From NCBI RefSeq assembly GCF_013377015.1, contig NZ_JACABA010000001.1:1283912-1347911 (forward strand): a stretch of 64,000 bases of DNA, given 5' to 3'. The position numbers and the translations under genes are program-made. The stretch is from Rhodopseudomonas sp. (GTDB lineage: Bacteria > Pseudomonadota > Alphaproteobacteria > Rhizobiales > Xanthobacteraceae). Position 1 is the stretch's first letter. Each line of letters starts with the position of its first letter. Positions 1-64,000 of this stretch are shown here, one piece after another. The notes beneath the pieces are model-generated. The model did no database searches and was not told the DNA's origin. It saw only the letters and a list, made by a program, of their open reading frames with translations.

Positions 1-1
1 G

Positions 2-2137
2 GCCAAGGCCGAACGCGAAGCCAAGAAGCGATTCGGCGAAGCCGAAGCCAAGGCTGCCGCCGAAGCCAAGCCCGTAACGACAGCCCGCGCACCCGGCGCC
101 GCCGTGCCTCCGGCACGTGCGCCCGGCGTTGCCGCCGACGCTACCGATGAGGATGAAGGTCCGCGCCAGATCCGCCGCGGTCCCGGCGGCGTCGCCCGTC
201 CGGTCACCCCGCCGAAGACCACCGCCAAGCCGGCGCCTGCCAAGCAGCGCGGCCGCCTGACCCTGGTCACCGCTTTGTCCGCCGACGACGTCCGCGAGCG
301 CTCGATCGCCTCGTTCCGTCGCCGCACCCAGCGCCTCAAGGGCCATCAGTCCAACGAGCCGAAGGAAAAGCTGGTCCGCGAGGTCATCATTCCGGAAGCT
401 ATCACCATCCAGGAACTCGCCAACCGTATGGCCGAGCGCGCCGTGGACGTGATCCGGCTGCTGATGAAGCAGGGCCAGATGGTGAAGATCACCGACGTGA
501 TCGACGCCGACACCGCCCAGCTGGTGGCCGAGGAAATGGGCCACACCGTCAAGCGCGTCGCCGAATCCGACGTTGAAGAAGGCCTGTTCGATATCGTCGG
601 CGACGACACCGACACCGAACCGCGCTCCCCGGTCGTCACCGTGATGGGCCACGTCGACCACGGCAAGACCTCGCTGCTCGATGCGCTGCGCCACGCCAAT
701 GTGGTGTCGGGCGAAGCCGGCGGCATCACCCAGCATATCGGCGCCTATCAGGTCACCTCGCCGGAAAGCGGCAAGAAGATCACCTTCATCGACACCCCCG
801 GCCACGCCGCGTTCACCGCGATGCGTGCCCGCGGCGCCAAGGTCACCGACATCGTTATCCTGGTGGTGGCCGCCGATGACGGCGTGATGCCGCAGACCAT
901 CGAGGCGATCAATCACGCCAAGGCGGCGAAGGTGCCGGTGATCGTCGCGATCAACAAGATCGACAAGCCCGACGCCAAGCCGGAGCGCGTCCGCACCGAA
1001 CTGCTGCAATACGGCGTGCAGGTTGAATCGCTCGGCGGCGACGTCGTCGATGTCGAGGTCTCGGCCAAGAACAAGACCAATCTCGACAAGCTGCTAGAAA
1101 TGGTGGCGTTGCAAGCCGAGTTGCTCGATCTCAAGACCAACACCAAACGTCCGGCCGAAGGCACCGTGATCGAAGCCAAGCTCGATCGCGGCCGCGGTCC
1201 GGTCGCCACCGTGCTGGTCCAGCGCGGCACCCTGCGGATCGGCGACATCATCGTCGCCGGCGCCGAAATGGGCCGCGTCCGCGCGCTGATCTCGGATCAG
1301 GGCATCACCCTCACCGAAGCCGGCCCCTCGGTGCCGGTCGAAGTGCTCGGCTTCAACGGCCCGCCGGAAGCCGGCGACCGCATGGCCGTGGTCGAGAGCG
1401 AAGCCCGCGCCCGCGAAGTCACCAGCTACCGTGCGCATCAGAAGCGCGAGAAGTCCGCCTCGGCCGTGTCCGGCCTGCGCGGCTCGCTCGAGCAGATGAT
1501 GAGCCAGCTCAAGACTACCGGCCGCAAGGACTTCCCGCTGATCATCAAGGCCGATGTGCAGGGCTCGCTGGAAGCTATCCTGGGCTCGCTTGAGAAACTC
1601 GGCACCGACGAAGTCACCGCCCGCATCCTGCATGCAGGGGTCGGCGGCATCTCGGAATCCGACGTCACGCTGGCGGAGGGCTTTAACGCCGCGATCATCG
1701 GCTTCAACGTCCGCGCCCATAAGGAAGCGGCCGCGGCCGCCAAGCGCAACGGCATCGAGATCCGCTACTACAACATCATCTACGACCTCGTCGACGACGT
1801 GAAGAAGGCGATGAGCGGCCTGCTCGCGCCGACCTTGCGCGAAACCATGCTCGGCAACGCGCTGATCCTGGAAGTGTTCAACATCTCCAAGGTCGGCAAG
1901 GTCGCTGGTTGCCGCGTCACCGACGGTTCGGTCGAGCGCGGCGCAAACGTCCGCTTGATCCGCGACAACGTCGTGGTTCACGAGGGCAAGCTGTCGACCC
2001 TGAAGCGTTTCAAGGACGAAGTGAAGGAAGTGCAGTCCGGTCAGGAATGCGGCATGGCGTTCGAGAGTTACGGCGACATGCGCGCCGGCGACGTCATCGA
2101 ATGTTATCGCGTGGAGACGATCCAGCGCTCGCTGTAA
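2..2137 (+). CDS. infB: Translation initiation factor IF-2 (5' end outside window)
   Basis: Open frame continues to the window start; G-domain motifs [24 protein letters not shown] and NKID; full IF-2 C-terminal domains. Confidence 0.98.
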
Positions 2138-2172
2138 GTCCAAATCTTGCAGCGAGCCGTCGATCGATAATG

Positions 2173-2262
2173 GGCGTCATGGACGGACTTGGTCCGGCCA
2201 TCCACGTCTTACCTAAGACAAAGACAGGCGTGGATGCCCGCGACAAGCGCGGGCGTGACGCC
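2173..2262. repeat. REP-like nested palindromic element between infB and rbfA
   Basis: Outer GGCGTCA (2173-2179)/TGACGCC (2256-2262); ATCCACG/CGTGGAT; inner GTCTTA-CC-TAAGAC (2206-2219); GCCCGCG-ACAAG-CGCGGGC (2236-2254). Confidence 0.7.
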
Positions 2263-2278
2263 AATTTGAGAGACGACA

Positions 2279-2692
2279 ATGCCTCGCCATCACGAAAAGA
2301 GCACCAGCCCCGGCGGCTCGCAGCGTCAGTTGCGGGTCGGCGAGTTGGTGCGCCATGCCATCGCCGATATTCTTTCGCAGGGTGGCGTGCACGATCCGGT
2401 GCTGGAGACTCACTTGATCACCGTGCCGGAAGTCCGGATGTCGCCGGATCTCAAGCTCGCGACCGTCTATGTGATGCCGCTCGGCGGCCGCGACACCGAC
2501 ATCGTGCTGAAGGCGCTGGCGGCCAATAAGCCGTTCATCCGCACCGCGGTGGCGCACCGCGTTAATCTGAAATTCGCACCCGACCTTCGCTTCCGCATCG
2601 ACGAGCGATTCGCCGAGGCGGAACGAATAGAGAAATTATTGAGAACACCCGCGGTGCAAAAGGACCTCGAACCGGATTCGGACGGAAATTGA
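2279..2692 (+). CDS. rbfA: Ribosome-binding factor A
   Basis: RbfA-like sequence ([17 protein letters not shown]...[21 protein letters not shown]); infB-rbfA-truB order. Confidence 0.96.
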
Positions 2693-3804
2693 TGAACGTG
2701 ACCACGCCAGACGCCCTTCTCGACGCGCAGCATGTCGAATCGAACGGCGCTGATGAAAATATTTCTTCGCAGCCGATTCGTGCCGATCGTTCGCACAACG
2801 ATCCGCGCAACAACGGCCAGCGCGGCGGGAAGCAGCGCCAGAACAACCAGCCGCGGCGCGACAAGCGCGATGTCCATGGCTGGGTGGTGCTGGACAAGCC
2901 GATTGGCATGACCTCGACCCATGCGGTGGCGGTGGTGAAGCGGCTGTTTTCGGCCAAGCGCGCCGGCCACGCCGGCACGCTGGATCCGCTCGCCTCCGGC
3001 GGGCTGCCGATCGCGATGGGCGAAGCCACCAAGACCGTGCCGTTCGTCATGGACGGCCGCAAGCGCTACCGCTTCACGGTGGCGTGGGGCGAGGAGCGCG
3101 ACACCGACGACACCGAGGGCCAGGTCACCAAGTCGAGCGAGCTGCGCCCGACCCCGGAGGCGATTCGGGCGCTGCTGCCGCAGTTCACCGGGCGGATCGA
3201 GCAGACCCCGCCGCAATATTCCGCGATCAAGATCGCCGGCGAGCGCGCCTACGACATGGCGCGCGACGGCGAGGTCGTCCCGCTGGTCCCCCGCCCGGTC
3301 GAGATTCACGAATTAATCCTTACGGAACAAACAGATAGTGACCATTCGGTGTTCGAGGCGGAATGCGGCAAGGGCACCTATGTGCGGGCGCTGGCGCGGG
3401 ATCTGGGGCGGCTGCTCGGCTGCTACGGCCATATTTGCGAGCTGCGGCGGACCCTGGTCGGCCCGTTCCGCGAGGCGGACATGATTCCGCTGGAACAATT
3501 GCAGGCTTTGTGCGATAGAGCCGCGTCTGGCGAGGGTAGCCTCGCCGACGCGCTTTTGCCCGTTGAGACCGCGCTGGACGACATCCCGGCACTGGCCGTC
3601 ACACGGGCTGATGCGGCAAGGCTCCACCGGGGCCAGGCCGTTTTGTTGCGCGGACGGGATGCGCCCAATAGTAGCGGCACAGTCTATGTCACGGTGGCAG
3701 GCCGGCTTTTGGCCCTCGCCGAGATTGGCAATGGCGAACTCATCCCCAAGCGCGTGTTCAACCTGTCCGGACTGACCAGTTCGGCACGCAAGGAAAGTAT
3801 CTGA
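2692..3804 (+). CDS. truB: tRNA pseudouridine(55) synthase TruB
   Basis: [28 protein letters not shown] and [12 protein letters not shown] motifs; ATG at 2692. Confidence 0.96.
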
Positions 3805-3806
3805 CG

Positions 3807-4076
3807 ATGTCGATTACCGCAGAACGCAAAGCGGAAGTCATCAAGACCAATGCCAACAAGGCCGGCGACACCGGCTCGCCCGAGGTTCAGATCGCGATCC
3901 TGTCGGAACGCATCGCCAACCTCACCGGGCACTTCAAGACCCACGGCAAGGACAATCACTCCCGCCGCGGCCTGTTGAAGCTGGTGTCCACGCGCCGTTC
4001 GCTCCTCGACTACATCAAGAGGAAGGACGAGGCGCGCTACAAGGCGATGCTCGAGAAGCACAACATTCGCCGCTGA
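3807..4076 (+). CDS. rpsO: 30S ribosomal protein S15
   Basis: 89 aa; [35 protein letters not shown] is S15. Confidence 0.98.
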
Positions 4077-4153
4077 TCGAATTTTCGCACGCGTAAACGA
4101 CGCAGTCTGGAAGCGGAAATCCGTTTCCATTCAAGCTGCGTCCGATTGTACTC

Positions 4154-4188
4154 CGTACAGGCGGAATCTGATTTGCCTGTACGTTTTT
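4154..4188 (+). terminator. Putative rho-independent terminator/attenuator after rpsO
   Basis: CGTACAGGC (4154-4162), 12-nt loop, GCCTGTACG (4175-4183), then TTTTT. Confidence 0.75.
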
Positions 4189-4406
4189 GCTCAGCAGCAT
4201 TCCGGCCGCTGGGCGACAAACGGGCCAAGTGCCCGCCGCGCGGGTTGATACCCGCACCGGGAGGATCGACGCCATTCTGGACCTGAAGACCATGGCAGGA
4301 TCGCCGGACGCTGACGCAATCGCTCGCTCAGCGTCTCGCAATCTTGCGCATGGTCTTTTGGTATTTGGCGTCGCTGCCTTTCGTGAACCCATGAAAGAAA
4401 CACGCA

Positions 4407-6566
4407 ATGTTCAATATTCATTCAGTCGAGATCGATTGGGGTGGTCGTCCGCTCCGGCTTGAAACCGGCAAGATCGCCCGTCAGGCCGACGGCGCCGTGC
4501 TCGCAACCTACGGTGAGACTGTGGTGCTCGCCACCGTGGTGGCCGCCAAGACCGCCCGCGAAGGCGTCGACTTCCTGCCGCTGACCGTCGATTACATCGA
4601 GAAGACCTACGCCGCCGGCCGCATTCCCGGCGGCTATTTCAAGCGCGAAGGCCGTCCGACCGAGAAGGAGACCCTGGTCTCCCGCCTGATCGACCGTCCG
4701 ATCCGTCCGCTGTTCGTCGACGGCTGGCGCAACGAGACCCAGGTCATCGTCACCGTGCTGTCGCACGACATGGAGAACGATCCCGACATTCTGGCTCTAG
4801 TCGCCTCCTCGGCGGCGCTGACCCTGTCGGGCGCGCCGTTCAAGGGCCCGATCGGCGCGGCGCGCGTCGGCTTCATCAACGACGAATACGTGCTCAATCC
4901 GGTACTCGACGAGATGATCGAGACCCAGCTTGATCTCGTCGTCGCCGGCACCGCCGACGCGGTGCTGATGGTGGAATCGGAAGCCAAGGAACTCAACGAA
5001 GACATCATGCTCGGCGCCGTGATGTTCGGTCACCGCCACTTCCAGCCGGTGGTGCAGGCGATCATCGAACTCGCCGAGAAGGCCGCCAAGGAACCACGCG
5101 ACGTCAAGGTCGTCGACGAGAGCGTGCTCGAGAAAGAGATCTTGGGCCTGATCGAGACCGAGCTGCGCGCCGCCTATGCCATTCCGGTCAAGCAGGATCG
5201 CTACGCCGCGGTCGGCAAGGCCAAGGAAAAGGTGATGGCGCACTACTTCCCGGAAGGCCAGGAGCCGCAATACGACAAGCTCCGGATCGCCGGCGTGTTC
5301 AAGGAGCTGGAAGCCAAGATCGTTCGCTGGAACATCCTGGACACCGGCAAGCGCATCGACGGCCGCGATTCCAAGACCGTGCGCCAGATCATCGCCCAGG
5401 TCGGCGTGCTGCCCCGCGCCCACGGTTCGGCGCTGTTCACCCGCGGCGAAACCCAGGCGCTGGTGGTGACCACGCTCGGCACCGGCGAGGACGAGCAGTA
5501 CATCGACTCGCTGGCCGGCACCTACAAGGAACAGTTCCTGCTGCACTACAACTTTCCTCCCTACTCGGTCGGTGAAACCGGACGCATGGGCGGCACCAAG
5601 CGTCGCGAGATCGGCCACGGCAAGCTCGCCTGGCGCGCGATACATCCGGTGCTGCCGCCGCATCACGAGTTCCCCTACACCGTGCGGGTGGTCTCCGAGA
5701 TCACCGAGTCGAACGGCTCGTCCTCGATGGCCTCGGTCTGCGGCGCGTCCCTCGCGCTGATGGATGCCGGCGTGCCGTTGAAGCGGCCGACCGCGGGCAT
5801 CGCGATGGGTCTGATCCTGGAAGGCGAGCGCTTCGCGGTGCTCTCCGACATCCTCGGCGACGAGGATCATCTTGGCGACATGGACTTCAAGGTCGCCGGC
5901 ACCGATGTCGGCATCACCTCGCTGCAGATGGACATCAAGATCGCTGGCATCACCGAAGAGATCATGAAGGTCGCGCTCGGCCAGGCCAAGGACGGACGCA
6001 TTCACATTCTCGGTGAGATGTCGAAGGCGCTGACCAACGCCCGCGCCGAACTCGGCGAATACGCGCCGCGGATCGAGACCTTCAAGATCGCCACCGACAA
6101 GATCCGGGAAGTGATCGGCACCGGCGGCAAGGTGATCCGCGAGATCGTCGAAAAGACCGGCGCCAAGGTCAATATCGACGACGACGGCACCGTCAAGGTG
6201 GCGTCCTCCGACGGTGAATCGATCAAGGCCGCGATCAAGTGGATCAAGTCGATCGCGTCCGACCCCGAGCTCAACGCGATCTATGACGGCACCGTGGTCA
6301 AGGTCATGGAGTTCGGCGCCTTCGTGAACTTCTTCGGCGCCAAGGACGGCCTGGTCCACATCAGCCAGCTCGCTCCGGGCCGGGTGCAGAAGACCTCCGA
6401 CGTCGTCAAGGAAGGCGACAAGGTCAAGGTCAAGCTGCTCGGCTTCGACGATCGCGGCAAGACGCGTTTGTCGATGAAGGTGGTCGATCAGGTCACCGGC
6501 GAGGATCTCGAGGCCAAGCAGAAGGCCGCCGAGGCCGCCGCGCCCCGCGAAGCTGCCGGCGAGTAA
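4407..6566 (+). CDS. pnp: Polyribonucleotide nucleotidyltransferase
   Basis: 719 aa with RNase PH domains, KH domain ([15 protein letters not shown]) and S1 domain. Confidence 0.98.
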
Positions 6567-6599
6567 CGCGCGCAGCAATTGCCAAATAGCGATGGGCAA

Positions 6600-6629
6600 G
6601 GGGGCGGCCGAAAGGCCGCCCCCTTTTTT
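6600..6629 (+). terminator. Rho-independent terminator of pnp
   Basis: GGGGGCGGCC-GAAA-GGCCGCCCCC followed by TTTTTT. Confidence 0.95.
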
Positions 6630-7043
6630 GCAGGCGTCCGCGCTATATCGTCGCTTGGCCGCAATCCGATTTCGGTGCGGCAGGCGATGCCGCGGAATAG
6701 CGCGGACACTTACCTCGTATGACTACCAGTCATCAAATTATTCCGCCAGCGGTTGCAATGCAACACGACTGATCGGCACTCCATTTGCCATCGAGCGTCA
6801 TCAATTATCAACTGGGGGTTGCTGGGGGTTGCTGCAAGTTTCGCTTTGGTACACGGCACTACACGTCAATTATCAACCAGGCGCCCACAGCGCATTGGGT
6901 GGGGCGGTATTTGAGCTACCCGTGTCATTACGGGGCTAGTTGAAAGTTAAGGCAATTCAAACACACTCAAACCATTGCGAACAGAGCATCTCACGTCATT
7001 GCCGAGCGTCGCGAAACCCATCCACTCCCGAGGTCCCAGCCAG

Positions 7044-8726
7044 ATGTACCCGTTCTCGAAACGCGCCGGTGGCGATCACACCGCGGCTATGCTCGATGCG
7101 ATCAACCGCTCGCAGGCGGTGATCGAATTCGACATGAATGGCACCGTGCTCACCGCCAACGAGAATTTTCTCAATGCGCTCGGCTACACGCTTGATGAGA
7201 TCAAGGGCAAGCATCACAGCATGTTCGTCGACCCGGCGATGCGCGACAGCGCCGAGTACCGGGATTTCTGGAGCGCCCTGAACGCGGGCAAATATCAAGC
7301 CGGGGAATTCAAACGCATCGCCAAGGGTGGCAAGGATATCTGGATCCAGGCGTCATACAATCCGATCCTCGACAAGCAGGGCAAGCCACTCTGCGTCGTC
7401 AAATACGCCACTGACATCACCGCGGCAAAGATGCGCAGCATGGAGGATGCCGGCAAGATCCAGGCGATCGGCCGCGCCCAGGCGGTGATCGAATTCGCGA
7501 TGGACGGCACCATCCTCACCGCCAATGAGAACTTCCTGACGACGCTCGGCTACACACTCGCCGAGATCAAGGGGAAGCACCACAGCATGTTCGTCGAGCC
7601 GGCGCTCCGCGACGGCGCCGCCTATCGTGACTTCTGGGCCAGCCTCAATCGCGGCGATTATCTGGCCGCCGAATACAAGCGGATCGGCAAGGGCGGGAAG
7701 GAAGTCTGGATTCTTGCTTCCTACAACCCGATCCTCGACGACAGGGGCAAGCCGTTCAAGGTGGTCAAATTCGCCACCGACGTGACGGAGCAGAAGCTGG
7801 CGACTGCGGATCTGGCCGGTCAGATCGCCGCGATCGGCAAGTCGCAGGCCGTCATCGAGTTCAACATCGACGGCACAATTATCAGCGCCAATGACAATTT
7901 CCTGCACGCGCTGGGATATTCGCTCGGCGAGATCAAGGGCCGGCACCACAGCATGTTCGTCGACCCGGCGGAGCGCGACACGCCGGCCTATCGCGAATTC
8001 TGGGCGGCGCTGGGCCGCGGCCAGTACCAGGCCGCCGAGTACAAGCGGATCGGCAAGGGCGGACGCGAGATCTGGATTCAAGCGTCCTACAATCCGATCC
8101 TCGACCTCAACGGCAAGCCTTTCAAGGTGGTGAAATACGCCACCGACACCACCAGGCAGGTGCTGACGCGGATGGGCAACGAGCGCGTCCGGGGCATGAT
8201 GGAGTCGGTCGCCGCCGGCGCCGAGGAACTCAACGCCTCGGTCCGGGAGATCTCGGAAGCGATGACGAAATCGCGGCAGACCGCGCTGTCAGCGGTCAGC
8301 GAGGTCGAGGCTGCTGATACCCAGGCGCAGCGGCTCAACGACGCGGCGCAGGCGATGAGCGGCATCGTCGAACTGATCGGTCACATCACCGGTCAGATCA
8401 ACCTGTTGGCGCTGAACGCGACGATCGAATCCGCCCGCGCCGGCGAGGCCGGCCGCGGCTTCGCGGTGGTGGCCTCCGAGGTGAAAAACCTCGCCAACCA
8501 GGCCAAGCAGGCGACCGACAAAATCGGTCAGGAGATCGAGAATCTGAATGGCATTTCCGGCGATGTCGTGGGGGCGCTGAACAAGATCAAGACGGCGATC
8601 CAGAACGTCAGCGAATATGTCACCACTACCGCGGCAGCGGTCGAGGAACAGAGCACCGTCACCGCCGAGATGTCGTCGAGCATGCAGCGCGCGGCATCCG
8701 AGGCAGCCGCGATCTCGAACGGCTAG
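7044..8726 (+). CDS. Soluble methyl-accepting chemotaxis protein with three tandem PAS domains
   Basis: Three PAS repeats of about 122 aa, then MCP hairpin tip [33 protein letters not shown]; no transmembrane segment seen; ATG at 7044 preferred over 6975. Confidence 0.92.
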
Positions 8727-8762
8727 GACCTCACCCGCCCGCGCGGCGGGATTCCAGCAAGC

Positions 8763-8789
8763 ACGGGCGGCCGCAAGGTCGCCCGTTTT
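8763..8789 (+). terminator. Rho-independent terminator after the chemoreceptor gene
   Basis: ACGGGCGGCC-GCAA-GGTCGCCCGT (one G-U pair) followed by T residues. Confidence 0.8.
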
Positions 8790-8950
8790 GCGTCCGCGCG
8801 CTGCCGACCGCGGCCGGGCGACCGTCGCGAATTGCGCTCGGCGCGGCCCAATGGCACAACAGCCCGGTAAAAACAAAACAGAAGCCGCGACAAACGGCCG
8901 GCAAGGCTGCCCGCCGAAGTGTCGCCGGACTTCCATCCGGAGGAACGATA

Positions 8951-10534
8951 TTGCGTGACGAGCATGCGCCAGGCGTGGTGGGACCGTTTGCTGGCCTTGA
9001 TGTGCCGTGGTTGCTGCGGATGCAGGCCGAACTGCGCCGCGATCATCCATTCCTGATCTGGGCGCCATTCGACGCACCGGCACGGAGCTGGAGTTACGGC
9101 GAGTTTTACGACCGCGTCGGCGCGCTCGCCGCGGGGCTGGCGAAGCGCGGCATCAGGCCCGGCGAATACGTCCTGATCCATCTCGACAATTGCATCGAGG
9201 CGATGCTGACCTGGTTCGCCTGCGTCGAACTCGGCGCCGTCGCGGTCACCACCAACACCCGTTCGGCGCCGGCGGAAATCGAATATTTCGCCGAACATTG
9301 CGGCGCTGTCGCCGCCATCACCCAGCCGGCCTATGCCGAGCTGGTCGCCGGCAATTGCAGCAAGCTGCGCTGGATCGCGGTGATCGCGCACGACGCCGGC
9401 GCGGCGCCGGCGCAAGGCCACGGCGTGCCGCCCGCCGAGCGGTTCGAGGCGCTGTTCGCCGACAGCGCCGACCGGCCGCGCCGACCGATCGATCCGATGG
9501 CGCCCTGCAGCGTGCAGTACACCTCCGGCACCACGTCGCGCCCGAAGGCGGTGCTGTGGACCCACGCCAATGCGCTGTGGGGCGGCAAGGTCAACGCCGC
9601 GCATCAGACGCTGCGCGCCGACGATGTGCACATGGCCTATCTGCCGCTGTTCCACACCAACGCGTTGGCCTATTCGATGCTGTCGACGCTGTGGGTCGGC
9701 GGCTCCTGCGTGATCCAGCCGCGGTTCTCGGCGCGGCGATTCTGGAGCACCGCGCGCGAGCATCGCTGCAGCTGGAATTCGACCATCGGGTTCTGCATGA
9801 AGGCGCTGCTGGAGCACGACATCCCGAAACAGCACAGCTTCCGGCTGTGGGGGACGGCGTTCTGCGAGCCAGCGGCGTTTGCGGCGTTCGGCATCAAGAT
9901 CGTCGGCTGGTGGGGGATGACCGAGACCATCACCCACGGCATCATCGGTGAGGTCGACCAGCCCAACATCCCGATGGCGATCGGCCGTGCCGCCACCGAA
10001 TATGGCATCCGCGTCACCGACGACGACGGCCGTCCGACCGCGGTCGGCGGCACCGGCAATCTGCTGATCAAGGGCGTGCCCGGGCTGTCGCTGTTCAAGG
10101 AGTACCTGCACAACGAGGCCGCCACTCGCGATAGTTTCGATGCGCATGGCTATTTCATCACCGGCGACCGCGTCACCTTGCTGGAGCGCGGCTTCATCAA
10201 ATTCGGCGATCGCGCCAAGGATATGCTGAAGGTCGGCGGCGAAAATGTCGCGGCGTCGGAGATCGAGCAGGTGGTCGCCACGGTGGCCGGCGTGCGCGAA
10301 GCCGCTGTGGTGGCCAAGAAGCATCCGATGCTCGACGAGGTCCCAGTGGTGTTCGTGATCCCGAGCGCCGGGGTGGCCGCGGCGGCGCCTGATCTGCAGG
10401 ACAGGGTAATAGCCGCGTGCCGCGGCGCACTGGCGGATTTCAAGGTACCGCGTGAAATCCGCCTGGTCGACGAAATGCCGCGCTCGACCTTGGAAAAGGT
10501 GGCGAAAGCGGAACTGCGCAAATTGCTGGAGTGA
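8951..10534 (+). CDS. AMP-binding acyl-CoA synthetase/ligase family protein
   Basis: YTSGTTSRPKAVLWTHAN AMP-binding motif; GDRAKDMLKVGGENVAASEIE; C-terminal LEKVAKAELRK; TTG start, exact start uncertain. Confidence 0.9.
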   Translation: MRDEHAPGVVGPFAGLDVPWLLRMQAELRRDHPFLIWAPFDAPARSWSYGEFYDRVGALAAGLAKRGIRPGEYVLIHLDNCIEAMLTWFACVELGAVAVTTNTRSAPAEIEYFAEHCGAVAAITQPAYAELVAGNCSKLRWIAVIAHDAGAAPAQGHGVPPAERFEALFADSADRPRRPIDPMAPCSVQYTSGTTSRPKAVLWTHANALWGGKVNAAHQTLRADDVHMAYLPLFHTNALAYSMLSTLWVGGSCVIQPRFSARRFWSTAREHRCSWNSTIGFCMKALLEHDIPKQHSFRLWGTAFCEPAAFAAFGIKIVGWWGMTETITHGIIGEVDQPNIPMAIGRAATEYGIRVTDDDGRPTAVGGTGNLLIKGVPGLSLFKEYLHNEAATRDSFDAHGYFITGDRVTLLERGFIKFGDRAKDMLKVGGENVAASEIEQVVATVAGVREAAVVAKKHPMLDEVPVVFVIPSAGVAAAAPDLQDRVIAACRGALADFKVPREIRLVDEMPRSTLEKVAKAELRKLLE

Positions 10535-10555
10535 GCACGGCTATGCGGCGGCGCC

Positions 10556-11668
10556 TCAGGATCCGAACGCGACCGGACGGAATGCCTGCAACAGCCGCTG
10601 GTCGATCTTGTCGCCAAGCGATTCCATGCGGGCGAAGGCCCGCGCGCGGGTCAGGGGCTCATGCCCGGCCCGCTTCGCCACCATCGAGGCATAGATGTCC
10701 ACCACGGTGGTGATGCGGACGATATCGCTGATCTGATCGCCATGCAGGCCATCGGGATAGCCGCTGCCGTCGAGCAATTCGTGATGATGCAGCACGACGT
10801 CGAGGGTTTCGCGCGGGAAACTGCCCTGCGCCACCAGTGCGTTGAAGCCGAGCCGCGGGTGTTCGCGGAACGCCGCGAGTTGATCACCGGCCAGATTATC
10901 GTAATTGTCGAGCACCGCGACATCGACATACGCCTTGCCGACGTCGTACAGCAACGCCGCGCGGGTCAGCCTGCGCTGATCCTCCTCTCGCATGCCGAGG
11001 TGCTGGGCGAACGCGACTGAAAAGCCGGTCGCGAACAGGCATAGCCGATAGCTCTCATTGTGATGCCGGCCGACCGCGGCGAGCCACTCCCGCAGCGACG
11101 ATTTCTTGATCGCCTTCAGGATATGGCCTTCCGCCTGCTTGATGTCGTCGAAGCTCAGCGCCCGTCCGGCCGGCAGCCGCTCAAACATTTTGACCAGCAC
11201 GGCATGCGCCGCGGAGACGCCCTTGTTCAACGCCTCGGCGCTGGCGGCCTCGGTGTCTTCATCCGGGTCAGGAAACGCCGCCTGGATCCGCAGCAGGATG
11301 TCACGCGCATCGAACGGCCGCGCGATGGTGTCGGTGGCGCCCAGCGCCCAGGCCTGCATCGAGCCGTGATGCAACTCGTCCGCGAGCACGAACAGCCGCG
11401 GCACCGGCTTGTAGGCGCCGGCGAGCAGCTTGCGACGAATCTGCTGCACGCTGTCGGCCGATCGCAAATTGATGTCGACCACGATTCCGGAAAGCTGTTT
11501 CGAGGGGGCGTCCGGTAGCTCGGCGGTCGGGACCACTTCAACGTCAGCGACGCGCGCCAGAATCCCCGCCAGATCCCGACTGCGATCGCCGCGGTCGGAG
11601 GCGAGCAGCAGACGCCGTCGCGCCGCAGGTTGTTTGGCTATTGCAGATTGCTTGGCTAAAGCCGTCAT
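10556..11668 (-). CDS. Response regulator-like protein with HD-GYP-type domain (degenerate HD motif)
   Basis: REC-like N terminus (GIVVDINL), C-terminal HHELLDGSGYPDGL; HD position reads YD (LLYDVGKA); ATG at 11668. Confidence 0.85.
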   Translation of the reverse strand: MTALAKQSAIAKQPAARRRLLLASDRGDRSRDLAGILARVADVEVVPTAELPDAPSKQLSGIVVDINLRSADSVQQIRRKLLAGAYKPVPRLFVLADELHHGSMQAWALGATDTIARPFDARDILLRIQAAFPDPDEDTEAASAEALNKGVSAAHAVLVKMFERLPAGRALSFDDIKQAEGHILKAIKKSSLREWLAAVGRHHNESYRLCLFATGFSVAFAQHLGMREEDQRRLTRAALLYDVGKAYVDVAVLDNYDNLAGDQLAAFREHPRLGFNALVAQGSFPRETLDVVLHHHELLDGSGYPDGLHGDQISDIVRITTVVDIYASMVAKRAGHEPLTRARAFARMESLGDKIDQRLLQAFRPVAFGS

Positions 11669-11866
11669 GTCTTCGACCCGATGCAGCAAAACGCTGCCGC
11701 ACCGTGATAACCACAAATGTGTTCCCGGGGATTAAGACACATCATTAACGCTTGATTGCCCGCCCCTATCAAATGATACCGATCGCGAACCGCACGCGAC
11801 TCCGTGGAAAACAAATCCGCCGGAGGCAGCGCCTCCGGCGGATCGATTACTGTTTGCGGAGATGCT

Positions 11867-14167
11867 TTACGCCTTCATACCCGCCTTCACCGCTTCTGCT
11901 GTGATCGGCAGCGAGCGGACACGCGCGCCGCAGGCGTTGAAGATCGCATTGCCGAGTGCGGGCGCCACCACCGTGACCGCGGGCTCGCCGACGCCGGTTG
12001 CTTTTTCGCCATTGGCGATGACACTGACGGCCACTTCCGGCACCTGACTCATCCGCAGCGGATGGTAGCTGTCGAAGTTGGTCTGCTCGATGGCGCCATG
12101 CTTCAGCGTTGCCTTCTCGTACATCGCCAGCGAAAGCCCCCACAACGCCGCGCCCTCGACCTGGGCCCGGACGTTGTCCGGGTGAACCTGGGTGCCGATA
12201 TCGGTGGCCACGGTGAGCTTCTTCACCTTGACCTCGCCGTTCGACGCGACCGCGACATGTGCAACGCAGGCGGTCCAACTGGCGGTCGCCCGTTCCTGCG
12301 ACGAGACACAGGCGACGCCCATGCCTTCGCCCTTCGGCAGTTGCCTGGCGCCGTAGCCGGCCATACCCATCGCCGTCAGCAGGGTGTTGCGCAGACGCTG
12401 CGCGCCACCGTCCTGTTTGCCCTTGCCGTCCAGCAACGCGATCCGGAACTGCGCCGGATCCTGCCCGGCGGCGTGCGCGAGTTCATCGACCATGCTTTCG
12501 ACCGCCCAGAACGTCCAGCCCGGTGCGACCGACCGCAGCTGGCCGGACGGGGTGGCGTTCTGCGCCATCTCGTTGAGAATGGCGCGGACGCTGTGATTGG
12601 GCACGGAATAAAAGAAGTCCGCGCCGTTCACCGTGAACGCGTCGAGCGCGCCCTTCTTGTCGACCGACGGAGTCAGGAAGTCGGGGATGCCCCAGCGCTT
12701 GGTCGGCCACGCACTGACAACATCGTGCTGCATCGCGACGAGCTTACCGTCGCCATCGAGACCCGCCTTGATCTTCTGGAAGGTGAGCGGACGCGAGAAG
12801 TCCATCGTCATATCGTCTTCGCGCGAGTAGATCACCTTGACCGGTTTGCCGACCGCTTTCGCGGCCTGCACCGCCGGCACCATCATGTCGGCGTCGAGGC
12901 GTCGGCCGAAACCCCCGCCCAGCCAGGTTTGATGCATCACCACGAACTTCGGATCGACTCCGGCGGCGCCGGCCGCGATCGCGCCCGAACGTGTCGCGAA
13001 CTGGTTGCCGGAATAGAGATGCCAGATGTCGCCCTGCAATTGCGCCGTGGCGTTCATCGGCTCCAGCGGCGCGTGGATATTGATGCTGGTGGTGTACTCC
13101 GCCTCCAGCACCTTGGCGGCGGTCCCGAGGGCCGCGGCGGTGTCGCCATCCTTGACGAAGAACAGTCCAGACTCATCCAGCGCCTGCAATCGTTTCGCTT
13201 CAGCCAGCAGTGAATCGCTGGACAGTTCGGCGTTCGGGCCGCGATCGTAGCTGATCTTGAGCGCGCGTGCCGCCTTGCGGGCATTGGCATAGGTGTCGGC
13301 CACCGCCACCACCCATCCCGTCGTGGTCGCGGTCTTGTCGTCGAGGATGACGGCCTTGATGAAGCCCGGCACCTTCTTCGCCTCGCTGTCGTCGACCGAC
13401 TTGACGGTGGCGCCATAGCGCACCGGCGGGGTAACGGTCTTGCCGTACACCATGCCGGGCAGCATGGTGTCGATGCCGTATTTGGCGGAGCCGTTGGTCT
13501 TCGAGGGGATATCGAGCTGCGGCACCGAGACCCCGATCATGGTGTACTGGTCGGGCGTCTTCAGCTTGATCGCCTTCAGTTCGTCGGGCGTGAAAGTCTT
13601 GGTGATCTTGCCGCTCTTGACGATGTCGGCGAAGCTCATCGACTTCTTCGACTTCGGGTGCATGACCATGGAGTCACGAACCACCAGTTCGTCCTTGAAA
13701 TAGGGCGGCACGCCCATCGCCGCCACCGCGGCGTCGACCAATGCCATGCGTCCCGCGGCACCCGCACGGCTCATCGCATCGAAGTTCATCATCGTGCTCC
13801 AGCTGCCGCCGGTGATCTGCGCTCCGAGCACGGGGTCGTTGAACTTCGGATCGTTGGAGGCGAGCTGGACCCGCATGTCTTTCCAGCTGGCGCCGAGCTC
13901 TTCGCAGATGATCTGCGCCATGGTGGAGGCGATGTGCTGGCCCATGTCGGCCTTGCCGCAGGTCACCGTGACGAGGCCATCCGGTCCGATCGAGTACCAG
14001 ACGCTGGGATCGAAACTGGCGGGCGCGGCGAGCGCCTGATCGGCCCCCAGCAGTCCGGGAACGCCGGAATAGCCGAGTGCGAGCCCCGCAGCGGCGGTGC
14101 CGACCAGGAACGAGCGGCGGCTGAGATCGGCGGGTTCGGTCGAGGTGATTTTCACGTGCTTGTTCAT
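11867..14167 (-). CDS. Molybdopterin-binding large subunit, xanthine dehydrogenase/isoquinoline 1-oxidoreductase beta-type
   Basis: Tat-like signal [28 protein letters not shown] and [19 protein letters not shown]; 4-bp ATGA overlap with the upstream gene. Confidence 0.92.
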
Positions 14168-14655
14168 GTCGCCCTCCGCTCGGTGCCGGTGTTGGAAGCG
14201 GTCCGCATTTCGGAAGCCGCGCGCATGATCGCCTTCTGAATCCGCGAATAGGTCATGCAACGGCAGAGATTGCCGTCCATATGCGCCACCACTTCTTCCT
14301 TGGTGGGGTTGGGATTCTTGGCGAGCAACGAGGCCGCCTGCATGATCTGGCCGGACTGGCAGTAACCGCATTGCGGCACCTGCTCGGTGATCCACGCCTT
14401 CTGCAGCGGATGATCGCCCTTGGCGCTTAGGCCTTCGATGGTGGTGATCTTCTTGCCGGCGACATCGCCCAGTGCTGTCTGGCAAGACCGCACCGCCTCG
14501 CCATTGACGTGGACCGTGCAGGCACCGCACAGCCCGGCGCCGCAGCCGAACTTGGTGCCGGTCATCTGCAATTGCTCGCGGATGGCCCACAGTAGCGGCG
14601 TGTCGTTGTCCGCCTCGACGGACATGGTTTTCCCGTTGATGTTGAGTTTGAGCAT
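14164..14655 (-). CDS. (2Fe-2S)-binding small subunit of Mo-hydroxylase
   Basis: [21 protein letters not shown] and [12 protein letters not shown]...GNLCRCMTY clusters; ATG at 14655. Confidence 0.94.
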
Positions 14656-14987
14656 GTCTCTCCCCTGCCGGTGCATGAAGCCGCTTACGGCGGCTGTTCA
14701 CTCCTGGCTCATGGTCTGACACCCACCGGATCGGCGCCGACCTTGCCGCAAGAATGAGCGAGTTCCGATCCCGGGGCAATGCAAATTGGAATCGATAAAT
14801 ACAAAGTGAGGCGATTAGTAACGCCGCAAGTAGCAGATCAGCTTTGATTTGTGCGACGCGATAAATCGCGCGGGCAATCTCCAGATGTCGTCATGCACTG
14901 GCGAACAAGCTGCGAAGACTTGCATTTCCCATCCGGAGGGGGATCGGCTAGAATGCGATCGCAACGCCGCAGTCGGGATCTACCGCA

Positions 14988-15452
14988 ATGCCAGAACGCA
15001 ACCGCAACAAAATTGGCAGTGACGACGACCTGCGCAGCAGCGGCTCCGCGCCGCCGATGTGGCGGGGCATGGTTGGAGCGCCACGCAGGCTTCGCATCAC
15101 CAGGCGGCGCATCCATGCGGTCCTGGCCGGAATTGTCGCGGCGGCCACCGTCGCACCGGCGAGCGCGCAACAACCGGCACCGTTCAGCGGCGTCAAGGCG
15201 CCACCGTTCACCGCGACATTGTCGAACACTACGCCGCTCGCCTTCGGCATGGATGCGGAGGACGCCGCGCGCGCGCTCGGCATGCCGCTGCACTACATCA
15301 GCGGTCGGCCCGGCGATGAGATCTATCTGGTGTTCCGGCCGATCGGCGGCAGCGGATTTTTCAACCGGAGCGACCGGCTCTTTCTGCAATTCCGCCGCGG
15401 CCAGCTCGCCGGCTGGAAGGGCGACTGGGGCCGCAACTGGATGTGGCACTAA
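14988..15452 (+). CDS. Hypothetical protein, possible signal peptide
   Basis: Open frame with hydrophobic stretch IHAVLAGIVAAATVAPASAQQ; family not recognised. Confidence 0.5.
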   Translation: MPERNRNKIGSDDDLRSSGSAPPMWRGMVGAPRRLRITRRRIHAVLAGIVAAATVAPASAQQPAPFSGVKAPPFTATLSNTTPLAFGMDAEDAARALGMPLHYISGRPGDEIYLVFRPIGGSGFFNRSDRLFLQFRRGQLAGWKGDWGRNWMWH

Positions 15453-15504
15453 TTCGCGCCGGAACCATCACCCCCCAATCATGATCGCGCAACAAGGATG
15501 ACCC

Positions 15505-16179
15505 GTGGGACAACACATCACGCTGACGGTCTCTGACAATTTCAAGCTCGGCGCCTACCGCGCCGATCCCGCTGGCGCTGGGAGCGCCGCGGTGGTGGTG
15601 ATCCAGGAGATCTTCGGCGTCAATCACCACATCCGTGCGATCTGCGACCGGCTGGCGGCACATGGCTATGTGGCGATCGCGCCGGCAATCTTCGATCGCA
15701 TCGAGCCCGATTTTCAAAGCGGCTATTCGCCCGACGAAATCGCGGTCGCCCGCAAATTCGTCGCCAATCCGGATTGGCCGGCGATGTTGCGCGATACCCA
15801 GGCGGCTATCGACGCGGTGACGGATGTCGGGCCGGTGGGCATCATCGGATTTTGTCTCGGCGGCAGCGTCGCCTATGCGGCGGCGACCCAACTGACCGGA
15901 CTGCGGGCCGCGATCGGCTATTATGGCGGCGCCATCGTGCGTTTCGCCGACGACCGGCCAAGCGTGCCGACGCAACTGCATTTCGGCGAAAAGGATGCGG
16001 GGATTCCGCTTGCCGATGTCGAGACGATTCGCGGCAAACGGCCCGAGGTCGAGATCTTCATCTATCCCGGCGCACAGCACGGCTTCGGCTGCGACGAACG
16101 CGCCAGCTACGACAAGCCCAGCGCCGATCTGGCCTGGCAGCGCAGCCTGGCCTTCTTCGACCAGCATCTGAAAGTCTGA
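15505..16179 (+). CDS. Dienelactone hydrolase family protein
   Basis: GFCLGGSVAY nucleophile-elbow motif; HFGEKDAGIP; PGAQHGFGCD; GTG start. Confidence 0.92.
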   Translation: MGQHITLTVSDNFKLGAYRADPAGAGSAAVVVIQEIFGVNHHIRAICDRLAAHGYVAIAPAIFDRIEPDFQSGYSPDEIAVARKFVANPDWPAMLRDTQAAIDAVTDVGPVGIIGFCLGGSVAYAAATQLTGLRAAIGYYGGAIVRFADDRPSVPTQLHFGEKDAGIPLADVETIRGKRPEVEIFIYPGAQHGFGCDERASYDKPSADLAWQRSLAFFDQHLKV

Positions 16180-16214
16180 GTCAGAGTGCCCGCAACAACG
16201 CAATAAGTCGAAGT

Positions 16215-16322
16215 TCGTCATGGCGAGGAGCGCTTGCGACGGAGCAATCCGGTCTTCGTCCGAAACTTCGGGATTGCTTCGCTTTCGGTCGGCGCCTCGC
16301 GCCGACCTCAGCTCGCAATGAC
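16215..16322. repeat. REP-like nested palindromic element
   Basis: CGTCATGGCGAG (16215-16226)/CTCGCAATGACG (16311-16322), 11/12 complementary; GCAATCC/GGATTGC; GGTCGGCG-CCTCG-CGCCGACC (16286-16306). Confidence 0.7.
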
Positions 16323-16346
16323 GGTGTTCTCAGCGAAGAGTGACAA

Positions 16347-17087
16347 TCAGAACCAGCGTTCGCCGACCAGCACGGTATCGCCGGGGCTGAGCGGGGTGCC
16401 GAGCGGAACCACGGCGCGCACCGAGCCGGCGCCCTCGGGATGGGTCACGGTGACGCGGTCGCGCCGGGCACGCGGCGAGAACCCGCCGGCGATCGCCACC
16501 GCGCTCTCGACGCTCATATTCGGCACGTAGGGATATTGGCCGGGAGCGGCGACTTCGCCGAGAATGAAGAACGGCCGATAGGTCTCTATCTCGACCGCGA
16601 CCGAGGGATCGCGGATGAAGCCGTTGCGCAGCCGTCCGGTGATCTCGGAAGCGAGGCCGGCGGGGGTGCGGCCGCGCGCCGGAACGCCGCCGATCAGCGG
16701 CATGGTGATCGCGCCGCCGGCGCCGATCGTGTAGGTGTTGGTGAGCCCTTCCTGACCGTAGACCACGATCCGTAGTCGGTCGCCGGCGTCCAGCCGGTAT
16801 TCTGGATCATAGATCGGCACCACTTGCGGTGCGGCGGCGTAGACCACCGGGAGATCGCTGCGATACGATCGCGACATTCCGGAGCGAAGCGCGGCCAGGG
16901 CGCCGTCTGAATTTTGCGTCGGCGCGTAGGCCGGCTGCGGATAGCCGCCCTGGCCGTACGCCATCGAATCGAGATCGCTTTGGGGATTCATCATCGCGAC
17001 CGGCGCGGAGCGTCGCATACAGCCTGCCAGCGCCAGCGCGGCCAACACCGCAATCATCGACAATCGAAACGCGCGCAGCAACGACAC
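16347..17087 (-). CDS. Polysaccharide biosynthesis/export (Wza/ExoF-like) lipoprotein
   Basis: Lipobox-like ALAGCMRR; YDPEYRLDAGDRLRIVVYGQEGLTNTYTIGAGGAITMPLIGGV typical of Poly_export/SLBB; GTG start. Confidence 0.88.
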   Translation of the reverse strand: MSLLRAFRLSMIAVLAALALAGCMRRSAPVAMMNPQSDLDSMAYGQGGYPQPAYAPTQNSDGALAALRSGMSRSYRSDLPVVYAAAPQVVPIYDPEYRLDAGDRLRIVVYGQEGLTNTYTIGAGGAITMPLIGGVPARGRTPAGLASEITGRLRNGFIRDPSVAVEIETYRPFFILGEVAAPGQYPYVPNMSVESAVAIAGGFSPRARRDRVTVTHPEGAGSVRAVVPLGTPLSPGDTVLVGERWF

Positions 17088-17212
17088 CGGAGCTATCCCT
17101 CACAACGAGACAGCTCCGTTAATGCACCATTAGGGTTAATAAACCGTGAGTCCGAATGCGGCAGCCTGCTTCGAATCCGATCCGGTTTCGAAGCAGCCGA
17201 ACGCCTGCCGGA

Positions 17213-17869
17213 TCAGGCGCCGACGCCAGCGCCAATCGGACACGAAACGCCCGTGCCGCCGAGGCCGCAATATCCGGCGGGGTTCTTCGCCAGATATTGC
17301 TGATGATAGTCCTCGGCGAAGTAGAATTCGCGCGACGGCGCGATCTCGGTGGTGATCGTACCCAGGCCTTTCGCCGCCAGCGCCTTGCCATAGGCCGCGC
17401 TGGAGGCATCGGCGGCTTCGCGCTGCGCGTCACCGAAAGTGTAGATCGCCGAACGGTATTGCGTCCCGACGTCGTTGCCCTGGCGCATCCCCTGGGTCGG
17501 GTTGTGACTCTCCCAGAACGTCTTCAGCAACCGGTCGTAGGAGATCTTGCTGGGGTCGAACACCACCAGCACCACTTCGGTGTGGCCGGTTCGGCCGGAA
17601 CACACCTCCTCATAGGTCGGGTTCGGGGTGTGGCCGCCGGCGTAGCCGACCGCCGTGGTGTAAACGCCGTCGCCCAACTCCCAGAATTTGCGTTCGGCGC
17701 CCCAGAAGCAGCCGAGCCCGAACACCGCCTGTACGAACCCTTCGGGATAAGGCGGCTGGATCTGGTGGCCGTTGACGAAATGAGTTTTCGCGGTCGCGAT
17801 CGGCGTGGCGCGGCCCGGCAGCGCCTCGGCGGCACTGGGCAATGCGGTGGTCTTGCGCATGAAGAACAT
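17213..17869 (-). CDS. msrA: Peptide methionine sulfoxide reductase A
   Basis: [13 protein letters not shown] catalytic motif; [29 protein letters not shown]. Confidence 0.96.
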
Positions 17870-18048
17870 CAGATCCTCCCGGCGCGGACAGCAGCGATCC
17901 CGCGCATTGAATGTGGACCGAGCGCTCGCGGCCGCACCGAAGGTTCGGCAGCGAGCGCCCGGCTGAAACGTCGATATAGGGATTTACGCGCAAACCGTCA
18001 GGGTGTTACGGGCCATACCCCGAATCTGCCGCCGCTGCGGCGACCGGA

Positions 18049-18366
18049 TCAATCGCGCGCATATCCGATCAGCGGCTTGCGGGCCCGAAACAGCAGCATC
18101 AGCAGGATTCCGAGGACGCCGAGCACCGCAAAGGTTGGCTGGCCGAGCAGCAGTTTAACCGCATTGTTCCAAAGCCAAGGCGAGGCCCCCTCGACCATCA
18201 CCTTGAACGCCTCCTGGCTGGATTGATGGATATCGTTCCAGGACTCACCGAGCCGGGTCCAGCGCAAGCTATTGTCCGCCACCGACCGGGCACCGTCGTA
18301 GACCAGGAAGATGAACCCCCCGGTCAGCAGCAGCAGTCCGATCAGACGAAAGAAACCGCGGATCAT
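18049..18366 (-). CDS. Hypothetical small membrane protein
   Basis: 105 aa with two hydrophobic segments at the N and C termini. Confidence 0.65.
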   Translation of the reverse strand: MIRGFFRLIGLLLLTGGFIFLVYDGARSVADNSLRWTRLGESWNDIHQSSQEAFKVMVEGASPWLWNNAVKLLLGQPTFAVLGVLGILLMLLFRARKPLIGYARD

Positions 18367-18750
18367 GCGTCACCCCAATTTGCGTTACCGGCCCGCGCCC
18401 CGGGATTACCGGGGCGGCCGGCAAAATTCAACCTCGCCAGCAACTTATCGGGGCCCAGGCGATCGCGGCCCGGCCCCTAAGGGGGTTTCGAGGGCGTTGA
18501 CGCTGGAAACCGGGGGCTCTATAAGACGCGGAATGGCGGTGGGGCGATCCTGCCGCCGCTGTTCTTTTGGCGGCGTTGCGTTCTGAGCCGGTCATTCGAG
18601 ACCTGTTCGGCTCCAAGATCGGCACCAAGACCAGCTCTGAGAATAGCATTTTCAGGAACACCCGGAACACACCGGTCGCGACATTGAAGCGGCTGCCGTC
18701 AATCAGCCCGGTCCTCCGCGAGGGATGGCCGCTGTAGGATTTGAGAGAAC

Positions 18751-19017
18751 ATGGCCAATACCACTTCCGCCAAAAAAGCGACCCGCAAGATCGCCCGCCG
18801 CACCATCGTCAACAAGTCGCGCCGCACCCAGATGCGCGGCTCGGTGCGGACTGTCGAAGAGGCGATTGCCAGCGGCGACCGCGATGCCGCGCTCAAGGCA
18901 TTCGCCCTCGCCGAACCGGAACTGATGCAGGCCGCGCAGCGCAACATCATTCACAAGAACAGCGCGAGCCGAAAAGTTTCGCGGCTGTCACATCGGATTG
19001 CCAAGCTCGCGAAATAG
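18751..19017 (+). CDS. rpsT: 30S ribosomal protein S20
   Basis: [33 protein letters not shown] is S20. Confidence 0.97.
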
Positions 19018-19041
19018 TTCTTCGCACCATAGCGACCACGC

Positions 19042-19068
19042 AAGCCCGGCAGTGCCGGGCTTTTCTTT
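19042..19068 (+). terminator. Rho-independent terminator of rpsT
   Basis: AAGCCCGGC-AGT-GCCGGGCTT followed by TTCTTTT. Confidence 0.9.
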
Positions 19069-20282
19069 TGTCGGGTGTTTTCATTTACCGCGCCGTCGGT
19101 TTCGTCAGGCGCCTTGGTGCACTCGTAGTGTTACGCGAAAGATCCGCCGCGTCGATCGCATTGCTGCGAGAAACATTCGCTCTGCCGTTTTTGCGCTGCG
19201 AAAGCTTTTTCTCCGGTCGAAAAAACCGCTGCGGCACAGCCCCGGGTTGACCGCGCTGCACGCGCGACGACGTTTCGAAAATGCAACTGCGCAGAATCCC
19301 CATGCGTCTCGTCCGCCGGGAGTTACCCTGTTCGAATGCTCAGGAAAAAACGCGCGCTGCGAACCACTTATTGGCATAGCGAGGATCAGCGCTTTGAAAA
19401 AGCGGACGCGCCAGACTCAAAAGTAAACGAATTATGAATTTATTTTGGGCAATCGCAACGAATGTCACACGCCACCGGCGTTTCGAATCTGCGCTTAGAT
19501 TCAAAACCTTGTCGTTTGTCACAAAAACCGTCGACGGATCTCGCGTCGGCCAAGCGCAAATCTGAGCAGCAGCTGCAAAATCAATTCCGTTGCGGGAAGC
19601 AAGGCGTCGTGTATTTCTTAGATCGTTCGCGACGCCTTCGGTTCTTCAGATCAGCGCGGTTTGAGAATCTCGGGCGGACATGCAGATCGGCGGCGGTATG
19701 CATGTTGGCGGCGCTTTCCAATCGATGGTCGGGTTGCAACTCATAGCAATATGAGGCGGGTCGTGCTGTGCCAAATTTCTCCAGTGGGCGTTCGCATCGC
19801 GAACGGTTCCGAGAAGAGGGATGGTATATGCGATCTGCAAACCGCATCGCGGAACGCGCGGCTGCAGGACGAAACGAACGGGCGACATTCTAGGTGTGAC
19901 GACCTGAGCAGTTTCGATGCAAGACGCGGGCACAATTATCGAACGGGTTTGACGGCAGCTTGGCGCGAATGATTGCGGCGGGCGGGGGAGGTTTTATGCG
20001 CGACGAAATCACGATTTCAATCGATCGAACCGGATTGCGGACAGAGTTGTTTTCTTACTCTTCGGCGTGTTCGCCACCTCCCGAGCGAGTTCCGGACCGA
20101 CTGTCGAATACGCGCTGACCAGCGAAAGCCATCCTCGAGGTACTGATCTGTTCGCGGCGTTTCGCCGAGCCGACGATCTTTGCCTGATGGGTTCGCCAAT
20201 GGTCTCGCCGCGGCATCGATCGCAAGACGATCCAGCTGCTCCGACAAGCCGGAAAATTACTCAGTCTGAAAAGTTACCGAAG

Positions 20283-21704
20283 ATGGCAAATATCGAACAG
20301 GATCGCTGGTCACGCGTGAAAGGCCGACTGCGCTCAAGCGTCGGAGAAGACGTCTATTCGAGCTGGTTCGCCCGGATGGATCTGGAGAGCGTGCAGCCCG
20401 AGAGCGTGCACCTTTCGGTGCCGACGCGCTTTCTGAAAAGCTGGATCCAGACGCATTACTCCGACAAGGTTCTGACCTGCTGGCAAGCCGAGATGCCGGA
20501 GGTCCATCGGATCGATCTGACCGTACGGACCGCGATGCGTTGCGCCGCGCCGGTCAAGGAGGCGCCAGCGCCCGTCGAGCAGCGCCGCGACGATGGCCGC
20601 CCCGCGCCGGAATTGCGCGCCACGGCGATCGCGCCGGTGTCAGCCAGTCATGACGCGCTCGGCGGTTCGCCGCTCGACCCGCGGCTGACCTTCGGCAGTT
20701 TCGTGATCGGCCGCTCCAACACGCTGGCGCACGCCGCGGCCCGACAGGTCGCCGAAGGCCGCCGCGGCGACGCGGTGATGTTTAACCCGCTTTACATCCA
20801 CGCCGGCGTCGGCCTCGGCAAGACCCATCTGCTGCAGGCGGTGACCTGGGCCGGCAATTCCGGCACCGAGCGCAAGGTGCTGTATCTGACCGCCGAGAAA
20901 TTCATGTACGGCTTCGTCGCCGCGCTGAAGACCCAGACCGCGCTTGCCTTCAAGGAAGCGCTGCGCGGCATCGACGTACTGGTGATCGACGATCTGCAGT
21001 TCCTGCAGGGCAAGACCACCCAGGCCGAATTCTGCCACACCCTGAATGCGCTGATCGACGCCGGTCGCCAGGTGGTGATCGCGGCGGATCGCCCGCCATC
21101 GGATCTCGAAAGCCTCGACGAGCGGGTGCGCTCGCGGCTGGCCGGCGGCCTGGTGGTCGAGATGGCCTCGCTCGGGGAAGAATTGCGGCTCGGAATCCTG
21201 AAATCACGGGTGCTGGCTGCGCGCGCGCATCACGCCAGTTTCGACGTCCCGGCGCCGGTGCTGGACTATCTCGCCCGCACCATCACCCATAATGGCCGCG
21301 ACCTCGAAGGTGCGATCAACCGCCTGTTGGCGCACTCAAAGCTGAACGCCCAGCCGGTGACGCTGGAAATGGCCGAACGCGAAGTGCGCGACCTGATCCG
21401 GCCGCAGGAGCCGAAGCGGATCAAGATCGAGGATATTCAGCGCGTCGTCGCCAGACAGTACAATGTCAGCCGCTCCGACCTGTTGTCGTCGCGCCGCACC
21501 GCCAATGTGGTGCGGCCACGGCAGGTGGCGATGTATTTGGCCAAGACTCTGACGCTGCGCTCATTGCCGGAAATCGGCCGCCGGTTCGGCGGCCGCGACC
21601 ACACCACGGTGCTGCACGCCGTACGCAAGATCGAGGCGCTGGTGGCCAAGGACGTGGCGCTATCCGACGAGGTGGAGCTGCTCAAGCGGCAACTCCAGGA
21701 ATAG
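20283..21704 (+). CDS. dnaA: Chromosomal replication initiator DnaA
   Basis: Walker [24 protein letters not shown]-terminal [19 protein letters not shown] at 20283 fits the DnaA N terminus better than 20067. Confidence 0.97.
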
Positions 21705-21923
21705 CCTTGGACAGTTGCGCCGGACCGCGCCACCTCCGGCTAAAATGCGGGGAAATTCGCCTCTGGCCGGTGCGGCGCACTTGCGTCCGCCGGCCATCCA
21801 CGCCACCTTGCGAACCCCCGCGGGTTTGAGCAAAGTCCACGGGGCCTCAATCGCCGCGGCGCCGCTTCCGGCCGCCGGGCATTTCCATCCCATGATGTGG
21901 ATTCGGATCAGGCGGATTTTGCA

Positions 21924-23042
21924 ATGAAGGTCACCGTCGAACGCGCGCAACTCTTGAAGTCGCTGGGCCACGTTCATCGCGTGGTCGAGCGCCGCAACAC
22001 CATACCGATCCTCGGCAACGTTCTATTGCGCGCCGAGAATGCCCGGCTGTCGCTGAAGGCCACTGACCTCGACCTCGAGGTCACCGAGACGCTGCCGGCC
22101 GAAGTCGCGACCGGCGGCTCGACCACGGTGCCGGCGCATATGTTCTACGACATCGTCCGCAAACTGCCGGATGGCTCGCAGATCGTGCTGGAAGGCGACG
22201 GCGACCGCTCGGTGCTGGCGATCCGCGCCGGGCGCTCGCGCTTCACGCTGCAGACCCTGCCGGAGAACGATTTCCCCGATCTCGCCGCCGGCGAGATGAC
22301 GCACTCCTTCACGCTGGCGGCTGCCGACGTGAAACGGCTGATCGACCGCACCCAGTTCGCGATCTCCACCGAGGAGACCCGCTACTATTTGAACGGCATC
22401 TATCTGCACAGCGCCGGCAGCGCAAAGTCCGCGACGCTGCGCGCGGTCGCCACCGACGGCCATCGCCTGGCGCAGATCGATCTGCCGCTGCCGAAGGGCG
22501 CGGAGGGTATGCCCGGCGTGATCGTGCCGCGCAAGACCGTCGGCGAAGTGCAGCGGCTGATCGAGGATGCCGAGGCCGAAGTCGGGATCGAGCTGTCGGT
22601 CGGCAAGATCCGCTTCAGCATCGGCGACGTGGTGCTGACCTCGAAGCTGATCGACGGCACCTTCCCGGACTACGGCCGGGTGATCCCGCAGAACAACGAT
22701 AAGGAACTGATCGTCGACAAAAAGGATTTCGAGGCCGCGGTCGATCGCGTCTCGACGATCTCCAGCGAGCGCGGCCGCGCCGTGAAACTGGCATTGAGCC
22801 CGGGCAAGCTGGTGCTGTCGGTAACCAATCCGGATTCCGGCAGCGCCACCGAGGAGCTCGAAGTCGAATATGCCTCCGACGCGCTCGATATCGGCTTCAA
22901 CTCGCGCTACCTGTTGGACATCGCAGCTCAGATCGAGGGCGAAGTGGCGGTACTGAAACTAGCCGACCCCGGCTCGCCGACCCTGGTGCAGGACCGCGAC
23001 GCCAAGGGCGCGCTCTACGTGCTGATGCCGATGCGGGTGTAG
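21924..23042 (+). CDS. dnaN: DNA polymerase III beta sliding clamp
   Basis: MKVTVERAQLLKSLGHVHRVVERRNTIPILGNVLL; C-terminal YVLMPMRV. Confidence 0.98.
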   Translation: MKVTVERAQLLKSLGHVHRVVERRNTIPILGNVLLRAENARLSLKATDLDLEVTETLPAEVATGGSTTVPAHMFYDIVRKLPDGSQIVLEGDGDRSVLAIRAGRSRFTLQTLPENDFPDLAAGEMTHSFTLAAADVKRLIDRTQFAISTEETRYYLNGIYLHSAGSAKSATLRAVATDGHRLAQIDLPLPKGAEGMPGVIVPRKTVGEVQRLIEDAEAEVGIELSVGKIRFSIGDVVLTSKLIDGTFPDYGRVIPQNNDKELIVDKKDFEAAVDRVSTISSERGRAVKLALSPGKLVLSVTNPDSGSATEELEVEYASDALDIGFNSRYLLDIAAQIEGEVAVLKLADPGSPTLVQDRDAKGALYVLMPMRV

Positions 23043-23053
23043 GGCGTCTACAT

Positions 23054-23168
23054 CATTCCGTCGTCGCCCGGCTTGACCGGGCGACCCAGTATTCCAGAGC
23101 GCTTCGGCCTGGCAATGTTGCTCTGGAATACTGGGCCCTCCGCTTTCGCGGAGGGTGACGTCGGAATG
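23054..23168. repeat. REP-like nested palindromic element between dnaN and recF
   Basis: Outer CATTCCG/CGGAATG; GTCGCCCGG-CTTGA-CCGGGCGAC (23063-23085); CCCAGTATTCCAGAGC (23085-23100)/GCTCTGGAATACTGGG (23120-23135); CCCTCCGC-TTTC-GCGGAGGG (23136-23155). Confidence 0.85.
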
Positions 23169-23211
23169 TCCCGCGGCTCATTGCGACGACATTAGCAAAG
23201 CCCCCGCGCCC

Positions 23212-24348
23212 ATGACCGCCTCCCGCATCCATCGCCTGACGCTGACGCACTTCCGCAATTATCGCGCGGCGACGCTGCAAACCCGCGGCGACATCGTCGT
23301 GCTGGTCGGACCGAACGGCGCCGGCAAGACCAATTGCCTGGAGGCGATCTCGTTTCTGTCGCCGGGCCGCGGCTTGCGTCGCGCCACGCTCGACGATGTC
23401 GCCGACAACCAGGGCGACGGCTCCTGGGCGGTGTCGGCCGAAGTCGAGGGCGCGCTCGGCCTGGCCACGCTCGGCACCGGGATCGATCCGCCTCAGCCCG
23501 ACGCCGCGACCACCCGGCGCTGCCGGATCGACCGCGAAAACGTCGGCTCCGCGGCGGCATTCGGCGACCATCTGCGGATGGTGTGGCTGACGCCGTCGAT
23601 GGACGGCTTGTTCATGGGCGCCGCCTCGGAGCGGCGGCGGTTTTTCGATCGCCTGGTGCTGGCGATCGACAGCCAGCATTCCTCTCGCGTCTCGGCGCTC
23701 GATCGCAGCCTGCGCTCGCGCAACCGGCTGCTGGAAGAACGCAATGCCGACTCGCACTGGCTCGATGCGATCGAACGCGAGACCGCGGAGCTCGCGGTCG
23801 CGGTCGCGGCGATGCGCGGCCAGACCGCGACAAGGCTTGCGGCCGCGCTGCACGCACGCGGCGCCGCGTCGGCCTTCCCGTCGGCCCTGATCATGCTCGA
23901 CGGCTGGATGGAAAGTGCGCTGATCAGCGAGCCGGCCACCGCGGTGGAGGATCGCTACCGCCAGATCCTGCGTGACAATCGCGGCCGCGACGCCGCCGCC
24001 GGCCGCACGCTGGACGGCCCGCATCTGACCGACCTGCAGGTGGTCTACGCGCCGAAGGCGATGCCGGCGCGCGACGCCTCCACCGGCGAGCAGAAGGCGC
24101 TGCTGATCGGTTTGGTCTTGGCGCATGCGCATCTGGTCGCGGAGATGACCGGCATCGCTCCGCTGCTGCTGCTCGACGAGGTGGTCGCGCATCTCGACCC
24201 AATGCGCCGCGTCGCGCTGTTCGGCGAACTCACAAACCTCGGCGCTCAGGTCTGGATGACCGGCGCCGATCCCGCGGCGTTCAAGGATGTTGGCCCCGGC
24301 AGCGAAATTTTCGAGGTCGAGTCAGGGCGGATCTCGCAGCGCGAGTGA
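23212..24348 (+). CDS. recF: DNA replication and repair protein RecF
   Basis: LTLTHFRNYRAATL, GPNGAGKTNCLEAISFLSPGRGLR, LLLDEVVAHLD. Confidence 0.97.
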   Translation: MTASRIHRLTLTHFRNYRAATLQTRGDIVVLVGPNGAGKTNCLEAISFLSPGRGLRRATLDDVADNQGDGSWAVSAEVEGALGLATLGTGIDPPQPDAATTRRCRIDRENVGSAAAFGDHLRMVWLTPSMDGLFMGAASERRRFFDRLVLAIDSQHSSRVSALDRSLRSRNRLLEERNADSHWLDAIERETAELAVAVAAMRGQTATRLAAALHARGAASAFPSALIMLDGWMESALISEPATAVEDRYRQILRDNRGRDAAAGRTLDGPHLTDLQVVYAPKAMPARDASTGEQKALLIGLVLAHAHLVAEMTGIAPLLLLDEVVAHLDPMRRVALFGELTNLGAQVWMTGADPAAFKDVGPGSEIFEVESGRISQRE

Positions 24349-24475
24349 GCCGAATTTCACGGCCTCGAAATGGCCTTTTGCTGCCTTGAAAAACGGCCAA
24401 AAAACCCCATTTATTCAATGCGTTGTGAAGCTCGACTTTGCGCTAGGCGCAAGTCTCCTTTCATGGCACAAATGA

Positions 24476-27602
<3,127 letters not shown>

Positions 27603-27618
27603 CACCGGCAACTGAGGG

Positions 27619-28128
27619 TCACGCCGCTTCCATCGCCGGCACCGGCAGCGCGGTCACCGATTTGATTTTCTCCATCGCAAAGCGCGAGGTGACGTTCTTC
27701 AGCGCTACCGCGCCGATCAGCTTCTTGTAGAAAATATCGTAGGCCCGCATGTCGGCGACCACGACGCGCAGCATGTAGTCGACGTCTCCGGCCATGCGGT
27801 AGAACTCGATCACTTCGGGCATCGCGCTCACCGCGTCGGCGAATTTCTTCAGCCAGGCCTCGGAATGATCGCCGCTCTCGATCGAGACGAACACCGATAG
27901 CCCCAGCCCGATCTTGTTCTGATCGACCAGCGCGACCCGACGCATGATGATACCGTCGGCTTCCAGCCGCTGGATTCGCTTCCAGCACGGCGTCGACGAC
28001 AGCCCGACGCGGTCGCCGATCTCGGCGACCGACAGCGAGGCGTCCTGTTGCAGCACGGTCAAAATCTTGCGGTCGATGGCGTCGATTCGGCGGATCGATT
28101 CAATCGCCGGGATGGCAAGGTCGGTCAT
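27619..28128 (-). CDS. Lrp/AsnC family transcriptional regulator
   Basis: IDAIDRKILTVLQQDASLSVAEIGDRVGLSSTPCWKRIQRLEADGII HTH; AsnC C-terminal domain. Confidence 0.95.
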   Translation of the reverse strand: MTDLAIPAIESIRRIDAIDRKILTVLQQDASLSVAEIGDRVGLSSTPCWKRIQRLEADGIIMRRVALVDQNKIGLGLSVFVSIESGDHSEAWLKKFADAVSAMPEVIEFYRMAGDVDYMLRVVVADMRAYDIFYKKLIGAVALKNVTSRFAMEKIKSVTALPVPAMEAA

Positions 28129-28138
28129 GCGAAAGAAC

Positions 28139-28200
28139 TTTCTTCCAAATTGGATGCTGTTGCGCACCATATCTGGAAAATTCTTTCTCGCAAACTGGAT
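28139..28200 (-). promoter_or_regulatory. Pair of direct repeats upstream of the Lrp/AsnC gene (candidate autoregulatory sites)
   Basis: TTTCTTCCAAATTGGAT (28139-28155) and TTTCTCGCAAACTGGAT (28184-28200), 14/17 identical, 45-bp period. Confidence 0.55.
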
Positions 28201-28270
28201 TTTGACTGGAATAGGGGTCCGAAAGTCGAGCGGGGCTCTGCCCGACCGCGGCGGGCCGCCGGCCCATTCG

Positions 28271-28492
28271 TCAGGCGGTTTGCAGCCGCGACGAGCGCTC
28301 GCCGACCCGCGTGGTCGCGAGCTCCGCGGCATGGCGGATGGCGGCCTTCTGCGCCTCGCCTGGCGAGCTGAAGCCGCGTCCGTCGAGGCCGTTGAAATCA
28401 TGCGTCGCTGCATGAAAACGGAAGAAGCGGCCGTCGCGCACCACGATCCCGGCGGCCTGCGATTTCACTTCGATGATGAATGCATGTGACAT
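28271..28492 (-). CDS. Conserved-looking small hypothetical protein
   Basis: MSHAFIIEVKSQAAGIVVRDGRFFRFHAATHDFNGLDGRGFSSPGEAQKAAIRHAA; compact ORF with ATG at 28492. Confidence 0.55.
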   Translation of the reverse strand: MSHAFIIEVKSQAAGIVVRDGRFFRFHAATHDFNGLDGRGFSSPGEAQKAAIRHAAELATTRVGERSSRLQTA

Positions 28493-28948
28493 GGCGATCC
28501 CGTCGCCTGGCTGATAGCCGGCGCCTGTATCAGTTCGATGAAAGAGAGCTGAAGGTTTTGCTGTGGCCCGCGGCGTCAACAGCAGGACATCGGCGGGAAC
28601 ATCGGCTGCAAGCGCCTCAGCGCGCGCCAGATTCGGATCGACAATCTTCTTACCGACATAGACAGCCCCCGCCCGGACGGCAATGCGACCTCGTCGCTCG
28701 CCGCCGCCTCGGCCGTTCGCGTGTCAGCATCACCATCCGCGATCGGCCGCATGCCGCTATCTCGTTCGATCCCACGACCGGAGTCAATTGTGCCCGGAAA
28801 ATAAGCCGATCCTTCCCCAGCCGACAGCGGGAGCGAAACGGCGTCATCCCGGCGCGCGACCGCCGCGAAATCATATGCTGCGAGGCCGGCGCGCAAACCG
28901 CCCTGCAAATCTTCACTCGGCCTGTCGGTGAGTCGGAGCGCGGTCACG

Positions 28949-29137
28949 TTAGCCTCGTTCGATCTGCGGCGGCGTCGGAGCCGGCGGCAGCGGCGGTAGA
29001 TCGTCGTCGGCGATCGCGCGCCAGGCGGCGCCTTCGAGATCGTCGTACTGGCCGGTCTTCAGCGACCACAGAAATGCCAGCAGGCCCAGCAGTCCGAGCG
29101 CCAGCGCCAGCGGAACGAGAATGACCATCACTTCCAT
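28949..29137 (-). CDS. ccoS: cbb3-type cytochrome oxidase assembly protein CcoS
   Basis: MEVMVILVPLALALGLLGLLAFLWSLKTGQYDDLEGAAWRAI; immediately after ccoI with TGATG junction. Confidence 0.93.
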   Translation of the reverse strand: MEVMVILVPLALALGLLGLLAFLWSLKTGQYDDLEGAAWRAIADDDLPPLPPAPTPPQIERG

Positions 29138-31323
29138 CAGGTAAATCCCCGACGGACTCGGCGGGCCCGCATTGCATTCAGCATCACCAGCAGCGACGAG
29201 CCCGACATCGCCAGCGCCGCGATCAGCGGCGTCGCGAGGCCAACAATCGCGATCGGCACGGCTAGGATGTTGTAGCCCACCGCCAGCCACAGATTCTCCC
29301 GCATCAGGCTCATCGCCTTGCGGGAGTAATCCACGGCGGCCAACACCGGCGCCAGCTCCTTGCCGAGAAACACCAGATCGGCGGTGGCCTGGCTGAGATG
29401 GGTGGCGCTGATCGGCGACATCGACACGGTGGCGGCGGCGAGCGACGGCGCGTCGTTCATGCCGTCGCCGACCATCATCACCTTGCGGCCCTGCCGCTTC
29501 AGATCCTCGATATGGGCGATCTTGTCAGCCGGCGTCACGCCGGCGCGCCATACCGTGACGCCCAGCGATTCGGCGGCGTGGCGTACCGCGGCTTCGCGAT
29601 CGCCGGACAGCAATTCGATGCTGATGCCGCGGCTGCGCAGCGCGGCGATCGCCGCGGCGGCATCCGGCCGCAGCAATTGCCGGACCGCGAAGACGTAGCG
29701 CTCCTGGCCACGGCTGAAGGCGACCACCGAGACCTCCGGGTCCTGGCCGAGGATTTCACTGGCCTGACGCTCCGCATCGCAGAATACCGGGCTGCCGAGC
29801 CGCAGCTCGACCCCGTCGACGATGGCGCGAACGCCGTGGCCGGGTTGTTCCACCACGTCGCGCAGCGGCGCCTTGGCCTGCGCGGCGCGCGCGACCGCCG
29901 CGGCGACCGGATGATGACTGGCGAGCGCGAGGCGTCCGGCGAGTTGAAACACCTCCTCGGGCACGCTGGCGGCGTTGACCACGTCGAGCTCCGGCAAGGT
30001 CAGGGTTCCGGTCTTGTCGAACACGATGGTGTCGACCCCGGCGGCGCGCTCGATCGCGTCGCCGGAATTGAGCAGCACCCCGGCTCGGAACATCGCGCCC
30101 GCCGCGACGGTCTGTACCGCGGGGATCGCCAGCCCGAGTGCGCAGGGACAGGTGATAATCAGCACCGCGATCGCGGTGACGATGGCGTCGTGCCAGCCGG
30201 CGCCAAGCGCTACCCAGCCCAGCATGGTGAGCAGCGCGGTGGCGTGCACCACCGGCGCATAGAGCCGCGAGGCGCGGTCGGCGAGCTTGACGTAGCGCGA
30301 GCGCGCCTGCAGCGCATGCTCGAGCAGCCGGGTGATTTCCGCCAGTAGGGTGCCTTCGGCCGCCGCCGACACCCGCACCCGCAGCGTGCCGGACATGTTC
30401 AGCGTGCCGGCATAGACCTGGGTGCCGCGCTCGGCATGGACATGCAGGGTCTCGCCGGTGATCAGGCTCTGGTCGATCTCGGAGCGCCCTTCGATCACGA
30501 TGCCGTCGACCGCGCAGCGTTCGCCCGGCCGCAGCAGCACGATGTCGCCGGCCCGGATCGCTGCGATCGGCACTTCGCTGATCTCCTCCGGGCTGACGAA
30601 TTTGGTCGCGGTCTCGGCCTTTAGGGCCGCGAGATTGCCGGCGACCGCGCGGGTGCGCTGGCGCATTTTTTGATCGAGAAAGCGCCCGGCCAGCAGGAAG
30701 GTCAGCAGCATGACGGCGGCGTCGAAATAGGCATGCTCGGCGTGGTTAATGGTTTCGACCAGCGACATGCCGAGCGCCAGGATCACCCCGATGGTGATCG
30801 GCACGTCCATATTGACGCTACGAACGCGCAACGCCTGCCACGCCGACTGGAAGAACGGCTGGCCCGCATAGGCGGCGCAAGGCAGCGCCACCAGCGCGGA
30901 CAGCCAGTGGAAGAAGTCGCGGGTCACCGGCGTCATGTCGGAGCCGGCCCATACCCCCACCGACAGCATCATCACGTTCATCGCGCCGAACGCCGCGACG
31001 CCAAGGCAGCGCAGCAGGAACTTCGAGCGCTCGATCTCCATCGATTCGACGCGCAGCGGTTCGAACGGATAGGCCTTGTAGCCGAGCTCGGCGAGGCGAT
31101 CGATGAACTGCGCCGGCTCCAGCACGCCCGGCTTCCACTCGATGGCGAGGCGGCGATCGGTCAGATTAACACGCGCCAGCGTGACATCGGGGATCGCCGA
31201 CAGGCCGCGCTCGATCTTCGACATGCAGCCAGCGCAATTGACGCCTTCGACCGCCAGGTCGATGTGGGAGATCCCGGAATCCAGTTCCTTGACGTAGTGG
31301 GAGAAATCCCGCGTCAACAACAT
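29137..31323 (-). CDS. ccoI: Copper-translocating P-type ATPase (CcoI/FixI)
   Basis: N-terminal HMA CAGCMSKIE; CPCALGLAIPAV; DKTGTLTLPE; ATG at 31323. Confidence 0.95.
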   Translation of the reverse strand: MLLTRDFSHYVKELDSGISHIDLAVEGVNCAGCMSKIERGLSAIPDVTLARVNLTDRRLAIEWKPGVLEPAQFIDRLAELGYKAYPFEPLRVESMEIERSKFLLRCLGVAAFGAMNVMMLSVGVWAGSDMTPVTRDFFHWLSALVALPCAAYAGQPFFQSAWQALRVRSVNMDVPITIGVILALGMSLVETINHAEHAYFDAAVMLLTFLLAGRFLDQKMRQRTRAVAGNLAALKAETATKFVSPEEISEVPIAAIRAGDIVLLRPGERCAVDGIVIEGRSEIDQSLITGETLHVHAERGTQVYAGTLNMSGTLRVRVSAAAEGTLLAEITRLLEHALQARSRYVKLADRASRLYAPVVHATALLTMLGWVALGAGWHDAIVTAIAVLIITCPCALGLAIPAVQTVAAGAMFRAGVLLNSGDAIERAAGVDTIVFDKTGTLTLPELDVVNAASVPEEVFQLAGRLALASHHPVAAAVARAAQAKAPLRDVVEQPGHGVRAIVDGVELRLGSPVFCDAERQASEILGQDPEVSVVAFSRGQERYVFAVRQLLRPDAAAAIAALRSRGISIELLSGDREAAVRHAAESLGVTVWRAGVTPADKIAHIEDLKRQGRKVMMVGDGMNDAPSLAAATVSMSPISATHLSQATADLVFLGKELAPVLAAVDYSRKAMSLMRENLWLAVGYNILAVPIAIVGLATPLIAALAMSGSSLLVMLNAMRARRVRRGFT

Positions 31324-31351
31324 GCGCCGTTCCTCTTCACGCAACAGTCGA

Positions 31352-31852
31352 TCAGTTCAGCATCAGGCGGTTCTTCGACAGGAACATCCGGATTCCGGCC
31401 TGGTCGCCCTCGAGCACAAGGTCCCATAGTCCGGCGCCGACGCCCGCAGCGTTTCCCCGGTAAATTCCACTGTCCACTTCGGCCAAGGCGACTTCCAAGT
31501 CGGCGCGCTTGTCGGCGGGCCGCTCGAGACGGCCGAAGAACTTCAACCCCTGTAGCGGCGCGCCGTTCTTGTCGCGCGCCTCGACCCGCAACAGCGCGGA
31601 CCCGTCGGACCGGCGCTCGACCTTAGCGTCGACGTTCCAGGCACGTTGGGTTTGCTCGCGCGCCGCCGCGATCTCGCCTTCATAAGCGATGCTCGCCGCA
31701 TAGGGGCTGTCCACCTCGGTGCCGGGCAGGGTTCTGATCGCGAGCGTCATCATCAGCAGGTTGACGCCGATCACCAGGCCGAAAAACCCGAGCAGCGACG
31801 CGAGAACAACTCGCCCTGTCAAAGGCCTTGGCGTGGAGGCTTGGTTGCTCAT
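31352..31852 (-). CDS. ccoH: FixH family protein (CcoH)
   Basis: FixH-like sequence between ccoG and ccoI. Confidence 0.92.
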   Translation of the reverse strand: MSNQASTPRPLTGRVVLASLLGFFGLVIGVNLLMMTLAIRTLPGTEVDSPYAASIAYEGEIAAAREQTQRAWNVDAKVERRSDGSALLRVEARDKNGAPLQGLKFFGRLERPADKRADLEVALAEVDSGIYRGNAAGVGAGLWDLVLEGDQAGIRMFLSKNRLMLN

Positions 31853-31873
31853 GAGTCGGCTCCGTTATCGAAT

Positions 31874-33331
31874 TCAGGGCGTGACGAACACGTCCTTGTT
31901 GGCGGCGACCTCGCCGAGGCCGATGTCGGTGACGCGAAACGTGATGGGCATCGACTTCGGCAGTTCGGCGTCGGTAGTGGAGGTCACCAGCACCCGCAGC
32001 TCGGTACTGGCGTCGCGGCCCAGAATGATCATCGGACGGTCCTGGGTGATCGAGTCGGTGCCGATGACATGGATGATCGCGTTCGGCGGCCCGTCGACAT
32101 CGACCGCCACGACGCGGTCGAACCCGCGCTTGTTGAGGAAGCGCAGCGTATAGCCATTGCGGATCGAACCGTCGCTCAGCCGCACCGCCAGCGGGTTGCG
32201 GTCGTGCAGCACGTTGACGTCGAGCAGGCTGCGGGTCAGCATTGCGTACAGCATGATGCCGCCGACGCACGCGATCAGCGCGCCATAGACCAGCGTTCGC
32301 GAGCGCACCGGCTTGAAGATTTCCGGCTTGCCCTCCATCCGGCGATGGATGTTGATGTCGTTGTCGTAGCCGATCAGCCGGGTCTCGCGGCCGACCTTCT
32401 TCATCACCGCGTCGCAGGCGTCGATGCAAAGCCCGCACTGGATGCAGTCGAGCTGCGAACCATCGCGAATGTCGATTCCGGTCGGACACACCGCAACGCA
32501 CTGATTGCAGTCGACACAGTCGCCGACGGTTTCACCCAGCGCCCGGGCCTGCGCGGCCTTCTTCAGCGAAGTGCGCGTTTCACCGCGGTCGTATTTGTAG
32601 GTGACGTTGAGCGCCCACTCGTCGGTCAGCGCGGCCTGGATCCGCGGCCACGGACACATATAGACGCAGACCTGCTCGCGCATGAAGCCGGCCAGCAGAT
32701 AGGTGGTGGCGGTCAGGATCCCGATCCAGATATAGGCGATCATCGGCGCCTGGAAGGTGACCAGGTCCTTGATCAGGGTCGGCGCGTCGCTGAAATACAG
32801 CACCCAAGCGCCGCCGGTCCACCACGCGATCAGCAGCCAGATCGAATGCTTCAGCACCAGTTCGGCGCCGCGCTGCATCGACAGGCCTTCGGCGGCCTTC
32901 TTCATGCGCTCGCGACGATCGCCCTCGATCATGCGCTCGACGGCGTAGAACAGGTCGGTCCACACCGTCTGCGGACAGAGATAGCCGCACCATACCCGGC
33001 CGCCGAGCGCGTTCATCAGGAACAGCGTGATCGCGGCGAGGATCAACAGGCCGGTGAAGTAATAGACTTCCTGCGGCCACAGCTCGATGAAGAAGAAGTA
33101 GAATCGGCTGTTCGGTAGGTCGATCAGCACCGCCTGATCCGGCGCGCCGAGTCCGCGGTTCCAGCGGACGAACGGCAGCAGATAGTAGACCCCGAGGCAG
33201 AAAGCCATCAGGTACCATTTGATTCGACGAAAGGTGCCGGAGACGCTTTGCGGGTAGATCCTCTTCTGGGCTACGTAAAGCGGCCCATCGTCATCCGGTT
33301 GTAGATCGGTTGCCAGCAGTGGTTTGTTCAT
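31874..33331 (-). CDS. ccoG: Cytochrome c oxidase accessory protein CcoG (FixG)
   Basis: CGYLCPQTVW, two 4Fe-4S motifs CVDCNQCVAVCPTGIDIRDGSQLDCIQCGLCIDACD. Confidence 0.96.
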   Translation of the reverse strand: MNKPLLATDLQPDDDGPLYVAQKRIYPQSVSGTFRRIKWYLMAFCLGVYYLLPFVRWNRGLGAPDQAVLIDLPNSRFYFFFIELWPQEVYYFTGLLILAAITLFLMNALGGRVWCGYLCPQTVWTDLFYAVERMIEGDRRERMKKAAEGLSMQRGAELVLKHSIWLLIAWWTGGAWVLYFSDAPTLIKDLVTFQAPMIAYIWIGILTATTYLLAGFMREQVCVYMCPWPRIQAALTDEWALNVTYKYDRGETRTSLKKAAQARALGETVGDCVDCNQCVAVCPTGIDIRDGSQLDCIQCGLCIDACDAVMKKVGRETRLIGYDNDINIHRRMEGKPEIFKPVRSRTLVYGALIACVGGIMLYAMLTRSLLDVNVLHDRNPLAVRLSDGSIRNGYTLRFLNKRGFDRVVAVDVDGPPNAIIHVIGTDSITQDRPMIILGRDASTELRVLVTSTTDAELPKSMPITFRVTDIGLGEVAANKDVFVTP

Positions 33332-33387
33332 AACGAGGGTTCATTTCGCTTCTGTCGTTGAGCGCAGGCTCAACCTCATGGGCGCAA

Positions 33388-33401
33388 TTGATTAACCTCA
33401 A
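33388..33401 (-). promoter_or_regulatory. FixK/FNR-like box upstream of ccoG
   Basis: TTGAT-TAAC-CTCAA: one mismatch to TTGATNNNNATCAA; TTG-N8-CAA core intact; about 57-70 bp upstream of the ccoG start. Confidence 0.65.
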
Positions 33402-33443
33402 GTGTCGCACACCCTGCAGGTTTTGTTGCGTCCGGCGGTGGAC

Positions 33444-34313
33444 TTATTTGCCACCGCCGAGCGAATGTACATACACCGCCATCGCCTTGATGGTGGCGAG
33501 ATCGAGACGGTCGGTCCAGGCCGGCATCACGCCGGCGCGGCCGTTGGTCACGGTTTCGATGATCGTGGCCTCATCCGAGCCGTAAAGCCAGATTTTGTCG
33601 GTCAGATTCGGCGCGCCGAGTTCCTGGTTCCCCTTCGCGTTGTCGCCGTGACAGACCGTGCAATTCTCCGTGAAGATGGTCTTGCCGGCGGCGAGATCAA
33701 CTCCCTGCCTGGTCGATAGGCCGGACAGCGATCTGACGTAATTCGCGACGGTGACGATTTGATCCTTGGTTAAGGTGCCGGATTGGCCGAACGCCAGCAT
33801 CTGGCCCTCATGTCCCTTGTCGTTGCCGGAGCGGGCGCCGAACTGGATGGTCTGCATGATCTGATCGAGCGTGCCGCCCCACAGCCAGTCGTCGTCGTTG
33901 AGGTTCGGGAAACCCTTCGCGCCGGTTGCGCCGCTGCCGTGGCAGGCCGCGCAATTGTCGCCAAACACCACTTTGCCCTTGGCGCGCGCCAGCGCCAGCA
34001 GCGCCGGATCCTTCTCGATGTCGGCCAGCGGCGCGGTGGCCAGCGCCACCATCTTGTCGCCGCGGATCGCCTCGAGCTTGGACAATTCGACCGCCACATT
34101 GGCGCGTGACGAATAGCCCATCAGGCCCGGGAGATAACTCTGCGCCAGCGGCCAGGACGGGTAGACGAACCAGTAGCCGACCGCCCAGATGATGCAGGCA
34201 TAGAAGGTCAGGATCCACCACCGCGGCAGCGGCGTGTTCAGTTCCTTGATGCCGTCCCATTCATGACCGGTGGTCGCGGTGCCGGTGTGCTTGTCGATGT
34301 CGATGTCAGCCAT
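33444..34313 (-). CDS. ccoP: cbb3-type cytochrome c oxidase subunit III (diheme)
   Basis: Two CXXCH motifs (CAACH, CTVCH); HEWDGIKELNTPLPRWWILTFYACIIWA. Confidence 0.97.
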   Translation of the reverse strand: MADIDIDKHTGTATTGHEWDGIKELNTPLPRWWILTFYACIIWAVGYWFVYPSWPLAQSYLPGLMGYSSRANVAVELSKLEAIRGDKMVALATAPLADIEKDPALLALARAKGKVVFGDNCAACHGSGATGAKGFPNLNDDDWLWGGTLDQIMQTIQFGARSGNDKGHEGQMLAFGQSGTLTKDQIVTVANYVRSLSGLSTRQGVDLAAGKTIFTENCTVCHGDNAKGNQELGAPNLTDKIWLYGSDEATIIETVTNGRAGVMPAWTDRLDLATIKAMAVYVHSLGGGK

Positions 34314-34320
34314 GATCCTG

Positions 34321-34485
34321 TCAGTCCTCTCGCAGCGGCATTTCGGCAGCGGCGTCGAATTGTGCCTTGTTACGGGGCCACAGCGCGTACGCTACGATGG
34401 CGAAAAAAATGACCATGAACAGCGGTGTCCACCACGTCACGACGAATTCTGACACCCAGCTCTCGGCGTTGATGATTGCTTTCAT
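34321..34485 (-). CDS. ccoQ: cbb3-type cytochrome oxidase subunit CcoQ
   Basis: 54 aa read by hand (MKAIINAESWVSEFVVTWWTPLFMVIFFAIVAYALWPRNKAQFDAAAEMPLRED*); below the ORF track cutoff; between ccoO and ccoP. Confidence 0.93.
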   Translation of the reverse strand: MKAIINAESWVSEFVVTWWTPLFMVIFFAIVAYALWPRNKAQFDAAAEMPLRED

Positions 34486-34494
34486 GTCCCTGCC

Positions 34495-35229
34495 TCAGCG
34501 CAGATTGGCTTTTTCGTTGTAGAGCTTGAAGTCGACCAAGGTGCCGAGCATCTGCAGATAGGCGATCAGCGCGTCGAGTTCGGTGGGATTGCCGGGCTGG
34601 CCGTCGAAGTTGCGCACCACTGCCTTCGGATAGCGCTTGGTGAACGCGGCGACATCGGCGCTGTCCGGGTCGGTCTGGGTCTTCAGATCGGCGACCGCAT
34701 TGGCGATCTCGTCGTCGGTATAGGGCACGCCGACGATGCGGCTGGTGCGCAGATGATCGGGAAGCCTCGAGGCATCGACCTCGGTCCGGGCCAAGAAGGA
34801 GTAACCGGGCATCACCGACTGCGGCACGATCGAGCGCGGGTTCTTCAGATGCGTCACATGCCAGTCGTCGGAGTACTTGCCGCCGACGCGGGCCAGGTCG
34901 GGTCCGGTGCGCTTGGAGCCCCACTGGAACGGATGGTCGTACATGCTCTCGGCGGCGAGCGAATAGTGGCCGTAGCGTTCGACCTCGTCACGCAGCGGAC
35001 GGATCATCTGCGAGTGACACAGATAGCATCCCTCGCGGACGTAGATGTTGCGGCCGGTCAGTTCGAGCGGCGTATAGGGCCGCACGCCGTCGACCACCTC
35101 GATGGTGCTCTTCAGGTAGAACAGCGGCGTGATTTCGACCAGACCGCCGATCGCGACCACGAGCAGAATTCCAACGATCAGGACGAGCGAATTCGTCTCG
35201 AAGATCTTATGCCGATTCCAGATGGACAT
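34495..35229 (-). CDS. ccoO: cbb3-type cytochrome c oxidase subunit II
   Basis: [32 protein letters not shown]. Confidence 0.97.
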
Positions 35230-35240
35230 TTATTCGTTCC

Positions 35241-36890
35241 TCACTCGGCTGCCTGAAGAGCAACGCGCGGTTGCGCCTCGGATGTCTCGCCGACACGTAC
35301 CGTCATCCAGAGATTGTAGGCCATGATCAGCGAGCCGATCAGGAACAAGCCTCCGCCAGCAGCGCGGATGATGTAGAAGGGGTGCATCGCTTCGACGGTC
35401 TCGATGAAGGAATATTCAAGGAAGCCGAGCGAGGTGTAGGCCCGCCACATCAGGCCCTGCAGGATGCCGGAGACCCACATCGCGGAGATGTAAAGCACGA
35501 TGCCGAGGGTTGCGATCCAGAAGTGCCAGTTCACCAGCCTGAGGCTGTAGAGCTGCTTGCGGTTCCAGACCCACGGCACCAGGCAGTACAGCGCGCCGAA
35601 CGAGACGAAGCCAACCCAGCCGAGCGCGCCTGAATGCACGTGGCCGATGGTCCAGTCGGTGTAGTGGCTGAGCGAATTCACCACCTTGATCGACATCATC
35701 GGCCCTTCGAAGGTCGACATGCCGTAGAACGCCACAGACACCACCATCATGCGGAGCACCGGATCGGTGCGCAGCTTGTCCCAGGCGCCGGACAGCGTCA
35801 TCAGGCCGTTGATCATGCCGCCCCAGGACGGCATCCACAGCATGATCGAGAACGTCATGCCCAGCGTCTGGGTCCAGTCCGGCAGCGCGGTGTAGTGCAA
35901 ATGATGCGGACCGGCCCAGATGTAGAGGAAGATCAGCGCCCAGAAGTGGATGATCGACAGCCGATAGGAATAGATCGGCCGCTCGGCGCGCTTCGGAATG
36001 AAGTAGTACATGATGGCGAGGAAGCCAGCGGTCAGGAAGAAGCCGACCGCGTTATGGCCGTACCACCACTGGAACATCGCGTCCTGCACACCGCCCCAGG
36101 CGATGTAGGACTTCGAGCCCAGGAACGACACCGGAACCGCAGGGTTGTTGCCGAGATGCAGCACCGCGATGGTGATGATAAAGGCAAGGTAGAACCAGTT
36201 CGCCACGAAGATATGCGGCTCCTTGCGCTTCATCAGCGTCGCCAGGAACACCAGCAGATAGGTGACCCAAACCACCGTCAGCAGCAGGTCGGAATACCAT
36301 TCCGGTTCGGCATATTCTTTCGATTGAGTGACGCCGAGCAAGTAGCCCGTGCCGGCGATCAGGATGAAGAAGTTATAGCCAATCGCCACCACCCATGGCG
36401 CGAGGTCGCCGGCGAGCCGCGCCCGTGAGGTCTTCTGCACCACATAGAACGACGTCGCCAGCAAGACGTTACCGCCGAAGGCGAACACCACGGCGGAGGT
36501 GTGCAGCGGCCGCAGCCGTCCGAAGCTGGTCCATTGCAGATCGAAATTCAGCGCCGGAAAGGCCAGTTGCGAGGCGATCAGCAGCCCGACGGTAAATCCG
36601 GCGATGCCCCAGAACATCGCCATGAACGAGCAAAACTTGACCGGGCCGAAATTGTAATTTGGTCGGCCATCGATTTCCTGAGGCGGCAAGGCCGATCGGC
36701 CCCGATACCTCGTGATGATCGCAAAAACGGCCCAGAAACTCACGGCGGCGCCGAGAGCGGTATGGAAGGCGAAGGCGCTATCCAAGGCGTTGATCGCAGC
36801 ATAGACGCAAAGCAGCGCGGTCAGGGCGAATACGACGGTCAGACCGCCCTCGCCAAGGGTGATCCGTTTCGAATTCAGGGCTTGATTCAT
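35241..36890 (-). CDS. ccoN: cbb3-type cytochrome c oxidase subunit I
   Basis: Multi-pass haem-copper oxidase; [67 protein letters not shown] at 36890. Confidence 0.97.
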
Positions 36891-36951
36891 TTGATCAATC
36901 TTTTTTCGGCGGGCTATCTGGGATGACAAAACCCGGTTTCGCATCTGCACA

Positions 36952-36967
36952 TTTGATCGAAATCAAA
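36952..36967 (-). promoter_or_regulatory. FixK/FNR box upstream of ccoNOQP
   Basis: TTTGATCGAAATCAAA contains a perfect TTGATNNNNATCAA, about 62 bp upstream of the ccoN ATG. Confidence 0.88.
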
Positions 36968-37123
36968 TTGCACAAAATTACGTCAAACGCACCACTGTTT
37001 CGGGAGAGCGGTGAGCTTTCCTTAAATATCAACGATAAACCGGCAAAAGGCGAGGCGCGCCTCGTACGATTACAAAATCTTGGAAATCGAACCTAGACGA
37101 AAGTCGTAGTCAGCGCGGCGACA

Positions 37124-37900
37124 TCAGGCAACGCCCCGGCCGACAGGCAGAGTGAAGTGCACCGCAAAGCACACGCCGCGGCTGTCCTGGCCGGCCGAGA
37201 TCAGCAATTCGCCGGCGATTTGCTGCACCAGCGACTGAACGATTCGCATCCCCAGCCCCTTCTTGCCGGCCAGGTCAAATCCGGCGGGCAATCCCGGCCC
37301 CTGATCCGACACCGAGAGCGAATAATTGTTCGGTGACAGCGCTTCCAGCCGGATCGTGATCTTGCCCGCGGCGTATTTCACCGAATTGGTGATCAGCTCG
37401 TTAATGATGAAGCTGAGCGGAATGGCGGTCGCGGTTGGCAGCTCAAGCGGAATTGCTTCGATCGCAATCGCGCAACCCGGCTGCTGCCACAGCAGCAGCG
37501 CCGAGAGATCCGCGCACAAATGCGCGAGATATTCGCTGAACTCGACCCTGTCCTGATGATCGAGCAGATGCAGCCGGCGATTGACCTGACCGAACGCGAC
37601 GATTCGGCTGATCGCGATCGACAGTTGAGCGGCGGCTTCCGGCGTCGCCTGCCGGCTCTGCGCCGACAGCAGGCTGGCGATCGATTGCAGGCCATTGAAC
37701 AGCCGGTGATTCAATTCCCGGATCTGCAGCTCCCGGCGGCTTTCGAGATCGACGATCTTTCGAATCAGCGCCTGCTCGCGCGCCAGCGCGGCGCGCAGGT
37801 CGGCGGCCAGCACCGCCTGCTCCGACAGTGCTGTCGGGCTCAAAGCTTCGAGGCCGGGAAAGGGAAATTCGGATTCAGCTGCGTAAGTCTGGAGGTTCAT
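37124..37900 (-). CDS. Sensor histidine kinase (HisKA_2/HWE-like), no transmembrane segment
   Basis: ELNHRLFNGLQSIASLL dimerisation/phosphoacceptor region; NELITNSVKYA N-box; DQGPGLPAGFD; KGLGMRIV. Confidence 0.88.
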   Translation of the reverse strand: MNLQTYAAESEFPFPGLEALSPTALSEQAVLAADLRAALAREQALIRKIVDLESRRELQIRELNHRLFNGLQSIASLLSAQSRQATPEAAAQLSIAISRIVAFGQVNRRLHLLDHQDRVEFSEYLAHLCADLSALLLWQQPGCAIAIEAIPLELPTATAIPLSFIINELITNSVKYAAGKITIRLEALSPNNYSLSVSDQGPGLPAGFDLAGKKGLGMRIVQSLVQQIAGELLISAGQDSRGVCFAVHFTLPVGRGVA

Positions 37901-38151
37901 GATGCTCGCTCCGCTGGATAAAGGCAGATCGACGCTTTGACTTACATTACCTTAGTACCAGAAACGCTATGCCCTCCAACCTTTCTGCTTCGCGGTTTCA
38001 AAGGGCTTTGCAAAGCGCATCCACCCCACGGGACGCTCTGGATAATCCATAGGATCTCACTTGCCTGCCCCGGCGGCTGATCAATACAGCTCGGATCTGG
38101 AGCGAAATTTGGCGCTGTCCTAGTTGGGGCGCGAATGCCCGCGCCGCGGCG

Positions 38152-39072
38152 TCAGCCGCGTTGCCGCTCATAGGCCTTCAGATGGGTGTAGATCACGCGC
38201 AGCCGCGGGACCGGGACTTTCGCGGCGTCGCCGCGCGCGATCAGGTCACCGATGACATGATCCGCCTCGATCGGCGCGCCGCTCTTGATGTCGCGATACA
38301 TCGAGGCGGTGAGCTTGGAGCCTTCCGCCAACATCATGCCGCGGGAGCGTTCGAGCAGCGCGTCACGCGGCGCGAAGCCGGCGGCGGCGGCCACCGCGGT
38401 GCATTCGTCGAGCACGCCGAGCATGAAATCGGCGCCGCCCGGCGACGCCAGGATGTCTCCGGTCGGCGCCCGCATCAGGCTGGTCACGCCCGCCAGCGTC
38501 GCCAGGAACGTCCATTTTTCCCACATCTCCTGCAGGATGTCGTCGCTGGGATGAACGTCGAACATCGCGCCACCGAGCGCCGCCGCGATGGCGCGGACCC
38601 GGTCCGACAGCTTGCCGGCGCGCTCGCCGAAGGTGATGGCGTGCATCGGGGCGAGCTGAACCACATGGCGTCGCGAATCGAGCGTCGCGGCGACCACGCA
38701 TTGCCCGCCGATCACCCGCTCGCGGCCGAATCTGGCATCGAGCGTTTCGAGATGCCGCATCCCGTTCAGCAGCGGCAGCACCTTGGTCGTCGGCCCCACG
38801 GCGGGCGCGAACGACGCCATCGCATCGGTGAGGTCGAACGACTTGCAGCTCAGCAGCACCAGATCGAAAGGCGTCTTCAGATCGCCGGCCTGCACCGCCG
38901 GCGGATCCTTCAAGGTGACGTCGCCGACCGGGCTCTCGATCACCAGGCCGTCGCTGGCCAGTTCGGCGGCGCGTTTCGGCCGCACCAGGAAGGTGACGTC
39001 GCGCCCGGCCTGCAACAACCGGCCGCCGAAATAGCCGCCGATCGCGCCGGCTCCCACCACGAGAATCCGCAT
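38152..39072 (-). CDS. panE: 2-dehydropantoate 2-reductase (ketopantoate reductase family)
   Basis: MRILVVGAGAIGGYFGGRLLQAGRDVTFLVRPKRA. Confidence 0.9.
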   Translation of the reverse strand: MRILVVGAGAIGGYFGGRLLQAGRDVTFLVRPKRAAELASDGLVIESPVGDVTLKDPPAVQAGDLKTPFDLVLLSCKSFDLTDAMASFAPAVGPTTKVLPLLNGMRHLETLDARFGRERVIGGQCVVAATLDSRRHVVQLAPMHAITFGERAGKLSDRVRAIAAALGGAMFDVHPSDDILQEMWEKWTFLATLAGVTSLMRAPTGDILASPGGADFMLGVLDECTAVAAAAGFAPRDALLERSRGMMLAEGSKLTASMYRDIKSGAPIEADHVIGDLIARGDAAKVPVPRLRVIYTHLKAYERQRG

Positions 39073-39249
39073 TGGTCTTTTCCTCTGCTCTTGGGGCGGC
39101 TGTCAGCGCCGTGTCCGCTGATCCTGAGATCAGACCAAGGATTCAACCAACACTATCAGGCACCTGATCCAACCCGTCTTAGCGGTACACTTGTCCCATC
39201 CAAGACGCCGAGAGCAATCGATTGTTTCCGAAAACTCGTAACCTCACCG

Positions 39250-39987
39250 TTACCACTTCTCGCCGAACGGACGGATTTCCATCTCGAAGGTCCAGGCGCT
39301 TTTCGGCTGCTGGTACAGCTGCCAGTAGGAAGCGGCGACCGAAGATGGCGGCATCAGGAGATCGGGGTTGTTCAGCGCTTCCTTGCCCCACAGCTGCTCG
39401 CGGCGTTCGCGCACCCAGGCGGTGTCGACCCCGGAATCAATGATCAGATGAGCGACATGGATATTCTTCGGTCCCAACTCGCGGGCCATCGCCTGCGCCA
39501 CCGCGCGCAGCCCGAATTTGGCGCTGGCGAAGGCGGCGAAGCCGGAGCCGCCGCGCAGGCTGGCGGTGGCGCCGGTGAAGAAAATGTTGCCCTGCCCGCG
39601 CGCCAGCATCAGCCGCGCCGATTCTCGGCCGGCCAGAAAGCCGGCCCAGCACGCCATCTCCCAGACTTTGCGGAACACCCGGTCGGTGGTCTCCAGGATC
39701 GGGAAATTGACGTTGGCGCCGACGTTGAAGATCGTAACTTCCAGCGGCGCATGGGCGTCGGCGTCGTTGAGGAATGCGGTGACCTCGTCTTCCTTGCGGG
39801 CGTCGAGCGCCCGCGCGACAATTGAGCCGCCGGCCAGCTCGATCTCGCGCACCAGCGGCTCCAGCTTGGCGCCGTCGCGCCGTCCGGCGAACACGGTGAA
39901 CCCTTCAGCGGCGAATTTCTTCGCGATCTCGGCGCCAATATAGTCGCCAGCGCCGATCACCGCGACGGTAGCATTTCGCTTCAGCAA
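39250..39987 (-). CDS. SDR family oxidoreductase with Phe at the usual catalytic Tyr
   Basis: AVIGAGDYIGAEIAKKFAAEGFTVFAGRR; FAAFASAKFGL; TTG start proposed at 39987. Confidence 0.85.
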   Translation of the reverse strand: MLKRNATVAVIGAGDYIGAEIAKKFAAEGFTVFAGRRDGAKLEPLVREIELAGGSIVARALDARKEDEVTAFLNDADAHAPLEVTIFNVGANVNFPILETTDRVFRKVWEMACWAGFLAGRESARLMLARGQGNIFFTGATASLRGGSGFAAFASAKFGLRAVAQAMARELGPKNIHVAHLIIDSGVDTAWVRERREQLWGKEALNNPDLLMPPSSVAASYWQLYQQPKSAWTFEMEIRPFGEKW

Positions 39988-40041
39988 AGTAATTCTCCCG
40001 GATTGAATTGTCAGGACGATTCGGCCGCTACGACGAAAGCC

Positions 40042-40134
40042 CCTCATCTTGAGCAGCGGCGTCTTCGCCGCGTCTCGAAGGATGAGGAAAGAACAGGCTC
40101 ATGGTTCGAGACGGCGCAAAAACGCCTCCTCGCT
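40042..40134. repeat. REP-like two-part palindromic element
   Basis: CCTCATC (40042-40048)/GATGAGG (40081-40087) enclosing GCGGCG-TCTT-CGCCGC (40056-40071), then GGTTCGAGACGGCGCAAAAACGCCTCCTC. Confidence 0.6.
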
Positions 40135-40155
40135 ATTAGGCGTCGCGATTCGCAG

Positions 40156-40758
40156 CTAGGCGTACATCTCCTCAACCTCGCGCAACTGCTCCTTGCCGAA
40201 GAACATTTCGTCGCCGACGAAGAAGGTCGGCGAGCCGAACGCGCCGCGCTTCACCGCATCTTCGGTGTTGGCGATCAACCTGGCCTTGACCTCGGGCTCC
40301 TGGGCGCGGGCGAATAGTTTTGCCGCATCGAGGCCGGACTCGGTCAGCGCCTTCGCTGCCACCTCCGGATCGTCCATCTTCTTCGGCTCGACCCACATGT
40401 GGTGAAACGCGGCATCGACATATTTCTCGAACACGCCCTCGAGTTGCGCCGCGACCGCGGCGCGCATCAGGTTCAGCGTGTTGACCGGGAAATACGGGTT
40501 CATGACGTAGGGCTTGACCTTGAAGCGCTTGGTGAAACGCTCGGTCTCGATGGCGTGAAACTCGCGCTTGTTCTTGACCCCGGCCAGGGTTTCGACCGGC
40601 GACTTGTTGTTAGTGGCCTTGAAGATGCCGCCGAGCAGCACCGGCAAATAGGCGAATTTCACGCCGATCCGCGCCTCGATCGCGGGAATCGCCTCATGAC
40701 TGAGAAAGGCGTTGGGACTGCCGAAATCGAACAGGAATTGCGGGGTGGATTTGCTCAT
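40156..40758 (-). CDS. 2-hydroxychromene-2-carboxylate isomerase-like (DsbA/GST kappa fold)
   Basis: FLFDFGSPNAFLSHEAIPAIEARIGVKFAYLPVLLGGIFKATNN; GAFGSPTFFVGDEMFFGKEQL. Confidence 0.92.
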   Translation of the reverse strand: MSKSTPQFLFDFGSPNAFLSHEAIPAIEARIGVKFAYLPVLLGGIFKATNNKSPVETLAGVKNKREFHAIETERFTKRFKVKPYVMNPYFPVNTLNLMRAAVAAQLEGVFEKYVDAAFHHMWVEPKKMDDPEVAAKALTESGLDAAKLFARAQEPEVKARLIANTEDAVKRGAFGSPTFFVGDEMFFGKEQLREVEEMYA

Positions 40759-40814
40759 GGTCTCTCCCGGACGGCGGCGGATTCGTGGAACGGTCCTGCC
40801 TTATATGATTGCTA

Positions 40815-41483
40815 TCATTTCATGCCGGCCGGCGGTTGGCAATCGGCGGATCGGGCGGTGGTCGCGGCCTGATCTGGCGATGGCGCGAACGCCGCCGTCG
40901 CCAGCGCGCGCGCGTGATCGCGCACATCGATGGGCCAGCCCGCGGTCCGTTGCGCGAAACGCGCCGCATCGCCGGCGAATAGCGCGCGCACCACCTCCTC
41001 ATAGTCCGGCTTGTCTCCCGCCAACGCCGCGATGAAGCGATAGGTCGCTTCCTGCGCCTGCCGAATCCTGTCCTTGTCCTTGTTGGCGTGCCGCGCTTCG
41101 TCGACCAGCCGGCGCAGCGCCACCGATGCGCCGCCGCGCTGCTGCGCCAGCCACTCCCAGTGCCGCGGCAGCAGCGTGACTTCGCGCGCGACCACGCCGA
41201 GTTTCGGCCGGCCCGGGCCGCGCGGCGACGGCGGATCTGGCTCGGGCGGCGCATCTGGATCGCTCGGCACTGCGGCGTTCGGCAATCGTGCCAAAATCTC
41301 ATCGAGCGAGCCGCGCAGATCCATTTCGACCAGATGGCTGCTGGTACTGTCGAAGATCAGCAGCGAACCGTCGCCATGATCGAGACGCTCCTTGGCGAGT
41401 CGCGCCATGTCGCGGAGGTCACCCGAAGCGACGCGGCGATCGCCCTCGAAGGCAATGCAGCTAGGGCTGGCCGACACGGGCAT
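40815..41483 (-). CDS. DUF2239 family protein
   Basis: GRPKLGVVAREVTLLPRHWEWLAQQRGGASVALRRLVDEARHA, recalled as the DUF2239 pattern. Confidence 0.85.
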   Translation of the reverse strand: MPVSASPSCIAFEGDRRVASGDLRDMARLAKERLDHGDGSLLIFDSTSSHLVEMDLRGSLDEILARLPNAAVPSDPDAPPEPDPPSPRGPGRPKLGVVAREVTLLPRHWEWLAQQRGGASVALRRLVDEARHANKDKDRIRQAQEATYRFIAALAGDKPDYEEVVRALFAGDAARFAQRTAGWPIDVRDHARALATAAFAPSPDQAATTARSADCQPPAGMK

Positions 41484-41539
41484 GGCGAACTTCTCCTCGA
41501 CGGTTCGCCTCCCTTAGCCGGCGCGGTGGACTTCCGTCA

Positions 41540-41556
41540 ATATCACCCGGGTAAAA
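41540..41556 (+). promoter_or_regulatory. Palindromic operator-like site 1 (ATATCACCCGGGTAAAA)
   Basis: 16/17 identical to 42323-42339; between divergent DUF2239 and GST genes. Confidence 0.65.
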
Positions 41557-41640
41557 CATCGGGCATCCCTGCTCGCCGACGCTCGACATTCCGGCGGCCG
41601 GCTGGCACGACGGAACTTCACTGCGATCCCGAGGTTCAGC

Positions 41641-42306
41641 ATGCTCACCGTCCATCATCTCAACAATTCCCGCTCGCAGCGCGTGTTATGGGTGCTGGAG
41701 GAGCTTGGGGTCCCGTACGAGATCAAGCGCTACCAACGGCTGCCAAGCATGTTCGCGCCGCCGGAGCTGCGCGCGGTCCACCCGCTGGGCAAGTCGCCGG
41801 TGATTACCGACAACGGCAATACCGTCGCCGAGTCCGGCGCGATCATCGAATACATCATCGACACCTATGGTGAGGGCCGACTGATCCCGCCGCCGAAGAC
41901 GCCGGAACGGCTGCGCTACACCTATTGGCTGCATTACGCCGAGGGCTCGGCGATGTCGCCTTTGCTGCTGAAGCTGCTGTTCACGATGATCCCGCAGCGC
42001 GCGCCGGCGCTGATCCGGCCGCTGGTGAAGCTGATCACCACGCCGGTGCTGGCCACCCTGGTCGATCCGCAGCTGAAGCAGCACATGGCGTTCTGGGAAG
42101 GCGAGTTGGCGAAGAGCGAGTGGTTCGCCGGCGGCGACTTCACCGCCGCCGACATTCAGATGAGCTTCCCGCTGGAGGCCGCCTCGGCCCGCGCCGGGCT
42201 TGATCAAACCTATCCCAACGCATTGGCCTGGCTGGCGAAGATCCACGCTCGACCTGCCTACAAGCGGGCGCTGGAGCAGGGTGGCCCTTATACGGTGGGC
42301 GGCTGA
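41641..42306 (+). CDS. Glutathione S-transferase family protein
   Basis: LTVHHLNNSRSQRVLWVLEELGVPYEIKRYQR...HPLGKSPVITDNGNTVAESGAIIEYI. Confidence 0.95.
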   Translation: MLTVHHLNNSRSQRVLWVLEELGVPYEIKRYQRLPSMFAPPELRAVHPLGKSPVITDNGNTVAESGAIIEYIIDTYGEGRLIPPPKTPERLRYTYWLHYAEGSAMSPLLLKLLFTMIPQRAPALIRPLVKLITTPVLATLVDPQLKQHMAFWEGELAKSEWFAGGDFTAADIQMSFPLEAASARAGLDQTYPNALAWLAKIHARPAYKRALEQGGPYTVGG

Positions 42307-42322
42307 GCGCCAGCCCTACCTG

Positions 42323-42339
42323 ATATTACCCGGGTAAAA
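42323..42339 (+). promoter_or_regulatory. Palindromic operator-like site 2 (ATATTACCCGGGTAAAA)
   Basis: Perfect 12-bp palindrome TTACCCGGGTAA; about 62 bp upstream of the GIY-YIG ORF. Confidence 0.7.
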
Positions 42340-42400
42340 TTGACAATCCGGCTCGAGCCTGTTACGGACATCGGCAACCAATCCCGCGACAGGACCGCCG

Positions 42401-42736
42401 ATGCAGAAGGACAACCGAAAGGCCGCGATCGCGGCCTACAAGGAGCGCAAGGCCTGCGCCGGAATCTATGCGATCCGCTGCACGGCGTCGGCCCAGGTCT
42501 GGGTCGGACAAACCCCGCACCTCGACACGATCCAGAACCGGATCTGGTTCAGTTTGCGTCAGGGCAGTCATCCCAACCGCGCGCTGCAGGCGGCGTGGAC
42601 CCTGCACGGCGCCGATACTTTCGCATTCGAACCGCTCGAGCAATTGGCCGAAGAGGAATCGCGCTATGTGCGCGATGCGCTGTTGAAGGAACGCGCCGGC
42701 CATTGGCAATCGACGCTCGACGCGCGGGCGATGTAA
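42401..42736 (+). CDS. GIY-YIG nuclease-like small protein
   Basis: CAGIYAIRCTASAQVWVGQT...NRIWFSLRQGSHPNRALQAAW...FEPLEQL. Confidence 0.75.
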   Translation: MQKDNRKAAIAAYKERKACAGIYAIRCTASAQVWVGQTPHLDTIQNRIWFSLRQGSHPNRALQAAWTLHGADTFAFEPLEQLAEEESRYVRDALLKERAGHWQSTLDARAM

Positions 42737-42747
42737 CCGCCGACGCC

Positions 42748-44157
42748 CTACTTCGGCCCGGCCGCTTCCGGAGTCACCGTCGCCGCTATCACCTCGCCGA
42801 CCAGTCGGCCAAGACCGCGAATGTCGCCGGTCGGATCGACCGCATCGCCGAGCCGCACAATGACCAGATGCTGCGTCGGCAGCACGACGATGCGCTGGCC
42901 GAGATCGCCGGACGCGAAGAAGGCATCGCGGGGAATACCGAGCCTCGCCCGCCCCTTGGCATATTGATGCTCGCTGCGATTGGTCCAGAACCCGGCGCCG
43001 TAATCGGTGTCGAGGGTCGCGCGCGCGGAAAATTCCACCCAGTCCTCAGGCAGCATACGCTGGCCGCCGACCACGCCATCCTGCAGATAGAGCAAGCCGA
43101 ACCGCGCCCAGTCGCGCGCACTGGCGTACATGTAGGACGATCCCTGCATTGTGCCGGTCGCGTCGAATTCCAGCGTGACGTTGCGCATCCCGAGCGGATT
43201 GAACAATTCGCGCCAGGCGAATTTGAGGGTCTGCTCAGGCCCGCCGGTGAGCTGGTTGATGATTCGCGCCAGCAACTGCGTCGACGGGCTGCTATAGGCC
43301 CATCGCGTTCCCGGCGCGGCAATCGGCGGCGCCTTCGCGGCGAACGCGGCCATGTCGTCGTGCAGATAGACCATCTGGCTGGAGGGATCGAGACCGCTGT
43401 TGGTTTCGTCGAGTGCTAATCCGGTGGTCATGCGCAGCAGATGCTCGACCTCGATCTCGCGCCGCGGATCGGTGGCGCCGCGCCATTCCGCGATCGGCGC
43501 CGGCAGCGACGGCGAGGTGAGGCCCTTCTGGGTGAGAATGCCGATCAGCGCATTGACCACCGACTTGGTCAACGAGTAGCCGAGCAGCGGCGTCTCGGTG
43601 CTGACGCCCGTTGCATAGCGCTCGGCAACCACCCGGCCGTCATGGATCACGACGACCGCCTTGGTTCGCCGCAACGGCGGCGCCAGCGGCTCCTCGAAGG
43701 CATGATCGAGCGCCGCCTTCAGTCTCGGATCGGCCGGCTCGACCACGGCCGGGCCGGCGATCTCGGCCAGCAGCGACGCTGGACCGGACGCCTTCAGCGC
43801 GGCGATGTCGGCCTTCGGCAGATAGGGCTCGGCGTCGGCGTGCAGCAGGATGCAGCCGAATCCCTCGCGATATAGGGCTCGGCTGCTGAACAAGCCCAGC
43901 AACGACACCTCGATGGTCTTGCCGACGGCATCGAATTTGTAACGCAGCATCGGGCGAATCGCGCGCACCCCCTCGCGTTCGTTCACCTCCGCATAGGCCG
44001 TCGCCGGATCCTGTCCGGACACGAACGCCTTTGCGCAAGTGTTGTGCGCGACCACCGCGGTCGCGACCCGGAGCGCGCGGTCGGGACGATACTTCGTCGC
44101 CGACACCGCCAGGAGGACGCCGATCAGGGCGGCCACGACTAACCATCGCGCTCTCAT
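42748..44157 (-). CDS. Serine hydrolase (class C beta-lactamase-related)
   Basis: N-terminal hydrophobic segment; SLTKSVVNALIG (SxxK); WAYSSPSTQLLARII (YxS-like). Confidence 0.9.
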   Translation of the reverse strand: MRARWLVVAALIGVLLAVSATKYRPDRALRVATAVVAHNTCAKAFVSGQDPATAYAEVNEREGVRAIRPMLRYKFDAVGKTIEVSLLGLFSSRALYREGFGCILLHADAEPYLPKADIAALKASGPASLLAEIAGPAVVEPADPRLKAALDHAFEEPLAPPLRRTKAVVVIHDGRVVAERYATGVSTETPLLGYSLTKSVVNALIGILTQKGLTSPSLPAPIAEWRGATDPRREIEVEHLLRMTTGLALDETNSGLDPSSQMVYLHDDMAAFAAKAPPIAAPGTRWAYSSPSTQLLARIINQLTGGPEQTLKFAWRELFNPLGMRNVTLEFDATGTMQGSSYMYASARDWARFGLLYLQDGVVGGQRMLPEDWVEFSARATLDTDYGAGFWTNRSEHQYAKGRARLGIPRDAFFASGDLGQRIVVLPTQHLVIVRLGDAVDPTGDIRGLGRLVGEVIAATVTPEAAGPK

Positions 44158-44205
44158 CGGCCGTCTCCCACTATCAGCCCGGCCCGGCGCGCGATTTGCA
44201 CCACG

Positions 44206-45102
44206 CTACTTCTTTGCCTGCGCCGCATCGACCGAGGGCAGCGCCATCACGCTGACGCCGGGCGGCGGCACATCGTCGTCGGGGACAAAGAAATCCGACA
44301 TCAGCGGCACTGTCTTGTCGACCCGGTAATGCTCGAAGTCGGTGACCCCGGCGGCCGCCAGCACCTTGTCGTCGATGCAGAACTGGCCGGTGAAATCGCG
44401 CGACGGCTTTGTGAAGATCTCGTAGGCGGCGTCGCCCATGATCGCAGGCGTGCGACTGGCCCGCATCATGGCGTCGCCGCCGAGCAGATTGCCGACCGCG
44501 GCGGTGGCGATCGTGGTACGCGGCCACAGCGCATTGACGGCGACGCCGGCGCGACGCAATTCGCCGGACAGGCCCAGCACCACCATGCTCATGCCGAACT
44601 TCGCCATGGTGTAGGCGGTGGAGTGCTCGAACCACTTCGCTTTCATATCGAGCGGCGGCGACAGCATCAGGATATGCGGATTGTCGGCCTTCTTCAGATG
44701 CGGGATGCAATATTTCGACACCATGAAGGTGCCACGGGTGTTGATCCCCATCATCAGATCGTAGCGCTTCATATCGGTGCGCTGCGAATCGGTGAGACTG
44801 ATCGCGCTGGCGTTGTTGACGCAGATGTCGATGCCGCCGAATTCCGCCACGGTGGCGTCGATCGCGGCGATCACCTGGGCCTCGTCGCGGATGTCACACA
44901 GCACCGGCAGCGCCTTGCCGCCAGCGGCGCGCACCTCCTCCGCCGCAGTGTAGATGGTGCCCTGCAATTTCGGATGTGGCTCGGCGGTTTTCGCCGCGAT
45001 CGCCACATTGGCGCCGTCGCGCGCTGCGCGCAGCGCGATCGCCAGCCCGATGCCGCGGCTGGCGCCGGAAATGAACAGCGTCTTGCCCTTCAGTGAAGCC
45101 AT
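44206..45102 (-). CDS. SDR family oxidoreductase (HSDL2-like)
   Basis: LFISGASRGIGLAIALRAARDGANVAIAAKTAEPHPKLQGTI; YTMAK catalytic motif. Confidence 0.93.
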   Translation of the reverse strand: MASLKGKTLFISGASRGIGLAIALRAARDGANVAIAAKTAEPHPKLQGTIYTAAEEVRAAGGKALPVLCDIRDEAQVIAAIDATVAEFGGIDICVNNASAISLTDSQRTDMKRYDLMMGINTRGTFMVSKYCIPHLKKADNPHILMLSPPLDMKAKWFEHSTAYTMAKFGMSMVVLGLSGELRRAGVAVNALWPRTTIATAAVGNLLGGDAMMRASRTPAIMGDAAYEIFTKPSRDFTGQFCIDDKVLAAAGVTDFEHYRVDKTVPLMSDFFVPDDDVPPPGVSVMALPSVDAAQAKK

Positions 45103-45208
45103 GTTTCGTCCCCTCGTCAGTGGCGCTCTTCGCGCGTCGATAGTGTACAGCCCCGGTGATCCAAATCGAAGCGCTTCGACAGCAGCGCCCGTCTCCGTGT
45201 CATGCCCG

Positions 45209-46963
45209 CTAGTTTCCCACTGCCGCCGCGCCGCGGGTGCGCGGATCGGGCGCGCCGAGCAGGCTGTCCGGCATCACCACGATCGAATTCGCCGAGGTCT
45301 GGCCCATTGGTGCGACCACCTTGTGCCCCATCGCCTGCAGCGCCGCGACCGTCTCGGCACTGAACCCCTGCTCAATCCGCACTTCGTCCGGCAGCCATTG
45401 ATGATGCAGCCGCGGCGCCGCTACCGCCGCGGCGATGTCCATCTGGTAGTCGAGCACGTTGACGACCACCTGCAGTACAGTGGAAATGATCCGGCTACCG
45501 CCCGGCGAGCCGGTCACCAGCACGACGCGGCCGTCCTTCAGCACGATGGTCGGCGCCATCGACGACAGCGGCCGCTTGCCCGGCCCCGGCAGATTGGCCT
45601 CGAAGCCGACCAGGCCGAACGCGTTGGCGGCGCCCGGCGCCGCGGTGAAATCGTCGAGCTCGTTGTTGAGCAGCACGCCGGTGCCGTCGGCGACCAGGCC
45701 GACTCCATAGGAAAAATTCAGCGTATAGGTGTTGCTGACGGCGTTACCTTCGGCGTCGACCACCGAAAAATGCGTGGTGTTCTGGCCCTCGCGTGGCGGC
45801 AGCGCCGGCAGCGCTTCGGTCCATGGCGTCGCGCGGTTGGGATCGATCCCGGCGCGCTGCTTGGCGGCGTAGTCCTTCGACAACAATGCAGTCAGCGGCG
45901 CAGCGACGAAGGCCGGATCGCCGAGGTAGCGCGCGCGGTCGGCATAGCCGCGCTTCATCGCCTCGATCAACAGATGCAGCGAGGCGGCCGAACCCTGCGG
46001 GTTGTCGCGCAGCGCAAAGCCTTCGAGAATGTTCAGCGTCTCGATCAGAACGGTGCCGCCGGACGATGGCAGCGGCATCGCCACGATGTCGTAGCCGCGA
46101 TAGAGACCATGCACGGGCGCGCGAACGATCGGCTGATAGGCTTTCAGATCGTCGACCGTCACGATCCCGCCGGCCGAGCGAATGCCGTCCGCCAGTTTGC
46201 GCGCGACGTCGCCCTGATAGAATCCGCGCGGCCCCTGTGCGGCGATTGCCGACAGCGTCGCGGCGAGATCGGCCTGCACCAGCGCGTCACCACCTTGCAG
46301 CGAACTGCCGTCGGCGCGTGAGAAGATTTTCAGCGATGACGGCCAGCGCGCCAGCCGCTTGTGCCATTGCGGCATTGTGTCGGCATTGTCGTCGGCGACA
46401 ATAAAGCCGTCGCGTGCCAGCGCGATGGCCGGCTGCAAGATCTCCGCCAGCGAAAATTTCCCGGAGCCGTATTTTTCCAACGCCAGCGCCAGACCCGCGA
46501 TGGTGCCGGGCACGCCGATGCCGAGCGCGGAGTCGCGCGATCGGGCGTTGTCGGGCTTGCCGTCGGGCCCGAGAAACATGTCGCGCGTCGCCGCCATCGG
46601 CGCGGTCTCGCGATAGTCGATCGCCACGTCCTCGCCGCGCGCGGCGGCGTGAATCATCATGAAGCCACCGCCACCGAGATTGCCCGCGCGCGGATAAGTG
46701 ACGGCCATCGCAAAGCCCGTCGCGACTGCCGCATCGACCGCGTTGCCGCCGCGCGCGAGGATATCGGCCCCGACTCGCGCCGCGAGCTTCTCCTGCGCCA
46801 CCACTATGCCGTGCCGCGCGGCCACTGCCGGCGCCGCGACTATCCGCGCGTCGGCGCCGCCACGGATGTCCTGCGCACCGACAATGCCGATTGCCGCGAC
46901 CAGCACCGATGCGGCGAGCAGCGCCGTCACCGCTTTGCGACGTAAAAGCGTCATAACGACCAT
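45209..46963 (-). CDS. ggt: Gamma-glutamyltransferase
   Basis: NTTHFSVVDAEGNAVSNTYTLNFSYGVGLVADGTGVLLNNELDDF; N-terminal signal; ATG at 46963 preferred. Confidence 0.95.
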   Translation of the reverse strand: MVVMTLLRRKAVTALLAASVLVAAIGIVGAQDIRGGADARIVAAPAVAARHGIVVAQEKLAARVGADILARGGNAVDAAVATGFAMAVTYPRAGNLGGGGFMMIHAAARGEDVAIDYRETAPMAATRDMFLGPDGKPDNARSRDSALGIGVPGTIAGLALALEKYGSGKFSLAEILQPAIALARDGFIVADDNADTMPQWHKRLARWPSSLKIFSRADGSSLQGGDALVQADLAATLSAIAAQGPRGFYQGDVARKLADGIRSAGGIVTVDDLKAYQPIVRAPVHGLYRGYDIVAMPLPSSGGTVLIETLNILEGFALRDNPQGSAASLHLLIEAMKRGYADRARYLGDPAFVAAPLTALLSKDYAAKQRAGIDPNRATPWTEALPALPPREGQNTTHFSVVDAEGNAVSNTYTLNFSYGVGLVADGTGVLLNNELDDFTAAPGAANAFGLVGFEANLPGPGKRPLSSMAPTIVLKDGRVVLVTGSPGGSRIISTVLQVVVNVLDYQMDIAAAVAAPRLHHQWLPDEVRIEQGFSAETVAALQAMGHKVVAPMGQTSANSIVVMPDSLLGAPDPRTRGAAAVGN

Positions 46964-47068
46964 CGAGATTCCCGGCAGTTGTCGCGGCATGCAGACTGCT
47001 TCGCCCGCCGGGATGCTATATGGCTTTCGATGCGATAGGCAAAACGCCTGCGGGCGAGGAACGAGAAC

Positions 47069-48484
47069 ATGGGGTCAACGATCGCGGCCGACACAAATCG
47101 CGCCGCCATACCGACCACCTATCCGCCGCGCCGCGCCGTGGTCGGCTGGATCCTGTTCGACTGGGCGGCGCAGCCGTATTTCACGCTGATCACGACCTTC
47201 ATCTTCGCGCCGTATTTCGTCACCCACGTCGCGCCGGACCCGGCCACCGGACAATCGATCTGGGGTTTCGCCACAGCGGCTAGCGGAATTGTGATCGCAT
47301 TGGCGTCGCCGGTGCTCGGCGCCATTGCCGACGCCAGCGGCCGGCGCAAGCCATGGATCGCCGCATTCGGCCTGATGCTGGTGATCGGCTCCTGCCTGAT
47401 GTGGTTCGGCAAGCCAGGCGACACCGGCGCGATCCTGCCGCTGCTGATCGCCTTCGGCATCGCCACCATCGGCGTCGAATTCGCCACCGTGTTCAACAAC
47501 GCGATGATGCCGCATCTGGTGCCGCCGGACAAAATCGGCAGGCTCTCCGGCACCGGCTGGGCCACCGGCTACGTAGGCGGGATTCTGAGTCTCGTTCTGG
47601 TGCTTGGCTTTCTTGCCGCCAGTCCCGAGACCGGTCGTACGCTGTTCGGTCTCAAACCGCTGTTCGGGCTCGATCCGATGTCGCATCAGGGCGACCGCAT
47701 CACCGGGCCGCTGACCGCGATCTGGTTCGTGATCTTCGTGTTGCCGATGTTCGTGTTTACCCCGGATTTCCCGGCCAAGCTTGCGGCCGGCGCTGCGGTG
47801 CGCGAGGGGGTGCGCGAATTGCGCGAGACGCTGCGGGAACTGCCGCGACATCGCTCAATGGCGGCGTTCCTGCTCGCCAACATGATCTACACCGACGGGC
47901 TGGTGTCGCTGTTCGCGTTCGGCGGCATTTATGCTGCCGGAACTTTCGGCTGGCAGACCATCCAGATCGGCAGCTTCGGTATCCTGCTGGCGATCGCCGC
48001 CACTTTCGGCGCATGGCTCGGCGGCAAGCTCGACGATGCGCTCGGGCCGAAGCGGGTGATCGCGGGAAGCATGCTGCTGCTGTTGGTCTCGATCATCGGC
48101 ATCCTGCTGGTCGATCCCGGCCACATCCTGTTCATCGCGGTGCCCCCACCACGGCCGGGCGGCGCGTTGTTCGCCTCTCCCGCCGAGCGTGCCTATCTGC
48201 TGCTGGGATGTTTGATCGGCATCGCCGGCGGTCCGCTGCAGGCGGCATCGCGCACACTGCTGATCCACATGGCGCCGAAGGATCGTATCGCGCAGTATTT
48301 CGGGCTGTTCGCGTTGACCGGCAAGGTCACGTCGTTCATCGGGCCGCTGCTGATCGGCGTGATCACCGCGATCACCGCGAGCCAGAAGGCCGGCATGGCA
48401 GTGCTGGTGCTGTGGGGCATCGGCGGGCTCGTGTTGCTGGGGAGGGTGCGAGATCCCCAGGTTGAATCGATGACCCCAACCTGA
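47069..48484 (+). CDS. MFS transporter, UMF1-like
   Basis: VGWILFDWAAQPYFTLITTFIFAPYFV; multi-pass; GPLQAASRTLLIHMAPKDRIAQYFGLFALTGKVTSFIGPL. Confidence 0.9.
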   Translation: MGSTIAADTNRAAIPTTYPPRRAVVGWILFDWAAQPYFTLITTFIFAPYFVTHVAPDPATGQSIWGFATAASGIVIALASPVLGAIADASGRRKPWIAAFGLMLVIGSCLMWFGKPGDTGAILPLLIAFGIATIGVEFATVFNNAMMPHLVPPDKIGRLSGTGWATGYVGGILSLVLVLGFLAASPETGRTLFGLKPLFGLDPMSHQGDRITGPLTAIWFVIFVLPMFVFTPDFPAKLAAGAAVREGVRELRETLRELPRHRSMAAFLLANMIYTDGLVSLFAFGGIYAAGTFGWQTIQIGSFGILLAIAATFGAWLGGKLDDALGPKRVIAGSMLLLLVSIIGILLVDPGHILFIAVPPPRPGGALFASPAERAYLLLGCLIGIAGGPLQAASRTLLIHMAPKDRIAQYFGLFALTGKVTSFIGPLLIGVITAITASQKAGMAVLVLWGIGGLVLLGRVRDPQVESMTPT

Positions 48485-48545
48485 TGGGTCGCCCCGCCGC
48501 GGGCAACTGTTCCGGACAATGTGACTTTGCGCACAGTCGATGAAA

Positions 48546-48577
48546 TCCCCTGCTGCCTATAACGCGGCATCAGGGGG
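48546..48577 (+). promoter_or_regulatory. 5' leader hairpin overlapping the Shine-Dalgarno of the next ORF
   Basis: CCCCTGCTGCC (48547-48557), loop TATAACGC, GGCATCAGGGG (48566-48576), one mismatch; GGGGG is 5-10 nt before ATG 48583. Confidence 0.6.
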
Positions 48578-48582
48578 CTCAC

Positions 48583-48819
48583 ATGATGCTGACATTGGTC
48601 TTGGTTCTCGGCCTGCCGCTCGCGGCCTATTTCTATTTTCGCTATCGGCGCGACATGATCAGCGGGATCGGCCCGGTCGCGCACAGGTGTTCACGCTGCC
48701 ACGAGGAGCTGCCGCGCTTCCGGATGCCGAAATCCATCAAGCAGGCACTGCTCGGCGGGTGGACCTGCAAGCGATGCGGATCAACGATTGACCGGCACGG
48801 ATTGGTCAACGAGAGCTGA
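48583..48819 (+). CDS. Small membrane-anchored zinc-ribbon-like hypothetical protein
   Basis: N-terminal hydrophobic helix [17 protein letters not shown]; two CxxC pairs (CSRC, CKRC). Confidence 0.7.
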
Positions 48820-50412
48820 TCAGTGCCGGAAATGCCGGGCGCCGGTGAACACCATGGCGATGCCGGCGTCGTCGGCAGCCTTGATCACCTCGTCGTCGCG
48901 CACCGAACCACCGGGCTGGATCACCGCGGTGGCGCCGGCCTCGATGCAGGCCAGCATGCCGTCGGCGAACGGAAAGAACGCATCCGACGCCACCACCGAA
49001 CCCTTGGTCATCGGCACCGCCAGCTTCAGTTCGGCCGCCGCATCCTGCGCCTTGCGCGCCGCGATCCGCGCCGAATCGACCCTGCTCATCTGCCCCGCGC
49101 CGATGCCGACGGTGGCGAGATCCTTGGCGTAGATGATGGTGTTGGATTTCACGTGCTTGGCGACGCGGAACGCGAATTTCAGATCGCGCAGCTCGGCCTC
49201 GGTCGGCTGCCGCCGGGTGACGACCTTCAGCGCCATGTCGTCGACCACGGCATTGTCGCGGCCCTGCACCAGCAAGCCGCCGGCGACGGTCTTGTAGGTC
49301 AGGCCCGCCGCGCGCGGGTCCGGCAGGCTCCCGGCCAGCAACAGCCGCAGATTTTTCTTTGCGGCCACGATGGCGATCGCCTCCTCGGTCGCGTCGGGCG
49401 CGATGATGACTTCGGTGAAGATCTCGGTGATGGCACGCGCGGCCTCGGCGTCGAGCGTCTTGTTCAGCGCCACGATCCCGCCGAATGCGGAGGTCGAGTC
49501 GCAGGCCAGCGCCTTGCGGTAGGCGTCGAGCAGGCTAGCGCCCTCGGCGACACCGCAGGGATTGGCATGCTTGACGATGACGCAGGCCGCGGTGCGCGCG
49601 GCGTCGAATTCGCCGATGCATTCATAAGCCGCGTCGGTGTCGTTGATGTTGTTGTAAGATAATTCCTTGCCCTGCACCTGCCGCGCGGTGGCGACGCCGG
49701 GGCGCTTCTCGGGCGTGCGATAGAACGCCGCGCTCTGATGCGGGTTCTCGCCGTAGCGCAGGCTCTGGATCAGCCGGCCGCCGATGGCGCGGAAATCCGG
49801 CGCTTCGGTCTTCAGCTGCAGCGCGAACCAGTTCGAGATCGCCGCGTCATAAGCCGCGGTGCGGGCATAGGCCTTGGCGGCCAGCCGCTTGCGCAACGTC
49901 AGCGTGGTTGCGCCAGCGTTGGCGGCGAGTTCGTCGAGCACGGCGGAATAGTCCGACGCCTCGACCACCACCGCGACGTCGTCATGGTTCTTCGCCGCGG
50001 CCCGGATCATCGCGGGCCCGCCGATGTCGATGTTCTCGACGCAATCCTCGTAGCCGGCGCCCTTGTCGACGGTTTCCTCGAACGGATAGAGATTGACCAC
50101 CAGCAGATCTATCGGCGCGATGCCGTGATCCTTCATCGCTTTCGCATGTTCGGCGTTGCCGCGGATCGCCAGCAAGCCACCATGCACCTTCGGGTGCAGG
50201 GTCTTGACCCGCCCATCCATCATTTCCGGGAAACCGGTGAGATCGGAGACGTCCTTGACCGCGAGCCCGGCCGCCGCGATCGCCTTGGCGGTGCCGCCGG
50301 TCGAGACCAGCTCGACGCCGTGGCCGACCAGCGCGCGGGCGAAGTCGATCAGGCCCGATTTATCGGAAACGGACAATAGAGCGCGGGTCACGCGGCGCGG
50401 ATGATCGGTCAT
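48820..50412 (-). CDS. purH: Bifunctional AICAR formyltransferase/IMP cyclohydrolase
   Basis: [48 protein letters not shown] at 50412. Confidence 0.97.
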
Positions 50413-50509
50413 GGAGGGTCGGTCCTTCGGTAGAAGGACGCCGCCGTAGCACGGTTTGTCGGGACATGAAACCGGGCCGATCGGCGGTCCCGGCCTGGCC
50501 ACAGCCAGC

Positions 50510-52309
50510 CTACAGCGGCAATTCCGGTTCGCGGCGGGCGTTGCGGCGGGCAGTGGTCGCGGAGGCCGAGGCGCTGGAGCGGACGAAGCTCCAGCGGACG
50601 CTGGAGGCCTGCGTCGCATTCTGCCGGATCACGATCTGGGCGGTGCGGCGCGGACCGTCGTTTCCGGCCAGGAACACGCTGTCCTCGAGATCGACCTTGT
50701 CGTCGAGCGCCTCGAAGGTCCAGACGTCGCGGTTCGGCAGCACCAACATGACGCCGCGGGCATCGCTGAGCCGGCTGGCCTTGACCGAAGGGTGCAGATG
50801 AAACCGCACCGCATAGTCGGTGTTCGCGCCCTTGATCTTGGCGCCGGGCGCCGGCGACAGCGTGTCCTCACCGTCCAGCCTGCTGCCGTCATGCGCCACC
50901 ATCAGCACCCGGTGATGCACCACGCCGAAACGGTCGAGATAGCCGTCATGCGAGGTCGTCAGCAGCACGCCGTTGGTCACGATTTCGCGGAAATTCTCCA
51001 CATTGACCGGGCCGCTGACCACCGGCGCGCCCTGCAGGAACCGCTTCATCGCCGAGCGTTCGACGAACTGGCACGACGAGGTGTCGTGATAGGTGACGGT
51101 CGAGTGCGCCGCCGTGCCGCGCGCGAACACCCGCCAGTTGTCGCGGCCGGTCGTCGGCATGCCGCAATTGACCACGATCCGGCTGAGGCCCGAGGACAGT
51201 TCGAACGACAGGCAGCCGGCATGGGCGTCGTGGCTGAGATTCGGCGGCGGCGGCGCGCCGGTATCGACGATCACCATCATGTTGCCGGCGTCGATGCGCT
51301 GGTAACCGGTGTGCGGCATGCTCGACATCGGACTGCCATGGGTGTCGTCATAGGCCAGCAGCGTCGCCAGCAGGTCGGACGGTGCGCTGCTCATGCCGTT
51401 GAACAGCGCGAAACTGCCGTCGCCGTGGCGGAAGAACCGCAGCATCGGCATCATCCGGTCGATCGCATTGAGCAACGCCGGCGGCGGCGCGATATTGCGC
51501 GCCGCAAAGGTCTGCCGCAGCGGCAACAGGTCGATCATCAATTCGATCAGCGCGCCGGGATTGCGCGAGATGTGGCCGCCGTCCGGCAGGATCTGGCGCG
51601 CCAACTCGTCCGACAACTTGCGGGTCGCGGTGCGGATATGGCGGGCCTGGTTGGCGAGGCAGAGCGAGGCGTAGCACAGCGCGATCAGCACCTGCAGCCG
51701 CGGCACGCCGTCCGGAATGTCCAGCATGGTGTAGCGCAGATAGCGAATCTCGCGGGTCAGCCCGCGCAGATAGCGGCGATAGAACTTGCCGTCGGTATCG
51801 CTGAGCACCAGGGGCGCCTGCGACAACAGCGAGATTACCCGGCGCGCCAGCACGTCCGGGCGCCGGCCGACCGGCCGATTCCGCGCCTGGTTGGAAATCC
51901 AGTCATCGACCAGCGAGCGGGCATTGGCGCGGGTGATCGCAGTATCAGCCGCACGCAGATGCCGCAGCCAGCCGAACCCGAGCAGCGATATTTCCCAATC
52001 CTCCGACGGCGGCTCGAGATCGAAGATCGAGCGGCCATGGCAGGTCACGATCTTGCCGGCGAACACGAAGCGGCCGGCATAGATTTCGGCGGCGCGGGTG
52101 GCATCGGCGGTGCGCAGATCGTGCGGCGCGATGATCAGCCGGTCGGTGCGGCCCGGCCACAACCGAGACAGCGACACCGAACTGCTCGACGCGCGCGCCA
52201 TCACGTTCCGCGCGAAGCGGCCCATGACGAGCGACGAGATGCGTCTGCGATAAGCGACCGACACGCGCGCTAGTGCCCCGGATCCAAAGTTCGCGTCACG
52301 TTGCGGCAC
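50510..52309 (-). CDS. Heparinase II/III family protein
   Basis: [27 protein letters not shown]-terminal heparinase-like region; start uncertain (GTG 52309 or ATG 52225). Confidence 0.85.
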
Positions 52310-52606
52310 CCTCTGTTGCGAACTTCAGATTCAAAAGGACGTTCGACACCTTCTTGACCCGGTCCGTTTCGACTCAAAAGTTCATCTGGCGTCCCCGACG
52401 ACGAAGGGACGCCTTGAATCAAAGCAAACCTCAATTTACCGAAAATTCGTTGCAATTCCTTTTAGTCCGGAAATTCGGCTGGCACACCCCGTCGATTGCG
52501 ATCCATGCAAGATCGAGAACTGGTTCCGACCGGTGTCGGACATAGGGCAGCGCGCCCCTGGCTTGAATCGCCATCGCCCCCGCCAGACCGAAGTATTTAA
52601 ATTATT

Positions 52607-53962
52607 TTACAATGACTTAACAAGCCTTGCGGCGAAAAACCCATCGAGCCCGCCGAGCCGCGGGTCAGGATGCGGCAGGTGGCACGGCAGCGTGCGCAGA
52701 TCGCCGTCGGGGGTCACGATGTCGGCGAGGCCGGCAACTTCGGCGGCGTCGATCGGGACCCGTTTGACGCCGGATTCCGCCGCCAGCAGCGCAGTGATGG
52801 CGTGTTCGCCCTCCTCCGGTTCCAGCGAGCAGGTACAATAGACCAGGGTTCCGCCCGGCTTCAGCAGCGTCACCGCCTTCCGCAGCAGCCGCTGCTGCAG
52901 CGCCGTCAACGCGCCGATATCGTCCTCGTGCTTGAGCCACGCCACATCCGGATGACGCCTGATGGTGCCGGTCGAAGAACAGGGTGCATCGACCAACACG
53001 CCGTCGAAACCGGCGTCGCTGCACTCGCCCTGCCACTCGGTGGCATCGGCGACCGCGGTCTTCACTTCGAGCGACAGCCGCGCGAGATTGTCCTGCAACC
53101 GCGCCACTCGCGCGGGCGAGCGGTCGATCGCGGTGACCTGAGCGCCGGCCTGTGCCAGCTGGGCGGTCTTGCCGCCTGGCGCGGCGCAGAGATCGGCGAT
53201 GGTCTTGCCCCGAAGTTCGCCAAACAGCCGCGCCGGCAATGCCGCCGCGGCGTCCTGCACCCACCACTGGCCGTCGCCGAAACCCGGCAGCATCTTGATC
53301 GAGCCTTGCAGCAAGGTGCGCACGGTTCCCGTCGGCAACACTTCGCCATGCAGCCGCGTCGCCCACGCCTCGGCATCCGACTTCACGGTCAGATCCAGCG
53401 ACGGCTCGTAGCTGATCGCCAGCGCGATCGCGCGTGCGGTGGTCTCGCCGTAATGCGCGATCCAGCGCGCCATCAGCCACGGCGGCACGTCGAGCGTCTG
53501 GGCTTGCACTTCGTCGATCAGCGGCTGGCCTTCGCGCGCGCAGCGGCGCAGCACCGCGTTGACGAGGCCGGCATATTTGGCGGCGCGCCGGTCTGATTGT
53601 ACCAGCCGGACCGACAGGTCGACCGCGGCATGATCGGGAACTTCCATCCACAGAATTTGCGCGGCGCCGATCAACAGTGCGCTTTGCGCCCGCGGCGCGT
53701 CGGTCGGAATGCCGCGATCGAGCAGCCGCGACAGCACATGGCCGAGCGTGCCCAGCCGCCGCAGGATGGTGGCGACCAGCCGACGCATCAAGGCGCGGTC
53801 GCGATCCGACAGCGTTTTCAGTCCTGGATGCGCGCCCGAGCCTTCAAGCTGCTCGTCCAGCGTCCGGTGCTTCTGCAGGACGCCGTCAAGAATATCGGCG
53901 GCGATCCGGCGCGCGGCGAGGCCGGGCACCTCAGTAGGCAAGGCGAATCTTGGAGCTGGCAT
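52607..53962 (-). CDS. rsmB: 16S rRNA (cytosine(967)-C(5))-methyltransferase RsmB-like
   Basis: NusB-like N terminus; DLCAAPGGKTAQLA, VDAPCSSTGTIRRHPD, TLVYCTCSLEPEE. Confidence 0.93.
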   Translation of the reverse strand: MPAPRFALPTEVPGLAARRIAADILDGVLQKHRTLDEQLEGSGAHPGLKTLSDRDRALMRRLVATILRRLGTLGHVLSRLLDRGIPTDAPRAQSALLIGAAQILWMEVPDHAAVDLSVRLVQSDRRAAKYAGLVNAVLRRCAREGQPLIDEVQAQTLDVPPWLMARWIAHYGETTARAIALAISYEPSLDLTVKSDAEAWATRLHGEVLPTGTVRTLLQGSIKMLPGFGDGQWWVQDAAAALPARLFGELRGKTIADLCAAPGGKTAQLAQAGAQVTAIDRSPARVARLQDNLARLSLEVKTAVADATEWQGECSDAGFDGVLVDAPCSSTGTIRRHPDVAWLKHEDDIGALTALQQRLLRKAVTLLKPGGTLVYCTCSLEPEEGEHAITALLAAESGVKRVPIDAAEVAGLADIVTPDGDLRTLPCHLPHPDPRLGGLDGFFAARLVKSL

Positions 53963-54148
53963 GACGTGAGAGTATCACAACTGAAAGGATGATGGTTGGC
54001 TCGCGCCATTCGTCGCGACATCGGCATTGGTGACATGCGAATATGCCAAATGTAAGAAACGCTCATTTCGCTCCATGCTCTCGTAGTCCTCGCATGCGTG
54101 CGACAAATCGAATCGGCCGTGGCCGATCTCGCGACCGGAAATTCGACG

Positions 54149-54367
54149 ATGAAGCATGATCCGCCGCCGCTCCCGACCGCTGCGCCCGAACCCGCGCGCA
54201 AGCCACTGCCTGAAGCCGCCAAGCGTGCGCTCGCCGAGGCCGAGGCGCGCCGCGCCGAAGCGGCCAAGCATACAGCCGCGCGCGAGAAGGAATTCCAGGG
54301 TCCGAAAGGGCCGGAGCCGACCCGCTATGGCGACTGGGAAACCAAGGGAATCGCCTCGGACTTCTGA
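54149..54367 (+). CDS. DUF1674 (SdhAF4-like) family protein
   Basis: C-terminal EFQGPKGPEPTRYGDWETKGIASDF is the DUF1674 signature. Confidence 0.9.
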   Translation: MKHDPPPLPTAAPEPARKPLPEAAKRALAEAEARRAEAAKHTAAREKEFQGPKGPEPTRYGDWETKGIASDF

Positions 54368-54455
54368 CGGCCACGACGGCGATCAAAATCGTCAGATACA
54401 ATCTGAAGTTGTGCATTGACTTGCGCGACACCGCGACTCAGTTTATCATAGGAAT

Positions 54456-55043
54456 ATGTACCCATATTCCAGAACAAATGCGGCACGGGCGCAGCCATGG
54501 CGCAGCCGGTTATCGGCGGCGCTGCCTTGGGTATTCGTGCTTGGGATGGCGGCAGGAACCATGCTGCCGGCACGGCATTGGCCACATTGGCCGGGCTCGT
54601 TGACCGACGCGTCGCAGCCGTCCTCGCGATCCGCCGGCAATGACAGCGACGCGGTCTGGCGCCGCGCCGGCAATCCGAGCGTGCGGCATCCAGTCGACGT
54701 TCTACGCACGATCGATGGCGATACGTTCGAGGCGCGGGTGCATCTGTGGCCCGGCCTCGACATGATCACGCGGGTGCGGTTGCGCGGCATCGACGCGCCG
54801 GAATTGAAAGCGCAATGCGCGCGGGAATTGCAGATGGCGGAAGCCGCGAGCGACGCGCTGCGCGGCCTGCTGCGGCAAGGCGAGGTGACGATCTACAATA
54901 TCGGTCCGGACAAGTATCAGGGCCGCGTCGTCGCCGACGCCGCCACCCGGCAGACCCCGAACGTCTCCGCCGCGCTGCTCAGCGGCGGCTTCGCCCGCGC
55001 CTATGACGGCGGCCACCGCAACGGTTGGTGCACGGTACGGTAA
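54456..55043 (+). CDS. Thermonuclease (SNase-like) family protein, membrane-anchored or secreted
   Basis: VLRTIDGDTFEARVHLWPGLDMITRVRLRGIDAPELKAQCARE. Confidence 0.9.
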   Translation: MYPYSRTNAARAQPWRSRLSAALPWVFVLGMAAGTMLPARHWPHWPGSLTDASQPSSRSAGNDSDAVWRRAGNPSVRHPVDVLRTIDGDTFEARVHLWPGLDMITRVRLRGIDAPELKAQCARELQMAEAASDALRGLLRQGEVTIYNIGPDKYQGRVVADAATRQTPNVSAALLSGGFARAYDGGHRNGWCTVR

Positions 55044-55083
55044 GCGCGCGTCGGCCGTGGCTTGCGCAGCCGCACCCGCAGGC

Positions 55084-56469
<1,386 letters not shown>

Positions 56470-56525
56470 TCAAACTTCGTGCCGACGGGCACGCGTTTAA
56501 TCATGTCCGGCATCATCAATTTCGC

Positions 56526-57305
56526 TCACGTCGCCGGCGCTGGTCCAACATCGCGGCCGCGCCACTTCTTCAGCCGCAGCCGGTACAGCGGCCAGGCGAA
56601 CCGGGTCAGCGCCGCGTCGACCCGCGCATCGGTCAGCCGCGTCCGCGACCAGCGATAGATCAGCCCGTGCAGCAGCCAAATCACCAGGAAGGTGACCAGG
56701 CCGGCGATCGCCACGTCGGTGAAGAAATGCCCGCCGAACGCCATCCGCAGCCCCGAGGTGACGACGCCGAACAATGTGGCGGCGGCGTAGGCGGCGGGCC
56801 GCCACGGCGGCGGCGCCAGCGCCGCCGGCGCATAGGTCCAGAACGCGGTGGCGCCCTCGCCGGAGAAGAACGAACAGTTCTTCGGGCACGAGCCGCGCGG
56901 GTCCCACCACGGCACGAACTGGTTGGCGCCGGAGAACTCGGTGACGAAGATCGGTCGCGGCCGGCCCCAATGGCTCTTGAAGGTGAGGTTGGTGAGGATG
57001 CCGGCGGCGAGCGTGATGCTGATCAGCAGGAACGCCACGGTCCGTCCGGCGACCAGCAGTGGCTTGTCGGGTCGCGCCAGCTTCACGATCAGCGCGACGA
57101 TCGACGGCGCGGCGAAGCCCCAGGCGATCCACATCGCGGCTTCGCGGGCGAAATTGGCCGCGGTCACCGCCCTGAGCGGAAAGGTTCTGGTGGCAGGGTC
57201 GTAGAACAGCCCGGCCAGCCAGAGGTCGAGCCCGGGAAACAGCCCGAACAACAGCCCGACCACGGCGAACAGCCCGAGCGCTATGAAAAGTCCGGTCCGG
57301 TTCAT
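56526..57305 (-). CDS. PAP2-type phosphatase
   Basis: KSHWGRPRP, FFSGEGATAF, GLRMAFGGHFFTDV motifs; multi-pass. Confidence 0.9.
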   Translation of the reverse strand: MNRTGLFIALGLFAVVGLLFGLFPGLDLWLAGLFYDPATRTFPLRAVTAANFAREAAMWIAWGFAAPSIVALIVKLARPDKPLLVAGRTVAFLLISITLAAGILTNLTFKSHWGRPRPIFVTEFSGANQFVPWWDPRGSCPKNCSFFSGEGATAFWTYAPAALAPPPWRPAAYAAATLFGVVTSGLRMAFGGHFFTDVAIAGLVTFLVIWLLHGLIYRWSRTRLTDARVDAALTRFAWPLYRLRLKKWRGRDVGPAPAT

Positions 57306-57412
57306 GGCGGCGGTTTAGCCGAGGCCACAGCGGATGAAAAGGCTGCGCCCGGGCCAGGACGGGCGCGCCATCCCGGCGGGCCGACCCAATTCGCGACGTC
57401 GATCGCGCCTGG

Positions 57413-58843
57413 TCAGTCGAAAGCCCGTTCGGCCGCTGACGGCCGCTGGTCTCTGGGCCTCGTTCGCGGCGCGCGCCGGCGGCCCTCGGGTGCCGCGGGC
57501 ACATCCGCCCTCAACGCGCCAATCCGCTTCAGTGCGGCCTCGGCTGTCCGCTCGCCGGAGTCCCAGGCGCCATGGACCGTTCCCCACAGCGTCTCATGGG
57601 TGGCTTCACCAGCCAGAAACAGACTGCCGAGCGGCTCGGCCAGAACTTTCCGTGAAGGCTGCCCGCCGGGTGCCGCTGCCGACATCGCGCCGAGCGCGAA
57701 AGGCGCCGCGTTCCAGCGTGTCGCGCTGGAGCGCCTAACCGACGCGGCGATGTCGCTGCCGAACAGCTTCGTCAGCCATTCGACCGCGAATGCCCGCATC
57801 GCCGCATCGCCTTGGGCCGACAGATCGCGGCCGAACCCGCCGGCGACATCGAGCATGCACAGCGACGAGTCGCCGATGTTGGCAAACAGTGCGGCAGTGC
57901 GCGCCCCGGCGCTCTGCTCGATCATCACCTCGTCCTTGGAAAGTCCGAGCGGATCGCCCGACAGTTGCAGCGCGATGCGATCGAAACTGCCGAGGCTGAG
58001 CTTCGTGACGGCATCGACCTGCCGCTTCGGAAGCTCAGGTGTGAATTTGATCGCGCCGGAACTGAGCACATTGGTCGACGCCGTCACGATCACGGCGCGC
58101 GCGGAAATCTTGCCGGCCGGCGTCTCGACGCTGACCTCGCGTCCGCCCCACACGATCCGCGTCGCCGGCGTCGACAGCGCCACCGGCACCGGCTCCGCGA
58201 GCTTTCCGATCAGCGTTCCCACCCCTTGGCGGCACGCGATCAAGGCGCTGCGGTCCTGCGCGCGAGCCTGGTCCATCGCCGACAAGTCCTTCAAGTCCTT
58301 GCCGGAGGCATAGGGACCGAGCACGAATTCGACGGTCGCGGCCCAGTTGCCGAGATCCGCCGGCAAGGCCGCGGCGCAGGCGACATCGGCCTTGCCGTGC
58401 GATGCCTCGTCGATGGCGCGGTTGGCGCGGACCAGCGTTGCGAGAAAGTCCTCGGTTTCGCTGGCCCTGGCATTGCGTCGACCGACCCTAATCCGTTGTC
58501 CCGGCGGCGCCGGAGCGATGTCGAGTCCGACCGAACGCGCCAGTTTGACCATCGGATTGGTGTCGGGATTATGCAGCCATCGCGCGCCGCGATCGAACGG
58601 CAGCCCGAAACTGGCGGTATCGGTCTGGCATCGCCCGCCGATTTGCCCGGTGGCCTCGATGACGATCACCTTGCGGTTCGCCGCCATGATCCGCCGCGCC
58701 GCGGCGATGCCGGCGGCGCCGGCGCCGACTACGACCACATCGGCCTCGCGCGGCACCGGCACCGCGCGGGTCCGGGTGCCGAACATCGGCGTCAATGCAA
58801 GACTCGCGGACGCCGTCAGGAAGCCGCGGCGCGAAATTGTCAT
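57413..58843 (-). CDS. FAD-dependent amine oxidase with Tat-like signal
   Basis: MTISRRGFLTASASLAL; VVVVGAGAAGIAAARRIMAANRKVIVIEATGQIGGRC; LFLAGEATHETLWGTVHGAWDSGERTAE. Confidence 0.93.
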   Translation of the reverse strand: MTISRRGFLTASASLALTPMFGTRTRAVPVPREADVVVVGAGAAGIAAARRIMAANRKVIVIEATGQIGGRCQTDTASFGLPFDRGARWLHNPDTNPMVKLARSVGLDIAPAPPGQRIRVGRRNARASETEDFLATLVRANRAIDEASHGKADVACAAALPADLGNWAATVEFVLGPYASGKDLKDLSAMDQARAQDRSALIACRQGVGTLIGKLAEPVPVALSTPATRIVWGGREVSVETPAGKISARAVIVTASTNVLSSGAIKFTPELPKRQVDAVTKLSLGSFDRIALQLSGDPLGLSKDEVMIEQSAGARTAALFANIGDSSLCMLDVAGGFGRDLSAQGDAAMRAFAVEWLTKLFGSDIAASVRRSSATRWNAAPFALGAMSAAAPGGQPSRKVLAEPLGSLFLAGEATHETLWGTVHGAWDSGERTAEAALKRIGALRADVPAAPEGRRRAPRTRPRDQRPSAAERAFD

Positions 58844-59199
58844 GTCATGGTTTCCGAAAATTTGAACATCATGGGAACGCTCTGGTGTCGCGGCTCAGAA
58901 TTCTCGCTTCGCCCTCGCTGCCAGTCCGTGACGCCAATTTCCGAACCAAACCCGCACCAAGACCTTTGTTTTCCGGTATTTTTCGATTTCCCGTGTCGTT
59001 TCGAATCCGAATTTCGCGCAACGACCGTGCCGCAAAGCAGGCAAACTTCCGATTCAGGACACCGAGAACTTGCCGTAACGTCGAAGCCGCCGCAACCGTA
59101 TTGGTAAATCAATCGCAACCAACGAACCCGGCCAATGAACCAAATTGCAATGGCTTTCGACCATCATGAAAGACGACAGCGGCAGAACGACCGCGGGGG

Positions 59200-60183
59200 G
59201 TGACCATCATGGGCTTCATGCTCGATACGGTCGGGAAACTGATCTCCGGCTACCTTCAGAAGGAGGTGCCGGGATACGAGCCGTTCACGCCGAGCGATCC
59301 GGAACATTTGCGCAGCATCATGCAGCCGGGCGACGTGCTGCTGGTGGAAGGCAACAGCCGGATCTCCGGCATCATCAAATATCTGACACAGTCGACCTGG
59401 TCACACGGCGCGCTCTATGTCGGACCTATCGACGGCGCGGTCGAGCCGGACGGCGAACCGCACGTGCTGATCGAGGCCAATATCGGCGAGGGCGTCACCT
59501 CATCACCGCTGTCGAAGTACTTTCCCTATCACACGCGACTGTGCCGGCCGGTCGGGCTGTCCTTCGAGGACCGCCATACGGTGTGCCGCTATGCCATCAA
59601 CCGGATCGGCTTCGGCTATGACACCAAGAACATCCTGGACCTGATGCGATATCTGTTTCCGCTGCCGGTTCCGCAACGCTGGCGCCGGCGCATGATCGCG
59701 ATCGGATCGGGCGACCCCACCAAGATCATTTGCTCGGCGCTGATCGCGCAGGCGTTCGACGCCGTGCGCTACCCGATCCTGCCGAAGATCACCCGCGCCG
59801 GCAGCCGCAAGGCGCGCCGCGAGATCCTGCACATCCGCGATTCATCGCTGTACATGCCGCGCGACTTCGACATCTCGCCCTATTTCGAGATCGTCAAGCC
59901 GACCATCGTCAGCGGCTTCGACTACACCTCGCTGCATTGGGCCGACAAGCAAAAGCCGCTCGGGGAGGTAGCGGGTCTATTCGATCCGTTTCAGCATGCA
60001 GTGGAAGCCGCGCCGCCGCTCGTTCCTGAAGCGCCTGACCCGGAAACGCCGGCTCCGGCCAAAGAAGTGAGCTTCGTCGAGCGGGAGCGGAGCATCGAGG
60101 ATTTTTCCCGGATCGACCGGGTTTCGGCGCATCAGCCGGATCGCGTCGCCCCATGCGGGCGAGCGCTAGAACGGGTGGCTTGA
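59200..60183 (+). CDS. YiiX/YebB-like NlpC/P60-type cysteine hydrolase
   Basis: MQPGDVLLVEGNSRISGIIKYLTQSTWSHGALYVG; IICSALIAQAFD. Confidence 0.82.
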   Translation: MTIMGFMLDTVGKLISGYLQKEVPGYEPFTPSDPEHLRSIMQPGDVLLVEGNSRISGIIKYLTQSTWSHGALYVGPIDGAVEPDGEPHVLIEANIGEGVTSSPLSKYFPYHTRLCRPVGLSFEDRHTVCRYAINRIGFGYDTKNILDLMRYLFPLPVPQRWRRRMIAIGSGDPTKIICSALIAQAFDAVRYPILPKITRAGSRKARREILHIRDSSLYMPRDFDISPYFEIVKPTIVSGFDYTSLHWADKQKPLGEVAGLFDPFQHAVEAAPPLVPEAPDPETPAPAKEVSFVERERSIEDFSRIDRVSAHQPDRVAPCGRALERVA

Positions 60184-60254
60184 GCCGCCAAAGACGACCG
60201 ACGACGCTGCGGCCTGAAATACAACCCGCAGCCCATTCGCGGTGAGTTCGGGAG

Positions 60255-62498
60255 TCAGGCCACCTGAGCGGGCGCGGTTTCCGCCCCGAATTGGCCGACT
60301 GTCGCCGCGCTGCTCTGCAGGCCCAACAATCCGACGATTTCCTCGTTCGGCCGCGCCTGGCTGAATAGAAAACCCTGCGCCTCGTGGCAGCCCTCGGCGC
60401 GAAGCCAGCTCAGTTCCGCTTCGGTCTCGACGCCCTCGGCGGTGATGGTGACGCCGAGCCCCATGCCGAGGCTGATAATCGACCGCACGATGGCCTGCGA
60501 TTCACGATTGCCGCACAGATCACGAATGAACGACTGGTCGATCTTGATCTTGTCGAACGGAAAGCTGCGCAGATAGCTCAACGATGAATAGCCGGTGCCG
60601 AAATCGTCCATTGAAATCCGCACACCCAGCGCCCTCAGCGCATGCAGTGTCGCCAGCACTTGGCTGCTCTTTTCCAGCAACAGCGTCTCGGTGATTTCGA
60701 GCTCCAGTCGCCGCGGCGGCAGGCCGGAATGCTTCAGTACATCCATCACTACCGACAACAGGTTGCCGACCCGGAACTGCAACGGCGACAGATTGACCGC
60801 GACCCGGACTTCGTCGGGCCAGTTCGCGGCATCCTTGCAGGCGGATTTCAGGATCTGGGCGCCGAGCATATTAATCAGCCCTGTGTCCTCGGCCACCGGG
60901 ATAAATTCCGCCGGCGATATCATGCCTCGCTCGGGATGCGGCCAGCGCACCAGCGCCTCGCAGCCGGTGATACGGCCGTCGGCGAGGCCGATCAGCGGCT
61001 GATAATACGGCCGCAACACCTCGTCTTGAATCGCGGAGCGCAAATCCAGCTCGATCTTGCGGCGGGATTGCGCGCGCGCATCCATCCCCGGCTCGAAGAA
61101 ACTGAACGTCCCTCGCGAATCTTTCTTCGCCCGCGACAGCGCCATGTCGGCGTTCATCAGCAGCTTTTCCGAATCGTCGCCGTCGCCGGGCGCGACTGCG
61201 ATGCCGATGCTGGCGCCGATCACCACCGATTGGCCGTCCAGCAGATACGGCTCGGCGACCGCGTGCAACAATCGCTTAGCCAGCAGGACCACATCTTCGG
61301 GGCGGCTGATCCCGCCCTGAACGATCGCAAATTCGTCGGAGTTGAGCCGGGCGAGCGGGTCCTCCTCGCGCAGCGTAGAGCGCAACCGCCGCGCCACGCC
61401 GCGCAGCAGCTTGTCGCCGACCGCGTGACCCAGCGTGTCGTTCACCGCCTTGAAATTGTCGATGCCGAGAAACAGCACCGCGATCTTTTCCGAACTGCGT
61501 CTAGTGTGGGCCAGCATTTCGTCGAGACGCTTGCGCAGCGAATTGCGGTTGGGCAGTCCAGTCAGCCCGTCATGCTGGGCCATGAAGGCGAGACGCATCT
61601 CGGCGCGCTTGCGCTCGGTGATGTCCATCAGCGCCAGCAACACCGCAGGCTCGTCGCCATAGGTCAACTGCCGGGAATAGATCGCCAGATCGATCAGCGA
61701 CCCGTCAGCCTTGACGTGCTTCCAGGTCCGCGCGGCGCGCTCGTCGCTGGTCTGATCCCCGGCCCACGGCAGCTCGGTTTCGAAGGCCTGCAGGCGGCGG
61801 ATCGTGAGCGACGCGAATTCCGAGGACGAATAGCCGTAATGCTCGACGGCCGCGTCGTTGACGGCGAGAATCCGTTCGTCCTTGAGCCCGCAGACGATCA
61901 TCGGCACCGGATTGCTGTCGAACATCAGCCGGAACGACGCCTCGCGCTGCTTCAGCTCGGTGATATCGACCCGCAGGCCGACGATGCCGCCGTCGGCGGT
62001 GACCCGCTCTTCGATCTGGATGCAACGGCCGTCGGCGAGAATTTGCTCATGACGCTCGCCTGGATGAAACAAACGGTCGATCCGTTCAGCGATCCATTCC
62101 TCCTCGCGGCCCTTGGCCTCGGGATAGTCGCCGCGCTCGACGCCGATCCGGATGGTGTCCTGGATCCTGGCATCGGGCGCAAATAGATCGGCGCTGCGAT
62201 TGTAGATTTCGGCGTAGCGCTTGTTCCAGAGGATGTAGCGTCCCTCAGCGTCAAGAAACACGATGCCCTGCGGCAGGATCTCGATCGCCTCGCGCAACCG
62301 TTCGTGCGACTTTCTCGCCTCCGCGATCGCGGCATCTGCGGCTGCGCGCTCGCGCACGATGGCGCCGGCTTCGGACTGCAGCGGCCGCGCTCTGATCAGC
62401 AATTTCGTGCCTGATTTCAGCAGCCGGCCGCACGTGGTCGCCCGAACCCGCGCCACCCGTTTGAGCAGCTTCTTTCGTTTTGGCCGAACTCTTGGCAT
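60255..62498 (-). CDS. PAS-PAS-GGDEF(degenerate)-EAL protein
   Basis: PAS-like region; GGDEF domain with NSDEF; EAL with CEALVRW, DDFGTGYSSLSYL, EGVE; ATG at 62498 (alternatives to 62654). Confidence 0.93.
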   Translation of the reverse strand: MPRVRPKRKKLLKRVARVRATTCGRLLKSGTKLLIRARPLQSEAGAIVRERAAADAAIAEARKSHERLREAIEILPQGIVFLDAEGRYILWNKRYAEIYNRSADLFAPDARIQDTIRIGVERGDYPEAKGREEEWIAERIDRLFHPGERHEQILADGRCIQIEERVTADGGIVGLRVDITELKQREASFRLMFDSNPVPMIVCGLKDERILAVNDAAVEHYGYSSSEFASLTIRRLQAFETELPWAGDQTSDERAARTWKHVKADGSLIDLAIYSRQLTYGDEPAVLLALMDITERKRAEMRLAFMAQHDGLTGLPNRNSLRKRLDEMLAHTRRSSEKIAVLFLGIDNFKAVNDTLGHAVGDKLLRGVARRLRSTLREEDPLARLNSDEFAIVQGGISRPEDVVLLAKRLLHAVAEPYLLDGQSVVIGASIGIAVAPGDGDDSEKLLMNADMALSRAKKDSRGTFSFFEPGMDARAQSRRKIELDLRSAIQDEVLRPYYQPLIGLADGRITGCEALVRWPHPERGMISPAEFIPVAEDTGLINMLGAQILKSACKDAANWPDEVRVAVNLSPLQFRVGNLLSVVMDVLKHSGLPPRRLELEITETLLLEKSSQVLATLHALRALGVRISMDDFGTGYSSLSYLRSFPFDKIKIDQSFIRDLCGNRESQAIVRSIISLGMGLGVTITAEGVETEAELSWLRAEGCHEAQGFLFSQARPNEEIVGLLGLQSSAATVGQFGAETAPAQVA

Positions 62499-62826
62499 TC
62501 CCACGCCCCACTCGCATTCTGCCATTCGGTTGTGCGATAAGTGTCTGAAAAAACTGTGAAACACCGCTGCGAACGATTTCCATCGGCAAGCCCAGGCGAC
62601 GCCATTGCCTGTTTCCAGGGCAGCGAAAGAAGCACAATGCGCGAACAATCGCACGAGTACACGTGACTTGGCTTGAATAACCGTACAATTACGAGGATTG
62701 CATTCGGGCCTGCACAGCGCCTAGGCGGCTGTAAGATCCACCGCACGAAATTTTTGCAGCTATCGACAAGGTTACTAATTAGTTACGACGCCGCGCCGGA
62801 TGCGACTCAGACGGACCGTTGGCGGA

Positions 62827-63285
62827 TTAATTGGATATTTCGATCCGCGTATTACGCGGACCATCACGTTGCACCAGATCGAACAGCGCCGCGGCATGCG
62901 CTGGGTGCAGCCGGACGCAGCCGTGCGATGCCGGCCCGCCGAGCCGAGACAGTTCGGTGGTGCCGTGGATGGCGTAGCCATGATGGAAGAAGATAGAATT
63001 CGGCATCGGTGAGTTGTAGTACCGGCGCGAAAACCAGCGCCGCGCCATGCTCTGCGGCCGGAATACGCCGGTCGGCGTGCCGAAGCCCCGGCGCCCGGTC
63101 GAGACCGGCCAGTTGTAGAGCATCGTCCCGTCGACCATCACCGTCATTTGCTGGGACGACTTGTCGATGTGCACCACCACGCCAGCTCGCGCCGGCGTGA
63201 TCGCCAACACCGCCATCACGGCGATTGCCAACACGCCGGCAACCATCAGTTGGGGCCGCCACCAGCATGAGTCGTTTTTCGCCAT
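62827..63285 (-). CDS. L,D-transpeptidase (YkuD family)
   Basis: Signal-like N terminus; HIDKSSQQMTVMVDG; IHGTTELSRLGGPASHGCVRL. Confidence 0.95.
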   Translation of the reverse strand: MAKNDSCWWRPQLMVAGVLAIAVMAVLAITPARAGVVVHIDKSSQQMTVMVDGTMLYNWPVSTGRRGFGTPTGVFRPQSMARRWFSRRYYNSPMPNSIFFHHGYAIHGTTELSRLGGPASHGCVRLHPAHAAALFDLVQRDGPRNTRIEISN

Positions 63286-63490
63286 GCTTCACGCCGCCCT
63301 GTTGTCGTTGCGGTCATGATGTCGTTGGGAAGGCCGCGCTGTAAAGATCGCGACGCCTTCGCGACGCTGGCAATCGAGGTTAAACTTAACCTCGGCGGTT
63401 GAGGCGTCATCGTCACAAGCATCGCGCTGCTCCCGTCAACGCGACCCGGCCCGGCTGATTTCGTCGCCGATTTGCGCTATAGAGGTGGCG

Positions 63491-64000
63491 ATGAGACCTC
63501 GTCTGATTCTCACATTGCTGATGTTGCCTGCTGCGGTCGTCACAGCCGCGGTTGCGTTGGCGCAGGACAAGGGAACCATTGATCCGAAGCCGCTGCCGCC
63601 GCTGACCAATCCCAACGATCCGAAACTCGCCGCCAAGGAGCTGTTCGGCCGCATGACCAAGCCGACGGCGGCTCCGGCGCAGGCGATCGGCTTCTATGCC
63701 AAAGGCTGCCTCGCCGGCGGCGAAGCGCTTCCGATCAATGGCGACACCTGGCAGGTGATGCGGCTGTCGCGCAATCGCAATTGGGCGCATCCGGACGTGG
63801 TGACGTTGCTGAAGCGGCTGTCGCGCAAGGCCCACGATCTCGCCGGCTGGCCCGGCATCCTGGTCGGCGACATGGCGCAGCCGCGCGGCGGCCCGATGAT
63901 CACCGGCCATGCCAGCCATCAGGTCGGACTCGACGCCGATATCTGGCTGACGCCGATGCCGAACCGGCCATTGTCGCGCAACGAGCGCGAGGAGATGTCG
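63491..64000 (+). CDS. mepA: Penicillin-insensitive murein endopeptidase (3' end outside window)
   Basis: Hand translation from ATG 63491: MRPRLILTLLMLPAAVVTAAVALAQDKG...WPGILVGDMAQPRGGPMITGHASHQVGLDADIWLTPMP; open to window end, so absent from the ORF track. Confidence 0.93.
   Translation, partial: MRPRLILTLLMLPAAVVTAAVALAQDKGTIDPKPLPPLTNPNDPKLAAKELFGRMTKPTAAPAQAIGFYAKGCLAGGEALPINGDTWQVMRLSRNRNWAHPDVVTLLKRLSRKAHDLAGWPGILVGDMAQPRGGPMITGHASHQVGLDADIWLTPMPNRPLSRNEREEMS

Follow-up and report, generated by a model that had tools for sequence, protein, structure and literature searches.

The window, the whole 64,000-nucleotide stretch of Rhodopseudomonas DNA that was analyzed, contains two 17-bp palindromes in the intergenic gaps around genes for a DUF2239 protein, a GST, and a small GIY-YIG protein. 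The features are as follows, with the evidence for each in parentheses.

40815–41483, minus strand: DUF2239 gene (PF09998), 222 aa, proposed AT-hook/ribbon-helix-helix-like autoregulator (Pfam E 1.2e-74; operator in 78/80 loci; RHH_4 alignment)
41535–41540, minus strand: putative −35 TTGACG of DUF2239 (sequence; conserved operator-TTGAC geometry)
41540–41556, minus strand: operator 1, ATATCACCCGGGTAAAA (TTTTACCCGGGTGATAT on the minus strand), in the putative DUF2239 promoter (same architecture at other DUF2239 promoters)
41641–42306, plus strand: GST, a clade-specific neighbor of unproven regulon membership (Pfam GST_N/GST_C; in the loci of one clade only)
42323–42339, plus strand: operator 2, ATATTACCCGGGTAAAA, 5' of the GIY-YIG gene (GIY-YIG orthologues likewise)
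42340–42345, plus strand: putative −35 TTGACA of GIY-YIG (sequence; arrangement recurs in four g24 genomes and G100)
42401–42736, plus strand: small GIY-YIG-fold protein, 111 aa, candidate second regulon member with its canonical catalytic residues replaced (I-TevI profile, Foldseek, co-occurrence)

The two palindromes had been reported in a preliminary description of this DNA, and their sequences, coordinates, 16/17 identity, separation of 783 bp, and distances from the genes were all reproduced: site 1 lies 57 and 85 bp from the starts of DUF2239 (41483) and GST (41641), respectively, and site 2 lies 62 bp from the GIY-YIG start (42401). Both had been assigned the same orientation, a label of little meaning for palindromes; the promoters they appear to serve face opposite ways, that of DUF2239 on the minus strand and that of GIY-YIG on the plus strand. 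Read in these directions, site 1 is TTTTACCCGGGTGATATTGACG and site 2 is ATATTACCCGGGTAAAATTGACA. At both promoters the operator center is 8 bp from the putative −35 (TTGAC[A/G]), and each has one operator, centered near −44.

With up to one mismatch, TTACCCGGGTAA matches only these two sites in the 64-kb window, as compared with 0.02 matches expected, and none of 100 shuffled windows contained two matches. The 4.83-Mb genome of the host has three perfect matches to ATATYACCCGGGTAA, namely the two window sites and C12:740505 upstream of rpsL; the same pattern read backwards gave one match with up to two mismatches. The third site (L007:5500-5525, corresponding to G000:C12:740502-740519) is ~660 bp upstream of rpsL and follows a FemAB-like gene. 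A one-mismatch site is also present in the rpsL leader region of another genome (G024, L297:1479), at a position that is not homologous to that in the host. A clear promoter was seen at neither of these rpsL-leader sites.

Distribution of the operator and its genes

The operator, with the consensus TTTTACCCGGGTAATAT, is present at the DUF2239 promoter in 78 of 80 named loci from at least 10 phyla, drawn from Pseudomonadota, Chlorobi, Acidobacteria, Verrucomicrobia, Planctomycetes, Chloroflexi, Armatimonadetes, Actinobacteria, Melainabacteria, Myxococcales, and others. The two exceptions have three tandem TACCAAGGTAA boxes (L094) and degenerate copies (L096). A strict pattern matched 96 of 108 DUF2239 loci, a 353-fold enrichment over the rest of those loci, and most of the divergent members of the family also have the operator upstream. 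The usual promoter layout is TTTTACCCGGGTAATATTGAC-N(6-8)-TTTTACCCGGGTAAAAT, in which operator 1 abuts the −35 (TTGAC) and operator 2 takes up the spacer and runs into the −10; of 57 intervals between operators, 50 are 26–29 bp, with a mode of 28. The upstream operator, 8 bp from the −35, stands alone in several relatives, and the one over the spacer and −10 stands alone in several Bradyrhizobium loci. In the host's order, all 27 DUF2239 loci, together with L039 and L040, have one or two recognizable copies within ~140 bp, and both G034 and G046 have two copies immediately 5' of DUF2239, with different neighboring genes. A recognizable operator is absent directly upstream of DUF2239 in L268, L269, L284, and L291; in L280 and L290 a GIY-YIG gene precedes DUF2239 in an apparent operon.

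In three Glaciimonas/Collimonas-like loci (L094, L098, and L259) the central CG of the operator is replaced by AA, giving ACCAAGGT or TACCAAGGTA. A protein change that might accompany the AA-centered operators of these loci was looked for and not found. Coevolution of an R/K residue in the DUF2239 strand with the operator center was rejected, since canonical operators too are found with K, which leaves the ACCAAGGT operators unexplained.

The pattern AYCCGGRTRWWATTGAC was found in 19 of 199 genomes of the host's order, comprising 17 of the 26 that contain DUF2239 and 2 of the 173 that do not (Fisher 3e-16), and the GIY-YIG gene is present in 14 of the 199, all 14 of which contain DUF2239 (P ~9e-15); these P values are inflated by relatedness, although several families and phyla contribute. 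Both AYCCGGRTRWWATTGAC matches in genomes that lack DUF2239 are inside coding sequence. A looser pattern applied across the phylum matched 16 of 44 genomes with DUF2239 and 21 of 355 without, and 13 of 14 examined matches in the latter group are inside ORFs. The GIY-YIG gene is missing from 12 of the 26 genomes of the order that contain DUF2239.

Operator matches at other promoters are mainly those of an unlinked or divergent GIY-YIG gene. Outside DUF2239 promoters, AYCCGGRTRWWATTGAC occurs upstream of an unlinked GIY-YIG homologue in G100 and in four Bradyrhizobium-like (g24) genomes. The GIY-YIG genes that were inspected either have the operator at their promoter or directly follow DUF2239 (L090, L107, L127, and L136). 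The preliminary description had made its motif depend on conservation upstream of orthologues, and it is conserved there, at both DUF2239 and GIY-YIG orthologues; the proposal of a small regulon with a palindromic operator that includes these two genes is borne out by the operators at the orthologues' promoters. The conservation of the operator, its position, and its association with DUF2239 and GIY-YIG are evident at the level of sequence, and by these comparisons the palindromes are real control sites at the DUF2239 and GIY-YIG promoters.

The GST had also been placed in the regulon. It neighbors DUF2239 in 12 of the 80 named loci, which belong to one clade only, so that its inclusion as a core member is not supported, and it is probably a bystander in the window. 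Among close relatives the GST, GIY-YIG, and DUF2239 genes occur in varying order, while the operators accompany DUF2239 and GIY-YIG. Rhodopseudomonas AAP120 has its GIY-YIG gene between those for DUF2239 and GST, and in another genome of the genus (G001) the GIY-YIG and DUF2239 genes are directly divergent neighbors separated by the operators; a GST was not found in the 4.5-kb stretch around that pair. Genes for a DsbA-like protein and a short-chain dehydrogenase (window positions 39250–40758), downstream of DUF2239, are conserved neighbors within the clade.

Operator promoters also precede an alpha/beta hydrolase gene in G080 and a small ORF in G119, where a gene for a related hydrolase comes next. 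Those in G407, G410, and G466 have candidate lineage-specific targets, which we take from recognition of their sequences to be a MATE-like transporter (G407 and G410) and a SnoaL-like protein (G466). Such targets suggest a role in stress or detoxification. The loci of these candidate promoters (transporter, SnoaL-like, and hydrolases) are L312, L313, L310, L164, and L298, and each type was seen once or twice. In G085 (L295:884-1600), a two-operator promoter precedes a gene whose N terminus (CRAFDGHGMPISSPHADVAL) resembles that of DUF2239 and is followed by unrelated sequence. Capture of this promoter from DUF2239 was considered and rejected; the DNA comparison gave only a 30-bp promoter match.

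The DUF2239 and GIY-YIG proteins

The core of DUF2239, GRPKLGVVxREVTLLPRHWxWLxxQxGGAS, is near-invariant in 64 sequences and can also be written GRPKLGVVAREVTLLPRHWEWL..Q.GGASVALRKLV, in which an AT-hook-like GRP precedes a part that resembles a ribbon-helix-helix (RHH) unit. Two RHH families were compared with DUF2239 by profile alignment. The RHH_1 profile alone gave no signal, and RHH_4 (PF13467) was tried after it because of the L-x-P-x-x-W pattern. The RHH_4 sequences were drawn from 30 loci of relatives, including a couple that were mis-extracted, and hhalign placed DUF2239 residues 94–129 in register on the strand-helix-helix with a score of 22.1; none of 200 column shuffles reached this value (best 18.9), and an RHH_1/RHH_4 control scored 22.8. 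The corresponding probabilities are 27% for DUF2239/RHH_4 and 42% for the control. An RHH_4 alignment with only four sequences did not score above the shuffled controls, and RHH families were absent from a Pfam scan of the 64 DUF2239 members at E ≤ 10. Given the 27% probability, the blank result with RHH_1, and the lack of an RHH match in Pfam, the support for an RHH unit is only moderate. In the AlphaFold monomer, residues 91–99 have pLDDT values below 50 and are followed by helices at 106–113 and 119–154; such an uncertain segment would be expected if the strand takes shape only on dimerization. A Foldseek search of the PDB found no solved relative of DUF2239 (best E 1.1), a library of anti-phage systems gave no match to it, and a literature search on the motif and on DUF2239, COG3644, and PF09998 returned nothing relevant.

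The window GIY-YIG protein matches the I-TevI catalytic domain by sequence profile (E 1.4e-9) and by structure (Foldseek E of 6e-6 to 3e-5 against 1mk0 and 1ln0, with TM-scores of 0.76–0.82 normalized by the target), and it has the GIY-YIG fold. The matched PDB sequences themselves differ from one another at the two catalytic positions, 1mk0 being the E75A variant according to the structure match record and 1ln0 the R27A variant, and the alignments therefore mark both positions. I-TevI residues R27 and E75 align with I44 and A99 in the window protein, which is thus likely not a canonical nuclease, and none of 13 aligned GIY-YIG members has Glu at the second catalytic position. The same anti-phage library matched the protein to a homing-endonuclease model, a match of fold only.

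Proposed regulation and its alternatives

DUF2239 is probably an autoregulator, and probably a repressor, with the window sites as its operators. We consider there to be a strong case, built on comparative sequence evidence, that the palindrome is the operator of DUF2239 acting as a dimeric DNA-binding regulator that represses its own gene, the GIY-YIG partner gene, and a few lineage-specific targets. DNA binding by DUF2239, repression, and its relief by a signal are what we infer. The ACCC/GGGT half-sites would be read by a ribbon-helix-helix unit formed by the invariant core, and the GRP segment may touch the AT-rich flanks. Dimers on one or two operators, ~28 bp apart in two-site promoters, would lie against the −35 and extend over the spacer and −10, blocking RNA polymerase; DUF2239 would thereby repress itself, its small GIY-YIG-fold partner, and those few other genes. 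Site 1 of the window would serve DUF2239 and site 2 GIY-YIG, until a signal relieves the repression.

The sign of the control could be the opposite. DUF2239 might be an activator for which the operator near −44 recruits polymerase and a second operator over the −10 provides negative feedback, and the single upstream operators in the window, centered near −44, and in several relatives, all 8 bp from the −35, are in a compatible position. We regard activation as unlikely, since most DUF2239 promoters add the spacer/−10 operator, and several Bradyrhizobium loci have that one alone. Somewhat less probable again is that a separate trans-acting transcription factor reads the palindrome and that DUF2239 is merely one of the regulated genes. 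The family is still a DUF, its RHH match is moderate, and its DNA binding is a prediction, all of which leave room for such a factor; however, it would need to follow DUF2239 across at least 10 phyla with an unchanged specificity while not being encoded beside it, and genomes that lack DUF2239 are almost devoid of promoter-positioned sites. Inspection of the recurrent neighbors, as unannotated clusters, across the 80 loci revealed no shared transcription factor, which is a weak negative result. The preliminary description had stated that no regulator gene is adjacent, a view that is not supported, since the regulator that best accounts for the pattern is DUF2239 itself.

That description had instead suggested a regulon of GST, DUF2239, and GIY-YIG for electrophile or DNA-damage stress under a trans-acting repressor. 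The GST between the two sites, and beside DUF2239 in 12 of the named loci, fits this reading, but the linkage is confined to one clade and was not seen beside the DUF2239/GIY-YIG pair of G001, and the GIY-YIG protein lacks the equivalents of R27 and E75; evidence for an electrophile or DNA-damage role was not found, and we give this regulon very little credence. Chance or neutral palindromes, for which the third copy in the rpsL leader region of the host could be cited, are effectively refuted by the 353-fold enrichment and the conservation in at least 10 phyla.

If regulation by DUF2239 is correct, PF09998, a family with no assigned function, becomes a regulator whose operator and partner gene are defined and that can be tested in common laboratory bacteria. 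It is unusual for a local autoregulator to have an operator that varies so little between phyla, which suggests an ancient or widely transferred response to stress or a ligand. A broader proposal, to which we would give slightly less than even chances, is that DUF2239 founds a family of regulators with AT-hook and RHH-like parts, present in at least 10 phyla with one nearly invariant operator and controlling a catalytically dead GIY-YIG protein that serves it as a dedicated partner or effector rather than a nuclease.

Comparison with known systems

The partner protein shares its fold with I-TevI and other GIY-YIG nucleases but differs in having I44 and A99 in place of R27 and E75 and in the absence of a targeting domain. 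Toxin-antitoxin operons with RHH antitoxins likewise combine a small autoregulator with a small partner of nuclease fold, autoregulation by DUF2239 being the predicted element of the likeness. However, the DUF2239 and GIY-YIG genes do not combine co-inheritance with adjacency as a toxin-antitoxin pair would: the partner is often unlinked, is absent in 12/26 genomes, and is without canonical catalytic residues. The RHH regulators (RHH_4, PF13467) have in common with DUF2239 a strand-helix-helix core that aligns in register (94–129), a palindromic operator, autoregulation, and tandem operators in the promoter, operator binding and autoregulation by DUF2239 again being predicted. DUF2239 differs from them in having neither a Pfam RHH match nor a solved relative, and it adds the GRP segment, an N-terminal alpha/beta domain, and a C-terminal helical domain to the shared core.
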